DNA from: Embleya scabrispora DSM 41855
Lineage (GTDB): Bacteria; Actinomycetota; Actinomycetes; Streptomycetales; Streptomycetaceae
Direction of reading: 5' to 3'
Assembly: GCF_000372745.1 (NCBI RefSeq)
Contig: NZ_KB889562.1
Span: forward strand, 62,001 to 126,000
DNA: 64,000 bases
The notes below the pieces were generated by a model that ran no database searches, was not told the DNA's origin, and worked only from the letters and a program-made list of their open reading frames with translations. The position numbers and the translations under genes were made by a program. Numbering within the stretch: the stretch's first letter is position 1; each line of letters starts with the position of its first letter. Shown one piece after another: positions 1 through 64,000 of this stretch.

Positions 1-458
1 GGCTCCTGGAGAAGGATCAGCCGTTTGACGTCGGGGTGCTCGAAGATGGCTTCGGTGTCGGTCATGTCCGCCTGGATCACCGCGGTGTTGTCGTTCTCCT
101 CCAGCAACATCCGGCCGTGCGCCAACACGATGGGGTCGTTGTCGACGTAGACCACCCGGGCCGTGGGGTCCACGCCCTGGGCCACCTGGTGCACGTTCTC
201 CCGGGTCGGCAGGCCCGATCCGTGGTCCAGGAACTGTCGGATCCCGTATTCGGCGGCCAGCACCCGTACCACCCGTTGCAGGAACGCCCTGTTGTTGCGG
301 GCCAGTTCACAAGTGCTCGGAACGATCTTGAGCAGTTCCTCGCAGGCCGACCGATCGGCGGGATAGTTGTCCGTGCCGCCGAGGTACCAGTCGTACATCC
401 GGGCCGCGCTGGGTGTGTCCACGTCGATCTCGAAAACGCGTTTGTCCCCGTGCCCCAT
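1..458 (-). CDS. DUF574-family SAM-dependent methyltransferase (3' part missing)
   Basis: Only the first 152 codons lie in the window; the gene runs off the left edge. The visible part has the hallmark N-terminus of the actinobacterial DUF574 (PF04672) family: an AARMYDWYLGG(T)DNYPADR segment near residues 19-35, then a QFLDHGSGLPT SAM-binding loop and a VYVDNDPIVLAHG strand typical of a class I Rossmann fold. Family members are usually about 270 residues, so roughly half is missing. The ATG is preceded by a purine-rich GAGGGGG ribosome-binding site about 4 nt upstream. A second family member lies at 4080-4892 on the opposite strand. Substrates of the family are unknown; members are abundant in Streptomyces. 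Confidence 0.93.
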   Translation of the reverse strand, partial: MGHGDKRVFEIDVDTPSAARMYDWYLGGTDNYPADRSACEELLKIVPSTCELARNNRAFLQRVVRVLAAEYGIRQFLDHGSGLPTRENVHQVAQGVDPTARVVYVDNDPIVLAHGRMLLEENDNTAVIQADMTDTEAIFEHPDVKRLILLQE

Positions 459-654
459 ACCGCCCCCTCGTTTTCGCGCCGGCCGGCCGTCACCGTCCCG
501 GCGCCCACGGCCATGCTAGGTCCGCGGGTCGTCCGGGGGCAGGTACTCGTTCGAGAAGCGCCCATGCGGTTTCGCGGCGCGAAACGGGGGTGGCCGGGGG
601 ACGGCGGCGGGGAAGAACGGGTCGCGCGGGAGGGTTCGCGCGACCCGCGTCGTC

Positions 655-1161
655 TCATCGGTCGCGATGTCCGGACCCGGCGCGGTCGGGGCCGCGTTCG
701 AGGGTCTTGACCACGTCGGTGGGCAGGCTGCGTTCGGCCGCCACCAGGTGCGCCGCCACCTCGGGTGGGCCGGTGCCCATCAGATCGGCGGTCGCGGTGA
801 GTGTCAGGCCCAGGCGATAGTGCAGCATCACCGCGTCCGCCTGCGGCCACGGCAGCGCGTCGTGCAGGGAGTCCGGCGCGGACCCGGGCGAGCGGGTGAC
901 CGCTCGGCCCAGGATGCGCCAGGCTCCGGCGGTCGGATTCGGCCCGCGCAGGATGTCCGCCCAGTTCGTGGCCAGTTCCGCGACCGCCGACTGCACGGCC
1001 CGCTCGCCGCGGACCGGATCACCCACCCGCAGGTGGGCGTACTGCGCCCAGCGGGCCCGGTGCAGCAGGCAGAACGCGGCGAAGTCGAGCGGAGCACGGG
1101 ACCGCCCGACGACCGCGACGCCTGCCATGCCGGGTCGGCCCGGAACCTGGTCACGGGACAT
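655..1161 (-). CDS. Degenerate sigma-70/ECF-like regulatory protein
   Basis: A 168-residue protein whose start was placed at the ATG overlapping the stop of the upstream zinc-finger/XRE gene (ATGTCCCGTGA overlap), which suggests translational coupling. The segment LDFAAFCLLHRARWAQYAHLRVGD resembles sigma region 2 (core-binding helix), and AVMLHYRLGLTLTATADLMGTGPPEVAAHLVAAERSL resembles a worn region 4 helix-turn-helix. The strongly conserved acidic and aromatic residues of a working ECF region 2 are not obvious, so it may act as a sigma-like adaptor rather than a true sigma factor. A later start at 1128 (MAGVAVV) is possible. The family call rests on pattern resemblance only. Confidence 0.6.
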   Translation of the reverse strand: MSRDQVPGRPGMAGVAVVGRSRAPLDFAAFCLLHRARWAQYAHLRVGDPVRGERAVQSAVAELATNWADILRGPNPTAGAWRILGRAVTRSPGSAPDSLHDALPWPQADAVMLHYRLGLTLTATADLMGTGPPEVAAHLVAAERSLPTDVVKTLERGPDRAGSGHRDR

Positions 1162-2239
1162 CGGCACCGCCGGTACGGGCCGGGGCGTCCGGGTCGAGAC
1201 CACCGCGCCGGGCGCGTGGGCCCCAGCCGGAGCCACCGGAGCGCGCGTACACCGCCGGGCCGGGCGCGCCGAGCATGGCGAACGGCAGTCCGCCGGCCGG
1301 GAATCCGGCGTCGCCGAGGCGGGTCAGCACGCCGTAGTGCACAAGGGTCCACAACCTGCGCACCACGTCCGGATGTGCACCCAGGCGTTCGACCAGGATC
1401 TCGGCGCCGACCCGATCGGGGATCAGCTCGCCGGCCAGGATCCGCGCCGGCGTGTCGGCGGTCAGCGGAGCCGCGCCCAGCGACGTTGGCGCGGGTCGAC
1501 CGGCGGCCAGCCACAACCCGCGCAACATCGCCGCCAACAGCGCGACCAGGTCCCGCAGTTCGCGCCGGATGCCGTGATCGATACCGCGCGAACACTCCCA
1601 CAGCGCACGCAACTCGTGGGCGTCGCCGCCCAGCTTGCCCACCAGCGTCTCGACCGCCGGCCACGACGCCCACACCTCCCCGGCCAGGATTCGGGCCAGA
1701 AACCCCTCGCTGATTCCGGCCTGCCAGGCCAGGTCCGCGACGGCGATCCCGTCGAGCCGGCGCAGTTCGCGCAACGCGGCGGCCAACCGCTCCCCCGCGT
1801 GCTGCGAGCAGGACAGGTCCTCGTCGCCCCCGGCATCCGCGCCGGGGTCCGCCCGGGCGCCCAGCCGCGCGGCCAATTGCGCCGACCACTCCGGGCGCGG
1901 CCGCGTCGCCGCGGCCGGGAGCGCCTCGCCCACCATCGCCCGATAGCGCTGGGTCTCCCCACTCAGCCGATCCGCGTACGCCAGGCGCACCCGCAACGGC
2001 TCGCGGGTCCGCTCGGCCTCCTCCAGCGCACAAGCCACTCGGCGCAGGATCTCCACGATGCCCGTCTCCAAGCCCCTCCGGTCGGCCGGCGCCGGCGTCC
2101 CGCGCTCCCGCTCGCGCACCCGCTGCGCGCGCCGTCGACACGTCGGGTCGCAGTACAGCCGCTTGCGGCCGGTCGCCATGCGCTGGGCGAAGCGCCGCCC
2201 GCAGGCCGCACACCTGGTGATGTCCCTTCGGGCGTTCAT
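1151..2239 (-). CDS. Zinc-finger plus XRE-type helix-turn-helix protein
   Basis: A 362-residue protein. The start is well supported: AAGGAG lies 8 nt upstream of the ATG, whereas an in-frame upstream ATG at 2392 has no such site. Residues 9-35 hold CAACGRRF and YCDPTCRRRAQR, a CxxC-x(n)-CxxxC zinc-finger-like knuckle common at the N-terminus of actinobacterial DNA-associated proteins. The middle (about residues 150-215) reads as an XRE/Cro helix-turn-helix: IAVADLAWQAGISEGFLARI, then VWASWPAVETLVGKL. A second, weaker repeat of that fold follows (ADTPARILAGELIPDRVGAEILVERLG). It is probably co-transcribed with the sigma-like gene it overlaps. Target unknown; both DNA-binding elements point to a regulator. 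Confidence 0.7.
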   Translation of the reverse strand: MNARRDITRCAACGRRFAQRMATGRKRLYCDPTCRRRAQRVRERERGTPAPADRRGLETGIVEILRRVACALEEAERTREPLRVRLAYADRLSGETQRYRAMVGEALPAAATRPRPEWSAQLAARLGARADPGADAGGDEDLSCSQHAGERLAAALRELRRLDGIAVADLAWQAGISEGFLARILAGEVWASWPAVETLVGKLGGDAHELRALWECSRGIDHGIRRELRDLVALLAAMLRGLWLAAGRPAPTSLGAAPLTADTPARILAGELIPDRVGAEILVERLGAHPDVVRRLWTLVHYGVLTRLGDAGFPAGGLPFAMLGAPGPAVYARSGGSGWGPRARRGGLDPDAPARTGGADVP

Positions 2240-2371
2240 CCCCTGGTTCTCCTTCCGGTTCCGGACGAGGCGGTCACGGGATCCGCCGGGTCCGCGGTAC
2301 GCACGCACCTCACCGGCGGCGCCTCGGTGCGCGGCCGGAGCAGGGCGTCCGTAATCTCCGCACTCCCCGTT

Positions 2372-2389
2372 GTTTCTCCGGGGAGAAAC
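2372..2389. promoter_or_regulatory. Perfect 18-bp dyad upstream of the zinc-finger/XRE gene
   Basis: GTTTCTCC and GGAGAAAC form a perfect inverted repeat around a central GG. It lies about 130 nt upstream of the start of the zinc-finger/XRE gene, a plausible position for a regulator-binding site or a small hairpin in the leader. Its function is inferred from position and symmetry only. Confidence 0.4.
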
Positions 2390-2811
2390 CACGGAATGGT
2401 ACGTTCGGGAATCGTCGGAGGCAGTCGGAAAACCCTCCGGCGGATAACTCGATCAACATGTGCGATTCCTTGATCGTGGTCCCCGACGACCCCGGAGCGG
2501 TGACCGCCGCCCGGGGTCATTCGTTGTTCCGGAAGCTACTCCCAGACTTTCCCGGACATCAACGAATCCGCAGAAATGCAAATGCACGGAGACTGGCCCC
2601 GAGCACCGGAAACGATCGAGGACGTCCTGGCGATCCGACGGTATCGACCGGTCGACGCACCGAGAACCGCAGGCCCCGGGGCATAAAAGCACACACGCGA
2701 ACAGGACCCGATCGGAAAACGTCAAAGCCGCGGAACGGCCCGATTTCCCCGCCCATCATGGCCCGGACGCCCCGTTCATCGAATCCACCCTCCCGGGTGA
2801 CACCCATGCAA

Positions 2812-2823
2812 TTGCATATGCAA
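2812..2823. promoter_or_regulatory. TTGCATATGCAA palindrome
   Basis: A perfect 12-bp AT-rich palindrome, rare in DNA of this composition, overlapped on its left by GCAATTGC. It sits in non-coding DNA between the XRE gene and the class I methyltransferase gene. It may be a protein-binding site; nothing else in the sequence identifies its ligand. Confidence 0.3.
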
Positions 2824-3034
2824 AAGGACGACCTCACCCCGCGCCCGGAAATCCCGACAATAACGACACCCGTTCCGCCCGACACGCTTCCGGGTCCGCT
2901 CCGGCGCATCCGCGCCACCGCGCCGGCCGCCCGCGCGCACGCGGGCCGCGCGCACCCGCGAACGCGCCGATCACCGAAAGGTGACCCCGGGCCGGGCTCG
3001 TCGGCCGATAGGGCCCGCCCGCCGGCCGCGCCGC

Positions 3035-3847
3035 TCAGCCGTGCGCTCGCCCCGGCCGCCCGCCCCGGATCGCCCACGCCCGCGCGCCGAGCACGATCGA
3101 TCCGTCCGCCCGGGTCGGCACCGACGCGCGCAGCGTCTCCCGCAGCCGGTCCCGGTCCGGCCGGGACAGCGCGGCCACATACCCGGGAGCGGGCCCCTGC
3201 CCGGCCAGGAACGGCTCCCACAGGTCCGCGAAGCCGGCGAATCCGGTGGCCACCTCGATCGGCACGACCGCCACGTCCGCCAACCCGGCCCGCTCCCAGC
3301 ACGCCCGCAGCCGATCGGGGCGGCACCGCGCGAACCGGCGACCCTCGTCCCACCGCTCCGCCGCCGGATCCACCGCGCCGGCGGCGGCCCAGAAGTACCG
3401 CAGGAACCCCATGCCCTCGGCGTAGTCCCACACATACCCGGCCACCGTCCCGCCGGGCCGCACCACCCGGGCCGCCCGGGCCACCGCCGCGGCAGGCGCC
3501 GGCAGGAAGTTGAGCACCAGCCCGCTCACCACGACATCGCACGCCCCGTCCCGAAGCGGCGGCGCCATCGCGTCGGCCACCACGAAGCCGGCCGGCGCGG
3601 GCACCTCGGCCCGGGCTCGGGCCACGAAGGCGGCGGACCGGTCCAGCCCCAGCACCCACCCGGGTCGACACCGCGCCACCACGGCCGCGGTCAGCGCACC
3701 GGTGCCGCAGCCCGCGTCCACCCACCGCAGCCCCGGCGCGGCGTGCAACCACGCCACGAACTCGGCCGCGACCGCCCGACTCCATCGCCCCATGTACCGC
3801 TCGTAGGCGTCCCCGGCCGCCCACGTGTCGAACCGTTCCTCGGTCAT
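3035..3847 (-). CDS. Class I SAM-dependent methyltransferase (UbiE/Methyltransf_11 type)
   Basis: A 270-residue cytosolic enzyme. The SAM-binding motif I is LRWVDAGCGTGALTAAVV near residues 38-55, motif II is GWVLGLDRSAAFVARAR, and the motif IV region is GACDVVVSGLVLNFL, then the post-motif VVRPGGTVAGYVWDY. This layout matches generic small-molecule methyltransferases of the Methyltransf_11/25 group. The start at ATG 3847 was chosen because homologous sequence begins at MTEERFDTWAAGDAYERYMGRWS; the purine run GGAGGG is immediately adjacent, an unusually short spacing. It is divergent from the DUF574 gene at 4080, and the two may share a regulatory region. Substrate not predictable. Confidence 0.88.
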   Translation of the reverse strand: MTEERFDTWAAGDAYERYMGRWSRAVAAEFVAWLHAAPGLRWVDAGCGTGALTAAVVARCRPGWVLGLDRSAAFVARARAEVPAPAGFVVADAMAPPLRDGACDVVVSGLVLNFLPAPAAAVARAARVVRPGGTVAGYVWDYAEGMGFLRYFWAAAGAVDPAAERWDEGRRFARCRPDRLRACWERAGLADVAVVPIEVATGFAGFADLWEPFLAGQGPAPGYVAALSRPDRDRLRETLRASVPTRADGSIVLGARAWAIRGGRPGRAHG

Positions 3848-4079
3848 CCCTCCACCATCGCCGACCCGGCCCGGACCGGCCACAACGGCGCCGGCCGCGA
3901 GCGGGCGACCCGGGCGAACGGCGATCGTCACGCGGCCCGACACGCCCGCGCACCGCGTCCGGCCGATCCGCGCCGGCCTGGCACAATGGCTCGGGAATCG
4001 GTTCGATCGCGCCGGTCGGCGTCGCCTTTCCATCGGAACGCGCCGGGTGAACGGCGTCCAGGGAAGAGGAACCACCCCC

Positions 4080-4892
4080 GTGAGCGAGAGTCGCCCCGCC
4101 GAGAGCCCGCCGACATCGAACCAGGACGTGGCGCACAACGCCCGAGTCTGGAATCACTGGTTGGGCGGCAAGGACAACTACCCGATCGATCGCAAGGTCG
4201 GCGACCACGTCACGGACATGTTCCCCTCGATCGGCGAAGTCGCCCGGGCGGACCGCGACTTCCTGGGCCGCGCGGTGCGGTTCCTGGCCGGCGAGGCGGG
4301 TGTGGACCAGTTCCTGGACATCGGCACCGGACTGCCCACCGCCGACAACACGCACGAGGTCGCCCAGCGGGTGAACCCCGCCGCGCGGATCGTGTACGTG
4401 GACAACGACCCCTTGGTACTGGCGCACGCCCGCGCCCTGCTCACCAGCACCCCCGAAGGCGCCACCGACTACATCGACGCCGACGCCCACCATCCGGACG
4501 CGATCATCCGGACCGCCTCGGCGACGCTGGACTTCGAGCGGCCCGTCGCGGTGATGCTGCTGGGCAGCCTCAACTTCATCCTGGACACCGACACGGCCGT
4601 GGACATCGTCCGCCGGCTGATGGACGCGATGCCGGCCGGCAGCCACCTCGTGGTGACCCACCCCACCACGGAACTGGGCGGCGAGGGCAACGTCGAGGCG
4701 ATGCGCTTCTGGAACGAGAACGCCACACCGCCGATCACCGCCCGCAGCCGTGCCGAGTTCGGCCGGTTCTTCGAGGGCCTGGAGCTGCTCGAACCGGGCA
4801 TCGTCTCCTGCTCACGCTGGCGCGCGGACTCCCCCTCCGGTGAACTGCCGCCGGTGGTACCGCAGTTCGGCGCGATCGCGCACAAAGCCTGA
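4080..4892 (+). CDS. DUF574-family SAM-dependent methyltransferase
   Basis: A complete 270-residue member of the family seen truncated at the left edge. Key blocks are NARVWNHWLGGKDNYPIDR (residues about 19-37), the SAM loop QFLDIGTGLPTADNTHEVAQ, RIVYVDNDPLVLAHARALL, and the C-terminal GLELLEPGIVSCSRWR. The GTG start is preceded by GAAGAGGAA about 9 nt upstream; no in-frame ATG gives a comparable fit. Having two paralogues within 4 kb, on opposite strands around regulators, is typical of the regulator-dense loci where this family occurs in Streptomyces. The acceptor substrate is unknown. Confidence 0.93.
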   Translation: MSESRPAESPPTSNQDVAHNARVWNHWLGGKDNYPIDRKVGDHVTDMFPSIGEVARADRDFLGRAVRFLAGEAGVDQFLDIGTGLPTADNTHEVAQRVNPAARIVYVDNDPLVLAHARALLTSTPEGATDYIDADAHHPDAIIRTASATLDFERPVAVMLLGSLNFILDTDTAVDIVRRLMDAMPAGSHLVVTHPTTELGGEGNVEAMRFWNENATPPITARSRAEFGRFFEGLELLEPGIVSCSRWRADSPSGELPPVVPQFGAIAHKA

Positions 4893-4960
4893 GCGCCCGC
4901 CACACACCCGCCGCCCCGGGCGTCCGCATCCGCGGCCACCCCGGGCCCGGCGACGGCGGC

Positions 4961-4986
4961 GCCGGGCACGGAAGCCCGTGTCCGGC
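4961..4986 (+). terminator. Stem-loop terminator after the DUF574 gene
   Basis: GCCGGGCACGG and CCGTGTCCGGC pair over 11 bp (one G-U wobble) around an AAGC loop, about 70 nt past the methyltransferase stop. It lies between convergent genes, so it may also serve the ABC permease gene ending at 5026. There is no U-tract, as is common for actinobacterial terminators. Confidence 0.55.
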
Positions 4987-5025
4987 ACGCCGCGAATTCG
5001 CTTCCCGGAGCCCGCCCGCCGGCAC

Positions 5026-7353
5026 CTACTCCGTGCGCAGCCCGTCCGGGCGCATCAGCCGCCACAGCGGCGGCAGGCTCAGCACCGTGACCAGCAGCAC
5101 CACACCCGCGGCGATCCCGCTCATCAAGGCCATGCCGCTCCAGTCCACGGCGAACGGCCGCGTCACCATTTTCAGCAGCGCGGCACCCAGCCCCACGCCC
5201 GTGACCGCCGCAAGCAGCAGTCCCAGCGCGACCGGAACCGCCGTCTGGCACAGGATCGACCAGCTCAGCGTGCTGCGCCTGGTGCCGAACGCCACCAGCA
5301 CCGACAACAACTTCCGCCGCTCGCGCAGTTGTTCCAGCATGGTCACCAACAAACTCGCGCCGATCAGCAGCAGCACCACGGCCGTGCCGATGAACAACGC
5401 CGTGCGCACGTTCGCGAAACGCCGCGATTCCCGGGTCCAGGACAGGTCGTTGACGGTGGACAGCGGGTCGACCCGGGCGGCGGTGTTACGGACCAGGTCC
5501 CGAGCATCCGGGACGGTCGGGTCGATCCGCACATGCAGCGAGTAGGTCAGGTTCCGGGTCGCCGCCGCCGGCACCGAGCCAGGCGTCGCCAGCACCCCGT
5601 CGTACAACATCCCGCTCGCGTCGACCCGACCCGGCACGGTCACCGCGGTCGCGGGAATCAGCCACGGTGTGCGGGACGCGGGCAGCCCCGTCATCCCATA
5701 GGACGGATCGATGACCACCTGCCGTCCGGCAGCGAGCTTCATCCCACCGACGATGCGGTCCGACGACCCGACCGGCTCGATGATGAAGGAGTCACCGTCC
5801 GCGCAGCGATCGATCCGAGCCAACTCGCGCAGTGTGTCGCACGTCCCGATGGTCAGCGACGCGCCCTCGGCGGGATTGTCGGCCCGGTCGCCGATCCGGG
5901 TGCCCGCGCGCCCGAAGGCGCTGCGAACCCCCTTGGTCTGCCGGATCCGGTCGGTGATCTCGGTGACCCGGTCACCGCCGAGCTGTCCGTTGGACGTCAC
6001 CGACATCTGCGCCCGGCCGGGATCCTGGCCGGTCTCTTTGACGTAGTCGTTCTCGATGCCCATGAAGAGCATCTGCAGGGCGATCGCACCGGCCACCGCG
6101 ACCGCGATGCCGTTGATCGAGCGGGCCGCCGAACCGCTGCCCAACTGGAGCCGGCGCACAGCGAGTTGCCACGGCACCCGGCCGCCGCCGAGCCGGGCCA
6201 CCACCGCCTCCACCAACCACGGCAACAACGCGGTCACGCCGAGGAGCAGGAACACCGTGCCACCGATCACCTGCCCCCGGTTGAACTCCCCGGCATCGGC
6301 ACCCCGACGGATCAACGGGAGGAGCAGGGCCACCCCCACGACCGGCAACAGCAGCCGCCACCACACCCGGCGCCGGGCCGGTGTACCGGTGCGCACCACG
6401 CCGAGCGGCTCGATCATCACCGAGCGCAGCGCGAACAGCGTCACCGCGACGGCGGCGGCCGGCACCGCGAGCGCCACCAGGACGACCGGCGGCAGACTCG
6501 GATCCAGATCGCTGGGGAAGATGCTCAGGTCGAACGCCGCCGCCACATCGGTCATTTGTCGGCCGATCAGGAAGAAGCCAAGCCCGAAGAGCAGCCCGAA
6601 CAACGATCCCGCGAGCGCCTCGCCGGCCGCGATCCATCGGGTGGTCCGGGCATCCGCACCGACCAGCCGCAGCGCCGCCAGCCGTCGGTCGCGCCGCTCG
6701 CCGCCGAATCGCACGGCCGTGGCGATCAGCACCGCAACCGGCATCAGCAGCACCACGAACATCACCACGACGAGCAGAAGCAGCCGGGGGTCCAGCTTTT
6801 CCGCGGGAAAGTCGTTGCCGAACGCGGTGATCCGGACCACCGAACTCGATTCCCCGGTGAGAGCTTCACTGCCGAGGTAGAAGGCCAGGTCGTCCGGCCC
6901 GATCAGGCCCCGTTCGGCGATCCGCCCGGCCGTGCGGTAGGGCAGCCGCTCCTTGAGCAGCGCACCCCGCTTCGAGGCGAGCAGGTCGGCCAGGGCTGGT
7001 GAGACCACCATCTCGCCCGGGGCCGGCAGCCGGCTCAGCCCCGGCGGGATCGGCGCCCGCGGGCCCTCGGCGCGCAGGGCCCGGCCGCGGATCTCGTCGC
7101 CCTTGTACGTGGTGTCGATCGTGCCGACCAGCAGGGTGTTCTCGGCGGCCTGCCGAACCCGCCCCGCCAGTTCGTCCCGGCCGCGCCCTCGGTCGTCGCG
7201 CGCGCCCAGCGCACCGGGTATCGCGGTGGTCAACAACAGCAGCGCCACGCCGAGGCCGACCCCGACCGCGGTCAGCAGCGTGCGGGTCCAACCCTCCCGG
7301 CCGCCGGTGACCGCGAAGCCGACGCCCATCCTCAGATCGCGGAACACGTTCAC
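5026..7353 (-). CDS. FtsX/MacB-type ABC transporter permease
   Basis: A 775-residue membrane protein with an N-terminal transmembrane segment (LLTAVGVGLGVALLLLTTAIPG, residues about 27-48), a long extracytoplasmic region, a first FtsX-like cluster of membrane helices around residues 240-400, a second extracytoplasmic region with a CDTLRELARIDRCADGDSF cysteine pair, and a C-terminal FtsX domain (FIGTAVVLLLIGASLLVTMLEQLRERRKLLSVLVAFGTRRSTL). This is the duplicated-FtsX layout of mechanotransmission-type ABC systems. The GTG start overlaps the ATPase stop as GTGA. Together with the ATPase and PadR genes it forms a three-gene operon. Likely role: export or membrane-stress response to lipophilic or peptide compounds; substrate unknown. 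Confidence 0.9.
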   Translation of the reverse strand: MNVFRDLRMGVGFAVTGGREGWTRTLLTAVGVGLGVALLLLTTAIPGALGARDDRGRGRDELAGRVRQAAENTLLVGTIDTTYKGDEIRGRALRAEGPRAPIPPGLSRLPAPGEMVVSPALADLLASKRGALLKERLPYRTAGRIAERGLIGPDDLAFYLGSEALTGESSSVVRITAFGNDFPAEKLDPRLLLLVVVMFVVLLMPVAVLIATAVRFGGERRDRRLAALRLVGADARTTRWIAAGEALAGSLFGLLFGLGFFLIGRQMTDVAAAFDLSIFPSDLDPSLPPVVLVALAVPAAAVAVTLFALRSVMIEPLGVVRTGTPARRRVWWRLLLPVVGVALLLPLIRRGADAGEFNRGQVIGGTVFLLLGVTALLPWLVEAVVARLGGGRVPWQLAVRRLQLGSGSAARSINGIAVAVAGAIALQMLFMGIENDYVKETGQDPGRAQMSVTSNGQLGGDRVTEITDRIRQTKGVRSAFGRAGTRIGDRADNPAEGASLTIGTCDTLRELARIDRCADGDSFIIEPVGSSDRIVGGMKLAAGRQVVIDPSYGMTGLPASRTPWLIPATAVTVPGRVDASGMLYDGVLATPGSVPAAATRNLTYSLHVRIDPTVPDARDLVRNTAARVDPLSTVNDLSWTRESRRFANVRTALFIGTAVVLLLIGASLLVTMLEQLRERRKLLSVLVAFGTRRSTLSWSILCQTAVPVALGLLLAAVTGVGLGAALLKMVTRPFAVDWSGMALMSGIAAGVVLLVTVLSLPPLWRLMRPDGLRTE

Positions 7354-8030
7354 GTGGCACGCGCCATGTCCCGGGACCTGCCGTCGCGGACGACGATCTC
7401 ACGGTCGGAGTAGGCGGCGATCCGGGATTCGTGGGTGACCAGCACGACCGCGGCCCTCGTATCACGGGCGGCCTCGATCAGCAGTTTCATGACGCGTTCC
7501 CCGTTGAGCGAGTCCAGCGCGCCGGTGGGCTCGTCGGCGAAGACCACACGGGGGCGAATCACCAGAGCCCGGGCCACCGCGATCCGCTGGCCCTGGCCGC
7601 CGGAGATCTCGCCGGGCCGTTTGCCCGCGAGGTCGGCGACCTCCAGTCGCTCCATCCACTCCCGCGCCTTCGTCTCGGCCTCCTTGCGCTTGACCGCGTT
7701 CAGCCGCAGCGGCAGCGCGACGTTCTCCAGGCAGGTCAGCTCGGGTACCAATTGGCCGAACTGGAAGACGAAGCCGAAGTCGCTCCGGCGCAGCGCGCTG
7801 CGTTGGGTGTCCGACATGGCGGTCAGGTCGCCGCCGTCGTAGCGGATGGTGCCGGAGTCGGGGCGGACGATGCCGGCCAGACAGTGCAACAGGGTGGACT
7901 TGCCCGACCCGGACGGGCCCATGATGGCGACGATCTCGCCGGCGCCGACGGTGAACTCGGCACCGGCCAGCGCAGGTGTCGCACCATACGTCTTGTGCAG
8001 CTCGTGGCCGCTGAGCAGGGTGTCGATCAC
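7350..8030 (-). CDS. ABC transporter ATP-binding protein (MacB/LolD type)
   Basis: A 226-residue nucleotide-binding subunit. It contains Walker A GPSGSGKST (about residue 37), a Q-loop in FVFQFGQLVPELT, the signature SGGQGQR, Walker B VVFADEPTGALD, and a switch histidine in VLVTHE. The FADEPTGALDS motif and compact size mark the MacB/LolD/FtsE group that pairs with FtsX-type permeases. The GTG start overlaps the padR stop (GTGA), and the stop overlaps the permease start in the same way, so all three genes are translationally linked. An upstream extension of the open frame to 8567 is only antisense coding of the regulator. Confidence 0.95.
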   Translation of the reverse strand: MIDTLLSGHELHKTYGATPALAGAEFTVGAGEIVAIMGPSGSGKSTLLHCLAGIVRPDSGTIRYDGGDLTAMSDTQRSALRRSDFGFVFQFGQLVPELTCLENVALPLRLNAVKRKEAETKAREWMERLEVADLAGKRPGEISGGQGQRIAVARALVIRPRVVFADEPTGALDSLNGERVMKLLIEAARDTRAAVVLVTHESRIAAYSDREIVVRDGRSRDMARAT

Positions 8031-8551
8031 GTGCGGATCTCCTGGGTGAGTTCGCTGAGACGGGCGGTGGTCAGTTCCAGCCACCGCAGATCCGCTTCGA
8101 GGTGGAACAGCGCGTGGTCGCAGATCAACCGGTCGCTGAGGTCGCCGTCGAGCTTTCGCCGGGTGAGGTCGCGCATCATGCGCAGGTGTTCGGCGCGTTG
8201 GGTGTCGAGGATCTCGTTCGCGTCCCGGCCGGTGAGCAGCGCGAGCACGACCTTGGTGTAGAGCGTCGACTGGAGGTAGGGCTCGGGTTTCTCGGGTTGG
8301 CCGAGCCACTGTTCGACATCGGTGACGCCGGCGTCGGTGATCGAGTAGCGCTTGCGTTCGGGGCCGCCGCTGGTCTCCAGGCCGTCTATCTCCACGAGCC
8401 CGTTCTTCAGCAACCGCGACATGGTCGAGTAGACCTGGCCGTAGGCGAGCGAACGGTCTCGGCCGAAGCGCTCGTCGAAGCTGCGCTTGAGGTCGTAGCC
8501 GTGGCGGGGGCCGGACTCCAGGAGCCCGAGCAGGGTGTGTCCGATTGACAT
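8027..8551 (-). CDS. PadR-family transcriptional regulator of the ABC operon
   Basis: A 174-residue PadR repressor: N-terminal winged helix MSIGHTLLGLLESGPRHGYDLKRSF, the wing region SRLLKNGLVEIDGLETSGGPERKRYSITDAG, and a C-terminal helical domain (Vir_C-like) used for dimerisation. The ATG at 8551 was preferred over an in-frame start at 8602 because PadR homology begins there. The upstream codons would also run through the operator palindrome. It is the first gene of the padR-ATPase-permease operon and faces a 32-bp dyad 8 nt before its start, so autorepression relieved by a ligand that the transporter exports is the natural model. Confidence 0.93.
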   Translation of the reverse strand: MSIGHTLLGLLESGPRHGYDLKRSFDERFGRDRSLAYGQVYSTMSRLLKNGLVEIDGLETSGGPERKRYSITDAGVTDVEQWLGQPEKPEPYLQSTLYTKVVLALLTGRDANEILDTQRAEHLRMMRDLTRRKLDGDLSDRLICDHALFHLEADLRWLELTTARLSELTQEIRT

Positions 8552-8559
8552 GCCGAGGA

Positions 8560-8591
8560 CTATACACAGCAGGTATACCCAGTGTGTATAG
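8560..8591. promoter_or_regulatory. 32-bp dyad, probable PadR operator
   Basis: CTATACACA at 8560-8568 and TGTGTATAG at 8583-8591 are perfect inverted arms, and GGTATACC at 8572-8579 is a second palindrome on exactly the same axis. The site is AT-rich in a GC-rich genome and overlaps the presumed -10/initiation region of padR. TATAC/GTATA half-sites are typical of PadR operators. Confidence 0.8.
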
Positions 8592-8600
8592 CGAGATCGC

Positions 8601-8636
8601 ACGAGGGCGCGCCGCCCATCGGCGGCGCGCCCTCGT
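8601..8636 (-). terminator. Strong stem-loop terminator
   Basis: ACGAGGGCGCGCCGCC and its exact complement form a 16-bp perfect stem with a CATC loop. It lies about 90 nt downstream of the serine protease stop codon and just upstream of the PadR operator, so it should insulate the ABC operon from read-through. Confidence 0.75.
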
Positions 8637-8725
8637 GGTAGTGCGCGCGCTCGTTCGACCGCCTACCGCGCGGCCGCCGGTTGCGAACCACCCGGCCGTG
8701 GATCACCGGGTGTTGTCGCCTCCGC

Positions 8726-9517
8726 TCAGAGTCCGAGGCCCTTGATCACGGCGCTCGCCCGGGTGAACACCGACTCGGGTTGCTCGCCCGTGCAGTACTT
8801 GTTGCCGGTGGACACGATCCCGATCAACTTGCCCTTCTCCACGAGCGGCCCGCCCGAGTCGCCGCGGCAGATGCTGGTGCCGGGGTTGTCGGCCGGCGCC
8901 TGGCCGCACACCCGGGTGGTCGGGCTGTCCGTGGGGAACGTGTACGGCTCGCACTGCGCCAGCGGCGAGAGCACCAGGGTGGTCTGCTTGAGCCGCGTGG
9001 TCGTCGCGCCGCCGTCCGTCTTGCCCCAGCCGTAGGCCATCGCCTTGTTGCCGACCTTGTAGAGCGCGTCGTCCTCGGCTCCGGCGATCGGCAGCGGCTG
9101 CCGGCTCAGCGATCGGTCCAGGTCGAGCACGGCGGCGTCGTAGGTGAGCGTGCCCGGCTCGAACCCGGGGTGCACCCTGCTCTTCGTCACCTTGCGCGTC
9201 TGGCCGCCCGTACCCGCCAGATCCAGGCGCCCGGCGACCACCGTGATGCCGGTCGGGTCCGCCAGGCCGTGCACACAGTGGGCCGCGGTGAGCACCTTCT
9301 TCGGGGCCACGAGCGTTCCACCGCACAGTTGTTGGCCGTCGGCGGTGAACAGGGCCACGGCGTACGGGGCGGCGCCGGCGGGTGCGTCGGTACCGAAGCG
9401 CACGGCCGAGGCGGGTGCCGCGCAGACGCCGATGGCGGCGAGTGCGACGGCCGCCGCGCCGAACATCCTCACCGACGCGCGTCCGTGGGAGTCCTGCTGC
9501 TGCCGAGTACGAATCAT
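8726..9517 (-). CDS. Secreted S1-family serine protease
   Basis: A 263-residue preprotein. The N-terminus has a charged start, a hydrophobic core (FGAAAVALAAIGVCAA) and a probable cleavage after APASA near residue 38, so it is secreted. The chymotrypsin-fold catalytic triad is visible: His80 in LTAAHC, Asp127 in YDAAVLDLD, Ser221 in GDSGGP. The position equivalent to chymotrypsinogen 189 is Ser215, so cleavage after aromatic or large hydrophobic residues is more likely than trypsin-like specificity. The usual Ile-Val-Gly-Gly mature N-terminus is replaced by VRFGTDAPAG. Four cysteines can form two or three of the conserved disulphides. AAGGGA lies 8 nt before the ATG. Monocistronic. Confidence 0.92.
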   Translation of the reverse strand: MIRTRQQQDSHGRASVRMFGAAAVALAAIGVCAAPASAVRFGTDAPAGAAPYAVALFTADGQQLCGGTLVAPKKVLTAAHCVHGLADPTGITVVAGRLDLAGTGGQTRKVTKSRVHPGFEPGTLTYDAAVLDLDRSLSRQPLPIAGAEDDALYKVGNKAMAYGWGKTDGGATTTRLKQTTLVLSPLAQCEPYTFPTDSPTTRVCGQAPADNPGTSICRGDSGGPLVEKGKLIGIVSTGNKYCTGEQPESVFTRASAVIKGLGL

Positions 9518-9716
9518 CTCGCGATCCCTTTCGATCGGACGGCCGTGCGACGGGGGCGCTCGGCGGAGCCGAAGGCCCTACCCTTTGCACGCGCGCGGTC
9601 GCCCTGCGGATGCATCCCCTTTCGCGCGGGCCCCATCCGTCCACCGGGCGCACTTCCGTCGAACGGGTTCGACCGGGTTCGTCCCACCCAGCCGGGTCGA
9701 GCAGCCGCGGGCCCGG

Positions 9717-10100
9717 TCAGTCCTCGTCGACGAAGCGGGCCGGGCGGGTGGCCACGAGCTTGATGATGTGGAAGCCGTACTGGGACGCGACCAGGTCGCT
9801 GAACCCGCCCGGGCGGAGCTTGACCAGGGCCTCGGCGAACGCCTCGGCATAGTCGTCCTCCCGCCCCCATCCCAGGTCGCCGCCGTTGGCCGCGGACAGC
9901 GGATCCTTGGAACGCTTCCGGGCGATCTCGCCGAACCGGCCCGGGTCCCGGGCGAGTTCGTCGAGGATCTGCCGACCCTCGCTCTCGGTCTCCACCGCGA
10001 TGTGCAGGGCGTGGTATTCCAGCGCGTCGGACAAGGTCGCTCCCGGGTCGTCGCCACCCGGCGCGCTCGGGCCGAGCGCGGTCACCGAGTTGTCGATCAT
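9717..10100 (-). CDS. Small parvulin-type (PpiC) peptidyl-prolyl isomerase
   Basis: A 127-residue protein that is essentially one parvulin domain: YHALHIAVETESEGRQILDELARDPGRFGEIARKRSKDPLSAANGGDLGW, then FAEALVKLRPGGFSDLVASQYGFHIIKLV. The two signature features, the GGDLGW loop and the FHIIK strand, are intact. It has no signal peptide, lipobox or SurA/PrsA chaperone arms, so it should be cytoplasmic like E. coli PpiC. The start at ATG 10100 is the most reasonable one before the domain, but no strong ribosome-binding site is visible. Confidence 0.85.
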   Translation of the reverse strand: MIDNSVTALGPSAPGGDDPGATLSDALEYHALHIAVETESEGRQILDELARDPGRFGEIARKRSKDPLSAANGGDLGWGREDDYAEAFAEALVKLRPGGFSDLVASQYGFHIIKLVATRPARFVDED

Positions 10101-10218
10101 GTGGATGATAAGGCCGCCCCACGGCGGGCCGGGCCCACCCCGAACACGACGCGCGGACCCCGCGTGACGTCGAACGGGACCGATCCGCCCGGCACCCACC
10201 GTCGCCCACCTTCGGGTG

Positions 10219-10254
10219 CCGCCTCCGTCGACCCGCCCGGGTCGGTGGAGGCGG
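10219..10254 (-). terminator. Stem-loop terminator downstream of the TetR gene
   Basis: Arms CCGCCTCC..CGACCC and GGGTCG..GGAGGCGG pair over 14 bp with one internal mismatch, beginning about 24 nt past the TetR stop codon. A second hairpin (GGCTCGCCG/CGGCGAGCC, 10264-10290) overlaps that stop codon. Confidence 0.5.
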
Positions 10255-10277
10255 ACCACGCGTGGCTCGCCGTCGGC

Positions 10278-11063
10278 CTATCGGCGAGCCGCGGGCGCCT
10301 CGGACGGCCCGCCGCCCGCCGTCGGCGCGGCGCCCTCGGGCACGATGTAGTCGCGGATCAGCCGTTCGGCGTCGCGCACCAGCGGACGGAAGACCTTGTA
10401 TCGGGACAGCGAGATCACCCGCTCCACCATCGGCGTGGTGCGGGCGACGAACGCGCGCGACTTGGCGCACTCGGGCGAGCGGTCGTAGACCCAGAAGAGC
10501 ACGATGCCCATCAGATGCAGCCACAACAACTCGGGCAACAGCTCGGCGAGTTCGTCGTCGATGCGGAGCGAGGAGCCGCGCAGCACATCGGCGAACAGCG
10601 CGGTGACCTGTTCGCGGATCGGATAGGACTCGGCGGAGAACGGGCTGAGCGGGCTCTCCGGGTCCGCGGCGTTGCGGAAGAACTGCACCGCGAACGCGTG
10701 GTACGGCTCGGCGACGTCCAACCACGCGGACAACACCACCTGGAGCCGGTCGCCGAAGTCGCGGACACCGCGCAGGTCCTGCCGGCACCGACCGATGTGC
10801 TCGTGGGTGACCTGGTCGTAGAAGCCGTGGATGAGGTGCTCTTTGGAGCCGAAGTAGTAGTAGGCGTTGCCGACCGAGACGCCGGACTCCTGGGCGATGG
10901 CCCGCATGGTGGTCTTGTCGTAGCCGCGCTCGCGAAACAGCCGCAGCGCGGTCTCCAGGATCAGAGACCGCGTCTGCTCGCTCTTGCCGGGTCGACCGCC
11001 CCGGTCCGGCGGGTCGCCCTTGTCGGCCGGGGTCGATGCGTCGGTGTCTTCCACGTGCTCCAC
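10278..11063 (-). CDS. TetR-family regulator, last gene of the DCC operon
   Basis: A 261-residue TetR protein. The N-terminal domain RSLILETALRLFRERGYDKTTMRAIAQESGVSVGNAYYYFGSKEHLIHGFY is a textbook TetR helix-turn-helix; the remaining ~170 residues are a helical ligand domain. Start codon uncertain: the first in-frame GTG (11093) overlaps the DCC gene by 19 bp, while GTG 11063 follows a TAACCT box by 8 nt. I chose 11063. The gene closes the operon membrane protein-DCC-TetR, whose promoter carries two copies of a TetR-like palindrome, so it probably represses its own operon. Confidence 0.9.
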   Translation of the reverse strand: MEHVEDTDASTPADKGDPPDRGGRPGKSEQTRSLILETALRLFRERGYDKTTMRAIAQESGVSVGNAYYYFGSKEHLIHGFYDQVTHEHIGRCRQDLRGVRDFGDRLQVVLSAWLDVAEPYHAFAVQFFRNAADPESPLSPFSAESYPIREQVTALFADVLRGSSLRIDDELAELLPELLWLHLMGIVLFWVYDRSPECAKSRAFVARTTPMVERVISLSRYKVFRPLVRDAERLIRDYIVPEGAAPTAGGGPSEAPAARR

Positions 11064-11074
11064 GACAGGCAAGG

Positions 11075-11596
11075 TTAGTGCGCGATCTCGCACCGGTCGT
11101 CACACTCGACCACCGTCCACGGTTCCCGGTAGGGATCCGCGTACGGATACGGGGGAAGCGGTTCGCTGCGGGTGACCGCCCGGATCCGGGCCGCGGCCAG
11201 CACCGCGGCTCGGGCCACCGGCATGCCCATGGGCGTGGCGAGCCGGTGCGACAGGCCCCGGTAGGCCCGCAGCGCCCACGCCACGGTGACCCACGCCGCG
11301 GCCCCCGACCACACCTCGCCGCCGCCGCCCACGACGGTGAGTTCGCGCACGGTCGCGGCGTGGTCGAGTTCGGGGAAACGGTTGTGTGCCCGGGGCGAGT
11401 CGGCCGGGAGCAGATCGACGGCGACCAGGGTCTGCTGCCGGGCGATCCAGTCGGTGAGCGCCGTGCACAGCGGGCAGTCCGCGTCGTAGAGGACGGTGAG
11501 CCGGCGGATCGGAGCCGGCGAATCGGGGTCGGGGGAGCCGTGCCGGGCCGTCCCCTCCGATCGGCCCGGCACGGTGTTCTCGGGTTCGGCGACCAT
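11075..11596 (-). CDS. DCC-family (DUF393) thiol-disulphide oxidoreductase-like protein
   Basis: A 173-residue protein with the family signature LYDADCPLCTALTDWI at residues 36-51: an aspartate followed by CxxC (C41, C44) in a thioredoxin-like fold, after which the family is named. The segment VDLLPADSPRAHNRFPEL and the C-terminal hydrophobic stretch fit PF04134. The ATG lies 5 nt after the stop of the upstream membrane-protein gene, so translation is probably coupled. DCC proteins are presumed redox enzymes, but few have been assayed. The pairing with a small membrane protein and a TetR regulator suggests a membrane-linked redox function. Confidence 0.87.
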   Translation of the reverse strand: MVAEPENTVPGRSEGTARHGSPDPDSPAPIRRLTVLYDADCPLCTALTDWIARQQTLVAVDLLPADSPRAHNRFPELDHAATVRELTVVGGGGEVWSGAAAWVTVAWALRAYRGLSHRLATPMGMPVARAAVLAAARIRAVTRSEPLPPYPYADPYREPWTVVECDDRCEIAH

Positions 11597-11601
11597 CGGG
11601 A

Positions 11602-12057
11602 TCAGACCCCGGGCGCCGGGCGGGTCGTGCCCTGCGGGTGCACCGGCGGCATGAGGTCGCGGCCGGAGACCTTGTGCGCGCGGCGCGCCCCGCCGGCGCG
11701 GTAGGACTCGTCGTCGAGACCGCGCTGCCGGATCCGGTTGAGCACGTAGACGTTGAGCAGGTGCAGCACGCCCAGGACCAGCAGCACGGTGCCCAGTTTG
11801 ACGGACAGCGCCTCGACCGAGTCGCGGGCGTTCTCGACGGTGTCGCCGACCTTGAGGTAGAGCGCGACGAAGCCGAGGTTGACGAGGTAGAAGCCGACCA
11901 CGAGCAGGTGGTTGACGGCGGCGGCGAGCTCCTCGCGTCCGTGCAGGACGTCCCGGAGGAAGACCTGGCCGCTGCGGCTGAGGGTTCGGGCCACCCAGAC
12001 GGTGAGCCCGATGCTGATGGCCAGATAGATGGCGTAGGTGACGACGGTCATATTCAT
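11602..12057 (-). CDS. Small membrane protein, first gene of the DCC operon
   Basis: A 151-residue protein with three predicted membrane helices: VVTYAIYLAISIGLTVWVA near the start, LLVVGFYLVNLGFVALYL at about residues 51-68, and LSVKLGTVLLVLGVLHLLNVYVL at about 84-106. A basic, presumably cytoplasmic tail of ~45 residues follows. I do not recognise a named family. AAGGAG is 8 nt upstream of the first ATG. Its place as leader gene before a DCC oxidoreductase suggests that it anchors or partners that enzyme; this is inference from gene order. Confidence 0.82.
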   Translation of the reverse strand: MNMTVVTYAIYLAISIGLTVWVARTLSRSGQVFLRDVLHGREELAAAVNHLLVVGFYLVNLGFVALYLKVGDTVENARDSVEALSVKLGTVLLVLGVLHLLNVYVLNRIRQRGLDDESYRAGGARRAHKVSGRDLMPPVHPQGTTRPAPGV

Positions 12058-12071
12058 GACCCGGCTCCTTT

Positions 12072-12085
12072 TTGAACGTGTTCAA
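12072..12085. promoter_or_regulatory. TetR-type operator, proximal copy
   Basis: TTGAACGTGTTCAA: half-sites TTGAAC and GTTCAA separated by 2 bp, extended to 16 bp by flanking T and A. It lies between the promoter and the ribosome-binding site of the membrane protein-DCC-TetR operon, where a bound repressor would block elongation. Confidence 0.8.
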
Positions 12086-12102
12086 ACCAGCCGACGTGCG
12101 TG

Positions 12103-12131
12103 ACTGTAGACCTGTTTTTGAACACGTTCAA
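12103..12131 (-). promoter_or_regulatory. Promoter of the DCC operon (-35 TTGAAC, -10 TACAGT)
   Basis: On the minus strand, TTGAAC (12131-12126) and TACAGT (12108-12103) are separated by exactly 17 nt, a good sigma-70-type promoter. The -35 hexamer is itself half of the distal operator, so repressor binding and polymerase binding should exclude each other. Confidence 0.72.
12118..12131. promoter_or_regulatory. TetR-type operator, distal copy
   Basis: TTGAACACGTTCAA, the same palindrome as at 12072-12085 read on the other strand. The two centres are 46 bp apart. It overlaps the -35 box of the operon promoter. Confidence 0.8.
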
Positions 12132-12267
12132 GTCGTTCTCGGGCCGACGCCGGATCCCTGGACCGAAACGGCGAAACCCGTCGACTGCCACGCGAGTGCG
12201 GGGCAATCGACGGGTATTGGCCAACGTGCGGCGGGCGGACGTGGGGGGCGGCGTCGCGGCGGGCGGG

Positions 12268-13479
12268 CTATCCGATCACCGGCGCGTCCCAGTCGATGTG
12301 GTGGCGCTGGGCGAAGCCGAACATCTTCTCCGAGGTGAGGAACGTGCGCGTCATGATCGGCATCAACAGGCCCATCATCGCCTTGGCCACCGGGCCGGCC
12401 GACTTGTCGGCGTTGGTCTTCGCGGCGTCCGCGGCGATCTTCTCGGTGCGCGGACGACGCAGCCGTTCGTACGCGGCGAACGCCGCCGTCGGATCGTCGA
12501 TGTCGCGTAGGCAGCGGGCGAGTTGCACGCCGCTCTCCATCGCCAGCGAGGCGCCCTGGCCGGAACTGGAGGACGGCGCGTGCGCGGAGTCGCCGACCAG
12601 GACCAGTCGATCGCGATGCCAGCGCGGCAGCGGCGGCATCAGTTCCATCGGGCCGGCGACCAGAACGCTGTCCGCGGTGGCCTCGCGCAGCACCCGTTCG
12701 GCGGGCACGTCGCCTCGGTGTGCCTCGCGCAATCTGCGCAGCCACTCCTGGGCCGGGATCGCGCGGGCCTCGGCGGTGGTGATCGGCTCGTGCGGCAGGT
12801 TGCAGAACAACGCGATGCTGCCGTCGCTCTGCGTCCAGTAGCCGAAGAACGAGCGTTTGCCGAAGGCGAAGTGCATGGTGCTCGGGCGAGCCTTCGGGTC
12901 GCCGTCGCCGGGAACGTAGTCGCCGACGCCGAATCCGAGCAGGCCGACGTATCGCGGTTCGGGGGCGGCGGGATCGATCAGCGTGCGGACGGTGGAGCGG
13001 ATGCCGTCGGCGCCGATCAGGATGTCGGCGCTCGCGGTGGTGCCGTCGTCGAACTCGGCGGTGACGCCGGTCGGCGCCTCCCGCACGCCCACCAGCCGCT
13101 TGCCGTGCTCGATCCGGATGCCCCGGGAGATCGCGTGCTCGTGCAGTACGCGGTGCAGGTCGGCGCGCCGCACGGTGCGGGTGGGCGGCAGGTCGGACAG
13201 GCCGGCGGCGGTGCCCAATCGGCGACCCCGGCCGTTCTCGAAGGCCATGTCCGCAGTCGGTTGGCCGATCGCGCACACCGCGTCCTCGGCGCCGACCACC
13301 CGCAGGGCGTCCAGTCCGTTGGGGGCGATGTTGAGCACGCCGCCCGCGGCGTCGGCGCTCGCGGTGTCGGCGTACGCCTCGTACACGGTGGCCTCGATGC
13401 CGGCCCTGCCCAGGGCGGCGGCGGTGACCGGGCCGGCGATGCCGCCTCCGATGATCATCGCGGTCTTGACGCGGGTCAT
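12268..13479 (-). CDS. FAD-dependent monooxygenase (PF01494 type)
   Basis: A 403-residue flavoprotein hydroxylase. It shows the dinucleotide-binding motif MIIGGGIAGPVTAAALGRAGIEATVYE at residues 8-34, the substrate/FAD loop IGADGIRSTVR in mid-protein (the DG motif), and the second FAD motif LVLVGDSAHAPSSSSGQGASLAMESGVQLA. Such enzymes use NAD(P)H and O2 to hydroxylate aromatic or polyketide-like compounds, or inactivate antibiotics as TetX does. The ATG has GGGAG 8 nt upstream. It lies 135 nt downstream of the 13615-14067 gene on the same strand, both facing away from a PadR gene with a shared operator region, which suggests PadR control. Confidence 0.92.
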   Translation of the reverse strand: MTRVKTAMIIGGGIAGPVTAAALGRAGIEATVYEAYADTASADAAGGVLNIAPNGLDALRVVGAEDAVCAIGQPTADMAFENGRGRRLGTAAGLSDLPPTRTVRRADLHRVLHEHAISRGIRIEHGKRLVGVREAPTGVTAEFDDGTTASADILIGADGIRSTVRTLIDPAAPEPRYVGLLGFGVGDYVPGDGDPKARPSTMHFAFGKRSFFGYWTQSDGSIALFCNLPHEPITTAEARAIPAQEWLRRLREAHRGDVPAERVLREATADSVLVAGPMELMPPLPRWHRDRLVLVGDSAHAPSSSSGQGASLAMESGVQLARCLRDIDDPTAAFAAYERLRRPRTEKIAADAAKTNADKSAGPVAKAMMGLLMPIMTRTFLTSEKMFGFAQRHHIDWDAPVIG

Positions 13480-13614
13480 GTCGTTGCTCCCGAGGTGAGT
13501 GGTGGCGCGGGGTGGAGTGGGGTGGTGGATCCCGCGCCGAGGCCGGGATCCGCGCGGATGGGTGCCGGGGGTCCGGAGCCGACCCGCGCTCTCGATGACG
13601 GCGCCAAAGCGGGG

Positions 13615-14067
13615 TCAGCGGGTGCGGGCCGGGTCGGCGACGGTGGGCAGGTCGCCCTCGCGGTGGGCACGCCGGACGTCCTCGACGTAGGCGCGGCTGA
13701 ACATCGCGGACAACACCGCGACGCCGCCCCGATGGACGCGCACCTCGCCGTGGTCGATGTGGCCGACCAGGCGGATCACCCGACCCTTGGCGGCGCCCGG
13801 GCGGGCGGCGTCCTTGACCCGGCCTCGGCCGGTCCAGCGCAGCCCGTCCTGCTCGACGACCGCGTCGTCGGCGACCAGCAGCTTGAGCATCGCGTGGTCC
13901 AGGTCGACCCGGATCTCGATGTCGCCCTCGTCGATCCGCGGCGAGCGCAGGTCGAGCACGGCGGCGGCGCGGCGCTCGCGGACCTCGAACGAGGTCCCGG
14001 TCGTCCAGTCGCCCAGGCGCTTGGTGGTGGTGTGGTCGGCGTGGATGCGAATCGGGGTGGTGGTCAT
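13615..14067 (-). CDS. Beta-rich protein of unknown function
   Basis: A 150-residue soluble protein without a signal peptide. The pattern FEVRERRAAAVLDLRSPRIDEGDIEIRVDLDHAMLKLLVADDAVVEQDGLRWTGRGRVKD has the strand-turn periodicity of the LiaF/YvqF-like C-terminal beta domain, but I cannot confirm the family. It ends in a short basic helix (AMFSRAYVEDVRRAHREGD). GAGAGGAA precedes the ATG at good spacing. It is divergent from padR (14217), with three CTAGT-containing repeats between, and probably co-transcribed with the FAD monooxygenase. Confidence 0.72.
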   Translation of the reverse strand: MTTTPIRIHADHTTTKRLGDWTTGTSFEVRERRAAAVLDLRSPRIDEGDIEIRVDLDHAMLKLLVADDAVVEQDGLRWTGRGRVKDAARPGAAKGRVIRLVGHIDHGEVRVHRGGVAVLSAMFSRAYVEDVRRAHREGDLPTVADPARTR

Positions 14068-14150
14068 GGCGATTCCTCTCGGTCGGTGGCGCTTCGGCTG
14101 CGGCGGTGGGGGTTTCCGCCGCTCGCTGCCGACAACCGAAATAGTGGCAT

Positions 14151-14194
14151 GGCGACTAGTGTCTTGGCAACTAGTCTCACTGGAGCTAGTTGCC
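14151..14194. promoter_or_regulatory. Probable PadR operator: three CTAGT sites at 15-bp steps
   Basis: ACTAGT at 14155 and 14170 and GCTAGT at 14185 recur every 15 bp. Within them GGCAACTAG (14166-14174) and CTAGTTGCC (14186-14194) form a perfect 9-bp inverted repeat, and GGCGACTAG at 14151 repeats the left arm. The cluster sits just upstream of the padR -10 box and in front of the divergent 14067 gene. Confidence 0.75.
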
Positions 14195-14204
14195 GGGAAT
14201 CCAG

Positions 14205-14210
14205 TAGGCT
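14205..14210 (+). promoter_or_regulatory. -10 box of a probably leaderless padR transcript
   Basis: TAGGCT followed by exactly 6 nt and then ATG. No ribosome-binding site lies in front of the start, so transcription probably begins at or next to the A of the start codon. Confidence 0.55.
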
Positions 14211-14216
14211 GGCCGC

Positions 14217-14825
14217 ATGACGACGACTTTCCGCAGATCGCCGCTGGCGCTGGCGCTTTTGGGCCTGCTCTACCGCGAGCCGATGCACCCGTATGCGATC
14301 CAGCAGCGGATCAAGCAGTGGGGCAAGGACAAGGTCGTCAACGTGGGTCAGCGCGCGTCGCTGTACAAGACGATCAATCGGCTGCGCGAGGCCGACCTGG
14401 TCACGGTGCGCGAGACGGAACGCGATCAGCAGTACCCGGAGCGCACGGTCTACGAGATCACCGAGGCGGGTCGGGCGGCGTGCCACACGTGGATGGCCGA
14501 GATGCTGGACACGCCGCGCAACGAGTTCCCGGAGTTCCCGGCCGCGCTGTCCTTCCTCGCGCTGCTCACCCCCGAGACCACGCGCGAGTTGCTCGCCCGC
14601 CGTCGGGACCGGCTCGCCGCCGACCTGGCGGCGCTCGACGCGGACGCGGCGAGCGCGTCCGGGTTCGCCCTGCCACGTGTGCTGATGCTGGAGGACGAAT
14701 ACCTGCGCGCGGTCACCGCGGCGGAACTGGCCTGGGTGGAAGCGGTATCGGCCGACCTGGCCGAGGGCCGGCTGACCTGGAGCCAGGACTCCCTCGCGGC
14801 ATTCGCCGAGTCGGCGACGGAGTAA
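14217..14825 (+). CDS. PadR-family regulator, divergent from the monooxygenase genes
   Basis: A 202-residue PadR protein with winged helix SPLALALLGLLYREPMHPYAIQQRIKQWGKDKVVNVGQRASLYKTINRLREADLVTVRETERDQQYPERTVYEITEAG and a long C-terminal helical domain (LLARRRDRLAADLAALDADAA...). The operator-like repeats directly upstream, shared with the divergent beta-rich protein/FAD monooxygenase genes, make a local repressor role likely. Compounds hydroxylated by the monooxygenase are the obvious candidate inducers, but this is inference. Confidence 0.92.
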   Translation: MTTTFRRSPLALALLGLLYREPMHPYAIQQRIKQWGKDKVVNVGQRASLYKTINRLREADLVTVRETERDQQYPERTVYEITEAGRAACHTWMAEMLDTPRNEFPEFPAALSFLALLTPETTRELLARRRDRLAADLAALDADAASASGFALPRVLMLEDEYLRAVTAAELAWVEAVSADLAEGRLTWSQDSLAAFAESATE

Positions 14826-15049
14826 CCCCCGAACGCGCCGATGCCGCTTCCGTCGCCCTGGCCGGTCGACGGCGGCGACGGCACCGGGTCGCCTCCACCG
14901 CGGTCGGGTTCGGCCGGAGCGGATTGCATATCGTGGAGGCGTTCGCGATCTTCACCGCGCCGCGCGCCGGCGGTCGGCTGCCGCCCACCGCGTCGGCAGG
15001 GTGGTGCGGCGGTCCGGACGCCGCCCGACCGTTCGACCGAGGAGTTGCC

Positions 15050-15667
15050 TTGTCCGGTGTCCCGCTGTTCCCGCCCACCGACGCGCACCTGGCCGCGCAG
15101 ATCGGCTTCGTCCTGGAGATCGACCGGCTCAAGGGCGTGGTCCGGCGCAACCTGATCGCGGACGCGTCGCGGCGCGAGAACACCGCCGAGCACTCGTGGC
15201 ATCTGGCCATGCTGGCCGGCACTCTGGCCGAGCACGCCGCGACCGAAGTGGACGTGGCGCGGGTGATACGGATGTTGCTGGTCCACGACCTGGTCGAGAT
15301 CGACGCGGGTGACACGTTCTACTACGACACGGTCGCCGAGGCGGACCAGGTCGAGCGCGAGCAACTGGGCGCGGCCCGGATCTTCGGCCTGCTCCCCACC
15401 GAACAGGGCGCGGAACTGCGGGCGTTGTGGGAGGAGTTCGAGGCCCGCGAGACCCCGGACGCGCGCTTCGCCAAGGCCGTCGACCGGTTCCAACCGTGCC
15501 TGCTCAACTTCCACACCGAGGGCGGCACCTGGCGTGAGTACGACCTCACCCGCACCGAGGTGCTGGCCAAGCAGGGCGGCACGATCGCGGACGGCTCGCC
15601 GTCGTTGTGGGCCTACACCCTGGAGCTCATCGACGAGGCGGTCGCCCGCGGCTACCTGCGCCCCTGA
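15050..15667 (+). CDS. HD-domain phosphohydrolase (YfbR-like nucleotidase family)
   Basis: A 205-residue metal-dependent hydrolase with the HD signature: ENTAEHSWHLAMLAGTLAEHA supplies the first histidine, LLVHDLVEIDAGDTF the HD dyad, and a later DRFQP aspartate completes the metal site. This matches the HD_2/HD_3 YfbR-like group, whose members remove phosphate from 5'-deoxynucleotides. I place the start at TTG 15050, because GAGGAG lies 6 nt upstream and no in-frame ATG or GTG exists close to the domain. Stand-alone gene between a PadR gene and a nucleotidyltransferase gene. Confidence 0.86.
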   Translation: MSGVPLFPPTDAHLAAQIGFVLEIDRLKGVVRRNLIADASRRENTAEHSWHLAMLAGTLAEHAATEVDVARVIRMLLVHDLVEIDAGDTFYYDTVAEADQVEREQLGAARIFGLLPTEQGAELRALWEEFEARETPDARFAKAVDRFQPCLLNFHTEGGTWREYDLTRTEVLAKQGGTIADGSPSLWAYTLELIDEAVARGYLRP

Positions 15668-15757
15668 CCGGCGCGCCCGGACCGGATCGACGGGCCCGTC
15701 GGCCCCGGCGGGGGCGGGCCCGCGGCCTCGCCGATCCGCTCCGATCCGGGTGCGTTA

Positions 15758-15763
15758 TAGCCT
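15758..15763 (+). promoter_or_regulatory. -10 box of a probably leaderless nucleotidyltransferase transcript
   Basis: TAGCCT, 6 nt, ATG. No ribosome-binding site is visible in front of the start. Confidence 0.5.
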
Positions 15764-15769
15764 GCGATC

Positions 15770-16534
15770 ATGACCAGTGACGCATCCTTCACCACCCACG
15801 TCACGGAACGACTGGCCGCGCTGCCCGGTGTCGCGGCCGTCGCGCTCGGCGGATCGCGCGCCCAGAACACCCACCGCCCGGACAGCGACTGGGACTTCTC
15901 GGTGTACTACCGGGACGGGTTCACCCCGGACGCGGTCCGCGGCCTGGGTTGGCCGGGCGAGGTCTGCGAGTTCGGCGCCTGGGGCGGCGGGGTCTTCAAC
16001 GGCGGCGCCCGGTTGACCGTCGAGGACCGGGCGGTCGACCTGCACTATCGCGAACTCGCGGACGTAGAGCGGCGGTTGGCGCACGCGCGGGAGGGTCGGT
16101 TCGAGGTCGAGCGGCTGCTCTTCCACTTGGCGGGCGTGCCGACCTACCTCGTGGTGGCCGAACTCGCGGTAAACCGGGTGCTGTTCGGCGAACTTCCGCG
16201 CCCCTCCTACCCGCAGGCGCTGCGCCGCGCCGGACACGCCCGGTGGAGCGACGACGCGCGGCTGACCCTCGGCTACGCGGACCGGGCGCATGCCGGCCGC
16301 GGCCACGTCACCGACGTGGCGGGCGCGATCGGCCGTGCGGCATGCGAGGCCGCGCACGCGGTGTCGGCCGGCCGCGGCGAGTGGGTGACCAACGAGAAGA
16401 CTCTCCTGGATCGCGCGGGCCTGCGCGGCGTCGACGAGATCGCGGCCCGGCTGACCCCGTCGACGCTGTCCACCGCGATCGCCGAGACCGGCGCCCTCCT
16501 CGACGCGGCACTGACGGCGAGCCGGCCCGACTGA
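15770..16534 (+). CDS. Nucleotidyltransferase-fold protein (MNT/Pol-beta superfamily)
   Basis: A 254-residue protein. The catalytic motif is complete: GGSRAQNTHRPDSDWDFSVYY (GS motif plus DxD-like D-W-D, residues about 27-47) and a third acidic position in RAVDLHYRELADVE. The C-terminal helical half resembles DUF4037-type accessory domains. Such enzymes transfer a nucleotide monophosphate to proteins or small molecules, including some aminoglycoside-resistance nucleotidyltransferases and MNT antitoxins. No HEPN partner lies nearby, so a MNT-HEPN toxin pair is not supported. Substrate unknown. Confidence 0.85.
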   Translation: MTSDASFTTHVTERLAALPGVAAVALGGSRAQNTHRPDSDWDFSVYYRDGFTPDAVRGLGWPGEVCEFGAWGGGVFNGGARLTVEDRAVDLHYRELADVERRLAHAREGRFEVERLLFHLAGVPTYLVVAELAVNRVLFGELPRPSYPQALRRAGHARWSDDARLTLGYADRAHAGRGHVTDVAGAIGRAACEAAHAVSAGRGEWVTNEKTLLDRAGLRGVDEIAARLTPSTLSTAIAETGALLDAALTASRPD

Positions 16535-16563
16535 TTCGGCAGGGCTCCACGTACCACCCGGCT

Positions 16564-16604
16564 CGTCGGGTCGCCGCGATCCATCCCCTCGCGGCGACCC
16601 GACG
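16564..16604 (+). terminator. Strong stem-loop terminator
   Basis: CGTCGGGTCGCCGCGA and its exact complement form a 16-bp perfect stem around a 9-nt loop, 30 nt past the nucleotidyltransferase stop codon. Confidence 0.75.
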
Positions 16605-16700
16605 ACCCGACCACCACCGCGCCGATCGAGTCGCCGCCGCACCGAACGCCACGACGGATTTCCGCCAGCAATGACCTTTCCGCGAAGCAATCATTGAGCC

Positions 16701-17495
16701 ATGAACTTGAACCTGAAGAACAAGGTCGTCGTGGTCACCGGTGGCAGCAAGGGCATCGGCCTGGCGATCGTGCGCGGCTTCGCCGAGGAGGGCGCCCGAG
16801 TCGTCGCCGGCAGTCGCACCATTTCCCCCGAACTGGCCGCGCTGCGAGCCGAGTTCGATGTGCTCCCGGTGGCCGTGGACCTGGCTCGCCCGGATGGCCC
16901 GGCCGAGTTGGTCCAGGTCGCCGTCGACGCGCACGGCGGCCTGGACGTCCTGGTCAACAACGTCGGCACCGGTGCGCCGACGCCCTCGATCATCGAGGTC
17001 GAGGACGCCGAGTGGCAGCGGATCTTCGACATCAACCTGTTCAGCGCGGTGCGCGCGACCAGGGCCGCGATGCCGGCGATCCTCACCCGGGGCGGCGGCG
17101 CGGTGATCACCATCAGCTCGCTGAACAGTCACCTGCCGGCGGCGTCGCTCGTGCACTACTCGGCCTCGAAGGCCGCGCTGAGCTCGTACTCGAAGTCGCT
17201 GGCCGAGGAGTTCGGCCCGCAGGGCGTGCGGGTGAACACCGTCTCGCCCGGGCCGGTGCGCACCCCGCTGTGGACCGATCCGGGGCAGTTCGCCGACATG
17301 ATGGCCGCATCCGCCGGGACCACCGCGCAGGTGTTCATGGACGAGGTGTTGCCGCAGGCGATGGGTGTGCTCACCGGTCGCGTCTCCGAACCACAGGAGG
17401 TCGCCGACGTGGTGCTGTTCCTGGCCTCGGAGCGGGCCGCGAACATCATGGGCGTGGACTACATCGTCGACGGCGGCATGCACAAGGCGATCTGA
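16701..17495 (+). CDS. SDR-family oxidoreductase
   Basis: A 264-residue classical short-chain dehydrogenase/reductase. It has cofactor motif TGGSKGIG (residues 14-21), the NNVG motif after beta-4, catalytic Ser in ISSLNS, catalytic YxxxK in YSASK, and SPGPVRTPLW after the active site, ending in the usual DYIVDGGMHK. The SRT after strand 2 (VVAGSRT) favours NADP(H). Substrate not predictable. No ribosome-binding site is visible; AATCAT lies 6 nt before the ATG, so a leaderless transcript is possible. An imperfect CAATGA/TCATTG dyad precedes the start. Confidence 0.93.
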   Translation: MNLNLKNKVVVVTGGSKGIGLAIVRGFAEEGARVVAGSRTISPELAALRAEFDVLPVAVDLARPDGPAELVQVAVDAHGGLDVLVNNVGTGAPTPSIIEVEDAEWQRIFDINLFSAVRATRAAMPAILTRGGGAVITISSLNSHLPAASLVHYSASKAALSSYSKSLAEEFGPQGVRVNTVSPGPVRTPLWTDPGQFADMMAASAGTTAQVFMDEVLPQAMGVLTGRVSEPQEVADVVLFLASERAANIMGVDYIVDGGMHKAI

Positions 17496-17589
17496 CCGTC
17501 CGACGAGCCGGCCGAAACGATCTCGGCGGCGAGGAGCGTTCCGGGCCCGATCGCTCCGAGCCCGCCGAAATCGTTGCGGCGGCCCGCAC

Positions 17590-17595
17590 TACGCT
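17590..17595 (+). promoter_or_regulatory. -10 box of a probably leaderless DUF1349 gene
   Basis: TACGCT, 6 nt, ATG, with no Shine-Dalgarno sequence. Confidence 0.5.
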
Positions 17596-17601
17596 CGGCA
17601 C

Positions 17602-18195
17602 ATGGGCACCAAGGATGTGGGCTGGGACGACGCACGCTGGCTCAATCCGCCGAACACGGCCGAGCGGGTCGGCACCGCGCTCGTGGTGAGTCCGCATGCC
17701 GGCGCGGACTTCTGGCGGCAGACCTCGTACGGCTTCACCCGGGACACCGGGAGCGCGCTGCTGACGGAGCTGCCGCCGAACACCTCGGTGGAGGTGACCT
17801 TCGACGGCGACTTCGACGCGCTCTACGACCAGGCCGGCGTCTTCGTCCGCGTGGACGAGCAGACCTGGGTCAAGGCCGGAGTCGAGGTCACCGACGGCGC
17901 GTTGCACGTGGGCGCAGTGGTCACCCGCGGGGTGTCCGACTGGTCGATCGCGCCGGTACCCGAGTGGGCTGGTCGCTCGGTCACCGTTCGGGTCAGCCGT
18001 ACCGGCGACGCGCTCACCATTCGGGCGCGCGCCGAAGACGACCCGTGGCGCACCATCCGACTCGCACCGCTGGCCCCGGATGCGCCAACCTTCGCCGGGC
18101 CGTTCTGTTGCTCGCCGGAACGCACGGACCTGCGGGTACGTTTCACCCGCTTCGTGGTCGGACCCGCCGACGCGGGACTGCACGAGAACCCGTGA
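17602..18195 (+). CDS. DUF1349-domain protein (concanavalin-like fold)
   Basis: A 197-residue soluble protein. It has the family's ordered blocks: ADFWRQTSYGFTRDTGSALL, then FDGDFDALYDQAGVFVRVDEQTWVKAGVEVTDGALHVGAVVTRGVSDWS, and FCCSPERTDLRVRFTRFVVGP near the end (PF07081, concanavalin A-like beta sandwich). Homologues occur from bacteria to yeast; a carbohydrate- or ligand-binding role is assumed but not established. Monocistronic, convergent with the 71-residue gene at 18275. Confidence 0.88.
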   Translation: MGTKDVGWDDARWLNPPNTAERVGTALVVSPHAGADFWRQTSYGFTRDTGSALLTELPPNTSVEVTFDGDFDALYDQAGVFVRVDEQTWVKAGVEVTDGALHVGAVVTRGVSDWSIAPVPEWAGRSVTVRVSRTGDALTIRARAEDDPWRTIRLAPLAPDAPTFAGPFCCSPERTDLRVRFTRFVVGPADAGLHENP

Positions 18196-18274
18196 AACCG
18201 ACCGTTTCGTCAGCGCAGCCCGACGCCCCGCCCCACCCGGGCGGTGGCACCGAAGCCGGCCGGTGGCACCGAGG

Positions 18275-18490
18275 TCAGGCGGTGCCCGCCGATGGTGGGA
18301 CCGTCACGCCGTGTTCGCGGGCGGCATGCAGCGCTTCCTCCAACTCGTCCAGCGCGGGTGACAGCGCGTTCGTATCGTGCGCGGCACTGGCCTCGGACAA
18401 CACCGCACGGGCCCTGATCACCCGTTCCCGAACGACCCTGACGACCTCCGCCTGGTCGATCGCCGACTTCTCGTCGTATCCAGCCGTCAT
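18275..18490 (-). CDS. Small conserved-looking hypothetical protein
   Basis: A 71-residue protein, mostly helical and mildly acidic (SAIDQAEVVRVVRERVIRARAVLSEASAAHDTNALSPALDELEEALHAAREHGV). ATGAGGAAGTG precedes the ATG, giving a usable AGGA ribosome-binding site. I recognise no family; the heptad-like spacing of hydrophobic residues suggests a short helical hairpin or dimeric helix. It is separated from YigZ by 107 nt on the same strand. Confidence 0.6.
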   Translation of the reverse strand: MTAGYDEKSAIDQAEVVRVVRERVIRARAVLSEASAAHDTNALSPALDELEEALHAAREHGVTVPPSAGTA

Positions 18491-18597
18491 CACTTCCTCA
18501 TTTCACGCAGCCCCGTGCGAGCACCCATGTATCCCTTGGTGTTCCGATCTGAGGCGCGTTTCAACCGGCCTCGGCGTGCACCGGCGCGAGAAGTGCG

Positions 18598-19230
18598 TCA
18601 AGAAGTGTTTCGGGAGGCGTCAACCTCGACGAATGTGCGCCCCGTCTCCCGGGCGCTCGCCCGGCCGCCGGTCAGGTCGGTCAGCCGGGCCGTGAAACGC
18701 TCCCGATCCGGCTCGGGCACACACACGTCGATCGCCACCTCGGCGCCGTAGCGGATGTCGCGCACCTCGTGACCGAGCCCGCGCAGGTCGTTCTCCAGTC
18801 GGCCGGCGTGGGCGTGATCGACGTCCACGGTCAGCACCAGCATCGGCCGCAGTTCGACCACCCCGACCGTGTCCACCGCCTCGGTCACCGCCGAGCCGTA
18901 CGCCCTGATCAGGCCGCCGGCGCCGAGCATGATGCCACCGAAGTAGCGGGTCACCACCGCGACCGTCTCGGTGAGTTCACGACGTCGGAGCACCTGGAGC
19001 ATCGGCGCGCCCGCCGTGCCGGACGGTTCGCCGTCGTCGTACCCCTTCTCCTGACCGCCGGCGATCCACGCCGAACAGTTGTGCCGCGCGGACGGATGCA
19101 GCGCCCGACGTCGGGCCAGGAACGCCTGCGCCTCGGCGTCGTCGGCCGCCCGCGCGACGGCGCACAGGAAGCGCGAGCGCCGAACCTCGATCTCGACCTC
19201 ACCCTCAGACTTGATCGTGAGCAGCGGCAT
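18598..19230 (-). CDS. YigZ/IMPACT-family protein
   Basis: A 210-residue member of the UPF0029/YigZ family. Diagnostic blocks are RSRFLCAVARAADDAEAQAFLARRRALHPSARHNCSAWI, DDGEPSGTAGAPMLQVL and VTRYFGGIMLGAGGLIRAYGSAV, followed by the C-terminal ferredoxin-like DUF1949 domain. Eukaryotic IMPACT regulates Gcn2; the bacterial protein is thought to act on nucleic acid or translation, but its precise role is unsettled. The start at ATG 19230 has AAGGA 8 nt upstream; an in-frame start at 19350 lacks one. Confidence 0.93.
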   Translation of the reverse strand: MPLLTIKSEGEVEIEVRRSRFLCAVARAADDAEAQAFLARRRALHPSARHNCSAWIAGGQEKGYDDGEPSGTAGAPMLQVLRRRELTETVAVVTRYFGGIMLGAGGLIRAYGSAVTEAVDTVGVVELRPMLVLTVDVDHAHAGRLENDLRGLGHEVRDIRYGAEVAIDVCVPEPDRERFTARLTDLTGGRASARETGRTFVEVDASRNTS

Positions 19231-19425
19231 GACCAGGTCCTTCGGTACGAGATCGGTTGACGGACCCACGGTATGGCCCCTCGGGCGGCTGTGCGGCCGA
19301 GGCGGGCGGCCCGGCCGATCCGGACCGGGCGAGGACGCCGATACGGACATCGTTCGAAGACATCGTTTTGTCGATGGATCGTCACATCCGATCGGATCGG
19401 CTTCGGTCGGGCCGGCTCCGATCAG

Positions 19426-19455
19426 GTCCGGGCGGGTCAGGTCCGGGCGGGTCAG
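19426..19455. repeat. 15-bp tandem repeat, two full copies
   Basis: GTCCGGGCGGGTCAG occurs twice in direct tandem and begins a third time (GTCCGGTCAAG). It lies immediately downstream of the LysR gene in the gap to yigZ. Function unknown; probably replication slippage. Confidence 0.6.
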
Positions 19456-19472
19456 GTCCGGTCAAGGCCGGC

Positions 19473-20369
19473 TCAGGCGGCTCGCACCGACCGTCGGGTC
19501 GACGCGGCGACGAACGAGCGCAGCAGATGCGTCTCGTGCCCGGCCCGCCAGGCGAGCGTGACCGCCGACTCGGCCAGGCCGGTGACCGGCACGAACGCCA
19601 CGTCGGGTCGCCCGTTGTAGCCGGCGAACTGCGCGCAGAACAACAGCACGCCCAGGTCGGCGGCGATCAACGACAGCACTTCCTGAAGGGTGCCCGCGCT
19701 CGGCCCGTGCAAAATCGCTCGGCCGCCCGGCGTCGTCGTCGGCGACTGGAGTTCGCGCCAGCGCGCGGGCGCGGGGCCGGCGATGTCCACGAACGTGCAC
19801 TCGGCCAACTCCTCGGCGCCCACGTGCTCGCGGGCCGCGAACGCGTGCCGGGTGGAAACCCCGAGCACGAGCGGGTCGGCGGCGACCACCGGACCGGTGC
19901 GCAACGCCGGGTCGACCACCGGCAGGGTCACGAAGGCCGCGTCGATCTCGCCGCGCAGGAGTGGGCCGAACGGATCCGACAGCGGCGTCTCGACCAGGTC
20001 GGCGCGCGCCTGTGGGTGATGGGCCCGGAAGTCGCCGACCAGGTCGAGCAGGGTGCCGTAGGGCGTACCGACGAAACCGACCCGCAGGACCCCCTCGATG
20101 CCGCGGGCGCGCGCCCGGGCCCGGTCGATCGCGTCGGTGATCCCGCCGTACGCGGGCCGCACCTCGGCCAGGAACAGCTCGCCCTGCGGGGTGAGTCGGA
20201 CCCGGCGGCTGTTGCGCTCGAACAGCCGGGCGCCGATCCGCTCCTCCAACTGCCGCAACAGTTGACTGACCCGGGCCTGCGACGTGTAGAGCCGCGCGGC
20301 GGTACGGGTGAAGTGCAGTTCCTCGCTCAGCACGACGAAGCACTCCAACTCGCGGAACTCCACGCTCAT
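19473..20369 (-). CDS. LysR-family transcriptional regulator
   Basis: A 298-residue LysR-type regulator of normal length. The N-terminal winged helix is FRELECFVVLSEELHFTRTAARLYTSQARVSQLLRQLEERIGARLFERNSRRVRLTPQG; the periplasmic-binding-protein-like effector domain follows from about residue 90. GGAGGAG precedes the ATG. It is transcribed divergently from an MFS transporter gene with a long dyad between them, the standard arrangement in which a LysR protein controls its neighbour and itself. Inducer unknown. Confidence 0.95.
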   Translation of the reverse strand: MSVEFRELECFVVLSEELHFTRTAARLYTSQARVSQLLRQLEERIGARLFERNSRRVRLTPQGELFLAEVRPAYGGITDAIDRARARARGIEGVLRVGFVGTPYGTLLDLVGDFRAHHPQARADLVETPLSDPFGPLLRGEIDAAFVTLPVVDPALRTGPVVAADPLVLGVSTRHAFAAREHVGAEELAECTFVDIAGPAPARWRELQSPTTTPGGRAILHGPSAGTLQEVLSLIAADLGVLLFCAQFAGYNGRPDVAFVPVTGLAESAVTLAWRAGHETHLLRSFVAASTRRSVRAA

Positions 20370-20436
20370 CCGCGCTCTCCTCCCCCTCGGGTACCGGCTC
20401 GATCCCGCCCTCGCGGGCAGCCGCCGGACTTCGACC

Positions 20437-20465
20437 TGCGAGCATAAGCGAGGCTTGTGCTCGCA
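20437..20465. promoter_or_regulatory. 29-bp dyad between lysR and MFS genes, probable LysR site
   Basis: Outer arms TGCGAGCA (20437-20444) and TGCTCGCA (20458-20465) are perfect, and AAGC/GCTT continue the symmetry inward to a GAG centre, giving 12 of 13 paired positions. It lies about 50 nt upstream of the MFS start, the normal place for the recognition site of a LysR activator. Confidence 0.75.
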
Positions 20466-20515
20466 TGCGATCTCGGCCGTTGTTCGGGGCCGGCACGCCG
20501 GCCACGCTGGGCGTC

Positions 20516-21778
20516 ATGTCCAACCCAGTCGTCGACACCGCTTCGACCGCTTCGTCCACCCCCGATTCCGGGCCCGCCGGCGCGCCCGGATCCGCTCCCG
20601 AGATAGCCGGCGCCCGGTCCTGGCTCGCCGTCACGGCCATCGCCGTCGGCACCTTCGCGGTGGTCTGCACCGAGATGCTCCCCGTCGGCCTGCTCACGCC
20701 CATCTCACACGGCCTGCACGTATCCGACGGCAGCACCGGCCTGGCCATCACCCTGGCCGCGGTGGTGGCCGGCTTCGCCGCGCCGATCGTGCTCGTCGCC
20801 GCCGGTCGGGTGGACCGACGAATCGTGTTGGCCGCGATGATGTTCGTGCTGCTCGCCGCCAACACGATCAGCGCGTTGGCGCCGAACTTCGCCACCCTGC
20901 TGGTCGCGCGGGTGCTCGTGGGCACCAGCATCGGCGGCTTCTGGGCGATCGGCGCGAGCCTGCCGGTGCGCCTGGTGCCCGCCCGATCGGTCGGCCGGGC
21001 CGCCGCGGTGATCTTCGGCGGAGTCTCGGTGGCCTCGGTGGTCGGGGTGCCGATCGGCACGATGATCGGCGAATGGGCCGGGTGGCGCGTCGCGTTCGCG
21101 GTCATGGCCGGGCTCAGCGCGGCCGTCCTGATCACCCTGTTGCTGCTGCTGCCGCCGCTGCCCGCCGAACGGGCCGTGCGACCGCGCGAGCTCACCGCGC
21201 TGCTGCGTCGGCGCACCGTACTCACCGGCGCCACCGGACTGATCCTGTTGGTCGCCGGGCACTTCGGCGCCTACACCTACGTCCGACCGATCCTGGAGGA
21301 GGTCGGCGACCTGGGTCCGGGGCCGATCGGCGGGCTGCTGCTCGGCTACGGCGTGGCGGGCGTGGTGGGCAACTTCGTGGCCGGCGCGTACACCGGGCGC
21401 GCTCCGCACGGCACGCTCGCGGTCGCGGCCGGGCTGCTCGCCTGCTCGGTCGCGGTGCTCGCACTGTCCGGGTCCCGGACGCCGGGCACCGTGACGGCGA
21501 TGCTCGCGTGGGGTCTCGCCTACGGCGCGGTGCCGGTGGGCCTGCAGGGGTGGCTGCTGCGGTCGGCGCCGGACGCCCCCGAGGCGGCATCGGCGGTATT
21601 CGTCACCGGGTTCCAGCTCGCCATCGCGCTCGGCTCGCTGCTCGGCGGCGCCGCCGTGGACGCCGTGGCCACCTCCGCGGTGTTGTGGTGCGGCGGTGTC
21701 CTGGCCGCGGCGACCACGCTGCCGGCTCTGGCGGCGGCGCGCCGGGAGCGCGGACGGGCATCCACGGCGCGCGGGTGA
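20516..21778 (+). CDS. MFS transporter (DHA1-like drug efflux)
   Basis: A 420-residue major facilitator with 12 predicted membrane helices. Helix 1 is AVTAIAVGTFAVVCTEMLPVGLL, the GxLaDRxGrR-like loop 2-3 is AAGRVDRRIV, and helix 5 carries the IGTMIGEWAGWR motif C region typical of H+-antiporting drug exporters (AraJ/PbuE/chloramphenicol-efflux relatives). I chose ATG 20516 over ATG 20465, because the latter lies inside the dyad operator. Expected role: proton-driven efflux under control of the divergent LysR protein. Substrate unknown. Confidence 0.92.
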   Translation: MSNPVVDTASTASSTPDSGPAGAPGSAPEIAGARSWLAVTAIAVGTFAVVCTEMLPVGLLTPISHGLHVSDGSTGLAITLAAVVAGFAAPIVLVAAGRVDRRIVLAAMMFVLLAANTISALAPNFATLLVARVLVGTSIGGFWAIGASLPVRLVPARSVGRAAAVIFGGVSVASVVGVPIGTMIGEWAGWRVAFAVMAGLSAAVLITLLLLLPPLPAERAVRPRELTALLRRRTVLTGATGLILLVAGHFGAYTYVRPILEEVGDLGPGPIGGLLLGYGVAGVVGNFVAGAYTGRAPHGTLAVAAGLLACSVAVLALSGSRTPGTVTAMLAWGLAYGAVPVGLQGWLLRSAPDAPEAASAVFVTGFQLAIALGSLLGGAAVDAVATSAVLWCGGVLAAATTLPALAAARRERGRASTARG

Positions 21779-21819
21779 ACACGTCCGATTCGTTCAAGAG
21801 CAGGACCGCCGGCGCCGGC

Positions 21820-21825
21820 TAGCGT
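21820..21825 (+). promoter_or_regulatory. -10 box of a probably leaderless VOC gene
   Basis: TAGCGT, 6 nt, ATG. A GGAGG follows directly, but only 1 nt before the ATG, which is too close for normal use. Confidence 0.45.
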
Positions 21826-21831
21826 GGAGGC

Positions 21832-22242
21832 ATGACTTCTCGTGCGTTTCGTTTCCACTTCATCGGGCTCGTGGTCGCCGACATGGCCGCGTCGCTCGCG
21901 TTCTACCGGGCGCTCGGCCTGGACATCCCCGCCGAGCACGACGCGCTCCCGCATGTCGAGGTGCAGTTGCCCGAAGGGCCGCTGCTGGTGCTGGACACGG
22001 TCGAGACGGTCCGCTCGTTCGCCCCCGAGTGGACCGCGCCGACCGGCGACCACCGGGCCTCGCTGGCCTTCGCCTTCGCCGATCCGGCCGAGGTCGACAA
22101 GGTGTACGGCGAGCTGGTCGCGGCCGGGTACGCCGGATATCGGGCGCCGTGGGACGCGTTCTGGGGGCAGCGGTACGCGGTCCTGCACGACCCGGACGGC
22201 AATGGCGTCGACCTGCTCGCGCCACTGCCGAACACGCCCTAG
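21832..22242 (+). CDS. VOC-superfamily protein (glyoxalase/bleomycin-resistance fold)
   Basis: A 136-residue protein with two beta-alpha-beta-beta-beta modules: FHFIGLVVADMAASLAFYRALGLDIP and LAFAFADPAEVDKVYGELVAAGYAGYRAPWDAFWGQRYAVLHDPDGNGVDLLAPL. The DPDGN motif near the end supplies a typical metal ligand region. Members include glyoxalases, dioxygenases and drug-binding proteins, so a specific activity cannot be assigned. It is convergent with the AraC gene, with only 13 nt between stop codons. Confidence 0.9.
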   Translation: MTSRAFRFHFIGLVVADMAASLAFYRALGLDIPAEHDALPHVEVQLPEGPLLVLDTVETVRSFAPEWTAPTGDHRASLAFAFADPAEVDKVYGELVAAGYAGYRAPWDAFWGQRYAVLHDPDGNGVDLLAPLPNTP

Positions 22243-22255
22243 CGATCGCCGGTGT

Positions 22256-22945
22256 TCAGCCCGACAGCAGGGTGCGCAGCGGCACGCCGGCCAGTGCCTT
22301 GACATCCCGGGCGAAGTGGGCCTGGTCCGCGTAGCCGGCGACGGCGGCGACCCGGGCGGCCGGGACGCCGCCGCGGGCCAGGCCCAGCGCGCGGTCCAGG
22401 CGCAGCACCCGAGCCAGCGTCTTGGGCCCGTAGCCGAACGCGGTGAGCGAGCGGCGGTGCAGTTGCCGCTCACTCAGGTTGACCTCGGCGGCGACGGTCG
22501 CGATGTCGGCGCCGGCCCGCAGTTCGCCGACCACGGCGCCGGCGAACCGGGCCGCCGCGGCGTCGTGCTCGCGCAGCCGCTCGGCGGCCAGATGTTCGAG
22601 GAAGGCGGCCGGATCGGCGGCTGCGGCGATGCGTTCGGTCAGCACCCGCACATCGCGCCCGCCCCACACGTCGGCCAGCGGGACCCGTCGATCGCGCAGC
22701 GGGTGGGCCGGGAGCCCGAACAACGCGGGCCCGATGCCGGGCGCGCAGCGCACCGCCGCGTAGCGCGTTCCCGGCGTGTTCTCGACCGGATGCGCGACGG
22801 TGTCGGGGCCGGCCACGATCAGCTCGTCACCGGACCAGATCAGATCCATGCAGCCGTCCGGCAGCACGCGAGCGGACCCGGCGATCTGCACCGTGCGGGT
22901 CCAGACGATCAGCGGCGCCAGGTGGGAACGACGTTCGACGTACAC
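22256..22945 (-). CDS. AraC-family transcriptional regulator
   Basis: A 229-residue regulator: an N-terminal DUF6597-like cupin sensor (SARVLPDGCMDLIWSGDELIVAGPDTVAHPV...) and a C-terminal AraC double helix-turn-helix (VNLSERQLHRRSLTAFGYGPKTLARVLRLDRALGLA...VAAVAGYADQAHFARDVKALAGVPLRTLL). The GTG start follows GATACT by 6 nt and lacks a ribosome-binding site. This architecture is common in actinobacteria, often controlling a neighbouring small enzyme; the convergent VOC gene is one candidate. Confidence 0.92.
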   Translation of the reverse strand: MYVERRSHLAPLIVWTRTVQIAGSARVLPDGCMDLIWSGDELIVAGPDTVAHPVENTPGTRYAAVRCAPGIGPALFGLPAHPLRDRRVPLADVWGGRDVRVLTERIAAAADPAAFLEHLAAERLREHDAAAARFAGAVVGELRAGADIATVAAEVNLSERQLHRRSLTAFGYGPKTLARVLRLDRALGLARGGVPAARVAAVAGYADQAHFARDVKALAGVPLRTLLSG

Positions 22946-23019
22946 GGTCCCAGTATCCCCGGGGCGGACGGCGGTACCGTGGGGTGTCAGGACGCGCGGC
23001 TCGAAAAGGGCAGGGGCTC

Positions 23020-23232
23020 ATGAACATCGAAGAGCAGCAGGGGCGGCAGCCCGCGGCGAACGAAACTCCCGGCGATGGCGTCGAGCAGGCCGCTCGGGCC
23101 GCCCGCTGGGGCAAACTGCCCGAGCGAGTCGAGCCCGCCGACCAGGTCGAGGAACTCCCGGCCGATCCGCCCAACGACCCCGAGTTCGGCCGTGATCCGA
23201 ACAACGACTGGCTGCTGCGCTACGCGCCCTGA
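23020..23232 (+). CDS. Small acidic hypothetical protein
   Basis: A 70-residue acidic protein rich in Pro, Glu and Asp ([49 protein letters not shown]). GGGCAGGGG precedes the ATG. It has no membrane segment and looks largely disordered with a conserved-looking C-terminal NDWLLRYAP tail. Its last 13 nt overlap the 3' end of tsaD on the opposite strand. I do not recognise the family. Confidence 0.65.
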
Positions 23233-24359
23233 GCCGCCGGCCCGGGGCGATCGGGCGCCGGATGCCGCGGGTGCGGCAGCAGCGCGGCATCCGGCGACTC
23301 GGCCGAGATCGCCACGGGGTGCAGGCGCGCGTATTCCAGGGGTGCGGACGGGTCGATGGACACGTCGAGCGGAGCCGGCGCGACGCCCGCGCGGAGCAGC
23401 AGGTCGCCGACGGCGGCGATCATCGCGCCGTTGTCCGTGCACAGGCGCGGCGGCGGCACCCGCAGCGTGATGCCCGCGACGGAGCAGCGCTCGGCCGCGA
23501 GCGAACGCACCCGGGAGTTGGCCGCGACGCCGCCGACCACGACCAGGGTGCGCACGTCGTGCGCGGTGCAGGCGGCGACGGCCTTGCGGGTCAGTACATC
23601 GGCCACCGCCTCCTGGAGTGCGGCGGCACCGTCCGCGACCGGCAACGCGCCGCCATCGGCGCGCGAGCGCTCGGCCCAGCGGGCGGCGGCGGACTTGAGG
23701 CCGGAGAAGGAGAACGCGTACGGGTCGTCACGCGGGCCGGTGAGTCCGCGCGGGAAGGCAACCGCGCGCGGGTCACCGTCGCGCGCGGCCCGGTCGATCG
23801 CCGGCCCGCCCGGGTAGGGCAGGCCGAACACCCGGGCCACCTTGTCGAAGCACTCCCCCGCCGCGTCGTCGAGGGTGTCGCCGAGGTGCACGATCGGGTC
23901 GCGGGCGAGGTCGCGCACGAGCAGCAGCGAGGTGTGGCCGCCCGAGACGATCAACACCACGCACGGATCCGGCAGCGGGCCGTGTTCGAGGGTGTCGGCC
24001 GCGACGTGTCCGGCCAGGTGATGCACTCCGTACAACGGCACGTCCAGCGCGAGCGCGAATCCCTTGGCTGCGGCCACGCCGACCTGGAGGGCGGTGGCCA
24101 GGCCGGGACCGGTGGTCACCGCGACCGCGCCGATGTCGCGCCGGCGCAGGCCGGCCGAATCCAGTGCGGCGCGCACCGTCGGGGTGATGGCGTGCACGTG
24201 CGCGCGGGCCGCGATCTCCGGTACCACACCGCCGAATCGGGCGTGTTCGGCCATGCTGGTGGCCACCGCGTGGCCGAGCAGACGGCCGTCCCGGACCAGG
24301 CCGACCCCGGTCTCGTCGCAGGACGATTCGATGCCGAGGACGATGGGTGAGGCGGTCAT
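23220..24359 (-). CDS. tsaD: tRNA N6-adenosine threonylcarbamoyltransferase TsaD
   Basis: A 379-residue ASKHA-fold enzyme that transfers the threonylcarbamoyl group from TC-AMP to A37 of ANN-decoding tRNAs. Visible motifs: [13 protein letters not shown] (phosphate loop), metal ligands H114 and H118 in [39 protein letters not shown], and [13 protein letters not shown]. The C-terminus is extended by a proline/alanine-rich tail. In many bacteria tsaD sits near tsaB/tsaE/rimI, but none is here; instead the start lies 9 nt past the stop of a HEAT-repeat gene. It may be the only copy or a paralogue; the window cannot decide. Confidence 0.92.
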
Positions 24360-24368
24360 GGCACGAGC

Positions 24369-25784
24369 TTAGTTGCCGGTCCCATGTATTTGCACATCAT
24401 GTGCAACTGCCTCGACGATCCGTGCCCGCGTCGCCCGAGCACGCTCGACCAGCCTCTCGTCACGGCTTACCGTGTCCGCGTCGTCGCCCGGCTCGGGCGC
24501 ACGCTCGTGGCGGTCGATGATCGCGTCCAGGGCGGGCACCACCGGCTCCGCCGCCGCGCCCAGTTCGTCGAGCAGGCGGTAGACGAACGCGCCGTAGACG
24601 TCGACCTCCAGCAACTGCGGCAGCGCCGCGAGCAGGACCGGCAGGGCGGCCTCCCCGGCGTGCCGCCACAGCGGAGGCAGGACCCGCGCGTAGGTCCACA
24701 TCGGGTCTGCCGCCATCGACCACAGTTCGGCCGAATGGCGAGCGCTCAGGCCCCCGTGGTCCACGAGCCAGTCGAGCAGCACCACGGCCTGGCGCGGGCG
24801 CCGCGTCGCGGGCCCGAGTGCGTCGAGGCGGGCTTCCGCGAGCCTGCGGTCGCCGGTGATCCGGATCAGCGCCAGGGTCGCGTGCCGCTCCAGGGCCTCG
24901 CCTCCTTCGGCGATCAGGCGTTCGAGCAGCGGTACGGCGTCGCCCGCGGCCGGGCCGAACTCGCCCAACAGTTGCGCGATCCGCCCGCGCGGCCAGGTGT
25001 GCGCTTCGACGCTCGCCACGTCGGACAGCGCCGCGATCAACGCGGGCACCGCCGCCGAGGCGGCCGGCACACCGGGGTCGAGCGCGGCCAGGGCCGCGGG
25101 CAGCAGGCATCCGCGGTCGCGGAGCGAACATGCGCAGGAGGCGGCGTCATGCCCGGCCAGTCGGTCGAGTACGGCCCCGAGCAGTGGAGCCGACGAATCG
25201 TCGGCGAAGCCGGCAGCGGCCCGTACCAATCCCGGGTGCGTCGTATCCGTCGCCGCCGTGGCCAACACCGCGCGAAGAGCCGGCAGTGCCCGGCGATCGC
25301 CCTCGCGGGCGAGGGCGGCCGTGGCCGGCCAACCCACGATCGGGTCGGCCGTCAGTTGCGCCAGTCGGTCCGCGGCGCGCCGGGTGGCCCAGATGGACCG
25401 GCCGATCGTGTCCACCGCGCTCGCCCGTACGTCCGGGTCCTCGTGGTCGAGCGCGTGGACGAGGGCCGGCCACAATCGGGCCGGACCGCCCCGCCACTTG
25501 TGGATCGCCTCGCGGGCGAACCGGATGCCCACGCGCGCCGTCGCCGGGTCCGGGGAACGGATCAGCGGCTCGGCCCGGTCGGAGCCGGCCGAGAGTGAAT
25601 CGCCCATCGTCGGGCTCGGCCGCGCGGCGCTCGTCTCGATGGGGTCGGTCGGCTCGGGTGCCGACGTCGGGGCGGTCACGTGCGGGGGCGGTCGTCGCCC
25701 TTTCGGTGCGTCGTGTTCGCCGTGAACGTCGTGTTCGTCATGGCCGAGATGGTGCTGGGTCGACCGCGCCCCGCGCAACCGCAT
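24369..25784 (-). CDS. HEAT-repeat protein
   Basis: A protein of up to 471 residues made mostly of alpha-helical repeats, such as LWPALVHALDHEDPDVRASAVDTIGRSI, ALPALRAVLATAATDTTHPGLVRAAAG and AVPLLERLIAEGGEALERHATLALIRITGDRRLAEARL. This is a HEAT/armadillo-type scaffold for protein-protein contact, with no catalytic motif. The first ~60 residues are low-complexity and His/Asp-rich (HHLGHDEHDVHGEHD), so the true start may be later, for example GTG 25679 or ATG 25607. It probably forms a two-gene unit with tsaD, whose start is 9 nt downstream. Role unknown. Confidence 0.78.
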   Translation of the reverse strand: MRLRGARSTQHHLGHDEHDVHGEHDAPKGRRPPPHVTAPTSAPEPTDPIETSAARPSPTMGDSLSAGSDRAEPLIRSPDPATARVGIRFAREAIHKWRGGPARLWPALVHALDHEDPDVRASAVDTIGRSIWATRRAADRLAQLTADPIVGWPATAALAREGDRRALPALRAVLATAATDTTHPGLVRAAAGFADDSSAPLLGAVLDRLAGHDAASCACSLRDRGCLLPAALAALDPGVPAASAAVPALIAALSDVASVEAHTWPRGRIAQLLGEFGPAAGDAVPLLERLIAEGGEALERHATLALIRITGDRRLAEARLDALGPATRRPRQAVVLLDWLVDHGGLSARHSAELWSMAADPMWTYARVLPPLWRHAGEAALPVLLAALPQLLEVDVYGAFVYRLLDELGAAAEPVVPALDAIIDRHERAPEPGDDADTVSRDERLVERARATRARIVEAVAHDVQIHGTGN

Positions 25785-25856
25785 TGTGGGCCGTCACATC
25801 AGCCGGGCGCAGCCCCGAACCGGTTCGTGATCGGCTGCGAATCGCTCGGAAATCCT

Positions 25857-25871
25857 TGACAACATGTGTCA
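25857..25871. promoter_or_regulatory. TGACA-N5-TGTCA dyad upstream of the UvrA-like gene
   Basis: TGACA (25857-25861) and TGTCA (25867-25871) are inverted around ACATG and overlap a consensus-like TTGACA (25856-25861). The spacing from TTGACA to the TACGTT box nearest the gene is 22 nt, too long for a simple promoter, so the dyad may be a repressor or activator site instead. Confidence 0.5.
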
Positions 25872-25883
25872 GGGACCCCTTCG

Positions 25884-25889
25884 TACGTT
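25884..25889 (+). promoter_or_regulatory. -10 box of a probably leaderless UvrA-like gene
   Basis: TACGTT, 6 nt, ATG; no ribosome-binding site. Confidence 0.45.
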
Positions 25890-25895
25890 GGTGGC

Positions 25896-28178
<2,283 letters not shown>

Positions 28179-28301
28179 CCCCCGCCACCGCGTCCACCCC
28201 TGTGGCCGGGCCGTGCCACGCGCACCACCGATCGCATCGGCGACGGGTGTGTGGTGGGGGCGGGTTGGGGGGCGTCGGTGCGGCGCGGTAGGGATGTCGG
28301 C

Positions 28302-30278
28302 ATGGCACCTACGACGGTTGGTCCTTGGGATCAGTGGCTCTCCCCGGCATTGTCGGGTCTGGTCACCGGTCTGGGGATGTGGAATTGGAATGTGTTGGCG
28401 GGCGTCGAGCGGGTCGGCGGGTATCTCGCGGGCACGTGGGATCCGCCGACCGGAGAGGACGGGCCGGGAATCATCGGCGACGGGTCCTGGCCGCCGGTGA
28501 TCGGCCGGGTCGGTGCGATCGCGCTGCGCGCGGCGGCGCCGGCCACCGGAACCGAACACCGCGAGGCGTTGCTGGCGTTCCTGGAGAACTGGGCGGGCAC
28601 ACCGATGGCCGATCCGTCGGCCCGCTTGCGTACCGGGGTCGCGCGGGCCGATGCCAAGGCCGTACGGGACGAGCACGGGGCGACCATCGCCACGACCTGG
28701 CCGCACGACGGCCGCTGTGCGGTCGTCCAGGTGCGGACCGGGGACGCGGATCCGCCCGAGTTCGGTGAGCCGGCCGACTGGGTCGAGGTCGCCCGCGGCT
28801 GGGGCGACGCGGCGCAGTTGCGCCGGCTGATCGCGCTGGTGCGCGAGCGTGGGCCGATGCCCTGGGACCCCGCGGCGGTGCGACTGCTCGGTGCGGAAAC
28901 GGGGGTGTCCCGGGCGGCGGCGGCGCTGCTGTCGATCGGCGATGCGGGCGGGATCCGCACGGTGCCGCCGCTCGATCCCGAGCAGCGCGCGGTACTCGGG
29001 CTGAGCACGGCCGAAGCGGACGCCGGCTACGACGAGTTGCGCCGCTTGACCGAGCTCGAACGGCTGGAGCTGTTCGCGCACGTCCTGCCCGAGGACCCGG
29101 CCGAGCTGTGGGAGCCGACCGGCCCGGGTGTGCTCGCGGCCCGGATCGCAGCCGCGTGGCAGGCCCGCTTCGGACGCGCGCGGCAGGTGCCCGAAGAGAC
29201 CCTCGCCGTGCTCGCCGAGCATCCTCGGCTCACCCTGCACACCCCGGCCGCGCACGTCTGTGCCGCCTTCATGGCCCCCGAGACGCACCCCCTGACCGCT
29301 CGGGATCACGATCCGTGGTTGGCCGAGGGGCTCGGCGGGACCTACTCCACCAGCGAGGAGCAAGGCGTGCGCTGGTTCCAGGAGTTCCTGTTCGCGCTCG
29401 CCGTCGCACTGCCGATCGTCTACGCCGAATTGCCCGCCGGGGATCCGGTACGTGCCGGGCTGCCCGCCACGGTGGCCGCGCTGCGCGCGCGACTCGATCA
29501 TCCGGGTCTGCTGCTGAGCGGCGGGTACACCGCGCGTCATCACGAGTCGGCCGACGAGCTGCGCGCCCTGTTCGGCGAGCGGCCCTATGTCGGCCCGATC
29601 CCGCTCACGACGGCGAGCTTCGACGACGGTCTGAGCATCGCCACCATCGCCGAGCCCAGCGAGAAATATCCGCATCCCTTCGTGCGCATGTACTTCCGGC
29701 CGGCCCGCTACGGCGTCGACGAGCGTTCCGCGCTGCTGCGGCAGGTCACCTCCGGTGACGCGCACGTCCGTAACACCGTCGACATGCTGCGCGGCGACTG
29801 GTGCGCACGGGTCGTGGAGCGGGTGGCGGGCGACGCGCTGCCGGTCGGTGGATACGAGGGCAATCCGGCGCTCAGCGCGCCGGAGACGGTCGCGCGGGTC
29901 GAGAAGGCACTCGGGGTCGAGGCCGACGCGGCCGCGCTGTACCTGCAACTGCTCGCGATCGAGCGGCCGAGCGATCGGCGGATCCGGTTGTGGAACGGCT
30001 GGAACGCCGCTCGGCATCGGGAGGCCGCGGCGGCGCTGGTGGCCGCCGGTGTGGTGGTCGCGGACAAGCGGGCGCGCGCCGGTCGCGGAATCTTCCTGCC
30101 CGGCGACTGGGCCAAGGCCCGCAAGCCGCTGTGGCCGATCGAGGTGTGGAAGGCGAATCTGCTGGGCGTACGGCGGATCGGCGACCAGGTCTGGGAGGAA
30201 CAGGTCTGGCGGCTGACCCTGCCCGAACTGTTCGCCCATGCCTGGGATCTGGTCGAGCGCGGGGAGGGGCCCGGCTGA
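28302..30278 (+). CDS. Large protein of unknown function downstream of the UvrA-like gene
   Basis: A 658-residue soluble protein, no signal peptide or membrane helix. It starts MAPTTVGPWDQWLSPALSGL; notable stretches are GLGMWNWNVLAGVERVGGYL, a central FQEFLFALAVALPIVYAELPAGDPVRAGLPATVAALRARLDHPGLLL, and a C-terminal WNGWNAARHREAAAALVAAGVVVADKRARAGRGIFLPGDWAKARKPLWPIEVWK, a winged-helix-like segment ending in LPELFAHAWDLVERGEGPG. I do not recognise a named family. Length and composition suggest a multi-domain helical protein. It lies 123 nt after the UvrA-like gene on the same strand, so the two may work together, but co-transcription is not proven. Confidence 0.8.
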   Translation: MAPTTVGPWDQWLSPALSGLVTGLGMWNWNVLAGVERVGGYLAGTWDPPTGEDGPGIIGDGSWPPVIGRVGAIALRAAAPATGTEHREALLAFLENWAGTPMADPSARLRTGVARADAKAVRDEHGATIATTWPHDGRCAVVQVRTGDADPPEFGEPADWVEVARGWGDAAQLRRLIALVRERGPMPWDPAAVRLLGAETGVSRAAAALLSIGDAGGIRTVPPLDPEQRAVLGLSTAEADAGYDELRRLTELERLELFAHVLPEDPAELWEPTGPGVLAARIAAAWQARFGRARQVPEETLAVLAEHPRLTLHTPAAHVCAAFMAPETHPLTARDHDPWLAEGLGGTYSTSEEQGVRWFQEFLFALAVALPIVYAELPAGDPVRAGLPATVAALRARLDHPGLLLSGGYTARHHESADELRALFGERPYVGPIPLTTASFDDGLSIATIAEPSEKYPHPFVRMYFRPARYGVDERSALLRQVTSGDAHVRNTVDMLRGDWCARVVERVAGDALPVGGYEGNPALSAPETVARVEKALGVEADAAALYLQLLAIERPSDRRIRLWNGWNAARHREAAAALVAAGVVVADKRARAGRGIFLPGDWAKARKPLWPIEVWKANLLGVRRIGDQVWEEQVWRLTLPELFAHAWDLVERGEGPG

Positions 30279-30299
30279 TCACGGGTCCATGGGCACCCG

Positions 30300-30333
30300 G
30301 TCCGGCCGCTCGCGAACCCGCGAGCGGCCGGAC
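30300..30333. terminator. Bidirectional stem-loop terminator
   Basis: GTCCGGCCGCTCGCG and its exact complement form a 15-bp stem with an AACC loop in the 66-nt gap between two convergent genes, so it can stop transcription from both sides. Confidence 0.8.
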
Positions 30334-30344
30334 GCCGTCACGCC

Positions 30345-31139
30345 CTAGCGGCCGAGTCCGCGATAGTGCCGCACCGACAGCGGCGCGAAGATCGCGATCA
30401 GCACGAGCGGCCAGCCGAAGGCCATCAGGATCGGGTGGTCCACGACCCACGAGCCGCCCGCCCAGCCGGGGTTCCCGAACAATTCGCGTCCGGCGCCCGC
30501 GCTCGCGGACAGCGGGTTCCACTCGGCGATCACGCCGAGCCAACCGGGCATCGTGTCGGGCGAGACGAACACGTTGGACAAAAAGCCCAGCGGCCAGACC
30601 AGGATCTGCAGGATCGCCACCGACTCGGGTCCCTTGGCCCGCAGGGCCAGGTAAATGCCCAGCCACAACACCGCCAGTCGCAGCAGCAGCAACATCGCGA
30701 CGGCGAGCGCCGCCCGCGCGGGCCCCTCGTGCCACCGCCAGCCCACCGCGAGCCCGCAGCAGATCAGCACCAGCAACCCGACGGCGGCGTGCAGCATGTC
30801 GGCGAGCACCCGGCCGCCGAGCACGGCGAAGTGCGACATCGGCATCGACCGGAACCGGTCGGTGACCCCGCGCGCCGTGTCGCCGGCCACCGCCGTGAAG
30901 GTGGATTCGATGCCGAAGACCATCGTCATCGCGAACATGCCCGGCATCAGGAACTCGCGGTAGTCGCCGCGGCCGGGCACGTCCATGCCGCCGCCGAACA
31001 GGTAGCCGAACATCAGCACCATCAGCACCGGGAACAGCAGCCCGACCAGCACCGGCGCGGGCTGCCTGGCCCAGTGCGCGAACGTGCGGCGGGTCAGCGT
31101 CCAGGTGTCCGGCAGGGCTCGGCGCAGCGCGGTACTCAT
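30345..31139 (-). CDS. ABC-2 type transporter permease (DrrB-like)
   Basis: A 264-residue integral membrane protein with six predicted helices, beginning FAHWARQPAPVLVGLLFPVLMVLMFGYLFGG and including MPGMFAMTMVFGIESTFTAVAGDTARGVTDRFRSMPMS, the conserved ABC-2 signature region. The end LAIAEW/NPLSA..HPILMAFGWPLVLIAIFAPLSVRHY fits the DrrB/NodJ group. The ATG overlaps the stop of the ATPase gene (ATGA), so the two subunits are made together. Likely drug or metabolite exporter controlled by the divergent TetR gene at 32376. Confidence 0.93.
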   Translation of the reverse strand: MSTALRRALPDTWTLTRRTFAHWARQPAPVLVGLLFPVLMVLMFGYLFGGGMDVPGRGDYREFLMPGMFAMTMVFGIESTFTAVAGDTARGVTDRFRSMPMSHFAVLGGRVLADMLHAAVGLLVLICCGLAVGWRWHEGPARAALAVAMLLLLRLAVLWLGIYLALRAKGPESVAILQILVWPLGFLSNVFVSPDTMPGWLGVIAEWNPLSASAGAGRELFGNPGWAGGSWVVDHPILMAFGWPLVLIAIFAPLSVRHYRGLGR

Positions 31140-32155
31140 GCCGCCACCTCCGTCGCGTCGCCCGTGCCGAGTCTGCCGGTACGGCGCGATCCGCCCGCGC
31201 CGTCGACCGGTTCATCGTCCCGGCGCACGCCGGTGATGGTCAGGAAGACCTCGTCGAGGGTGGGCCGGCGCAGCGCGATGTCCTCGGCCTCGATCCCGGC
31301 GTCGTGCAGTGCCCGCACCGTCGCGGTGAGCGCGCTCACCCGGTCGGTGATCGCGATGCCCACGCGGCGCTCGTCGGCATGGACCCGCGGGTCGCCGTTG
31401 CCGACGCGGGCCAGGATCGCGCCGGCGGCGGCCAGGTCGAGCGGTTCGCGGACCACCACGTCGATCCGGTCGCCGCCCAGTCGCGACTTGAGCTCGGTGG
31501 GCGTTCCCCGGGCGATCGTCCGGCCGTGGTCGACCACCGAGATCGTGTCCGCGAGCCGATCCGCCTCCTCCAGGTATTGCGTGGTCAGCAGCACCGTCGT
31601 ACCGCCCGCCACCAGTTCGCGCACCGCGTCCCACACCTCGGTGCGGCCGCGCGGGTCGAGTCCGGTGGTCGGCTCGTCCAGGAACAGCACCTCGGGTGCC
31701 TGGATCAGCGACGCGGCCAGGTCCAACCGGCGCCGCATGCCGCCCGAGTACGTGGTCACCGCTCGTTCGCCGACGTCGGTCAGCGCGAACCGCTCCAGCA
31801 ACTCCCCCGCCCGGGCCCGCGCCGCGCGGGCGCCCAGATGATACAGCCGGCCGAACATCTCCAGGTTCTGCCGGCCGCCGAGCACCTCGTCCAGTGCGGC
31901 GTACTGCCCGAGCAGCCCGATCCGCGTGCGCACCCGCGCCGCGTCCCGCACCACGTCGAAGCCGGCCACCTCGGCCCGTCCGCCGTCCGGACCCAACAGC
32001 GTGGTCAGGATCCGTACCGCCGTGGTCTTGCCCGCACCGTTGGGGCCGAGCAGTCCGTGCACCGTCCCGGCCGGGACCTCCAGATCGAATCCGTCCAGCG
32101 CCCGTGCGGCGCCGTGCACCTTGGTCACGCCTTCGGCGGAGATCGCCAGTGGCAT
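31136..32155 (-). CDS. ABC transporter ATP-binding protein (DrrA-like)
   Basis: A 339-residue ATPase: Walker A GPNGAGKTT (about residue 37), Q-loop GLLGQYAALDEVL, signature TYSGGMRRRLDLA, Walker B VLFLDEPTTGLDP, switch TTQYLEEADRLAD. The C-terminal extension with DUF4162-like pattern (RIDVVVREPLDLAAAGAILARV...) is typical of daunorubicin-resistance DrrA proteins. AAGGGG precedes the ATG. A stretch with three palindromic sites separates it from the divergent TetR gene. Confidence 0.95.
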   Translation of the reverse strand: MPLAISAEGVTKVHGAARALDGFDLEVPAGTVHGLLGPNGAGKTTAVRILTTLLGPDGGRAEVAGFDVVRDAARVRTRIGLLGQYAALDEVLGGRQNLEMFGRLYHLGARAARARAGELLERFALTDVGERAVTTYSGGMRRRLDLAASLIQAPEVLFLDEPTTGLDPRGRTEVWDAVRELVAGGTTVLLTTQYLEEADRLADTISVVDHGRTIARGTPTELKSRLGGDRIDVVVREPLDLAAAGAILARVGNGDPRVHADERRVGIAITDRVSALTATVRALHDAGIEAEDIALRRPTLDEVFLTITGVRRDDEPVDGAGGSRRTGRLGTGDATEVAA

Positions 32156-32231
32156 GTGAACCCCTTCGCGTATCGCTGGTCGCGGTCTTGCGAAACCCGC
32201 GGGATTTCGCTCGCGAGCCGACTCTGTACAA

Positions 32232-32252
32232 CGTACGGAGTAGCTCCGTACG
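32232..32252. promoter_or_regulatory. Dyad upstream of the DrrAB-like operon
   Basis: CGTACGGAG and CTCCGTACG are perfect 9-bp arms around TAG. It shares the CCGTA/TACGG core with two further sites in the same gap and lies about 80 nt upstream of the ATPase start. Confidence 0.7.
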
Positions 32253-32257
32253 CCGTA

Positions 32258-32272
32258 CCGTACGCCATACGG
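32258..32272. promoter_or_regulatory. CCGTA-N5-TACGG operator, site 2
   Basis: CCGTACGCCATACGG, followed by AG as at site 3. Its centre is 23 bp from site 1 and 80 bp from site 3. Probable TetR operator for the divergent pair. Confidence 0.7.
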
Positions 32273-32337
32273 AGTGGCACGGCAAGCACGCTTCCGATCA
32301 CACTCGCAGCGCTTGTCGATCAACTCCGGATGACGTA

Positions 32338-32352
32338 CCGTACGCACTACGG
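32338..32352. promoter_or_regulatory. CCGTA-N5-TACGG operator, site 3
   Basis: CCGTACGCACTACGG, nearly identical to site 2 (differences only in the centre), 23 nt before the tetR start codon. It fits autorepression by the TetR protein. Confidence 0.7.
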
Positions 32353-32375
32353 AGTTTTCGGAAGGGGGTACGCAC

Positions 32376-33173
32376 GTGGCACGAGAGAAAAGCGGGCGCG
32401 CGGATCCCGCGCGCACCCTCGCGTTGTTGTGGCGCACCGGCGAGGGGCCCACCCGCGGCCCCAAGCAGGGGCTCACCGTGGATCGCATCGCGCTCGCGGC
32501 GATCGGGATCGCCGACGCCGACGGGCTCGGCGCGCTGTCCATGCGCGCGGTCGCCGAGCGGCTCGGGGTCGGCACCATGTCGCTGTACACGTACGTGCCG
32601 GGCAAGGCCGAACTGCTGCACGTCATGTTCGACACCGTGCTGGGCGAGAACGAGTTGCCCGACGCGGCCGGGCTCGGCTGGCGCGCCGCGCTGGAGCGGC
32701 ACGCGCGCGCCGACCACGCGCTCGCCCAACGACATCCGTGGGTGGTGCAACTGTGGGGCCCCGGCCTGCTGCTCATGGGCCCGCGAATCACCGCCCGGGC
32801 CGAGTCGGCGCTGCGCACCGTCGCCGAGCTCGGGCTGACCGAGGCCGAGATGGCGCACGTCGTCGGGCTCGTCGACGCGTACGTCCGGGGTGTCACCCAG
32901 GTCGCCGTCGACGTCAACCGGGACGCGGTGAGCAGCGGCGTGGGCTACGAGGACTGGTGGGCGGAGAGCACGCCGTACCTGGAACGGCTCATCCAGCCCG
33001 CCCGCTTCCCCACCCTCACCCGGGTCTGGGCCGCCGGCACCTACGAGGAAGCCCCCGACGCGGGCTTCGAGTTCGGCCTGCGCCTGGTCCTGGACGGCAT
33101 CGAGACCCTGATCCGCTCGCGGCGACCCGCCGAACCGGTCGCCGCGGCCGAGCCCCCCGCAACGCAGGAGTAG
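32376..33173 (+). CDS. TetR-family regulator of the DrrAB-like exporter
   Basis: A 265-residue TetR/AcrR protein of the long class with a TetR_C-type ligand domain. The helix-turn-helix is TVDRIALAAIGIADADGLGALSMRAVAERLGVGTMSLYTYVPGKAELLHVMFD. The GTG start has GGAAGGGGG upstream. It is divergent from drrAB-like genes, and three related palindromes lie between, two of them nearly identical, so it most likely represses both directions until an exported ligand binds. Its stop codon lies 5 nt before the SNF2 coding sequence, so read-through into the helicase is likely. Confidence 0.94.
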   Translation: MAREKSGRADPARTLALLWRTGEGPTRGPKQGLTVDRIALAAIGIADADGLGALSMRAVAERLGVGTMSLYTYVPGKAELLHVMFDTVLGENELPDAAGLGWRAALERHARADHALAQRHPWVVQLWGPGLLLMGPRITARAESALRTVAELGLTEAEMAHVVGLVDAYVRGVTQVAVDVNRDAVSSGVGYEDWWAESTPYLERLIQPARFPTLTRVWAAGTYEEAPDAGFEFGLRLVLDGIETLIRSRRPAEPVAAAEPPATQE

Positions 33174-33178
33174 CGAAC

Positions 33179-35977
33179 ATCGGTACCCGTGGCACGCACG
33201 TCCCGACCGACCTGATCCGACACGCCGCCACCTTCGCGCCGGCCGACCCGCCCCGTGCCGGCACCGTCGCCTTCTGGCCGCACCCGACCGGCACCGATAC
33301 CGTCACCGTGCTCGACGCCGACGGCATCGAGCAGACCCATCCCGCCGTCCTGGTGCCGGTCGCCGACGCGGTCCGGCTGCTCTCCCGGGCCCGCCGCTCC
33401 GCGGACGCCCACCCGGCCGCCGCGTTCTGGGGCGCCGCCACCGTGCTCGCCCTGCAACTGGTCGCCCGCGGCCGGATGTTGCCCGGGCTCTCCCCCGGTG
33501 ACCACGACGCCTGGCGGGCCGGCCCCCTGGACGCCGCCGACGTGGAGCGGGTGCGGGCGCTCGCCGACGCGATGCCGGGCCAGGCCCGGGCGATGCCGGC
33601 CCCGGGCGGCGCGCTGCTCCCGGAGGCGGCGCCGCTGATCCGTGCCTTCCTGGACGCGGTCGCCGACACCATGCCGCGCACCGCCGCCGCGTCCCGCACC
33701 GCCCCCGCGACCGGCGCCGGCGAGACCGCCGCGTTCGCCGGCACCGCCCCGCGGCGGCTGCCCGAGTTGCGCTCGTGGTCGGATCGGGTCGCCGCCGAGA
33801 TCGACACCGGCGTCCGGATCTCGCTGCGGCTGGAGACGTACGACGTCGAGCACGCGCCGTTTCGGGCGATCGTTCAGGTGCACTCGCTCGCCGATCCGAC
33901 CGCGGTGATCGACGCGGACACGTTGTGGACCGGCACCGACCCGCGATTCGGCGAACGAGCACGGCCGGCCGTGTTGCTCGCGCTGCGCCGGGCCGCTCGG
34001 GTGTGGCCCGCGCTGGAGCCGCTGCTGAACGCCGGCGTCCCGGACCGGGTGGTGGTCGGCGACGACGACCTCGGCGCGCTGCTCGGCGCCGCCGGCGCGC
34101 GGCTGGCCGCGGCGGGGGTCGAGGTGCACTGGCCGCGCGACCTGGTGCGCGATCTCACCGCCAAGGCCGTGGTCGGCGCGCACGATCGGGCGCCCGGCGA
34201 CCTGCGCGCCTTCCTCGGCGGTGACACCCCGCTCGGCTTCGACTGGCAACTCGCCCTGGGCAAGCACCCGTTGACCGCCGTCGAGATGGACGCGCTGGCC
34301 GAATCGCAGCGCCCCGTGGTGCGACTGCGCGACCGGTGGGTGCTGGTCGACCCGGCCCTGATCGCCAAGGCCCGCAACCGCTCGATCAAGCCGCTCACCC
34401 CGATCGAGGCACTGACCGCCGCCCTGACCGGCGGCATCGAGGTGGCCGGCAAACGCGTCGAGGTGGGCACCTCGGCCTGGCTGGACGAACTGCGCGAGCG
34501 GCTCGCCGATCCGGACGGCGGTCGCGAGCCGATCGCCGCGCCGGACGCGCTGGCCGCGACCCTGCGCGACTACCAACTGCGCGGCCTGCGCTGGCTGGAC
34601 CGGATGACCTCGCTGGGCCTGGGCGGGTGCCTGGCCGACGACATGGGCCTGGGCAAGACCGTCACGCTGATCGCGCTGCACCTGCACCGTCGGGCCGCGT
34701 CGCTCGACGCCGCCGACCCGGCCGGCCCGGCGCCGACCCTGGTGGTGTGCCCGGCGTCGCTGCTGGGCAACTGGCAGCGGGAGATCGAACGCTTCGCACC
34801 CGGCACCCCGGTGCGCCGCTTCCACGGCGCTGCGCGCACCCTCGACGACCTCGCCGACGGCTTCGTACTCACCACCTACGGCACGATGCGCCTGGACCGG
34901 GCCAGGCTGGCCGAGGTGCCGTGGGGCCTGGTGGTCGCGGACGAGGCGCAGCACGTCAAGAACCACACCTCGGGCACCGCCAAGGCCCTGCGCACGATTC
35001 CCGCGCAGGCCAGGATCGCGCTCACCGGCACGCCGGTGGAGAACCGGCTGTCCGAGCTGTGGGCGATCCTCGACTGGACCACACCCGGCCTGCTCGGCGG
35101 CCTCGCCGCGTTCCGCCGCCGCTGGGTCAAGCCGGTGGAGGCCGACCGGGACGGCCCCACGGCGGAGCGGCTGAGCCGGCTGATCGCGCCGTTTCTGCTC
35201 CGCCGACGCAAGTCCGACCCCGGTATCGCGCCGGAGCTGCCCGCCAAGACCGAGACCGACCAGCCCGTGTCGCTCACCCGCGAGCAGGCCGGCCTGTACG
35301 AGGCTGCGGTGCGCGAGGCGATGGACGAACTGCGGGACAGCAAGGGCATGGCCCGGCGCGGACGGATCGTGGGCCTGCTCACCGGACTCAAGCAGATCTG
35401 CAACCATCCGGCGCAATACCTCAAGGAGAGCGAGCCGCGCCTGGACGGTCGCTCCGGCAAGCTCGAACTGCTCGACGAGCTGCTCGACACGATCCTCGCC
35501 GAGGACGGCTCGGTCCTGGTCTTCACCCAGTACGTCACGATGGCCCGGCTGCTGGCCAGGCACCTCGACGCCCGGGGCATCGGCAACCAACTCCTGCACG
35601 GCGGCACCGCACCGGCTCGCCGCGACGCACTGGTCGCCCGCTTCCAGGACGGCGCGGTACCGGTGTTCCTGCTCTCGCTCAAGGCCGCCGGCACCGGGCT
35701 CAACCTCACCCGTGCCGATCATGTCGTGCACTACGACCGCTGGTGGAACCCGGCGGTCGAGGAGCAGGCCACCGATCGCGCGTACCGGATCGGACAGACC
35801 CGGCCGGTCCAGGTGCACCGGTTCATCGCCGAGGGCACCATCGAGGACCGGATCGCCGCGATGTTGCGCGACAAGCGCGCGCTGGCCGACTCGGTGCTCA
35901 CCGGCGGCGAGGCCGCGCTGACCGAACTCTCCGACACCGAACTCGCGAACCTGGTCGAGCTGAGGAGCACCCGATGA
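33179..35977 (+). CDS. SNF2/SWI2-family DEAD-like helicase/translocase
   Basis: About 930 residues. The C-terminal half is a complete SNF2 motor: motif I ADDMGLGKTVTLIAL, motif Ia LVVCPASLLGNWQREI, motif II VVADEAQHVKN, motif III ALTGTPVENRLSELW, motif IV LVFTQYVTMARLL, motif V LLSLKAAGTGLNLTRADHVVHYDRWWNPAVE, motif VI QATDRAYRIGQTRPVQVHRF. The N-terminal half fits actinobacterial bacterial-type SNF2 accessory domains. The frame has no ATG, GTG or TTG near its N-terminus. AGGAG lies 8 nt before an ATC at 33179, so I mark that as a provisional non-standard start; CTG 33212 is an alternative. Its stop overlaps the SWIM gene (ATGA). Confidence 0.9.
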   Translation: MGTRGTHVPTDLIRHAATFAPADPPRAGTVAFWPHPTGTDTVTVLDADGIEQTHPAVLVPVADAVRLLSRARRSADAHPAAAFWGAATVLALQLVARGRMLPGLSPGDHDAWRAGPLDAADVERVRALADAMPGQARAMPAPGGALLPEAAPLIRAFLDAVADTMPRTAAASRTAPATGAGETAAFAGTAPRRLPELRSWSDRVAAEIDTGVRISLRLETYDVEHAPFRAIVQVHSLADPTAVIDADTLWTGTDPRFGERARPAVLLALRRAARVWPALEPLLNAGVPDRVVVGDDDLGALLGAAGARLAAAGVEVHWPRDLVRDLTAKAVVGAHDRAPGDLRAFLGGDTPLGFDWQLALGKHPLTAVEMDALAESQRPVVRLRDRWVLVDPALIAKARNRSIKPLTPIEALTAALTGGIEVAGKRVEVGTSAWLDELRERLADPDGGREPIAAPDALAATLRDYQLRGLRWLDRMTSLGLGGCLADDMGLGKTVTLIALHLHRRAASLDAADPAGPAPTLVVCPASLLGNWQREIERFAPGTPVRRFHGAARTLDDLADGFVLTTYGTMRLDRARLAEVPWGLVVADEAQHVKNHTSGTAKALRTIPAQARIALTGTPVENRLSELWAILDWTTPGLLGGLAAFRRRWVKPVEADRDGPTAERLSRLIAPFLLRRRKSDPGIAPELPAKTETDQPVSLTREQAGLYEAAVREAMDELRDSKGMARRGRIVGLLTGLKQICNHPAQYLKESEPRLDGRSGKLELLDELLDTILAEDGSVLVFTQYVTMARLLARHLDARGIGNQLLHGGTAPARRDALVARFQDGAVPVFLLSLKAAGTGLNLTRADHVVHYDRWWNPAVEEQATDRAYRIGQTRPVQVHRFIAEGTIEDRIAAMLRDKRALADSVLTGGEAALTELSDTELANLVELRSTR

Positions 35978-36819
35978 CCGCGGAACCGGCCCGCGCCTTC
36001 CCCGCGTTCACCCCGCGCACATCGCGCGGCGCCCGGGGGCGGACCTGGTGGGGCCGCGCCTGGACCGATGCCCTGGAGGACGCCGCGCTCTCCGGCGAGC
36101 CGCTGCGCAAGGGCCGCGCGTACGCCGACACCGGCCGGGTCGGCCCGATCACCGTGAGCCCGGGCCGCATCGCCGCGTCCGTGCACGACGCGGACGGGTC
36201 GCAGTGCGAGACGGTGGTGCGCATCGAGCGGCTCACCGATGCGCAGTGGGCTCGCTTCCTGGGCCAGGTGGCCGCCAGGTCCGGGTACCTGGCCGCGCTT
36301 TTGGACCGGGACATGCCGCAGGACCTGGTGACGGCGGCCGAGGACACGGATGTACGGCTGCTGCCGGGCATGGGCGACCTGGATCCGGATTGCGACTGCC
36401 CGGACTGGGAGCTGCCCTGCCGACATGCCGCCGCGCTGTGCTACCAGGCGGCCTGGCTGTTGGACGCGGACCCCTTCGTACTGTTGCTGCTGCGCGGGCG
36501 GGACGAACGGGCGTTCCTGGACGGCCTGCGCGAGTGCGACCCGGGCCCTCGGGCGCCCGGGTCGCCGGCCCACGCGCCCGAGGCCGGGGTCGCCGCCCGG
36601 GAGGCGTACCGCCCGGCCGACCCGTTGCCCGCCGACCCGCCGCCGGTGTCGGACGCCGTCTCGCCGATGCGCATCACACCTCCGCCCGGGATCCCGGCGG
36701 GCACGCTGGAGTCGCTCGTCGCCGAGGCCGCGCGCCGCGCCCGCGAGCTGCTCGACGAATCCGCGCGCCGCACGGAGCGGTCGGAAAACCCGATGAGCAC
36801 GGCCGACGGCCCGTCCTAG
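35974..36819 (+). CDS. SWIM zinc-finger protein, partner of the SNF2 helicase
   Basis: A 281-residue protein with a SWIM motif CDCPDWELPCRHAAAL: C140-x-C142 ... C149-x-H151 binds zinc. The N-terminal FPAFTPRTSRGARGRTWWGRAWTDALE and the repeat-like SPGRIAASVHDADGSQCETVVRIERL are seen in proteins encoded beside bacterial SNF2 genes. The C-terminal ~100 residues are proline-rich, then helical. Its start overlaps the helicase stop (ATGA), so equimolar production and a physical complex are likely; the SWIM domain would provide DNA or protein binding. This SNF2-SWIM pair is widespread in actinobacteria, but its biological role is unclear. Confidence 0.9.
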   Translation: MTAEPARAFPAFTPRTSRGARGRTWWGRAWTDALEDAALSGEPLRKGRAYADTGRVGPITVSPGRIAASVHDADGSQCETVVRIERLTDAQWARFLGQVAARSGYLAALLDRDMPQDLVTAAEDTDVRLLPGMGDLDPDCDCPDWELPCRHAAALCYQAAWLLDADPFVLLLLRGRDERAFLDGLRECDPGPRAPGSPAHAPEAGVAAREAYRPADPLPADPPPVSDAVSPMRITPPPGIPAGTLESLVAEAARRARELLDESARRTERSENPMSTADGPS

Positions 36820-36863
36820 GATGAACGGCCAGTGTCGCCGAGCGGACAGAGACGAAACGAACC

Positions 36864-37568
36864 ATGCACACGCCGACGGGCCTCCCGCGTCAGGTCCTGA
36901 TATTCGACGCCGACGACACGTTGTGGGAGAACAACGTCCTGTTCGAACGGGTCATCGACGACTGGCTCGACTGGCTCGACCACCCCACGTTGAACCGGAC
37001 CGAGATCCGCGCGATCCTCAACGACATCGAGGCCGCGAACGCGATCACGCACGGGTACGGCAGCAAGATGTTCCTGCGCAGTCTGGGCGAGGCGCTGGAG
37101 CGGCTGCACGCGCGGCCGGCCACCGAGGCGGAGCTGCGGCACATCGAGCAGCTCGCGGTCGCGCTCGTGGAGAACCGGGTGGAACTGGTGCCCGGCGTCG
37201 TCGAGACCCTCACCACGCTCGGCGCGCGCCACGACCTGATGCTGCTCACCAAGGGCGACACCGAGGAGCAGCAGCGCAAGATCGACGCGTCCGCGCTGGC
37301 GCACCACTTCGGCAGCGTGCACATCGTGCCGGAGAAGGGCGTCGACGCCTACGTCGAGCTCACCCGCGCGCACGGGCTGGCGCCGGAGACGACCTGGATG
37401 ATCGGCAACTCCCCCAAGTCGGACATCCTGCCCGCGCGCGGTGCGGGGCTGGGCGCGGTGTTCATCCCGAACGCGCACACCTGGGTCCTGGAACAGAGCG
37501 AGCTGGACCCGCACGACGATCGGGTGCTGACGCTGAACGCGTTCCCCGAGCTGCTGAAGCACTTCTGA
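36864..37568 (+). CDS. HAD-superfamily hydrolase
   Basis: A 234-residue phosphatase-like enzyme. HAD motif I is FDADDTLWENN (nucleophile and acid/base aspartates near residues 14-16), motif II is LLTKGD, the lysine of motif III is in PEKGVDAY, and motif IV is GNSPKSDILPARGAGLGAVFIP. The helical cap lies between motifs I and II. The class is close to YjjG/phosphoglycolate-phosphatase-like subfamily I; the substrate cannot be set from sequence. Its stop overlaps the Nudix start (TGATG), so the two hydrolases are translationally coupled and may act in nucleotide or sugar-phosphate clean-up. Confidence 0.92.
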   Translation: MHTPTGLPRQVLIFDADDTLWENNVLFERVIDDWLDWLDHPTLNRTEIRAILNDIEAANAITHGYGSKMFLRSLGEALERLHARPATEAELRHIEQLAVALVENRVELVPGVVETLTTLGARHDLMLLTKGDTEEQQRKIDASALAHHFGSVHIVPEKGVDAYVELTRAHGLAPETTWMIGNSPKSDILPARGAGLGAVFIPNAHTWVLEQSELDPHDDRVLTLNAFPELLKHF

Positions 37569-38008
37569 TGGCGACGAACCGGCCGACCGGCCCGTCCGTG
37601 TCCTGCGTCTTCATCTGCCACGACGGGACCGGGCGGGTGTTGTTGGCCCGCCGATCGGCGGCGGCCCGGGACGAGGCCGGCACCTGGGACACCGGTGCGG
37701 GGGCGTTGGAGTGGGGCGAGACGTTCGAGAGCGCGGTGGCTCGCGAGGTGCGCGAGGAGTACTCGACCGAGCCGTTGTCGATCGAGACGATCGGGGTGCG
37801 CAACGTGCTGCGCGGTGACCCGGTCGAATCGCACTGGGTCGCGGTGGTGTTCGCGGTCGAGGTCGATCCGGCGCGGGTCGCCATCGGTGAGCCGCACAAG
37901 TTCGACGCACTGGAATGGTTCGCCCCCGACGCCCTGCCGACCCCGCTGCACTCCCAGTGCGCGGCGGGCCTGGCGTTGCTCCGGGACCGGCCGGACCGGG
38001 CCCGGTAG
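37568..38008 (+). CDS. Nudix hydrolase
   Basis: A 146-residue pyrophosphohydrolase. The Nudix box is complete: GALEWGETFESAVAREVREEY (G-x5-E-x7-R-E-V-x-E-E), with the preceding TWDTGAG in the usual place. Nudix enzymes hydrolyse nucleoside diphosphates linked to another moiety. ATG 37568 overlaps the HAD gene stop by 1 nt. The pair ends in a strong terminator. Confidence 0.93.
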   Translation: MATNRPTGPSVSCVFICHDGTGRVLLARRSAAARDEAGTWDTGAGALEWGETFESAVAREVREEYSTEPLSIETIGVRNVLRGDPVESHWVAVVFAVEVDPARVAIGEPHKFDALEWFAPDALPTPLHSQCAAGLALLRDRPDRAR

Positions 38009-38046
38009 CCGGATCGGGTCGGCACCGATCGCGCCGTCGCGCCGAC

Positions 38047-38069
38047 CCGCCCACCGGCTCGGTGGGCGG
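38047..38069 (+). terminator. Stem-loop terminator after the Nudix gene
   Basis: CCGCCCACCG and CGGTGGGCGG pair perfectly over 10 bp around GCT, 38 nt past the stop codon. Confidence 0.65.
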
Positions 38070-38203
38070 CGGTGCGGGCTCACCGGTCGTGGGGCATGCC
38101 GCCCGGGTCGGCGTGCGCACCGGCGCCCGAATCGTTCCTTCCGGGCGGTCGGGGCGCACTTCCGGGCCGAGCGAGGCGCGCGGTGTCGCGTCCCACCCCG
38201 CCA

Positions 38204-38782
38204 TCACCCGGCCACGGGCCCGGAGAACAACATGCCCGCCAGCGCCCGGAAGGTGCCGTCCGGATCGGCGGCCTCGGGGATCCCACCGGACAGGCACAGG
38301 GTGGCGTAGCCGTGCGCGAGTGACCACGCGGCGAGCACCGCCTGGTCCGGATCACCCCGGCGCTCGGCCGGCACCCCCGCGACTCCGCCGCGCAGCGACG
38401 CACCGGCCCGGGCCCGTTGGCGCAGCAACTCCGGGTCCGTGCCGTCGACCGCGTGCGGGCGGTTCATCACCTCGAAGTGCGCGCGATGCGCGAGCGCGAA
38501 GCGCACGTACCGCACGCCGAGTTCACGCAGTGCGTCCAGGTCGCCGGGGGCGACCTCGGCGAGGGTGTCGGCGAGCAGCCCGTAGCCCTCGGCGGCGATC
38601 GCGGTCAGCAACCCGGTCTTGTCGCCGAAGTGGTGCGCGGGGGCCGCGTGCGACACACCCGCGCGGCGGGCCAGGTCGCGCAGGCTGATCGCGCCGATCC
38701 CGTCCGAGGCCACCACATCGAGCGCGGCGGTGAGCACGGCGCGGCGCAGGTCGCCGTGGTGATAGGGGCGTCCGGTGGTCAT
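38204..38782 (-). CDS. TetR-family regulator
   Basis: A 192-residue TetR protein: helix-turn-helix YHHGDLRRAVLTAALDVVASDGIGAISLRDLARRAGVSHAAPAHHFGDKTGLLTAIAAEGY, then a WHG/TetR_C_33-like ligand domain. TAACAT lies exactly 6 nt before the ATG and TTGTCA 16 nt further upstream, indicating a leaderless transcript from a good promoter. It is divergent from the SCO6745-type gene at 38939; two related 15-bp pseudo-palindromes lie in the shared gap. Confidence 0.93.
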   Translation of the reverse strand: MTTGRPYHHGDLRRAVLTAALDVVASDGIGAISLRDLARRAGVSHAAPAHHFGDKTGLLTAIAAEGYGLLADTLAEVAPGDLDALRELGVRYVRFALAHRAHFEVMNRPHAVDGTDPELLRQRARAGASLRGGVAGVPAERRGDPDQAVLAAWSLAHGYATLCLSGGIPEAADPDGTFRALAGMLFSGPVAG

Positions 38783-38788
38783 GGATGG

Positions 38789-38816
38789 ATGTTACCCGGG
38801 ATCTAGGCATTGACAA
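38789..38816 (-). promoter_or_regulatory. tetR promoter (TTGTCA-N16-TAACAT), leaderless
   Basis: On the minus strand TTGTCA (38816-38811) and TAACAT (38794-38789) are 16 nt apart, and the ATG begins 6 nt after TAACAT. The -35 box is inside the operator at 38803-38817. Confidence 0.65.
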
Positions 38817-38817
38817 G
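38803..38817. promoter_or_regulatory. TetR operator-like site 1
   Basis: CTAGGCA-T-TGACAAG, a 15-bp imperfect dyad. It overlaps the -35 elements of both divergent promoters (TTGTCA leftward, TTGACA rightward). Confidence 0.6.
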
Positions 38818-38838
38818 TTTGCGGCACGAGCGCAATCT
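38810..38838 (+). promoter_or_regulatory. Promoter of the SCO6745-type gene (TTGACA-N17-CAATCT)
   Basis: TTGACA at 38810-38815 and CAATCT at 38833-38838 are separated by 17 nt. Operator site 2 begins inside the -10 box. Confidence 0.6.
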
Positions 38839-38851
38839 TGCCAGTGACAAG
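38837..38851. promoter_or_regulatory. TetR operator-like site 2
   Basis: CTTGCCA-G-TGACAAG, a near-perfect 15-bp dyad (one mismatch) sharing TGACAAGTT with site 1; the centres are 34 bp apart. It would cover the transcription start of the rightward gene. Confidence 0.65.
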
Positions 38852-38938
38852 TTACGCCGGATACGGCGACACGGGAGCGGCCGCACGGATGCACGACGAC
38901 GGGCCGGACCGCGCCGAGGAAACAAAAGGGGACAGGAC

Positions 38939-39835
38939 ATGAGTGCGACGAACGAGACCCTTGACGCCGGCCCGGCCCGCCGGATGTGGCAGACCCTGGA
39001 GCCGTTGCACGCGTTGAACTACTACTCGCCGCAGATGTTCGAGGAGGCTGCGGCGCTGGGCTACGCGGTGGACGAGCGATGGCCGGCGTACTTCGCGATG
39101 CGGGCCGCGGCGCTCGGCGCGGCCTCCGCCGAGCTGGTCACCTCGACCTTCTACAGCTTCAGCCCGGCGATGGTCGCCCGGTACGTCCCGCGGGTCTGGT
39201 CGATCGCTGATCCGACCGCCGTACTCGCGGCCCGGCTGCGCGCGGCGGACGCGACGCTGCGCTGGGCGCTCGGCGAGCGGGTGTACGCGCCGGAGATCGC
39301 CGAGGCCGCCGCGCTGACCCGCACAGTGGCCGAGGCCGCAGACACCGTGGGCCGTCCGCTGGCCGCCGCGCACGCCGCGCTCCCGTGGGCCGACGAGCCG
39401 CACCTGGTGTTGTGGCAGGCGATCACCCGGCTGCGCGAACACCGGGGCGACGGCCACATCGCGGCCCTGGTGGCGCACCGCCTGGACGGCGTCGAGGCAC
39501 TGGTCTCGCACAGTGCCGCCGGTGCGGCTCCGGCCGAGGTGTTCGCCAGCCGGCAGTGGACCGCCGACGAGTGGGACGCGGCGCGCGAGCGCCTGGTCGC
39601 CCGAGGCTGGCTGAACGCCGACGGCACCGCCACCGAGGCGGGCCGGACCGGCCGCGACTCGGTCGAGGCGCTCACCGACGAACTCGCCGCCGGGCCGTGG
39701 GAATCCATCGGCGCCGCCGAGGCGGCCCGACTGGCCGACCTGATCCTGCCCGCCGTGATGGACACGATCGGCACCGGCCTGCTGCCGATGCAGTCCACGC
39801 TCGGGATCGGCATGACCTACCCGCACCGGAGCTGA
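38939..39835 (+). CDS. SCO6745/SalK-type helical protein
   Basis: A 298-residue helical protein of the actinobacterial family known from SCO6745 and SalK. Distinctive blocks are ARRMWQTLEPLHALNYYSPQMFEEAAALGY, YFAMRAAALGAASAELVTSTFYSFSPAMVARYVPRVW, and EEWD-like WTADEWDAARERLVARGWLNADGTATEAGR, a C-terminal winged-helix-like segment. Function unknown; the fold suggests a regulator or ligand-binding protein. AGGGGACAGG provides the ribosome-binding site. Control by the divergent TetR gene is likely from the operator layout. Confidence 0.88.
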   Translation: MSATNETLDAGPARRMWQTLEPLHALNYYSPQMFEEAAALGYAVDERWPAYFAMRAAALGAASAELVTSTFYSFSPAMVARYVPRVWSIADPTAVLAARLRAADATLRWALGERVYAPEIAEAAALTRTVAEAADTVGRPLAAAHAALPWADEPHLVLWQAITRLREHRGDGHIAALVAHRLDGVEALVSHSAAGAAPAEVFASRQWTADEWDAARERLVARGWLNADGTATEAGRTGRDSVEALTDELAAGPWESIGAAEAARLADLILPAVMDTIGTGLLPMQSTLGIGMTYPHRS

Positions 39836-39924
39836 TCGCCGAGCACACGAAACGACGGTCCCCGGCGCCGGGTCCCGGGGCGCTGCCGCGGTGGCCGATG
39901 ACGGGGCGGGACGGGAAATCGTCG

Positions 39925-40482
39925 TCAGCGCGGGCCCTTTCCCGCGGCGCCCGGCGCGGACCCCGGCTTGGTCGGCGGCCGAGTACCCGGCTTGTTCCGG
40001 ACCGGGCGGCCGGCGGGTCGGCCCGCCCGGCCGGCCGGGGGTTGCGCCGCGCCTGCGGCGGGCGCCGGTGCGTCCGAATCGATCCGTCCGGCCCGCGCAT
40101 GCGCCTCCCGCAGGCCGTGTTCGATCGCGCGCAGCGTGGCCCCCAGCCGGGCCGCCCGCTGTGCGGCGCCGCCGCCGCCGTGCGGCAACTCGGAGCAACC
40201 GACCAGGCGTCCCGAGCCCGCGAACGGGCGCAGTTCCACCTGCCGGGTGGCGCCCGGCTCGAACCGGATCGAGGTACCCGCCGCGATGTTGGGCCGCATC
40301 CCGAAGGTCGCCGCCCGGTCGAAGGCGAGCGTCGGGTCGACCTCGAAGAAGTGGAAGTGCGACCCGACCCGGATCGCCCGGTCGCCGGTGTTGTGCACCG
40401 GGACGATCAGCGTCCGACGATCCGCCGCCGACTCGGCCGGGTGGTCGCGGTAGAGGTACCGCTGTGGCTGGGCCGTGACCAT
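39925..40482 (-). CDS. ureB: Orphan urease beta-subunit-like protein with basic proline-rich tail
   Basis: A 185-residue protein. Residues about 18-105 match urease beta (PF00699): [30 protein letters not shown], then [36 protein letters not shown]. The remaining ~60 residues are a Pro/Ala/Arg/Gly-rich tail ([27 protein letters not shown]) not part of normal UreB, which is about 100-110 residues. No ureA, ureC or accessory genes are in the window. UreB itself carries no active-site residue, so alone it cannot be a urease. It may serve a urease encoded elsewhere, or be a co-opted structural domain. Confidence 0.85.
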
Positions 40483-40807
40483 GGGCTCGGACCTCCTGGG
40501 CAACGGGCTGCGGGCGACGGGAAGCGTGGACGCGGACACCAACCGGCGGCCGCGTGCGACGGCCCCTGCGGTCGGGCGCGGGCCCGGCCGACCCGGGTGC
40601 GGGCGCGCCGAGTCACGGGCCTCGGACCCGGCTGCTCCGCGGATCGGTGACGGACGCGCGGGCCCCGGCGTGCCCTCGGTCGAGGGTTGTCTCGTCCCGG
40701 GTATCCACCACTCCGACCCGTCAACCTCACGCATCGGAGTGAAATATGACGATCCGGCGCAACCCTCGGCCTCCCGCCGTCGCGCCCGGATCGGGTAGAC
40801 AGGCGTC
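40483..40807. other. Intergenic region between the UreB-like and PemK-like genes
   Basis: 325 nt between divergent genes. No gene is convincing here. It contains one inverted repeat near its right end (listed separately) and TAGACA 6 nt before the PemK-like start, a possible weak -10 box. Confidence 0.5.
40709..40741. promoter_or_regulatory. CACTCCGA/TCGGAGTG inverted repeat
   Basis: Perfect 8-bp arms with a 17-nt spacer, 67 nt upstream of the PemK-like start codon. Either a regulator site or a hairpin; evidence is symmetry only. Confidence 0.35.
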
Positions 40808-41239
40808 ATGAAGTTCCTCGTCCCGGCCCTCGCGGTCGTCCTCGCCGTGGCCGCCCTCGCATGGTTCCTGAGCCGCCGCCGAGCGCGCACCGCGCCACCG
40901 ACCGTGCCCTTCGGCCGCTCGGCCCGCCCGGCCCCCGGCCAGATCTGGTGGGCCTCGGTGCCCTTCGACGAAGGCGACGAGGCCAAGGACCGCCCATGCC
41001 TGGTGGTCCGGGTGGGCCCGCGCGGCGCCGAGGTACTCAAGATCACCAGCCGGGACCAGAGCACCCGAGACCGCTATGTGCGACTGCCGACCAAGACCTG
41101 GGATCCCGACGCGGAGCACCGCAGTTGGCTGGAGACCCGACCGCTGCGCTCGATCGGCCACGACGCCTTCCGCCGCCCCGCCGGTGTGTGCGATCGACGC
41201 GTGTGGTCCCGGATCAGCCGCGCCCACCGGGTGCGCTGA
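40808..41239 (+). CDS. Membrane-anchored PemK/MazF-like protein
   Basis: A 143-residue protein with an N-terminal membrane anchor ([19 protein letters not shown], residues 3-21) followed by basic residues and a PemK/MazF-fold domain: [49 protein letters not shown]. MazF/PemK proteins are sequence-specific mRNA endonucleases whose PGxIWWV-like start and RPCLVV strand are recognisable here. No antitoxin gene is adjacent, and the membrane anchor is atypical for a toxin, so it may be a repurposed member with another function. This anchored form is seen in other Streptomyces. Confidence 0.82.
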
Positions 41240-41269
41240 CCGGCACCGCGCCCACCGGCCGGTCCACTC

Positions 41270-41620
41270 TCAGCGCTTCGGGTCGGCCCCGTCGCCGAGT
41301 TCGTCGATGGCCAGGTCCCCCGTCGGCAGTTGCGGCAGCCGATAGACCGCGTGCCCCACCAGGTGGGTCGCCACCGGGACCGTGGTCAGTTGGAAGAACG
41401 CCACCATCACCAGCATCCCGATGTCGATCCCGCTGCGCAGCCGCAGCCCCAACCCGAGCGTGACCAGCAGCAGGCCCAGGACCTGGGGTTTGGCCACCGT
41501 GTGCATCCGGGACAGCGTGTCCGGGAAGCGCAGCAGCCCCACGCCCGCCACGAACGCGAGCGCGCAGCCCGTGAGCAGGCACACCGCGGACGCGGCGTCG
41601 GCGAACTCGCCGGCCCGCAC
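41270..41620 (-). CDS. mrpG: Mrp Na+/H+ antiporter subunit G
   Basis: A 116-residue, three-helix membrane protein with the MnhG/MrpG hallmark GVGLLRFPDTLSRMHTVAKPQVLGLLLVTLGLGL. Last gene of the antiporter operon; the GTG start lies 1 nt after the mrpF stop. MrpG is required for assembly of the hetero-oligomeric complex. Confidence 0.95.
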   Translation of the reverse strand: MRAGEFADAASAVCLLTGCALAFVAGVGLLRFPDTLSRMHTVAKPQVLGLLLVTLGLGLRLRSGIDIGMLVMVAFFQLTTVPVATHLVGHAVYRLPQLPTGDLAIDELGDGADPKR

Positions 41621-41621
41621 G

Positions 41622-41885
41622 TCAGTCGCCCTCGCGCGCCGAGAAGCGCACGATCGACACCGAACCCAGGAAGCCGACCAGGGCGAGGGCGAGCAGCACC
41701 GGCACGGTCGTGGTGTGCCGGTTCAAGGTGGCCTCCGCCGCGACCGCGGCCAACACCACCGCGAGCAGCATGTCCACCGCGACCGCCCGATCCAACGTCG
41801 AGGGCCCGCGTACGAGCCGGATCAGCGCGAGCACCGCGGCCGCGCCGAGCAGCACGATCACGGCTCCGCCGACGAGCGGATTCAT
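41622..41885 (-). CDS. mrpF: Mrp Na+/H+ antiporter subunit F
   Basis: An 87-residue, three-helix membrane protein. The signature RLVRGPSTLDRAVAVDMLLAVVLAAVA fits the MnhF/PhaF family. Its ATG overlaps the mrpE stop (ATGA). Confidence 0.95.
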   Translation of the reverse strand: MNPLVGGAVIVLLGAAAVLALIRLVRGPSTLDRAVAVDMLLAVVLAAVAAEATLNRHTTTVPVLLALALVGFLGSVSIVRFSAREGD

Positions 41886-42445
41886 CGACCACCTCCGGAA
41901 GTTCCGGTCGAAACGGCACGTTCCTCGCGGGTGCCGAACGCGGCGACCACCCGAGCCTCCAGACGCACCACCGCCCGCCGAGCCGCCTCCACCGAGGCAG
42001 GGGTGTCGGCGCCCAGGGCGTGGATGAACAACATGGTGGGTCGACCCCGACGAATCTCGACCACGATGCTGCCGGGGATCACGTTCAGCGCGAGCACGGT
42101 CAGCGTGAGCAACACATCCGAACGCGTGGCCAGCGCGACGCCCACCACCGAACTGCGTGGCAACCGCCCCGGCCACAACGCCTGCCAGGCGACCCGCAGC
42201 GAGGACACCACCAGATCGAGCGCGAACCGGACCACGAACCGGACCAGTCCGAACGGCCGGAACACCAACCGGCCGGGCGCCGGCGGCAGCGGGAGCAGCA
42301 CCTGTAACAGCACCGCGACCACGAGCCCGGTGAGCACGTTGGCGATGGTCAGCGTGCCCCACAGCGCCACCCACACCACGGTCAGCCACCCCACCGGCAG
42401 CGGCAAGACGCGCCGGGTCCGGGACCGGATCCGGCCGACGGTCAC
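41882..42445 (-). CDS. mrpE: Mrp Na+/H+ antiporter subunit E
   Basis: A 187-residue protein with two N-terminal membrane helices (GWLTVVWVALWGTLTIANVLTGLVVAVLLQVLLPL) and the MnhE cytoplasmic domain (SLRVAWQALWPGRLPRSSVVGVALATRSDVLLTLTVLALNVIPGSIVVEI). The GTG start overlaps the mrpD stop as GTGA. Confidence 0.95.
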   Translation of the reverse strand: MTVGRIRSRTRRVLPLPVGWLTVVWVALWGTLTIANVLTGLVVAVLLQVLLPLPPAPGRLVFRPFGLVRFVVRFALDLVVSSLRVAWQALWPGRLPRSSVVGVALATRSDVLLTLTVLALNVIPGSIVVEIRRGRPTMLFIHALGADTPASVEAARRAVVRLEARVVAAFGTREERAVSTGTSGGGR

Positions 42446-44013
42446 CGATTCGCTCCTCGGGCGAACCCTCCGGGCAGCGGCACGGCCTCGATATAGGCGC
42501 TTCGACCCACCAGTTCGGCACCCGTGCGATCGGTCAGCGCGACGAGCGGGCCGGCCAGCACGGTATAGGCCACGCCCACCGCGACCAGGGCACCGGACGC
42601 CAGCGTCATCGCGCGCGGCAACGCACTGCTGGTGGCCACGACATCGCGCCCGCTCAGACTCGCGGCGACGGAGTACGCGGTCGCCCCCGAGGCGTCCGGC
42701 GAGCTGCCGAACACCTGCCCCCACACCCGGGCCATCGCGTACAGCGTCAACAGGCTGGTCGCCACCGCGGCGCCGATCAGCACGTAGGCCGCCGACGAGC
42801 CGATCTCCGCCCCCGCCCGCAGCAGCAGCCATTTGCCCAGGAACCCGGACAGCGGCGGGATCCCGCCCAGGTTCATCGCGGGCACGAAGAACAACACCGC
42901 CAACGCCGGCGACATCCGCGCCAGCCCGCCCAATCGGCCCAGGTCGGTACTTCCGCCGCGCCGCTCGATCAGCCCGGCGACCAGGAACAGCGAGGTCTGC
43001 ACGGTGATGTGGTGAACCGCGTAGAACACCGTGCCGGCCATGCCCGCCGCGCTCGCGAGGGCGATCCCGAAGACCATGTAGCCGATGTGGCTGACCAGTG
43101 TGAAGGACAACAGCCGATTCAGGTCGCTCTGCACGATCGCGCCCAGGATGGCGATGATCATCGTCGCCGCGGCCACCACGAGCAACAGTTCGCGCAGCCG
43201 CCCGTCCGGGAACAGCAGCGTCTGCACCCGGATGATCGCGTACACACCGACCTTGGTGAGCAGCCCGGCGAACACCGCGGTCACCGGCGCGGGCGCGGTC
43301 GGGTACGAGTCGGGCAACCACGCGGACAGCGGGAACACCGCCGCCTTGACCCCGAATCCGATCAGCAGCATCGATTCCAGGACCAGTTGCACGCCGGGAT
43401 CCACCTCCGGCAGCCGCACCGCGAGCTGGGCCAGATTGACCGTGCCGGTCGCCGCGTACACCATCGCGATCGCGGACAGGAACACCACCGACGACAGCAG
43501 GCCGACCACCACGTAGCCGGCGCCCGCGCGCACCCGGGCGGCGGTACCGCCGACGGTCAACAGCACGTAACTGGCCGCGAGCAGTACCTCGAAGCCCACG
43601 TACAGGTTGAACAGGTCGCCCGCCAAAAAGGCGTTCGCCACTCCCGCGACCAGGATCAGATAGGTGGGGTGGAACACCGACAGCGGCGTGGCCTCGTCCT
43701 CGTCCGCACGGCCCTGGCCGATCGAATAGACCAGCACGCCCAGGGTGACCGCGCAGGAGACCACCAGCATCAGCGCCGACAGCCGGTCCGCCACCAGCAC
43801 GATCCCGGTCGGCGCCGGCCACCCCGCCACCCGGGCCACCACCGGGCCGTCCCGATCGGCCGCCACCAGGAGTGCGATCGCCACGCCGAGCACGGCGGTC
43901 AGCACACCGACGCTGATCAGCCGCTGACCGCGCGGCAGTCGGCCACCGATGGCCAGTTTGAGCCCGGCGCCGAACAGCGGCAGCAGGACCGGGAGCGGCA
44001 CCAGATGGTTCAT
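42442..44013 (-). CDS. mrpD: Mrp Na+/H+ antiporter subunit D
   Basis: A 523-residue polytopic protein homologous to complex I antiporter-like subunits (ND4/NuoM). Key regions: FNLYVGFEVLLAASYVLL with the conserved TM5-type glutamate, KAAVFPLSAWLPDSYPTAPAPVTAVFAGLLTKVGVYAIIR with the TM7/TM8 lysines, and the later FTLVSHIGYMVFGIAL...AVHHITVQTSLFLVAGL. Proton-translocating subunit of the antiporter. The ATG overlaps mrpC by 4 nt. Confidence 0.96.
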   Translation of the reverse strand: MNHLVPLPVLLPLFGAGLKLAIGGRLPRGQRLISVGVLTAVLGVAIALLVAADRDGPVVARVAGWPAPTGIVLVADRLSALMLVVSCAVTLGVLVYSIGQGRADEDEATPLSVFHPTYLILVAGVANAFLAGDLFNLYVGFEVLLAASYVLLTVGGTAARVRAGAGYVVVGLLSSVVFLSAIAMVYAATGTVNLAQLAVRLPEVDPGVQLVLESMLLIGFGVKAAVFPLSAWLPDSYPTAPAPVTAVFAGLLTKVGVYAIIRVQTLLFPDGRLRELLLVVAAATMIIAILGAIVQSDLNRLLSFTLVSHIGYMVFGIALASAAGMAGTVFYAVHHITVQTSLFLVAGLIERRGGSTDLGRLGGLARMSPALAVLFFVPAMNLGGIPPLSGFLGKWLLLRAGAEIGSSAAYVLIGAAVATSLLTLYAMARVWGQVFGSSPDASGATAYSVAASLSGRDVVATSSALPRAMTLASGALVAVGVAYTVLAGPLVALTDRTGAELVGRSAYIEAVPLPGGFARGANR

Positions 44014-44798
44014 CGACCGGGCCCGTTCCGATCCCGCTCGGGACCGGCGGGGTCGCCGACGTCGCGCGGAAACTCGGTGTCGGGCACGGCGTCCACCACG
44101 CTGTCCGCCCGGGCGACGGCCGCCCGTTCGGCCCAGGCCTGCCGGTTCAACGCGCGCCGGGCCCGTCGGAAACGGGCCCGCAGCTCGGCCTGTTGGATAC
44201 GGTGCTCGGACTTGATCCCGCGCAGCCGCAGTCGCAGTTCCTCGCGGCGCTCGCGCGCGATCCGCTGCGCCTGCGGCCGACCGCCCTGCCCCCGTGGGCC
44301 CACCCCCAGCCGCCGGCACTCGGCGGCGTAGTTCGCCCGGGCCTGTGCCCCCAGACGTCGCACCAGCGCTCGGCGCTCCCTGGTCTGCCTGCGCAACTCG
44401 CGGCGCAGTCGCCGGTGTTCGGCGCGCAGGTCGCCGCGCTCGGCGCGGCGCACCACCCGCAGGTCCTCGATGTCGTCCTGGACCTCGTCGGATCCGGTCA
44501 GCTCCCAGTGCCGGTGCGCCATCGCCAGCACGAACGCGGTCACCGCGAGCGTGATCACGATCGCGGTCAACACCATCGCCTGCGGGAGCGGGTCGTTCAT
44601 CGCGGACGGCAGCGTCACCCCGAGCACGGGGGCGCCGCCCGCACGACCGCCACCGGAGAGCACGATCAGGTTGGCGCCGTTGCCGATCAGGACCACGCCG
44701 AGCAACACCCGGGTCAGGCTGCGTTCGAGCACCAGGTATACCCCGACGCTCACCAGCACGGCCGCGGTCAGTACCAGGATCAGGGTCGGGCTTTTCAT
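44010..44798 (-). CDS. mrpC: Mrp Na+/H+ antiporter subunit C with long basic coiled-coil tail
   Basis: A 262-residue protein. Residues 1-~97 are a normal MrpC (NuoK-like) with three helices: LILVLTAAVLVSVGVYLVLERSLTRVLLGVVLIGNGANLIVL and MVLTAIVITLAVTAFVLAMAHRHW. From about residue 100 a ~160-residue cytoplasmic extension follows, strongly charged and arginine-rich (RRAERGDLRAEHRRLRRELRRQTRERRALVRRLG...RRARRALNRQAWAERAAVARA), predicted as a long helix or coiled coil. Bacillus MrpC lacks it. It overlaps its operon neighbours by 4 nt on both sides. The tail might dock a regulator, ribosomes or lipids; this is unknown. Confidence 0.92.
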   Translation of the reverse strand: MKSPTLILVLTAAVLVSVGVYLVLERSLTRVLLGVVLIGNGANLIVLSGGGRAGGAPVLGVTLPSAMNDPLPQAMVLTAIVITLAVTAFVLAMAHRHWELTGSDEVQDDIEDLRVVRRAERGDLRAEHRRLRRELRRQTRERRALVRRLGAQARANYAAECRRLGVGPRGQGGRPQAQRIARERREELRLRLRGIKSEHRIQQAELRARFRRARRALNRQAWAERAAVARADSVVDAVPDTEFPRDVGDPAGPERDRNGPGR

Positions 44799-47623
44799 AC
44801 GATCACCGTGCGCTCGGCGTCCTGGTCCCGGGTCTGCTCGATGCGTCGGTCCAACTCCGCGCCGAGCGCGCTCAGCACGTCCTGCACGAGGCCGACCACG
44901 AGCAGGTAGACGCCGATGTCGAAGAACACCGAGGTGGCGATGTGTACGTCACCGAAGGGCGGCAGCGTGCCGTCGATCACCGTGCTGCGCAGCGCCGACC
45001 CGCCCGCGATCAGGCCGACCAGTCCGGTCCCCGCGCCGATCACCAGTCCGGCGCCCAGGAGCCGACCGGCGGGCAGCGGCGCGGCCTCGGCCAGTTCGTA
45101 CCGTCCGCCGGCGAGATAGCGCACCAGCAGCGCGAGCCCGGCGGTGATGCCGCCCGCGAAGCCGCCGCCCGGCGTGGAGTGGCCGCTGAAGAGGAAGTAC
45201 AGCGACAACACGAGCACGGTCGGGAACACGACGCGCGCGACCATTTCGAAGACCACCGTGCGCCGCTCGGGGACCAGCGTTTCGGCGGCGACCGGCCGGG
45301 GGCCGCGCGCCGGCTGGTCCGGGGCGCGGTCGCCCAGTCGGGGCAGGGCGCGGTCGCGGCGGACGAAGATCAGGCTGGTCACGCCGATCGCGGCAACGGC
45401 CAGGACGGCGATCTCGCCCATCGTGTCCCACGCGCGGATGTCCACCAGCAGGACGCTCACGATCTCCTTGCCGCCCGCCTCCTCGGCCGCGGCGGCGAAC
45501 GCCCGGGACACCGGTGGCCGGGTCCGCGCGGCGAACGCGGAGACGGCGACACCCGCGAGCACCGCACCGGTGAGCGCACCCAGGACGATGTGCACGACCC
45601 GGCGACCGGGCCGGGTGGTGTCGCCGAACCGGCGCGGCAGTCGGCGCAGCACCAGCAGGAACACCACCACGCTGACCGTCTCCACCAGGCCCTGGGTGAG
45701 TGCGAGGTCGGGGGCGCCCTGGAGTACGAACAGGGTCGCGCAGCCGTAGCCGGTGACGCCGACCAGGAGGACCGCGGGCAGCCTGCCCCGGGTGCCTGCG
45801 GCGATCAGCGTGGTGCCGATGACGAGCAGGCAGACCACCAGTTGGGCGGCCGAGTCCGACCAGCGCGGCGAACGCGGGAACGGCAGCGGGAGGTTGCCCA
45901 GGGCGGTCGCGGCGATGATCGCGATCAGGCTGAGCAGGATCACCCCGACGTAGACCGGCATCGAGCCGCGCTGGGTGGTGCCGGTCAGTTGCAGCGCACT
46001 CCGGTCCACGCCGCGCACGAGCGCGTCGTACAGGCGCGAGGGTTCGATCCGCGCGGTGGCCGACTGCAGGCGCAGCACCGGCTCGCGGGCGAGGAACAGC
46101 ACGACGCCCACGCAGATCGCGGCGGCGGACAGGTTCAGCGCGATGCCCGGGCCGTGCCACAGGGCCAGGTGGTAGTCGCTCCCGGTGGACGGGAACAGGT
46201 CGGCGTACGAGGAGATCCAGTGGTCCAGCGCTCCTGCGGCGAGGCCGAGCGCGAGGCAACCCGCGCCGAGCAGGAGGGCGGGGCCGAGCAGTAGTGCGCC
46301 CGCCGGCTCGCACCGGGTGGTGGGCACGCCGGGTTTGCGGGCGAAGGCGCCCCAGACGAAGCGCAGGCTGTACGCGGCGGTCAGCGCGGACCCGGCGACC
46401 AGCACGCCGAGCACGACGGTGTCGGTACGGCCCCGGTGCAGGAACGCCTCGTAGACCGCCTCCTTGGCGACGAATCCGACCGTCGGCGGCAGCCCCGCCA
46501 TGGACAGCGCGGCCACCACCGCGGCCAGGCACGTGATCGGCATGGTCCGGGCCAGACCGGAGAGCCGGCGCAGGTCCCGGGTGCCGGCCGCGTGGTCGAC
46601 GACGCCGACCACCAGGAACAGTGTGGCCTTGAACAGGGCATGGGCGATCAGCATCGCGATGCCGGCGAGCGCCGCGTCCCGGTTGCCCGCGCCGGTGACC
46701 GCGGTCAGCAGGCCGAGTTGGCTGACCGTGCCATAGGCGAGCACCCGCTTGAGGTCGTCCTCGCGCAGCGCCCGCCAGCCGGCCAGGAGCAGCGTGGCAC
46801 AGCCGGCGATCAGCACGATCGGTCGCCACGGATCGAGTTCGGCGAAGCCGGGGGCCAGTCGGGCGACCAGGTACACACCGGCCTTGACCATCGCGGCGGC
46901 GTGCAGGTAGGCGCTGACCGGGGTGGGCGCCGCCATCGCCGCGGGCAGCCAGGAACCGAACGGCACGATCGCCGCTTTGGCCAGCGCGCCGACCAGGATC
47001 AGCACGATGGCGGTGGTCACGAGGGTGCCGCCGGGCGGGGCGGCGAGGATTTCGGAGAGCAGGTAGGTGCCCGCCGTCTGGCCGAGCAGGATCAGCCCGA
47101 CCAGCATCGCCAGGCCGCCGAAGGTGGTCATGGTCAGCGCCTGCATCGCGGCCCGGCGCGAGCCGCGGTGTTCGCTGCGATGGCCGATCAGCAGGTAGGA
47201 GAAGACCGTGGTCAGCTCCCAGAACACGTACAGCAGGATCAGGTCGTCGGTGGTGACCAGGCCGATCATCGCCCCGGCGAACGCGACCAGGACCCCGGCG
47301 AACGCGCCGAGCCCGGGCTCGTCGGCGGCGAAGTAGCGGGCGCAGTAGACCAGGACCAGGACCCCCACGCCGGCCGCGAGGAACACCATGAGCAGCGCGA
47401 GCGCGTCGCAGCGAAACGCCAGGGAGACACCTTGCTGGGGAATCCACTCGCGCGATTCGACCACGGGCCGGCCGTCGAACACCGAGGTGGCCCGGGTCAG
47501 TGCCCATCCCGTGGTCGCCACCGCCAGGGCGGCGAGCACGAGGAAGGCATTGCGCCCGAGGCGTCGGACCAGCCACGGGGCGATCGCCGCGACCACGAAG
47601 TACGAGGCCACCGAGAAGATCAT
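44795..47623 (-). CDS. mrpA: Mrp Na+/H+ antiporter fused subunit A-B
   Basis: A 942-residue polytopic protein. The N-terminal ~500 residues are the ND5/NuoL-like MrpA core (FWELTTVFSYLLIGHRSEHRGSRRAAMQALTMTTFGGLAMLVGLILLG; LAKAAIVPFGSWLPAAMAAPTPVSAYLHAAAMVKAGVYLVARL, with the key lysines). An MbhD/DUF4040-like and an MbhE-like segment follow, then a C-terminal MnhB domain (MVARVVFPTVLVLSLYFLFSGHSTPGGGFAGGITAGLALLVRYLAGG). Subunits A and B are thus one chain. TATCTT lies exactly 6 nt before the ATG with no ribosome-binding site, suggesting a leaderless operon. The operon A/B-C-D-E-F-G is complete and tightly overlapped; it exports Na+ in exchange for H+. Confidence 0.96.
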   Translation of the reverse strand: MIFSVASYFVVAAIAPWLVRRLGRNAFLVLAALAVATTGWALTRATSVFDGRPVVESREWIPQQGVSLAFRCDALALLMVFLAAGVGVLVLVYCARYFAADEPGLGAFAGVLVAFAGAMIGLVTTDDLILLYVFWELTTVFSYLLIGHRSEHRGSRRAAMQALTMTTFGGLAMLVGLILLGQTAGTYLLSEILAAPPGGTLVTTAIVLILVGALAKAAIVPFGSWLPAAMAAPTPVSAYLHAAAMVKAGVYLVARLAPGFAELDPWRPIVLIAGCATLLLAGWRALREDDLKRVLAYGTVSQLGLLTAVTGAGNRDAALAGIAMLIAHALFKATLFLVVGVVDHAAGTRDLRRLSGLARTMPITCLAAVVAALSMAGLPPTVGFVAKEAVYEAFLHRGRTDTVVLGVLVAGSALTAAYSLRFVWGAFARKPGVPTTRCEPAGALLLGPALLLGAGCLALGLAAGALDHWISSYADLFPSTGSDYHLALWHGPGIALNLSAAAICVGVVLFLAREPVLRLQSATARIEPSRLYDALVRGVDRSALQLTGTTQRGSMPVYVGVILLSLIAIIAATALGNLPLPFPRSPRWSDSAAQLVVCLLVIGTTLIAAGTRGRLPAVLLVGVTGYGCATLFVLQGAPDLALTQGLVETVSVVVFLLVLRRLPRRFGDTTRPGRRVVHIVLGALTGAVLAGVAVSAFAARTRPPVSRAFAAAAEEAGGKEIVSVLLVDIRAWDTMGEIAVLAVAAIGVTSLIFVRRDRALPRLGDRAPDQPARGPRPVAAETLVPERRTVVFEMVARVVFPTVLVLSLYFLFSGHSTPGGGFAGGITAGLALLVRYLAGGRYELAEAAPLPAGRLLGAGLVIGAGTGLVGLIAGGSALRSTVIDGTLPPFGDVHIATSVFFDIGVYLLVVGLVQDVLSALGAELDRRIEQTRDQDAERTVIV

Positions 47624-47629
47624 GACGTC

Positions 47630-47635
47630 AAGATA
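47630..47635 (-). promoter_or_regulatory. -10 box of the mrp operon (probably leaderless)
   Basis: TATCTT on the minus strand, 6 nt, ATG of mrpA. The 60 nt upstream are AT-richer than the surroundings (AATATC, TTTAATCGG), as expected of a promoter. Confidence 0.6.
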
Positions 47636-47798
47636 TTGGGCGATTCGGCCAAATCACCTTTAATCGGACGAATGTCTCGGGTTTTTCCGCCTGTTCCGGC
47701 AATCGCCGAGCGGAGTGCGGCATTCGGATGGCCGCGGCGGGGTCGCGGCCCCGCTCGGACTCGGGCTCGGTCGCCATGTCGCTCGGTCCCTCGGTCCC

Positions 47799-48155
47799 TC
47801 AGTCGAGGACCGAGCGGACCGCCTCGGGAGTGCGGGCGACCACGGCGCTACCGTCGTCGGCGGTGATGATCGGCCGTTGGATCAGGATCGGGTGCTCCGC
47901 CAACGCGGCGATCCAGCGGCCCCGTTCGGCCTCCTCCCGGGCCCAGGTCCGCATGCCCAGTTCGCCCGCGATCGCCTCTCCGGTACGCGCGATCTCCCAC
48001 GGCTCCAGTCCCAGACGGGCCAACACGCCCTCCAGCTCGGCCGCCGTCGGCGGCTCCTCCAGATAGCGCCGCACGGTGTACTCGGCCCCTTCCGCATCCA
48101 GCAGCGACAGCGCCGACCGACACTTCGAACACGCGGGATTGATCCAAATCTCCAT
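47799..48155 (-). CDS. ArsC/Spx-family protein (arsenate reductase-like)
   Basis: A 118-residue thioredoxin-like protein of the ArsC family: INPACSKCRSALSLLDAEGAEYTVRRYLEEPPTAAELEGVL at the N-terminus and HPILIQRPIITADDGSAVVARTPEAVRSVL at the C-terminus. The RPI motif arginine of ArsC is present. The active-site loop is CSKC, a CxxC pair rather than the single catalytic Cys of E. coli ArsC, so a thiol-redox role is possible. It lies 175 nt upstream of mrpA on the same strand. No other ars gene is nearby, so arsenic resistance is not supported by context. Confidence 0.88.
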   Translation of the reverse strand: MEIWINPACSKCRSALSLLDAEGAEYTVRRYLEEPPTAAELEGVLARLGLEPWEIARTGEAIAGELGMRTWAREEAERGRWIAALAEHPILIQRPIITADDGSAVVARTPEAVRSVLD

Positions 48156-48353
48156 GACCCCCGACCGTACCCTCCCACCACCCTCGCCCCGCCCCGCGGT
48201 TTCGGCCGAGAGCCCGTCGACCGACGGCACGCGAAGTCCTCGCGGGAGCACCCGCCATCGGGCGCCGAGTGGACGGCGGCAGGACGGGGCCGGTTCGCCT
48301 CGGCCTCGCGAACTCGACCGGCGGGGCGGTCTGCCTCGCATCGACGGCGTCCG

Positions 48354-49412
48354 TCACATGGTCACCACGGGTATGCCGTCCGGGCGGCCGGCGAGCAGGG
48401 CCGCGATGTGGTCCGCGCAGCGGAGGGCCGCTGTGGCCATCGCGCTCCTGGTCATCCCGGCGACATGCGGGGTGAGCAGGGCGTTCGGCAGGCCGAAGAG
48501 CGGCGAGGCGAAAGCGGCGTGTTCGTGCTCGAAGGTGTCGACGGCGGCGGCGGCGAGCGGGTGTGCGGGGTCGCGCAGTGCGTCGGCCAGCGCCTGTTCG
48601 TCGACGATCCCGCCTCGGGCGGTGTTCAGCAGAATCGACCCCGGACGCATCAGCGCCAGCTCCGCCCTGCCGATCAGCCCTCGGGTCTGCGCGGTGAGCG
48701 GCACGTGCAGGGAGACCACGTCACTGGTCGTCAGCAGCGCGGTGAGGGAGTGGGCCGGGGACACCGATACCTCGGTCGGGCGCCGCGACAGGCCCTGGAC
48801 CCGCATGCCCAGGGCCTTCGCCCGGTCGGCCAGGGCCAGACCGATCCGCCCCGGCCCGACGATGCCCAGGGTCAGCTCCGAAAGCTCCACCGTCGGTGCG
48901 GCCGGGGTGCGCCAGTTGCCCCGGTGCGCGGCCTCGTTGTGCGCCGGGAGGTCCCGGGTCAGGGCGAGGAGCTGGGCCAGGGCGAACTCGGCGACCGCGT
49001 TCGCATTGGAACCGGGGGTATGGGTGACCATCACGCCGTGACGGGCCGCGGCCGCCGACTCGACGTGATCGGTGCCCGCCCCGGCCCGGCCGATCACGCG
49101 GAGCCGGTTGGCCAACCGGGCATCGGTCGCCGCGGCGAGGAAAGCGGCGCGCAGCGGCACGCCGGCACGGGACTTGACCGCGTGGTAGCCGAGTCCGTCC
49201 CGGACCATCTCGGCGAGCAGCGCGGACTCGTCGAAGGCGTCGAAATCGGTGAAGTCCACCCGACCGGCCCAGGCAGCGCGCACGCCGGCCGGATCGGCCA
49301 CCCGCCGGAGATTCAACGTGACCGCCGGCCCGTGGTCGAGCAGACGCTTCAGCTCCCGATCAAGCAGATCGCCGGGAGCCGCGTCCAACAGCAGGATTCG
49401 GGCCCGCTCCAT
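48354..49412 (-). CDS. D-isomer-specific 2-hydroxyacid dehydrogenase
   Basis: A 352-residue NAD-dependent dehydrogenase of the phosphoglycerate-dehydrogenase-like family. The Rossmann motif is LTLGIVGPGRIGLALADRAKALGMRVQGLSRR (GxGxxG), and the catalytic residues are visible: Arg in NTARGGIVDE, Glu in DTFEHEH, His in LTPHVAGMT. The substrate-domain loop RAGAGTDHVE is conserved. It lacks the ACT regulatory domain of SerA, so the substrate may be another 2-hydroxyacid. AAGGGGG precedes the ATG at good spacing. Monocistronic. Confidence 0.93.
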   Translation of the reverse strand: MERARILLLDAAPGDLLDRELKRLLDHGPAVTLNLRRVADPAGVRAAWAGRVDFTDFDAFDESALLAEMVRDGLGYHAVKSRAGVPLRAAFLAAATDARLANRLRVIGRAGAGTDHVESAAAARHGVMVTHTPGSNANAVAEFALAQLLALTRDLPAHNEAAHRGNWRTPAAPTVELSELTLGIVGPGRIGLALADRAKALGMRVQGLSRRPTEVSVSPAHSLTALLTTSDVVSLHVPLTAQTRGLIGRAELALMRPGSILLNTARGGIVDEQALADALRDPAHPLAAAAVDTFEHEHAAFASPLFGLPNALLTPHVAGMTRSAMATAALRCADHIAALLAGRPDGIPVVTM

Positions 49413-49588
49413 CTGATCCCCCTTGCCCCGCACGAACCCTATTGTGGTCCGGGCACCAGACACCGAGAGCCCCGCGGCCGGCCCGGTGCCGGCAGAGCCC
49501 GGAAGTCCACGACTCGGCCCACGCGATTGAGCAACCCCTGCGCGGCTCGAACCCACCGCGACCCGGCTCAGCGGTGACCGACATCGTC

Positions 49589-52500
49589 TTACCCATCCGA
49601 CGAGTCGACCCCCGCGCCGAAGGCGATCGCGTATGCCGAAGGCCCGAGCGCCTCCCGAGCCGCCGCCGCGATCCGCGTCACATCGCCGAGTTCGCCCACC
49701 GGCAACGGCGCGCCGATCGAAGCGCGGAGCGCGTCCGCGCGGCCCAGCAGCGTGGCCGCCTCCACCGCCCGACCCGAGATCGCCTCGACCCCGGCCAACC
49801 CCTCCAACGCCAGCGCGACGGCCCGCGGATCGCCGGACGCGCGCGCCGCCGCCAGGCCCTCCTCGTGCCATTCCCGCGCGCCGACCGCGTCCCCGCGCAG
49901 TTCGGCCACGAAGCCCAACTCGGCCAGCAGCAGCGTCACCCCGTAGAACGGCACGCCGTAGTCGTCGTGCAGCCGACGATTCCACTCCAGCGCGTTGCGC
50001 AAATGCCGCTCGGCCGCCACCAGGTCCCCCGCCCGGCGCGCCCCGAGTCCGAGTCCGACCTCGGCGAACTCCTCCGCGAACCGGTCCGACCGCTCGACCG
50101 CGAGCCGCCGCCCACGCTCGTGAAACTCCTCGGCCCGCGCGAAGTCACCCCGCAACAGCGCGATCCGGCCGAGCCCGGACCACCGGTACGACACGTCGGT
50201 CCACAGGCCCAACTCCTCGGCTCCGCACAGCCCTTCGCGATGCAGCGCGGCGGCGCGGTCGTACTCGCCCGACACTTCGGCCACATAGGCGAGTTGGTCC
50301 GATGCCTGCACGAGCCCCCACCGCTCGCCCAGCGCGGCGAACCGGGCCGCCGCATCCTCGGCCGCCGCGCCGGCCGCCGCCGGATCGCCGCGGAACATCA
50401 CCGCCTTCGCCCGGCCGGTCAACGCCGCCGCGATACCCCACGCGTCGTCCGCCGCGCGAAAGCCGACCAGGGCCCGCTCGATCAGTTCGCCGCCCGCGTC
50501 CGCGTCGCCCACATGCAGGTGCGCCAGGCCAAGGAACCATTCGGCCCGGGCCCGCCCCTCCACGATCCCGTCGTACGCCCGCAACGCGTCCCGGCTCTGC
50601 CGGACCAGATCTCTGCCGTCCCCGATCAGCATGGCGAACCCGGCCCGCCAGGCCCCCGCCGCCACCCGAGCCGGGTCCACCGCACCCGCACCCGCACCCG
50701 CACGCGAATCCGAATCCGAATCCGAATCCGGACGAGCCCGCACCGCCAACGCCGCGTCCAACGCCCGCCACGCCTCGCGATAGCGCCCGCGCAGGAACCG
50801 GTACCACGCCGCTCCACCGGCCAGCCGCACCGCGAGCCCCGCGTCCGCGCGCCGCGCCGCGCCGTCCAACGCGCTGCGCAGGTTCCCGCCCTCCGCGTCC
50901 AACCGGGTCAGCCACTCACGCTGATCGGGGCCGTACAGCCGCGGCCCGGCGTACTCGACGAGCTCGGCCACCCAACCGTCGTGCCGCCCCTGCACCGCGT
51001 CGAACTCGCCCGCCGCGTGCAGGCGTTCCACACAGTACGCGGCAACCGACTCCAGCAACCGATACCTCGGCCCGTACGGACCCTCGACCACGACCACCAG
51101 CGAACGATCGACCAACCGCCCGACCAGGTCGAGCACGTCGGCGCGGGCCACGTCGTCCCCCGAGCAGACCGCCTCCGCCGCCTCGGGAGCGCTTCCGTCC
51201 ACGTGGATCGCCAACCGGCGCAGCACGATCCGCTCCGCCGCGCCGAGCAGTTCCCAGCTCCAGTCGATCATCGCGCGCAGCGTCTGCTGCCGGGCCGGTA
51301 CCCCGCGCCGACCCACGCCGAGCACTCGGAACCGGTCGTCCAGGCGCGCCGCGAGCCCGTGCACGCCGAGCCCGCGCACCCGGGTCGCGGCCAGTTCCAG
51401 GGCCAGCGGAATCCCGTCCAGGCGACGACAGATCGCCGCGACCGCGTCCGCCGTATGCCCGTCCAGTACGAACCCGGGTGCCGCGGCGGCGGCGCGAGCC
51501 ACGAACAGCCGTACCGCCGTGGACTCGGCCAGTGCCGTCGGATCAGCCCCGGCGGCCGGCACCGCCAGCGGCCGCACCACGCACAGCACCTCGCCGCCCA
51601 CCGCCAGCGGCTCACGGCTCGTGGCCAGGATCCGCAGTTCCGGTGCGGCTCGCAGCAGCAGGTCGGCCAGTTCCGCGATCGGTTCGATCACATGCTCGCA
51701 GTTGTCCAGGACCAGCAGCAGCCCGCGCCCGCGCAGCGCGTCCGCCAGCCGGGTCCGCGACTCGGCCGCGCGATGCCCCGCGCCGGCAGTGGCCTCGTCC
51801 CGGATGCCCAACGCCGAGGCGATCGCGTCGGCCAGGTCGTCGCCGCTCGGGTCGCGCCGACCGGCCAGTTCGACCAACCACACCCCGTCCGGGAAGGACG
51901 GATCGTCCACCGCCCGGGCCGCACTCTCCAGGGCGAGCCGGGTCTTGCCCACCCCGCCGGGACCGGTCAGGGTCACCAGGCGAGCGCTCCGGAGCAGCCC
52001 GTCCACCTCGGCCGCCGCCTCCTCGCGACCGACCAGTTCGGTCAGCGCGGCGGGCAGATTGCTCCGTGCCCGCGCGTGCGCCGCCACGCCGGCTGCCACC
52101 CCTGTCGGCGCACCGGTCGCCGCACCGGCCGGCGCCGCGACCGGAGTCAGGCTCGGGTCCTGGGCCAGGATCGCCCGGTGCAGAGCGGCCAACTCCGGCC
52201 CCGGATCCAGGCCCAGCTCCTCCGCCAACCGCTCGCGCAGCTCGGCGTACCCGGCCAACGCCTCCTCCTGCCGCCCGGAGCGGTACAGCGCGCGCAAGTG
52301 CGCCGCGCGCAGCCGCTCCCGGACCGGATGCAGCGCGACCTGCTCTCCCAGCTCATCCGCCAGCGCCGTGTATTCGCCCAGTTCCAGGCGAGCCTCGGCG
52401 TAGTCCTCGATGGCCGTCAGCCGCTGCTCGTCCAGCCGGGTGATCGCCGCGCGGGCGAACTCCTCGTCCCGAAAGTCGGCGAACGCCGGCCCACGCCACA

Positions 52501-52894
52501 GCGCGAGCGCATCCGCGAGCAACCCCGCCCGGGTGCGCACGTCGGCACCGGCCCGCGCCCGCGCGGTCAGTTCGGCGAACCGATCCGCGTCCACGGCGTC
52601 CGCGTCCACCCGAAGCTGATAGCCGGGCGGGCGATGGACGACCAGTTCACGCCCCCCGGGCTCGCCCGCCTCCAGCGCCCGGCGCAGCTGGGAGACCTTG
52701 GTCTGCAGCGTGTTCGCCGGATTGCCCGGCGGGTCCGCGCCCCACAGGTCCTCCACCAGCAGGTCCGCCGAGACCGGGCGGCCGCGGTGCACGAGCAGGT
52801 CGGCGAGCAGCGCGCGCACCTTCGACTCCGGGACCCGAACCGGCTGTCCGTCCGCCGTCCACACCGCCAGCGGACCCATCACCCCGAAGCGCAT
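49589..52894 (-). CDS. BTAD/NB-ARC/TPR transcriptional regulator (AfsR/SARP-like)
   Basis: A 1101-residue multidomain regulator. Residues about 1-95: OmpR-type winged helix (MRFGVMGPLAVW..VPESKVRALLADLLVHRGRPVSADLLVEDLW..NTLQTKVSQLRRALE). Residues about 100-245: bacterial transcriptional activation domain. From ~290: NB-ARC ATPase with Walker A LTGPGGVGKTRLALE, Walker B LLVLDNCEHVIE, and RILATSREPLAV. The C-terminal ~450 residues are TPR-like helical pairs. Streptomyces AfsR-like proteins with this order activate antibiotic or developmental genes. A short hexanucleotide repeat encodes an Ala-Gly/Asp-Ser spacer. TAACGT lies 6 nt before the ATG: probably leaderless. It may control the divergent oxidoreductase genes. 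Confidence 0.94.
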   Translation of the reverse strand: MRFGVMGPLAVWTADGQPVRVPESKVRALLADLLVHRGRPVSADLLVEDLWGADPPGNPANTLQTKVSQLRRALEAGEPGGRELVVHRPPGYQLRVDADAVDADRFAELTARARAGADVRTRAGLLADALALWRGPAFADFRDEEFARAAITRLDEQRLTAIEDYAEARLELGEYTALADELGEQVALHPVRERLRAAHLRALYRSGRQEEALAGYAELRERLAEELGLDPGPELAALHRAILAQDPSLTPVAAPAGAATGAPTGVAAGVAAHARARSNLPAALTELVGREEAAAEVDGLLRSARLVTLTGPGGVGKTRLALESAARAVDDPSFPDGVWLVELAGRRDPSGDDLADAIASALGIRDEATAGAGHRAAESRTRLADALRGRGLLLVLDNCEHVIEPIAELADLLLRAAPELRILATSREPLAVGGEVLCVVRPLAVPAAGADPTALAESTAVRLFVARAAAAAPGFVLDGHTADAVAAICRRLDGIPLALELAATRVRGLGVHGLAARLDDRFRVLGVGRRGVPARQQTLRAMIDWSWELLGAAERIVLRRLAIHVDGSAPEAAEAVCSGDDVARADVLDLVGRLVDRSLVVVVEGPYGPRYRLLESVAAYCVERLHAAGEFDAVQGRHDGWVAELVEYAGPRLYGPDQREWLTRLDAEGGNLRSALDGAARRADAGLAVRLAGGAAWYRFLRGRYREAWRALDAALAVRARPDSDSDSDSRAGAGAGAVDPARVAAGAWRAGFAMLIGDGRDLVRQSRDALRAYDGIVEGRARAEWFLGLAHLHVGDADAGGELIERALVGFRAADDAWGIAAALTGRAKAVMFRGDPAAAGAAAEDAAARFAALGERWGLVQASDQLAYVAEVSGEYDRAAALHREGLCGAEELGLWTDVSYRWSGLGRIALLRGDFARAEEFHERGRRLAVERSDRFAEEFAEVGLGLGARRAGDLVAAERHLRNALEWNRRLHDDYGVPFYGVTLLLAELGFVAELRGDAVGAREWHEEGLAAARASGDPRAVALALEGLAGVEAISGRAVEAATLLGRADALRASIGAPLPVGELGDVTRIAAAAREALGPSAYAIAFGAGVDSSDG
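50681..50728. repeat. Two adjacent hexanucleotide repeats inside the BTAD regulator
   Basis: CGCACC-type hexamers (three perfect copies and a fourth variant, 50681-50704) run straight into four perfect CGAATC hexamers (50705-50728). On the coding strand they give Gly-Ala and Asp-Ser dipeptide repeats. Because the unit is 6 nt, copy-number changes keep the frame. Confidence 0.85.
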
Positions 52895-52900
52895 GCCGCC

Positions 52901-52906
52901 ACGTTA
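52901..52906 (-). promoter_or_regulatory. -10 box of the BTAD regulator (probably leaderless)
   Basis: TAACGT on the minus strand, 6 nt, ATG. There is no Shine-Dalgarno sequence. Confidence 0.5.
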
Positions 52907-53062
52907 GCGCAGGTCAACCGGGCTCTGACGGTCGCCCGCCGGTGCCCGTGCGTGGACCCGCAGGATTCCGTGCGCGGCCGACGGCACTGTCGTGTCATCG
53001 AGTTCGGGACGGCCCGAGCAAGACACACGAACAGCACGACACACGAACCGGGAGCACACACC

Positions 53063-54109
53063 ATGTCCGTCGACGCCAACACCCGCATCACCGGCGCCAC
53101 CCCCGTCGCCGGCCGGGAGATCCGCCTGGCCGCCCGTCCGGTGGGCACCCCCACCGCCGCCGACTTCCAACTGGTCACCGCCGCGATCCCGGCCCTGGCC
53201 GAGGGCCAGATCCTGGTCCGCAACACGTGGATGTCGGTGGACCCGTACATGCGCGGTCGGATGGACGATGTCGAGTCGTACATCCCGCCGTTCGAGCTCG
53301 GCGCGGTTCTGGACGGCAGCGCGGTCGGCGACGTGATCGCCTCCCGCTCCGACGCCGTCCCGGTCGGCGCGACCGTGTCGCACTTCGCCGGTTGGCGCGA
53401 GTACGCGGTCGTGGACGCGGCGACCGCCGTCGTACTGGACATCTCCGCGGTACCCGCCCAGGCGTACCTCGGTGTGCTGGGCACCACCGGATTGACCGCG
53501 TACGCGGCGCTGACCGAGGTGGCCCCGGTCCGCGAGGGCGACACCGTGTTCGTCTCCGGCGCGGCGGGCGCGGTCGGCAGTGTGGCCGGCCAGATCGCCC
53601 GCAAGCTGGGCGCGGCCCGGGTGATCGGCTCGGCGGGCGGCCCGACCAAGGTCGCGCGGCTGCGTGACGAGTTCGGCTACGACGTCGCGCTGGACTACCG
53701 CGCCGGCGCGATCGGCGATCAGCTCGCCCAGGCCGCTCCCGAGGGCATCGACGTCTATCTCGACCACGTCGGCGGCGACCACCTCGAAGCGGCGATCGCG
53801 AACGCCAAGGTCGGCGCCCGGTTCGCCCTGATCGGCGCGATCAGCGGCTACAACGCGACCGAGCCGGTGCCCGGTCCGAGCAACCTCTTCCAGGCATACA
53901 CCCGGCGGCTGAACCTGCGCGGCCTGCTGGTCACCGACCACTTCGCGCTGTTCCCGGAGTTCACCGAGCGCGCGCTCGGCTGGCTCGGCGACGGTTCGCT
54001 GCACACGAAGGAGACCGTGTTCGAAGGCATCGAGCAGGCACCCGCCGCCTTCCTCGGTGTGTTGAACGGCGCCAACACCGGCAAGATGCTCGTCCGCCTG
54101 GCCGACTGA
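53063..54109 (+). CDS. NADP-dependent MDR oxidoreductase (CurA/prostaglandin-reductase type)
   Basis: A 348-residue medium-chain reductase of the leukotriene/prostaglandin reductase group (zinc-free). Blocks: ILVRNTWMSVDPYMRGRMDD near residue 52, AYLGVLGTTGLTAYAAL, and the cofactor motif VFVSGAAGAVGSVAGQIARKLGAARVIGSAGG with AxxGxxG and downstream DYRAG. It ends with the canonical GANTGKMLVRL. Such enzymes reduce activated double bonds of enals and enones with NADPH. GGGAG lies about 9 nt before the ATG. It is followed by a flavodoxin-fold quinone reductase, suggesting a two-gene detoxification unit. Confidence 0.95.
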   Translation: MSVDANTRITGATPVAGREIRLAARPVGTPTAADFQLVTAAIPALAEGQILVRNTWMSVDPYMRGRMDDVESYIPPFELGAVLDGSAVGDVIASRSDAVPVGATVSHFAGWREYAVVDAATAVVLDISAVPAQAYLGVLGTTGLTAYAALTEVAPVREGDTVFVSGAAGAVGSVAGQIARKLGAARVIGSAGGPTKVARLRDEFGYDVALDYRAGAIGDQLAQAAPEGIDVYLDHVGGDHLEAAIANAKVGARFALIGAISGYNATEPVPGPSNLFQAYTRRLNLRGLLVTDHFALFPEFTERALGWLGDGSLHTKETVFEGIEQAPAAFLGVLNGANTGKMLVRLAD

Positions 54110-54162
54110 CCCACCTCCCCCGCTCCCTCGTCACCGACACCACCACCGAGGAAGGCCACGCC

Positions 54163-54768
54163 ATGACCGCCGAAGCACCGCACGCCCTCGTCGTCCTCGC
54201 CCACCCGCGGGCCGACTCGTTGACCGCACGAGTCGCCGCCCGGGCCCGGGCCCGGCTGCCGGCCGACGGCCACACCGTGGACGTACTCGACCTGCACGCC
54301 GACGGGTTCGATCCGCGGATGACCGTCGAGGACGAACCCGACTGGGCCGACCGGGACAAGGTCTACAGCGTGGAGGTACGCGCGCACATGGCCCGGATCG
54401 AGGCGGCCGACACGATCGTCGTGGTCTTCCCCATGTGGTGGTTCGGCCTGCCCGCCCTGCTCCAGGGTTGGATCGACCGGGTCTGGAACTACGGCTTCGC
54501 CTACGGCCGCAGCCGCCCGCGCCTGGCCGGCAGGCGCATGTTGTGGCTCGGCCTGGCCGGCTACTCGCACGAGCACTTCACCAAGGGCGGCTGGGACGAG
54601 CTGCTCGACCGCCGCCTCCGCATCGGCATCTCCAACTTCGCCGGCATCGAGAACGCCCACGTCCACCTCTTCCACGACACGGTGGCCACCGGTGCCCACG
54701 ACACCGACCTCCTCACCGCCGCGGAAGACGCCATAACCACCTTCACCCAACCCCCACCCACAACCTGA
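54163..54768 (+). CDS. Flavodoxin-fold NAD(P)H oxidoreductase (NQO/MdaB type)
   Basis: A 201-residue enzyme of the Flavodoxin_2 family: ALVVLAHPRADSLTARVAARARARLPADGHTVDVLDLHADGFDP, then VVVFPMWWFGLPALLQGWIDRVWNYGFAYG, the conserved FMN/FAD-binding P-x-WWFG-xP loop with the RVW..GFAYG block. It catalyses two-electron quinone reduction. GAGGAAGG precedes the ATG. Located 53 nt after the MDR oxidoreductase on the same strand. Confidence 0.94.
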   Translation: MTAEAPHALVVLAHPRADSLTARVAARARARLPADGHTVDVLDLHADGFDPRMTVEDEPDWADRDKVYSVEVRAHMARIEAADTIVVVFPMWWFGLPALLQGWIDRVWNYGFAYGRSRPRLAGRRMLWLGLAGYSHEHFTKGGWDELLDRRLRIGISNFAGIENAHVHLFHDTVATGAHDTDLLTAAEDAITTFTQPPPTT

Positions 54769-54834
54769 CCCCCCTCACCCCCGAGGCGCCGGCCGAGCTC
54801 CCAAGCCCGACCGGCGCCCAACGCCCTTTCCCTA

Positions 54835-54926
54835 CCGGCATTTGAGGCGAACCAGCCCCGCCGGCGTTTGAGGCGACCGCGGCCGAAGGCCGGGTCCAAC
54901 CAGCCCGGCCGCGCGCTTGAGGCCGA
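54835..54926. repeat. Intergenic TTTGAGGCGA repeats of Streptomyces type
   Basis: CCGGCATTTGAGGCGA (54835) and CCGGCGTTTGAGGCGA (54861) recur, then CGCGCTTGAGGCCGA (54912), interleaved with two copies of CCAGCCC. This family of GC-rich, TTGAGG-containing intergenic repeats is common downstream of genes in Streptomyces genomes. It separates convergent genes and may act in transcription termination. Confidence 0.7.
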
Positions 54927-57473
54927 TCAGTCCCGCAACCCCATCGTGTCCGCCGGATTGCCCCGCAACGCCACACGCGCCGGCAAAACCGTGGCCACGA
55001 ACGCCAACCCCGTCGCCGCGACCAACACCGCCGCATACGTCAACGGCGGCGCGTACGGAGACGCACTCGCGGTCATCCCCACGCTGTACGCGGTCAACGT
55101 CGCGTACGCGACCACCGACCCCAGCACTGCGGCCAACAGCACCACGGCCCCGGTCTCCCAGCGAAGCATCCGCATCACCTGCCGACGCGTGGTGCCCACC
55201 AGCTGCAACAGCGCGAACTCGCGCCGCCTCGCCGACGTCGCCATCACCAGCGTGTTCACCACCGCGATGCCGGTGAACGCGATGATCAACCCCATCGCGA
55301 CATAGTTGACCTGGGCCTGGGTGCCGGCCTGCTCCCGACGCGCCTGCTCGACCTCGCCCCGATCCAGCACCCGAACCCCGGGAAACTCGCCCACCGCCCG
55401 TTGCAACGACTCCCGCGACAACGCCGCCGCGGCCGTACCGGAAACGAGCACCGCCTCCGCCGCCGGCCGGTCCACGTGCGCCGCCACCACCGCATGAGGC
55501 AGCGTCAGATCGCCGAAGCCCAGGCCGCGTTCGTACACCGCGATCACCTTCAGGGTGACCTCGACCCCGTCGCCCATGGTGATCCGCAGATCGGCGCCGA
55601 CACCGACCCCCTTGGTCCTGGCCGCCAGTTCGCTCACCGCGACCGTGCCGTCGGCGAGCGCCGCGAACGAGCCGGAGCGGGTCTTCGGGTCGAGCGTGCG
55701 CCACACGCCCTGCGGAGTGACGCCCTGGGCCGGGAACTTGTCCTGGCCGGCCCGTACGAGCGTGTGCAGGACCTCGGTGGCCACCTCGACCCCGGGCACC
55801 GCCCGCACCGCCTCCGCCGCCCTGCCCGGCACCCCGGGGCCCGCGACCAGCGAGTACGACGCCAACGTGCCCGCCTTCGCCTGCTCCGCCGCGGCGTGGC
55901 TCGCCGTGGTCTGGGTGAACAGGATGGTGGACGCCATCGCCACCGCCAGGCTCAGCGGGGTGACCACCGCGGCCACCCGTTCGGCGGCGGCCCGCGCGTT
56001 GCGCGCCGCCAGGAACCCGCTGATCGGCGACAGGCGCCCGACCAGCAGCCCCAATACGGCCACGCCGGCACGCGCGAGCAGCGGACCGAGCAGCGCGATC
56101 GCGACGGCGGCGAGGATCACCGTGAGGAAGGTGACCGGCGTGGACTTGGGTTCGGTGTCCAGCGTGCTCAACACCAGCAGGAGTACGCCATAGCCCAGTG
56201 CCGCGACCACACCGCCGATCGTGCGCCCGATGCCGAGCCGCGGTCGCTCGATCGCCGCGTCCGCCAGCGCCTCGGTCGGCCGGACCCGCGCGGCCCGGCG
56301 CACCGACACGCGCGCCGCGGTCCAGGCGGCGAGCAGCGTCAGCAGTACCGCGCCGATCAGCGGGATCGGGCTCAGCTTCAGTGCCAGCGTGTCCGGCAAC
56401 GCGCCGAACGCGACGAACCGCCCGTGCAACCAACGGGCCAGCCCCAACCCGGCGAACGCGCCGAGCGCGCCCGCGATCAGCCCCACCACCAGTGCCTCGC
56501 GGCCCACCATGCGGCGGATCTGCCGAGGCGTCGCGCCGATCGCGCGCAACAGCGCGATCTCGCGCCGGCGCTGCTGGATGGACAGCGCGAAGGTGCCCAC
56601 CACGACCAGGATGGCCACCAGCAGCGAGGTGCCGCCGAGTGCGCCGCCCAGGCTGACCAGGGTCACCCGGGCCTTGGCCGCGGCCGGGAACTCGGCCGGC
56701 CCGCGATCGGTACCGGTACGCAGCTGCGCGCCGGTGCCCGCCAGCGCTTCCCGAGCCGCCGCGCGCACCGTGCCCGGGTTCGCGCCGGGTGCGGTGAACA
56801 GGCCCACCGAGGCGACCTGTCCGGGGTGTCCGGCCAGTTCGCGGGCGTCCGCGTCGGCGAAGAACACGCTGGCCTGCCGGGCCAGGGCGTCCCGGCCGGG
56901 CGGCGCCGCGATGCCCACCACGCGGTAGGCGCCCGGCGCCCGACCGGCCTGCACGGTGACCGTGCCGCCGACCCGGACCCCGGCCCGGCGGGCGAGGTCC
57001 GCGTCCAGCACGACCTCGCCGGTCGCCGCCGGTGCCCGACCCGCGCGCAGCGTGAACGGGGTCAGCCGGGCCGACTCCCACGCGTGTCCCCACGCGTTGC
57101 CGTCGGTGTCCAGGGCCCGGCCGCCGGGGGTGAGCACGTGGGCCGAGAAGGTCAGTTCCGGAACCACGGCCTCGATACCCGGTACCGCGCGCAGTTTGCC
57201 CACGGCGGCCGCGTCCAGCCAGGCCCGCTCGGTCAGCGGCTTCGACTTGGTCTTGGTTTTGCCCTTCTTGTGCTTGGTCCAGTGCAGGTTCTGGTCGGCG
57301 GTGACCACGGTGTCGGTACCGGCGTAGCGCTCGATCCGGATGTCGCCACGCAGGCCGGTCTCCAGCAGCGCGCCGCACGCGGTGACCAGGGCGGCCGCGC
57401 ACACCAGCGCGACGAACGCGCCGGCGAAGCCACCCTTGCGGGCACGCAGGGTACGCAGGGCGAGGAAGAACAT
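54927..57473 (-). CDS. FtsX/MacB-type ABC transporter permease
   Basis: An 848-residue permease with duplicated FtsX domains, starting MFFLALRTLRARKGGFAGAFVALVCAAALVTACGALLETG. Hydrophobic clusters lie near residues 15-40, 250-400 (including VAILVVVGTFALSIQQRRREIALLRAIGATPRQIRRMV), ~420-480 and at the C-terminus (MGLIIAFTGIAVVNTLVMATSARRREFALLQLVGTTRRQVMRML). The two EIALLRAIGAT/EFALLQLVGTT motifs mark the coupling loops to the ATPase. I chose ATG 57473 (overlapping the ATPase stop as TGATG) over the GTG 9 nt upstream. Paired with the ATPase at 57473-58222. Substrate unknown. Confidence 0.92.
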   Translation of the reverse strand: MFFLALRTLRARKGGFAGAFVALVCAAALVTACGALLETGLRGDIRIERYAGTDTVVTADQNLHWTKHKKGKTKTKSKPLTERAWLDAAAVGKLRAVPGIEAVVPELTFSAHVLTPGGRALDTDGNAWGHAWESARLTPFTLRAGRAPAATGEVVLDADLARRAGVRVGGTVTVQAGRAPGAYRVVGIAAPPGRDALARQASVFFADADARELAGHPGQVASVGLFTAPGANPGTVRAAAREALAGTGAQLRTGTDRGPAEFPAAAKARVTLVSLGGALGGTSLLVAILVVVGTFALSIQQRRREIALLRAIGATPRQIRRMVGREALVVGLIAGALGAFAGLGLARWLHGRFVAFGALPDTLALKLSPIPLIGAVLLTLLAAWTAARVSVRRAARVRPTEALADAAIERPRLGIGRTIGGVVAALGYGVLLLVLSTLDTEPKSTPVTFLTVILAAVAIALLGPLLARAGVAVLGLLVGRLSPISGFLAARNARAAAERVAAVVTPLSLAVAMASTILFTQTTASHAAAEQAKAGTLASYSLVAGPGVPGRAAEAVRAVPGVEVATEVLHTLVRAGQDKFPAQGVTPQGVWRTLDPKTRSGSFAALADGTVAVSELAARTKGVGVGADLRITMGDGVEVTLKVIAVYERGLGFGDLTLPHAVVAAHVDRPAAEAVLVSGTAAAALSRESLQRAVGEFPGVRVLDRGEVEQARREQAGTQAQVNYVAMGLIIAFTGIAVVNTLVMATSARRREFALLQLVGTTRRQVMRMLRWETGAVVLLAAVLGSVVAYATLTAYSVGMTASASPYAPPLTYAAVLVAATGLAFVATVLPARVALRGNPADTMGLRD

Positions 57474-58222
57474 CAGGCCCACGCGCCCAGGTGCGTCATC
57501 CGGTCCGCGATCCGGTCCGCGCCGGCCCCGGCCAGTCTGTCGGTGATGCGTCCGTCGGCGAGGAAGAGCACCTCGTCGGCGTAGGACGCGGCGACCGGGT
57601 CGTGGGTGACCATCACCACGGTCTGGCCCATCGCGTCCACGGTGTCGCGCAGCAGTGCCAGCACCTCCTTGGCGGTGACCGTGTCCAGCGCACCGGTGGG
57701 TTCGTCGGCGAAGACCACCTCAGGCCGGGTGACCAGCGCGCGGGCGATCGCGACCCGCTGCTGCTGGCCGCCGGACAGCTCCGCCGGCCGGTGTTCGGTA
57801 CGCCCGGTCAGGCCCACCCGCTGGACGATCTCCGCCAGCCAGGCCCGGTCCGCCTTCCGGCCGGCCAGGCGCAGCGGCAGCGTGATGTTCTCCAGCACGG
57901 TCAGCGAGGGCATCAGGTTGAACGCCTGGAAGACGAAGCCGATCCGCTCGCGCCGCAGTTCGGTCAGGCCGGTCTCGGACAGCCCGGACAGGTCGGTGTC
58001 GCCGAGCCGTACGCTGCCGCTGGTCGGCCGGTCCAGGCCGGCGGCGCACTGGATGAACGTACTCTTCCCGGAGCCCGAGGGCCCCATGACCGCGGTGAAG
58101 CTGCCGCGGCGGATGCCGACGGTGACGTCGTGCAGGGCGGTGACCGCGGCGGTGCCCTTGCCGTGGATGCGTCCCACGCCGGTCAGCGACACGGCGTCGG
58201 GTATCTGGTCGTGCGTACTCAT
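57473..58222 (-). CDS. ABC transporter ATP-binding protein (MacB/LolD type)
   Basis: A 249-residue ATPase: Walker A GPSGSGKSTF, Q-loop FVFQAFNLMPSLT, signature SGGQQQRVAIARAL, Walker B VVFADEPTGALD, switch VTHD. Same family as the ATPase at 7350-8030. Start at ATG 58222, where homology begins (MSTHDQIPDAVSLTGVGRIHG). The gene precedes its permease with a 1-nt overlap. A 241-nt gap containing a 15-bp tandem repeat separates it from the ArsR-like gene. Confidence 0.95.
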   Translation of the reverse strand: MSTHDQIPDAVSLTGVGRIHGKGTAAVTALHDVTVGIRRGSFTAVMGPSGSGKSTFIQCAAGLDRPTSGSVRLGDTDLSGLSETGLTELRRERIGFVFQAFNLMPSLTVLENITLPLRLAGRKADRAWLAEIVQRVGLTGRTEHRPAELSGGQQQRVAIARALVTRPEVVFADEPTGALDTVTAKEVLALLRDTVDAMGQTVVMVTHDPVAASYADEVLFLADGRITDRLAGAGADRIADRMTHLGAWA

Positions 58223-58350
58223 GGTGCGGTGCCGCCCTTGTCTGTTCGGATGGGGATCGGTGCCGAGCCGGACGGATTCCGGAGTCGCCGAAACGGGCGC
58301 CGGCGCGCGGCGCATCGGTGGCTCGGTGCTCGGGCCTGGGTGAAGTGCTC

Positions 58351-58425
58351 GGGTCTCGAATATCCGGGTCTCGAATATCCGGGTCTCGCATGCCCGGGTC
58401 TCGCATGCCGGGGTTCCGGCTGCCG
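58351..58425. repeat. 15-bp tandem repeat between ArsR-like gene and ABC operon
   Basis: Four consecutive units: GGGTCTCGAATATCC twice, then GGGTCTCGCATGCCC and GGGTCTCGCATGCCG, with a degenerate fifth (GGGTTCCGGCTGCCG). The first two carry an AT-rich AATATC core. It lies 129 nt upstream of the ATPase start, where it could serve as a multi-site operator or be a length-variable element. Confidence 0.8.
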
Positions 58426-58463
58426 GGGCCGCGCGTCGGGGCCCGATCGCCGGGCCCGGCGAC

Positions 58464-59108
58464 TCAGGGCCGGTCGGTTCGGGGCTCGCCGGTTCCGGGG
58501 TCGGCGCTCTCCGGTGCCCCGTCGTCGTCCCCGTCGTCGTCCCGCCCGCTGTGCGAGGCCGGGAACGCGAGGAAGCGCGTCTGTACCGGGCGCGCCTCGG
58601 CAGGCAGCGGGCCGGCCCGCTTGTACCGGTTCAGCAGCGCGATGTACTCCTCGAAGAATTCGCCCAGTTCGGCCGGCGTGACGTGGATGGTCCCGCGCGA
58701 GTACGGCATGTCCATCCCCTCCTCGGCCTCGGTCGCGGTCTGCGCCTTGCGGTATTCCTCCAGGTCGGCCGCGAAGGCCAGGCGGTTGAGCTCGTCGACG
58801 ACCGGCCGGATCTCCTCGCTCTGCTCGCTGCGCGGCGGAAACCGCAGGTCCCGTTGCACGGCGCGCCACCACCGCTCGCGCCCGTGCGCGTGCGGATCCG
58901 CGAAGTCCTCGACGAACCCGTGTCGGGCCAGTTCCCGGAGGTGGTAGCTGGTCGCGCCGGTGTTCAGGGTCAGTGCCCGGGCCAGCGACGCGGACGTCGC
59001 GGGCCCACTCGCCTCCAGTTCCCGCAGGATCCGTTGGCGCCGGGGGTGCGCCAATGCCTTCAGCGCTTCGAGCTCGCTGACATCTCGGCGTTCCGGGAAC
59101 ACGGCCAC
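58464..59108 (-). CDS. ArsR-like winged-helix regulator
   Basis: A 214-residue regulator with an N-terminal ArsR/HTH_20 winged helix (LEALKALAHPRRQRILRELEASGPATSASLARALTLNTGATSYHLRELARHGFVEDF) and a longer helical C-terminal half ending in an acidic tail (GRDDDGDDDGAPESADPG). No metal-binding cysteine motif is present. The start is ambiguous: GTG 59108 and GTG 59102 are in frame next to the repeat operator; I chose 59108. It heads the cluster with the MacB/FtsX genes and three TGTGCA repeats directly upstream, so local autoregulation is likely. Confidence 0.85.
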   Translation of the reverse strand: MAVFPERRDVSELEALKALAHPRRQRILRELEASGPATSASLARALTLNTGATSYHLRELARHGFVEDFADPHAHGRERWWRAVQRDLRFPPRSEQSEEIRPVVDELNRLAFAADLEEYRKAQTATEAEEGMDMPYSRGTIHVTPAELGEFFEEYIALLNRYKRAGPLPAEARPVQTRFLAFPASHSGRDDDGDDDGAPESADPGTGEPRTDRP

Positions 59109-59109
59109 C

Positions 59110-59143
59110 TGTGCACAATAATCTGTGCACAGGAAATTGTGCA
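59110..59143. promoter_or_regulatory. Three TGTGCA sites at 14-bp steps, probable ArsR-like operator
   Basis: TGTGCACA at 59110-59117 and 59124-59131 are perfect 8-bp palindromes, and TGTGCA recurs at 59138-59143. Starts are exactly 14 bp apart. The array abuts the start codon of the ArsR-like gene, so binding would overlap the promoter or leader. Confidence 0.75.
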
Positions 59144-59308
59144 ACGGTTTCGAGCACGATCGCACCCGTCGGCGGTCTGGTCCCGGCACCGGAAGCCCGC
59201 CGCCCCGCCCGACGGCGCGGCGGGTCCGAAAGGCCACTCGATCACCCACTGCCGAGCATCGGGCCGATCAGGTGCAACCGAGGCCGTCGACCTCCCGTCG
59301 CCCCGTTC

Positions 59309-59836
59309 TCACTCCACCATCGCGAGCAGTTTGGTCACCGTGTTCCAGTTGCGGACGGTGACCGTGTCGCCGAGCTTGCGGGTCAGGATCGGCGACAGCC
59401 GCGCCTTGCCCAGGCCGTCCGGGAAGTACATGTACAACACGCGCTCGCCCACCCGCAGTCGGTCCGGCGCGTAGCTGTCCGGATCGACCTCGCCGAGCAC
59501 CGCCGGATCGGCTGCGGGGCTCAGGAACGCCACCGCGAATTTGGCCGGGTCGGATACCTCCAGCGGATTCGCCGCGACCACCGCACGCAACTCCGCGCCG
59601 CTGCGCACCATCACGTCCACCGCGAACCCGAACTCGTCGGCCAGCCCGGCCTCGATCGCCGCCACCAGATCGGCGGTCCGCGGTTCGGCTGCCTCGAACA
59701 CCGCGTTCCCGCTCTGCAACAGCGTCTTGACGTCGGTGTATCCCAGTTCGGTCAGGACGCGACGCAGGTCCGCCATCGGCACCCGTCGATGCCCGCCCAC
59801 GTTGACGCCGCGCAACAGCGCCACGTACCTCGTCAC
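59309..59836 (-). CDS. DUF1697 protein
   Basis: A 175-residue member of DUF1697 (PF08002): TRYVALLRGVNVGGHRRVPMADLRRVLTELGYTDVKTLLQSGNAVFE at the N-terminus is diagnostic, and the C-terminal YMYFPDGLGKARLSPILTRKLGDTVTVRNWNTVTKLLAMV is typical. The fold is ferredoxin-like; the function is unknown. The second of two consecutive GTG codons (59836) has GGAGG at the better spacing. It is 200 nt upstream of the ArsR-like gene. Confidence 0.93.
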   Translation of the reverse strand: MTRYVALLRGVNVGGHRRVPMADLRRVLTELGYTDVKTLLQSGNAVFEAAEPRTADLVAAIEAGLADEFGFAVDVMVRSGAELRAVVAANPLEVSDPAKFAVAFLSPAADPAVLGEVDPDSYAPDRLRVGERVLYMYFPDGLGKARLSPILTRKLGDTVTVRNWNTVTKLLAMVE

Positions 59837-60012
59837 CACGTGCCTCCCTCGCACCCGGGTTCGCCCATGCGACGCCCGCTCCCACGCACATGATCGAACC
59901 GATCCCCGCGGATTCCGTCGCATTCGGCGAAGGCGCGCCGAAGCGGGCCCGGTCGTGGCCGATCGCGTCCCGCCGGGCGACTCGACTCCGGGCGCGGTTT
60001 CGGCGCGCCGGC

Positions 60013-60579
60013 TCAGCCGGGCCAGTTCTCCAGCGCCACGTGCAGGGCCTCCACGGCCCGGTCGAAGGACTCGCTCGGCTTGCGCGCGTGGCCGAACCCG
60101 CCGTTGCCCTCGATCACCACGAAGCCGTGGAACGCACTGCGCAACAGCCGTCCCGCGTCGGTCAGGTCCGGCTCCTCCAGGCCGTAGGCACGCAGCATCG
60201 CGTAGGTGTTCTCGACATTGCGCCGGTGGCCCTCGGAGGTGGCCAACAGCGCCGGGTCGATCCGCGCCTGGGTCGCCGCATAACGGCCGGGACGCTCCAA
60301 CGCGAACTCCCGGTACGCCCGCGCGAAGGCGACGAGCGCGTCCTTGCCCGCCCGGCCCGCGACCGCCGCACCGAGGCGATCCGCCAGTTCGTCGGCGGCC
60401 AGCATCGCGATCCCGAGCCGCAGTTCCCGGAGGTTCTTCACGTGCGAGTACAGGCTCGCGTCCTTGACCCCGAAACCGCGCGCGAGCGCGGTCAGGGTGA
60501 TGTTCTCGAACCCCACCTCGTCCGCCAGATCCGCCGCCGCGCGAGTCACTCGTTCCGCCGTCAGTCCCGCCCGAGCCAC
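60013..60579 (-). CDS. TetR-family regulator, divergent from the FBP-domain gene
   Basis: A 188-residue TetR protein. Helix-turn-helix: TAERVTRAAADLADEVGFENITLTALARGFGVKDASLYSHVKNLRELRLGIAM. The rest is a compact ligand domain of the TetR_C_11/WHG kind. The GTG start has AAGGG 6 nt upstream. Two perfect dyads of CCTAG type lie between it and the FBP gene, centred 21 bp apart, so it probably controls both genes. Confidence 0.94.
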   Translation of the reverse strand: MARAGLTAERVTRAAADLADEVGFENITLTALARGFGVKDASLYSHVKNLRELRLGIAMLAADELADRLGAAVAGRAGKDALVAFARAYREFALERPGRYAATQARIDPALLATSEGHRRNVENTYAMLRAYGLEEPDLTDAGRLLRSAFHGFVVIEGNGGFGHARKPSESFDRAVEALHVALENWPG

Positions 60580-60625
60580 ACGTCACCCTTCCGTCGAGGC
60601 GCCGGTCACCGCGCCGTCCGCGCTT

Positions 60626-60640
60626 CCTAGAGCCTCTAGG
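60626..60640. promoter_or_regulatory. TetR operator, CCTAGAG dyad
   Basis: CCTAGAG-C-CTCTAGG, a perfect 15-bp inverted repeat centred two helical turns (21 bp) from the second dyad, so two dimers would bind the same face of the DNA. Confidence 0.75.
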
Positions 60641-60644
60641 TATT

Positions 60645-60663
60645 TGCCTAGGGTACCTAGGCA
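60645..60663. promoter_or_regulatory. TetR operator, TGCCTAGG dyad
   Basis: TGCCTAGG-GTA-CCTAGGCA, a perfect 19-bp inverted repeat. It ends 4 nt before the -10 box of the FBP-domain gene, covering the -35 region. Confidence 0.82.
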
Positions 60664-60667
60664 CTGT

Positions 60668-60673
60668 TAGTTT
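60668..60673 (+). promoter_or_regulatory. -10 box of the FBP-domain gene (probably leaderless)
   Basis: TAGTTT, 7 nt, ATG; no ribosome-binding site in front of the start. Confidence 0.5.
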
Positions 60674-60680
60674 CCGCCGC

Positions 60681-61175
60681 ATGAACCCACTCACCGAGCA
60701 GGACATCCGTACGTCGTTCGTCAACTGTTCCAAGGGTGCGGCCCAGCGCCTGCCCATGCCCCGTGACCTGGCCGAACGGCCGTGGGCCGACCTGGATTTC
60801 CTGGGTTGGGGCGATCCGGGGGCACCCGATCGCACCTATCTGGTCACCGAATACCTGGGTGACCTCGTCGGCATCGCCCTGCGCTTTCCCGCCCAGCAGC
60901 GAGGCTACCTGCACCGCAGCATGTGCTCGCTGTGCCTGACCACGCACCCGGGCCGCGGCGTCTCGCTGATGACCGCGCCCAAGACCGGCCGGGCCGGTCG
61001 GGACGGCAATTCGTTCGGCATGTACATCTGCACCGACCTCGCGTGCTCGCTGTACGTACGCGGCCTGAAGACCCCGGCTCCCGGCGGGCGCTTCGAGGAG
61101 TCGCTGCCCCTGGCCGAACAGATCGAGCGCACCCGGGCCAACCTGTCGGCGTTCCTGGCCAACGTCATCGAGTAG
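60681..61175 (+). CDS. FBP-domain protein (FusB/Far1-like EF-G-binding family)
   Basis: A 164-residue protein whose C-terminal two-thirds carry a treble-clef zinc finger: CSLC in SMCSLCLTTHPGRGVSLMTAPKTG and C-x4-C in YICTDLACSLYVRGLK. This is the FBP_C domain shared with staphylococcal FusB/Far1, which bind elongation factor G and free it from fusidic-acid-stalled ribosomes. The N-terminal helices (TEQDIRTSFVNCSKGAAQRLPMP) match the family start. Actinobacterial members are uncharacterised, so resistance is a hypothesis. TetR control through flanking dyads fits inducible ribosome protection. Confidence 0.88.
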   Translation: MNPLTEQDIRTSFVNCSKGAAQRLPMPRDLAERPWADLDFLGWGDPGAPDRTYLVTEYLGDLVGIALRFPAQQRGYLHRSMCSLCLTTHPGRGVSLMTAPKTGRAGRDGNSFGMYICTDLACSLYVRGLKTPAPGGRFEESLPLAEQIERTRANLSAFLANVIE

Positions 61176-61207
61176 ACAGCGGCCCCGCACCCGGGCCCAC
61201 CTCGTTG

Positions 61208-61235
61208 TTTCGGCCGGGCCCGGGCCCGGCCGAAA
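61208..61235. terminator. 28-bp perfect palindrome, terminator of the FBP gene
   Basis: TTTCGGCCGGGCCC and its exact complement are joined without a loop, 33 nt after the stop codon. As RNA it forms a GC-rich hairpin flanked by A and U runs. Confidence 0.7.
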
Positions 61236-61238
61236 CGG

Positions 61239-61270
61239 CTTGACCTCACGCGAGGTCAAGGTTGCAGGAT
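61239..61270 (+). promoter_or_regulatory. MerR-type promoter with 19-nt spacer and internal dyad
   Basis: TTGACC (61240-61245) and CAGGAT (61265-61270) are 19 nt apart. CTTGACCTC (61239-61247) and GAGGTCAAG (61252-61260) form a perfect 9-bp inverted repeat lying across the -35 box and spacer. An over-long spacer containing a dyad is the hallmark of MerR-family promoters (SoxR/BmrR/MerR). No merR gene is adjacent in the window. Confidence 0.75.
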
Positions 61271-61319
61271 CATCCCGACGAGGCGGGACCCTCCGCCTTC
61301 GAAACACGAGGGATTGCAC

Positions 61320-62159
61320 ATGATTCTGGTGACCGGGGCAACCGGAAACGTCGGCCGGCAGGTGGTCGACCGGCTACTGGCCGCAGGAGTCGAGGTGCGG
61401 GCCCTGGCGCGTCGTCCCGAGGCGGCCGGGTTGCCCGCCGAGGTCGAGGTGGTGGGCGGCGACCTGGCCGAGCCGGACAGCCTCACGGCGGCTCTGACCG
61501 GGGTCGACGCGGTGTTCCTGGTCTGGCCCTTCCTCACCACCGAGGGCGCGCCCGGCGTGCTGGACGCGGTGACCGCGCACACCGGCCGCGTCGTCTACCT
61601 CTCCTCCTCTCGCGTGCGCGACGACGCCGACCGCCAGGCCGATCCGATCGGCGGACTGCACGCCGAGATGGAACGCGTGATCACGAAGTCGACCGCCGCG
61701 TGGACCTTCCTCCGGGCGGACACCATCGCGAGCAACGCCCTCGGATGGGCCGGGCAGATCCGTGCCTCGGGCGTCGTCCGCGGCCCGGATCTGCCTGCCA
61801 AACCGGTCGTGCACGAACGCGACGTCGCCGCCTCGGCGGTCCGCGTGCTCACCGAGGACGGCCACGCGGGCGTCGGCTACGTGCTGACCGGCCCCGAGGT
61901 GGTGAGCCGAGCCGACCAGGTCGCGCTGATCGGCGCCGCGATCGACCGCCCGCTGCGCTTCGAGCCGATCCCGCCGGCCGCCGCGAGGGCGCAGATGCTC
62001 GCCGACGGCCGCCCGCCGGCCCTCGTCGACGCGCTCCTCGCCGGCGCCGACACGCCCCCCGAACCGCCGCTGATCACCACCACGGTCCGGGACCTGACCG
62101 GCACCCCGGCCCGCACCTTCGAGGACTGGGCGCGGGACCACCGCTCCGACTTCGCCTGA
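61320..62159 (+). CDS. NmrA-like NAD(P)-binding oxidoreductase (atypical SDR)
   Basis: A 279-residue Rossmann protein: MILVTGATGNVGRQVVDRLLAAGVEVRALARRPEAAG (GxxGxxG), VVGGDLAEPDSL, VVYLSSS, and the later RPVVHERDVAASAVRVL. This is the NmrA/quinone-oxidoreductase-2 type of atypical SDR, used in redox sensing or ketone/quinone reduction. GAGGGA lies about 7 nt before ATG 61320; an upstream TTG (61314) is less likely. Its promoter has MerR-type architecture, which suggests induction by an oxidant or drug. Confidence 0.92.
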   Translation: MILVTGATGNVGRQVVDRLLAAGVEVRALARRPEAAGLPAEVEVVGGDLAEPDSLTAALTGVDAVFLVWPFLTTEGAPGVLDAVTAHTGRVVYLSSSRVRDDADRQADPIGGLHAEMERVITKSTAAWTFLRADTIASNALGWAGQIRASGVVRGPDLPAKPVVHERDVAASAVRVLTEDGHAGVGYVLTGPEVVSRADQVALIGAAIDRPLRFEPIPPAAARAQMLADGRPPALVDALLAGADTPPEPPLITTTVRDLTGTPARTFEDWARDHRSDFA

Positions 62160-62290
62160 CCCCGCGCCGCCCGGCCCGTCCCCTCGGCCTTGACACTCCG
62201 TCCCTGCCCGGACCCCCGGCAGGGACCCGGGCGGGGTACGGCACCGCGCGGTCGATCCGTCTCGCGGCGGCCGCGCGGGAACCGTCCGGG

Positions 62291-63091
62291 TCAGCCGCCG
62301 ATCGCTCGGAAGACCGCCGCCGGCCGGGTGTTCTCCGGGGCCGCGCCGCCGTGGCCGAACGCGTCGTCGCCCAAGAACGCGTGGCGCAGGCCCAATGCCT
62401 CGAAGCCCAGCGCGAAGTGGTCGTGCTCGCCGGTGACCAGATCGGTGCCACCCCGGTGCACGCGCCCGAACTCGGCGATGCTGTCCGGCTGGAGCAGCGC
62501 CGGGCGACCGTCGAGCCCGGAGATCGCGGCCGCGTACATCCCGGCCGGACCGCGTGCGTTGCCGACGCCACCCGAGGAGGCCGGACCCAGCGCGCGCACC
62601 TCGCGCGTGTTGGCGAATTCGACCAGGCCGGTGGCAGGTTCGGCGTTGAGGTTGAAGGCGACGCCGGCGCGGCCGAACCGGTCCGGCGCGTTGGCGGCCA
62701 TCCGGGCCTGCTGCTGCGGGGTGGGCCGCATCGGCAGCATGTCGGGCGTTCGGGCTTCCAGTCCGACGGGCAGGCCGAGGTACATGTCCAGGTCGTGGGG
62801 TGCGCGCACGCGCTCCTCGTAGATCTCCTGGAGCGAACGCCCGGTGGCCCGCCGCACCACCTCGCCGGTGAGCGCGCCGATCACGAAGGCGTGGTAGCCG
62901 TACGCCGTGCCCGGCTCCCGGAACGGCCGGTGGTCGGCCAGGCGCGCGGCGAGCAGCCGGTCGTGGGCCGGTTCCGCGAGGGTGAACCCGCCGTCCACCC
63001 CGACCGCTCCGGAGCGGTGGGCGAGCAGCTCGCGCAGGGTGAGTTCGCCCTTGCCGTGCGCGGCGAACTCCGCCGGCGGCCACCCGCTAAC
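62291..63091 (-). pseudogene. Remnant of a class C beta-lactamase-like serine hydrolase
   Basis: A 267-codon open segment homologous to the middle of the beta-lactamase/EstB family: VSGWPPAEFAAHGKGELTLRELLAHRSG corresponds to the part just after the catalytic SxxK helix, then FREPGTAYGYHAFVIGALTGEVVRRATGRSLQEIYEERV (YxH tyrosine motif). The N-terminal ~90 residues including Ser-x-x-Lys are absent; upstream of codon 1 the frame is only antisense of the VOC gene. The C-terminus stops soon after AFGHGG, losing the usual GSLxFADPE..FGYVMN strands. Without the nucleophile it should be inactive. No plausible start codon with a ribosome-binding site is visible. Confidence 0.75.
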
Positions 63092-63100
63092 CTCACCCGC

Positions 63101-63502
63101 ATGATCAGCACCGACACGCACGTACGAATCGCCCGCCCCTCGCGTGACCTGGCCGCCGCCGAACGCTTCTACGTCGAGGGCCTGGGCCTGGAGGTCCTGT
63201 GGCGCACCACCGAGCGTGTCTCGGGCGAGTGGGACCTGGTCATGGTCGGCGTCCCGGGCGGCAACTGGCACTTCGAGCTGACCAACGACCCGGAGAACCC
63301 GCTGCCGCCCACGCCGACGGTCGAGGACCTGTTCGTGCTCTACCTGGGCGAGCCGATCGACCCCGCACTGATCGACCGCCTGATCGCGACCGGCGGCACC
63401 CGGACCACCGCGCACAATCCGTACTGGGACAAGTACGGCGTCACCGTCGTCGACCCCGACGGCTACCACCTGGTGCTGTGCACCCGGACCTGGAACGCGT
63501 AG
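63101..63502 (+). CDS. VOC-superfamily protein
   Basis: A 133-residue glyoxalase-fold protein: THVRIARPSRDLAAAERFYVEGLGLEVLWRTT, HFELTNDPENPLPPTPTVEDLFVLYL, and the C-terminal NPYWDKYGVTVVDPDGYHLVLCTRTW resemble YycE-like members. TAACCT lies 7 nt before the ATG without a ribosome-binding site, so a leaderless transcript is possible. It begins 9 nt from the broken end of the serine-hydrolase remnant, suggesting a rearrangement joined the two. Confidence 0.9.
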   Translation: MISTDTHVRIARPSRDLAAAERFYVEGLGLEVLWRTTERVSGEWDLVMVGVPGGNWHFELTNDPENPLPPTPTVEDLFVLYLGEPIDPALIDRLIATGGTRTTAHNPYWDKYGVTVVDPDGYHLVLCTRTWNA

Positions 63503-63527
63503 TGCGGGTCGTCGGATCCGCGTCGGC

Positions 63528-64000
63528 TCAGGCCGGCTGGGGACGGGCGGGCGCCGGCCGGCCGCCGGCGGCGAGCGCGCGGCCGAGCGGGTAGGCCAGC
63601 GCGTTCGGCGGCAGCGTGCCGGGGCGTCCGCTGAGGGTGACCTCGATCGTGCCGGGCTCCGCGTCCGGGTCCTCGGTCAGGCCCAGCCGGCGCAGCGTCT
63701 GGCGGGCGACCGCCTCGGCACTGTCGTACAGCCCCACGCCGGCGGGCAGCGCGGCGGCGATCCGGTCGGCGACGAGCGGGTAGTGCGTACATCCCAGAAC
63801 CACGCCGGCGCAGTGCGCGGGGGTACGTCGGGCGGCGTCGGCGATGGCGGCCCCGACGGCCGGTTCATCGGCTCGGTCGATCGCCTCGGCCAGACCGGGG
63901 CAGGCCACCCGCTCCACGGTGTGGCCCGCGGCGAACTCCTCGATCAGGCGGGCCTGATACGCACTCGCGGTGGTGGCGACGGTGGCCCACACCGCGAACG
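63528..64000 (-). CDS. murI: Glutamate racemase (5' part beyond the window)
   Basis: The C-terminal ~157 residues of an aspartate/glutamate racemase. The second catalytic cysteine is in VVLGCTHYPLVADRIAAALP, and the upstream segment ATVATTASAYQARLIEEF..VERVACPGLAEAID matches the second half of MurI, including the substrate-binding ACPGL-type motif. MurI supplies D-glutamate for peptidoglycan. Start codon and first catalytic cysteine lie past the right edge, so MurI rather than another racemase subfamily is likely but not certain. It is convergent with the VOC gene (25 nt apart). Confidence 0.83.
   Translation of the reverse strand, partial: FAVWATVATTASAYQARLIEEFAAGHTVERVACPGLAEAIDRADEPAVGAAIADAARRTPAHCAGVVLGCTHYPLVADRIAAALPAGVGLYDSAEAVARQTLRRLGLTEDPDAEPGTIEVTLSGRPGTLPPNALAYPLGRALAAGGRPAPARPQPA

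Follow-up and report, generated by a model that had tools for sequence, protein, structure and literature searches.

A FusB-related zinc-domain gene under a predicted TetR switch in Embleya scabrispora and its actinomycete relatives

Is a distant actinomycete relative of the staphylococcal fusidic acid resistance protein FusB held in check by a ligand-responsive repressor, and could it act at the ribosome as FusB does? The question is raised by a divergent gene pair in a 64,000-nucleotide stretch of the Embleya scabrispora DSM 41855 genome (the window), which forms part of contig C2 of the assembly. An FBP_C gene on the forward strand (60681..61175; 164 aa, 88% identical to the E. hyalina protein) is separated by a 101-bp intergenic stretch from a TetR repressor gene of the WHG/TetR_C_33 type on the reverse strand (60013..60579, start at 60579; 188 aa). 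Pfam matches to both products bear out the divergent arrangement described in the original prediction, which had read the pair as a drug-inducible locus for protection of EF-G. The other neighbours of FBP in the window are NmrA and DUF1697 genes, neither of which belongs to a resistance family in Pfam.

The FBP protein matches the Pfam family FBP_C (PF16571, E 9e-63) over the whole profile (1-155/155), corresponding to residues 8-162 of 164, and its score of 210.8 bits lies above the gathering cut-off of 27.2 bits. Because a phmmer search of PDB with the single protein returned no match, a family profile was required; the best five PDB matches of a profile built from 42 relatives were FusB and FusC chains (E 0.003-0.012). 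HHalign against five FusB-family proteins gave 98.3%, 2e-14, with FBP residues 1-120 aligned to FusB 86-192. NCBIfam contained no match for FBP. Judged by these comparisons, FBP is a homologue of the C-terminal treble-clef domain of FusB. The predicted zinc ligands C82, C85, C117 and C122 are invariant in 42/42 relatives, as is Y115, the equivalent of FusB Tyr187, with a spacing of CX2C-X31-CX4C in FBP versus CX2C-X28-CX5C in the FusB sequence (the FusB paper prints X23). Other positions have changed: FusB Phe156 corresponds to M81 in the HHalign alignment, the position of Lys184, which we take to be an EF-G contact in FusB, is occupied by Phe, and the five Lys at 99-105 in the rRNA-binding loop of FusB compare with two basic residues in the FBP counterpart. 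An AlphaFold model computed from an alignment of 19 close relatives (pLDDT 40) was too poor for use.

FusB itself contains both EF-G-binding_N and FBP_C in a profile scan. Cryo-EM work describes its N domain as a wedge inserted between domains I and V of EF-G, pushing EF-G apart, and its C domain as pairing with EF-G domain IV while anchored to the small subunit; the C domain also binds the 70S decoding centre without EF-G, and F156 and Y187 serve both ribosome and EF-G contacts (PMC12008383). A Pfam scan of the window FBP found no EF-G-binding_N wedge domain (PF07299). The same domain was found in 0/197 actinobacterial genomes, with or without FBP_C and with the E. scabrispora genome included, whereas a Lactococcus control was positive. 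FBP_C scored above its cut-off in 26/296 genomes of a phylum sample and in 47/61 relatives. A second FBP_C match in the E. scabrispora genome (C64:2978-3088) was rejected as chance, since it reached 24 bits, below the 27.2 cut-off, and the ORFs there are not FBP-like; no viral relatives of FBP were confirmed, and phage records yielded none. By domain content, FBP is by definition not FusB-type, because the N-terminal EF-G-binding domain is absent. The proposed FusB/Far1 fold is supported for the C-terminal domain but not for the N-terminal one, and protection of EF-G stays a prediction, with the wedge missing and, of the two FusB residues that EF-G binding requires, Tyr187 kept and Phe156 replaced by Met. 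With FBP_C, Y115 and M81 set against the absent N domain, FBP retains in altered form the fold through which FusB contacts the ribosome and EF-G, and lacks the element that forces EF-G open. The family does seem uncharacterised in actinomycetes, as had been claimed: the literature searched, mostly outside subscription journals, contained no mention of 'FBP domain-containing', and no title among the matches listed concerned actinobacterial FBP proteins.

The neighbouring regulator matches TetR_C_33/WHG in Pfam (PF13305, E 1e-24) and 1zk8 in PDB (E 1e-23), and its TetR_N score of 22.6 bits falls slightly below the 24-bit cut-off. Two perfect dyads lie between the genes, the distal operator CCTA-GAGCCTC-TAGG (CCTAGAGCCTCTAGG, 60626..60640), whose core is kept in relatives, and the proximal operator TGCCTA-GGGTACC-TAGGCA (TGCCTAGGGTACCTAGGCA, 60645..60663). 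They share one geometry, CCTA-N7-TAGG, and with centres at 60633 and 60654 they are 21 bp apart, just as first described. No other perfect palindrome in the 64 kb contains CCTAG with an arm of at least 7 and a loop of at most 3, and when the intergenic stretch was shuffled 20,000 times, two palindromes of such size appeared in 0.01% of the shuffles. A pattern scan reports the proximal operator alone, at chance level.

On the FBP side, the predicted promoter consists of a -35 box, TTGCCT (60644..60649, forward strand), immediately downstream of the distal operator, and a -10 box, TAGTTT (60668..60673, forward strand), which ends 7 nt 5′ of the ATG. The proximal operator overlies the -35 box and the greater part of the spacer, a position from which TetR should repress FBP. 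A scan for E. coli-type sigma-70 promoters (TTGACA/TATAAT) found none in the region upstream of the window FBP gene. The same two boxes, TTGCCT-N17/18-TAnnnT, recur in 30/33 FBP loci in which a TetR gene of this clade is adjacent, versus 5/77 other FBP genes. In 30/33 of these TetR-adjacent loci the gap between the predicted -10 box and the start codon is 6-8 nt, and a Shine-Dalgarno-like motif is absent from 31/33. Transcription from S. coelicolor WblC promoters starts mostly 7-8 bp 3′ of the -10 box (PMC7157823), and this spacing suggests that the FBP mRNA is leaderless.

Relatives were compared as 110 distinct FBP genes, a set from which the two window copies (L001, L002) and matches shorter than about 120 residues (for example the fragments in L091 and L103) were omitted, and in which identical protein-plus-upstream entries were merged; L066 and L074 were found via TetR similarity and the others via FBP searches. 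Gene starts were set from the match, so FBP lengths in this set are uninformative on N-terminal extensions. A TetR of the same clade adjoins FBP in 33/110. The operator core lies within 120 bp in 32/33 of these loci versus 17/77 other FBP genes (Fisher p 3e-14, with kinship ignored; since related loci are not independent, Fisher values overstate certainty). The sole TetR-adjacent locus without a core comes from Rhodococcoides, where the genes are tandem, not divergent. On a deep FBP branch (35% identity) TetR and operator are both kept.

Spacing is conserved as well. Among the 49 FBP promoters with a core, ten have a second near-core (at most one mismatch) 16-30 bp away, and in 10/10 of these the distance is exactly 21 bp, a spacing of the kind required to place a pair of dimers on the same side of the helix; the three Embleya and several of the Streptomyces promoters among the ten are close kin. 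Among the 23 core-bearing TetR promoters without FBP, a second core lies at 21 bp in one case and at 20 and 29 bp in another; at one orphan TetR promoter (L059) two cores are 20, not 21, bp apart. Searches for the exact pattern TGCCTA-N7-TAGGCA found it in 29/53 genomes and not in 24. Of 29 exact-pattern loci fetched, 28 adjoin a TetR of the clade and 14 a full FBP gene, and a reversed control pattern gave 12 matches versus 32 for the true one. Taken together, the TetR C-terminal domain, the divergent gene, the dyad in the promoter and its retention in relatives would place the window locus among those governed by a TetR repressor and a local operator. The 'inducible-looking' character assigned to it is, at the level of comparative data on TetR and operator, strongly supported.

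A second kind of control is apparent in other relatives. Intrinsic resistance to drugs that act on translation is under the control of WblC, whose promoters follow the consensus GAAAWY-N3-TKGMNN-N16..19-TANNNT (PMC7157823). At least 12/13 consensus positions were matched by 28/110 FBP promoters versus 2/325 promoters taken from non-FBP genes of the same loci, a comparison that is approximate because the control genes were called by rule with uncurated starts, and in which the threshold of 12 was picked after the scores had been seen (at 11, 41/110 versus 3/325). Thirteen of the 28 belong to one Streptomyces clade that carries the TetR core as well, 8 to a clade that includes Nocardia loci and two Rhodococcus loci, and only 1 is TetR-adjacent; both the WblC-type promoter and the TetR/core arrangement recur in separate clades of the FBP tree. 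The window promoter matches the consensus at 7/13 positions, which places it outside the WblC group, and a WblC-driven window promoter was rejected on this count. The published WblC regulon is a 312-gene list, in which the name fusB (SCO6589) is used differently, for an EF-G paralogue. In the Streptomyces loci L011-L016 a full WblC-type promoter lies 5′ of FBP, with a CCTA-N7-TAGG core downstream of the promoter. No TetR of the same clade was found within the 8-kb loci, and from their sequences these FBP genes are apparently under dual control that includes a distant repressor.

The TetR clade also has a partner enzyme. We counted 67 distinct TetRs, after L001, L002, L026, L196 and L198 had been dropped as redundant or off-topic; 36 adjoin FBP, 28 are followed directly downstream by an SGNH hydrolase gene (2/67 had too little downstream DNA for a judgement), and 11 combine the two, arranged as FBP, TetR, hydrolase. 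Among the 17 TetR-hydrolase loci without FBP, 10 came from the operator search only, which means that the operators they carry add no independent support, and the 7 found via TetR similarity carry the operator core. The hydrolase belongs to the SsfX3_N and GDSL families (4/4 scanned), its nearest solved relative is SsfX3 (PDB 3skv, E 5e-30), and no evident signal peptide was seen when the sequences were inspected by eye. The window TetR has no hydrolase neighbour. Elsewhere in the E. scabrispora genome, on C1 (L111:4028-5212), one hydrolase gene follows another TetR gene, whose product is 54% identical to the window TetR and whose operator (TGCCTAATCTGTTTAGGCA) is at C1:243315. As this and the window operator are the only two exact sites in the genome, the window FBP and C1 hydrolase promoters may answer to the same repressors.

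Some FBP genes lie in or near biosynthetic or regulatory clusters. On the S. globosus plasmid NZ_CP030864 (L198:13487-38618), FBP overlaps the last gene of an NRPS cluster by 4 bp, and the cluster includes an MFS transporter. Overlap with a biosynthetic cluster gene is an arrangement known for self-resistance genes, and we regard this FBP copy as a candidate of that kind from its position. In S. atratus NZ_CP108284 (L203:5085-7912) a hydrolase-TetR-FBP module lies near a type I PKS gene; its FBP frame is truncated, has an amidase tail and looks decayed. The Streptomyces plasmid NZ_CP108735 (L199:2056-3526) carries a second FBP gene adjoining two RNHCP-domain genes, and on two further Streptomyces plasmids (L201 and L204, about 7001-8100) FBP lies beside a flavoprotein gene in ScbR/SARP arrays.

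Downstream of the window FBP gene is a perfect palindrome (GTTTCGGCCGGGCCCGGGCCCGGCCGAAAC, 61207..61236). It had been put at 28 bp and called a terminator; it is 30 bp long, and a terminator role is plausible from the sequence. A 95-nt stretch containing the palindrome and a second hairpin has a folding energy of -55.9 kcal/mol (z -4.7). No U-run accompanies the palindrome, which would make it a candidate U-less terminator, and the pattern scan did not list it. Its sequence is not common to the two Embleya relatives compared, and as a conserved part of the locus it was rejected. A further dyad, CTTGACCTC-ACGC-GAGGTCAAG at 61239-61260, lies directly 5′ of the NmrA/SDR gene (61320-62159). We take this dyad to be MerR-like, and it may be a regulator site of that gene rather than part of the FBP locus.

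What, then, is the locus for? The reading we favour, and consider reasonably probable, is that of a TetR-repressed, ligand-inducible translation-stress gene whose product binds at the ribosome/EF-G face and blunts a translation inhibitor. TetR dimers would occupy both CCTA-N7-TAGG sites, side by side along the same face of the DNA, the dimer at the proximal site covering the -35 box and spacer and so blocking FBP transcription, as the conserved anatomy implies. TetR would be released by a small molecule, in all likelihood a natural product that inhibits translation, and the predicted leaderless FBP mRNA would then be made. The 18-kDa zinc protein would act like the C-terminal half of FusB, using its fold, zinc site and Tyr to bind the decoding-site/EF-G domain IV surface, and could let ribosomes escape or tolerate a translocation-blocking drug. 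In some related genomes the SGNH hydrolase under the same TetR would probably cut an ester on the same or a related drug. The translation-stress role is drawn from the enrichment of WblC promoters and the pairing with SGNH hydrolase under the same TetR clade.

How closely the protein could follow FusB depends on the wedge, and the missing domain makes the exact FusB action less likely. True FusB-type protection, in which FBP would bind EF-G domain IV and free fusidic-acid-locked EF-G, with fusidic acid or a fusidane as inducer, seems to us unlikely. The C domain homology speaks for it, as the C domain of FusB carries the primary EF-G site (PMC4725979); so do the kept Y187 equivalent and the parallel between the esterase partner and the Streptomyces fusidic-acid esterase FusH (PMC12493156). 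It is countered by the absence of the wedge from all 197 genomes, by the replacement of F156, and by the contrast between extracellular FusH and a partner without evident signal peptide.

Two other readings remove the drug or the ribosomal target. FBP might be a ribosome-associated maintenance or hibernation-like factor rather than a drug gene, with a TetR that senses a metabolite, for instance a fatty acid, a flavonoid or a signalling butyrolactone. TetR ligands are diverse, 77/110 FBP genes have no such TetR adjoining, NmrA and DUF1697 lie outside the resistance families, and the two plasmid copies in butyrolactone-regulator arrays fit as well; the WblC-type promoters, the NRPS-cluster copy and the hydrolase pairing nonetheless point to drugs, and we hold this reading quite improbable. 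Nucleic acids are common binding partners of treble clefs and were bound by FusB during its purification (PMC3352095), observations that would suit a zinc protein which binds nucleic acids and plays no part at EF-G or the A site. Since the rRNA- and EF-G-touching segments of FusB are among the conserved segments of FBP, we think this very unlikely.

A wider scheme can be offered as a tentative and rather doubtful proposal. In a conserved, two-pronged actinomycete module switched by TetR, a wedge-less FusB would shield the A site/EF-G while a cytosolic SGNH esterase destroyed the inducer, an ester-bearing translocation inhibitor of which fungal fusidanes are an example; the Embleya halves would have come apart yet kept a common operator type. 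Staphylococcal FusB, with its two domains, would descend from, or be a cousin of, an older ribosome-protection family of soil bacteria that has a single domain. Were this true, one drug could switch on both Embleya halves through the common operator type. A 2025 review calls the regulation of FusB homologues unknown (PMC12493156). What is new here is a precise conserved operator for a distant FusB relative, a named partner enzyme, and a testable rule for many actinomycete FBP genes (63/110), whose wiring involves this TetR or the operator, a WblC-type promoter, or both; the other 47/110 show none of TetR, core and WblC match. The predicted leaderless start, the SGNH hydrolase as partner and the WblC-type promoters seen in relatives go beyond the original prediction. 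Should FBP protect ribosomes although it lacks the EF-G wedge, it would reveal the action of the FusB C-terminal domain alone and hint at the origin of clinical target-protection genes.

Among known systems, FusB/Far1 and FusC of Staphylococcus are similar in being small proteins with a C-terminal FBP_C treble clef, four zinc cysteines and GW, Arg and GxYxC motifs, and FusB expression is also held back until needed. They differ in having EF-G-binding_N, a slightly different zinc spacing and F156; FusB control is by translational attenuation, compared with the predicted TetR operator at FBP, and FusB is a fusidic-acid-resistance protein, whereas FBP is known here from sequence alone. FusH, the extracellular fusidic-acid esterase of Streptomyces (PMC12493156), offers ester-cleaving resistance in the same host group, but it is secreted, and its likeness to the SGNH partner is drawn from descriptions. 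In S. coelicolor the FusH copy is SCO6108, a gene close to rokB that may belong to a RokB regulon (PMC4856308). The SGNH partner shares the SsfX3_N and GDSL domains of SsfX3, whereas its gene follows a TetR with the shared operator type, beside FBP in 11/28 cases. SsfX3 itself we take to be a GDSL acyltransferase of SF2575 biosynthesis. Finally, the FBP family would resemble the WblC/WhiB7 regulon in its translation-stress logic, with 28/110 FBP promoters fitting the consensus, and the window promoter differs in that it does not fit and carries a TetR dyad at the position expected of the WblC box.
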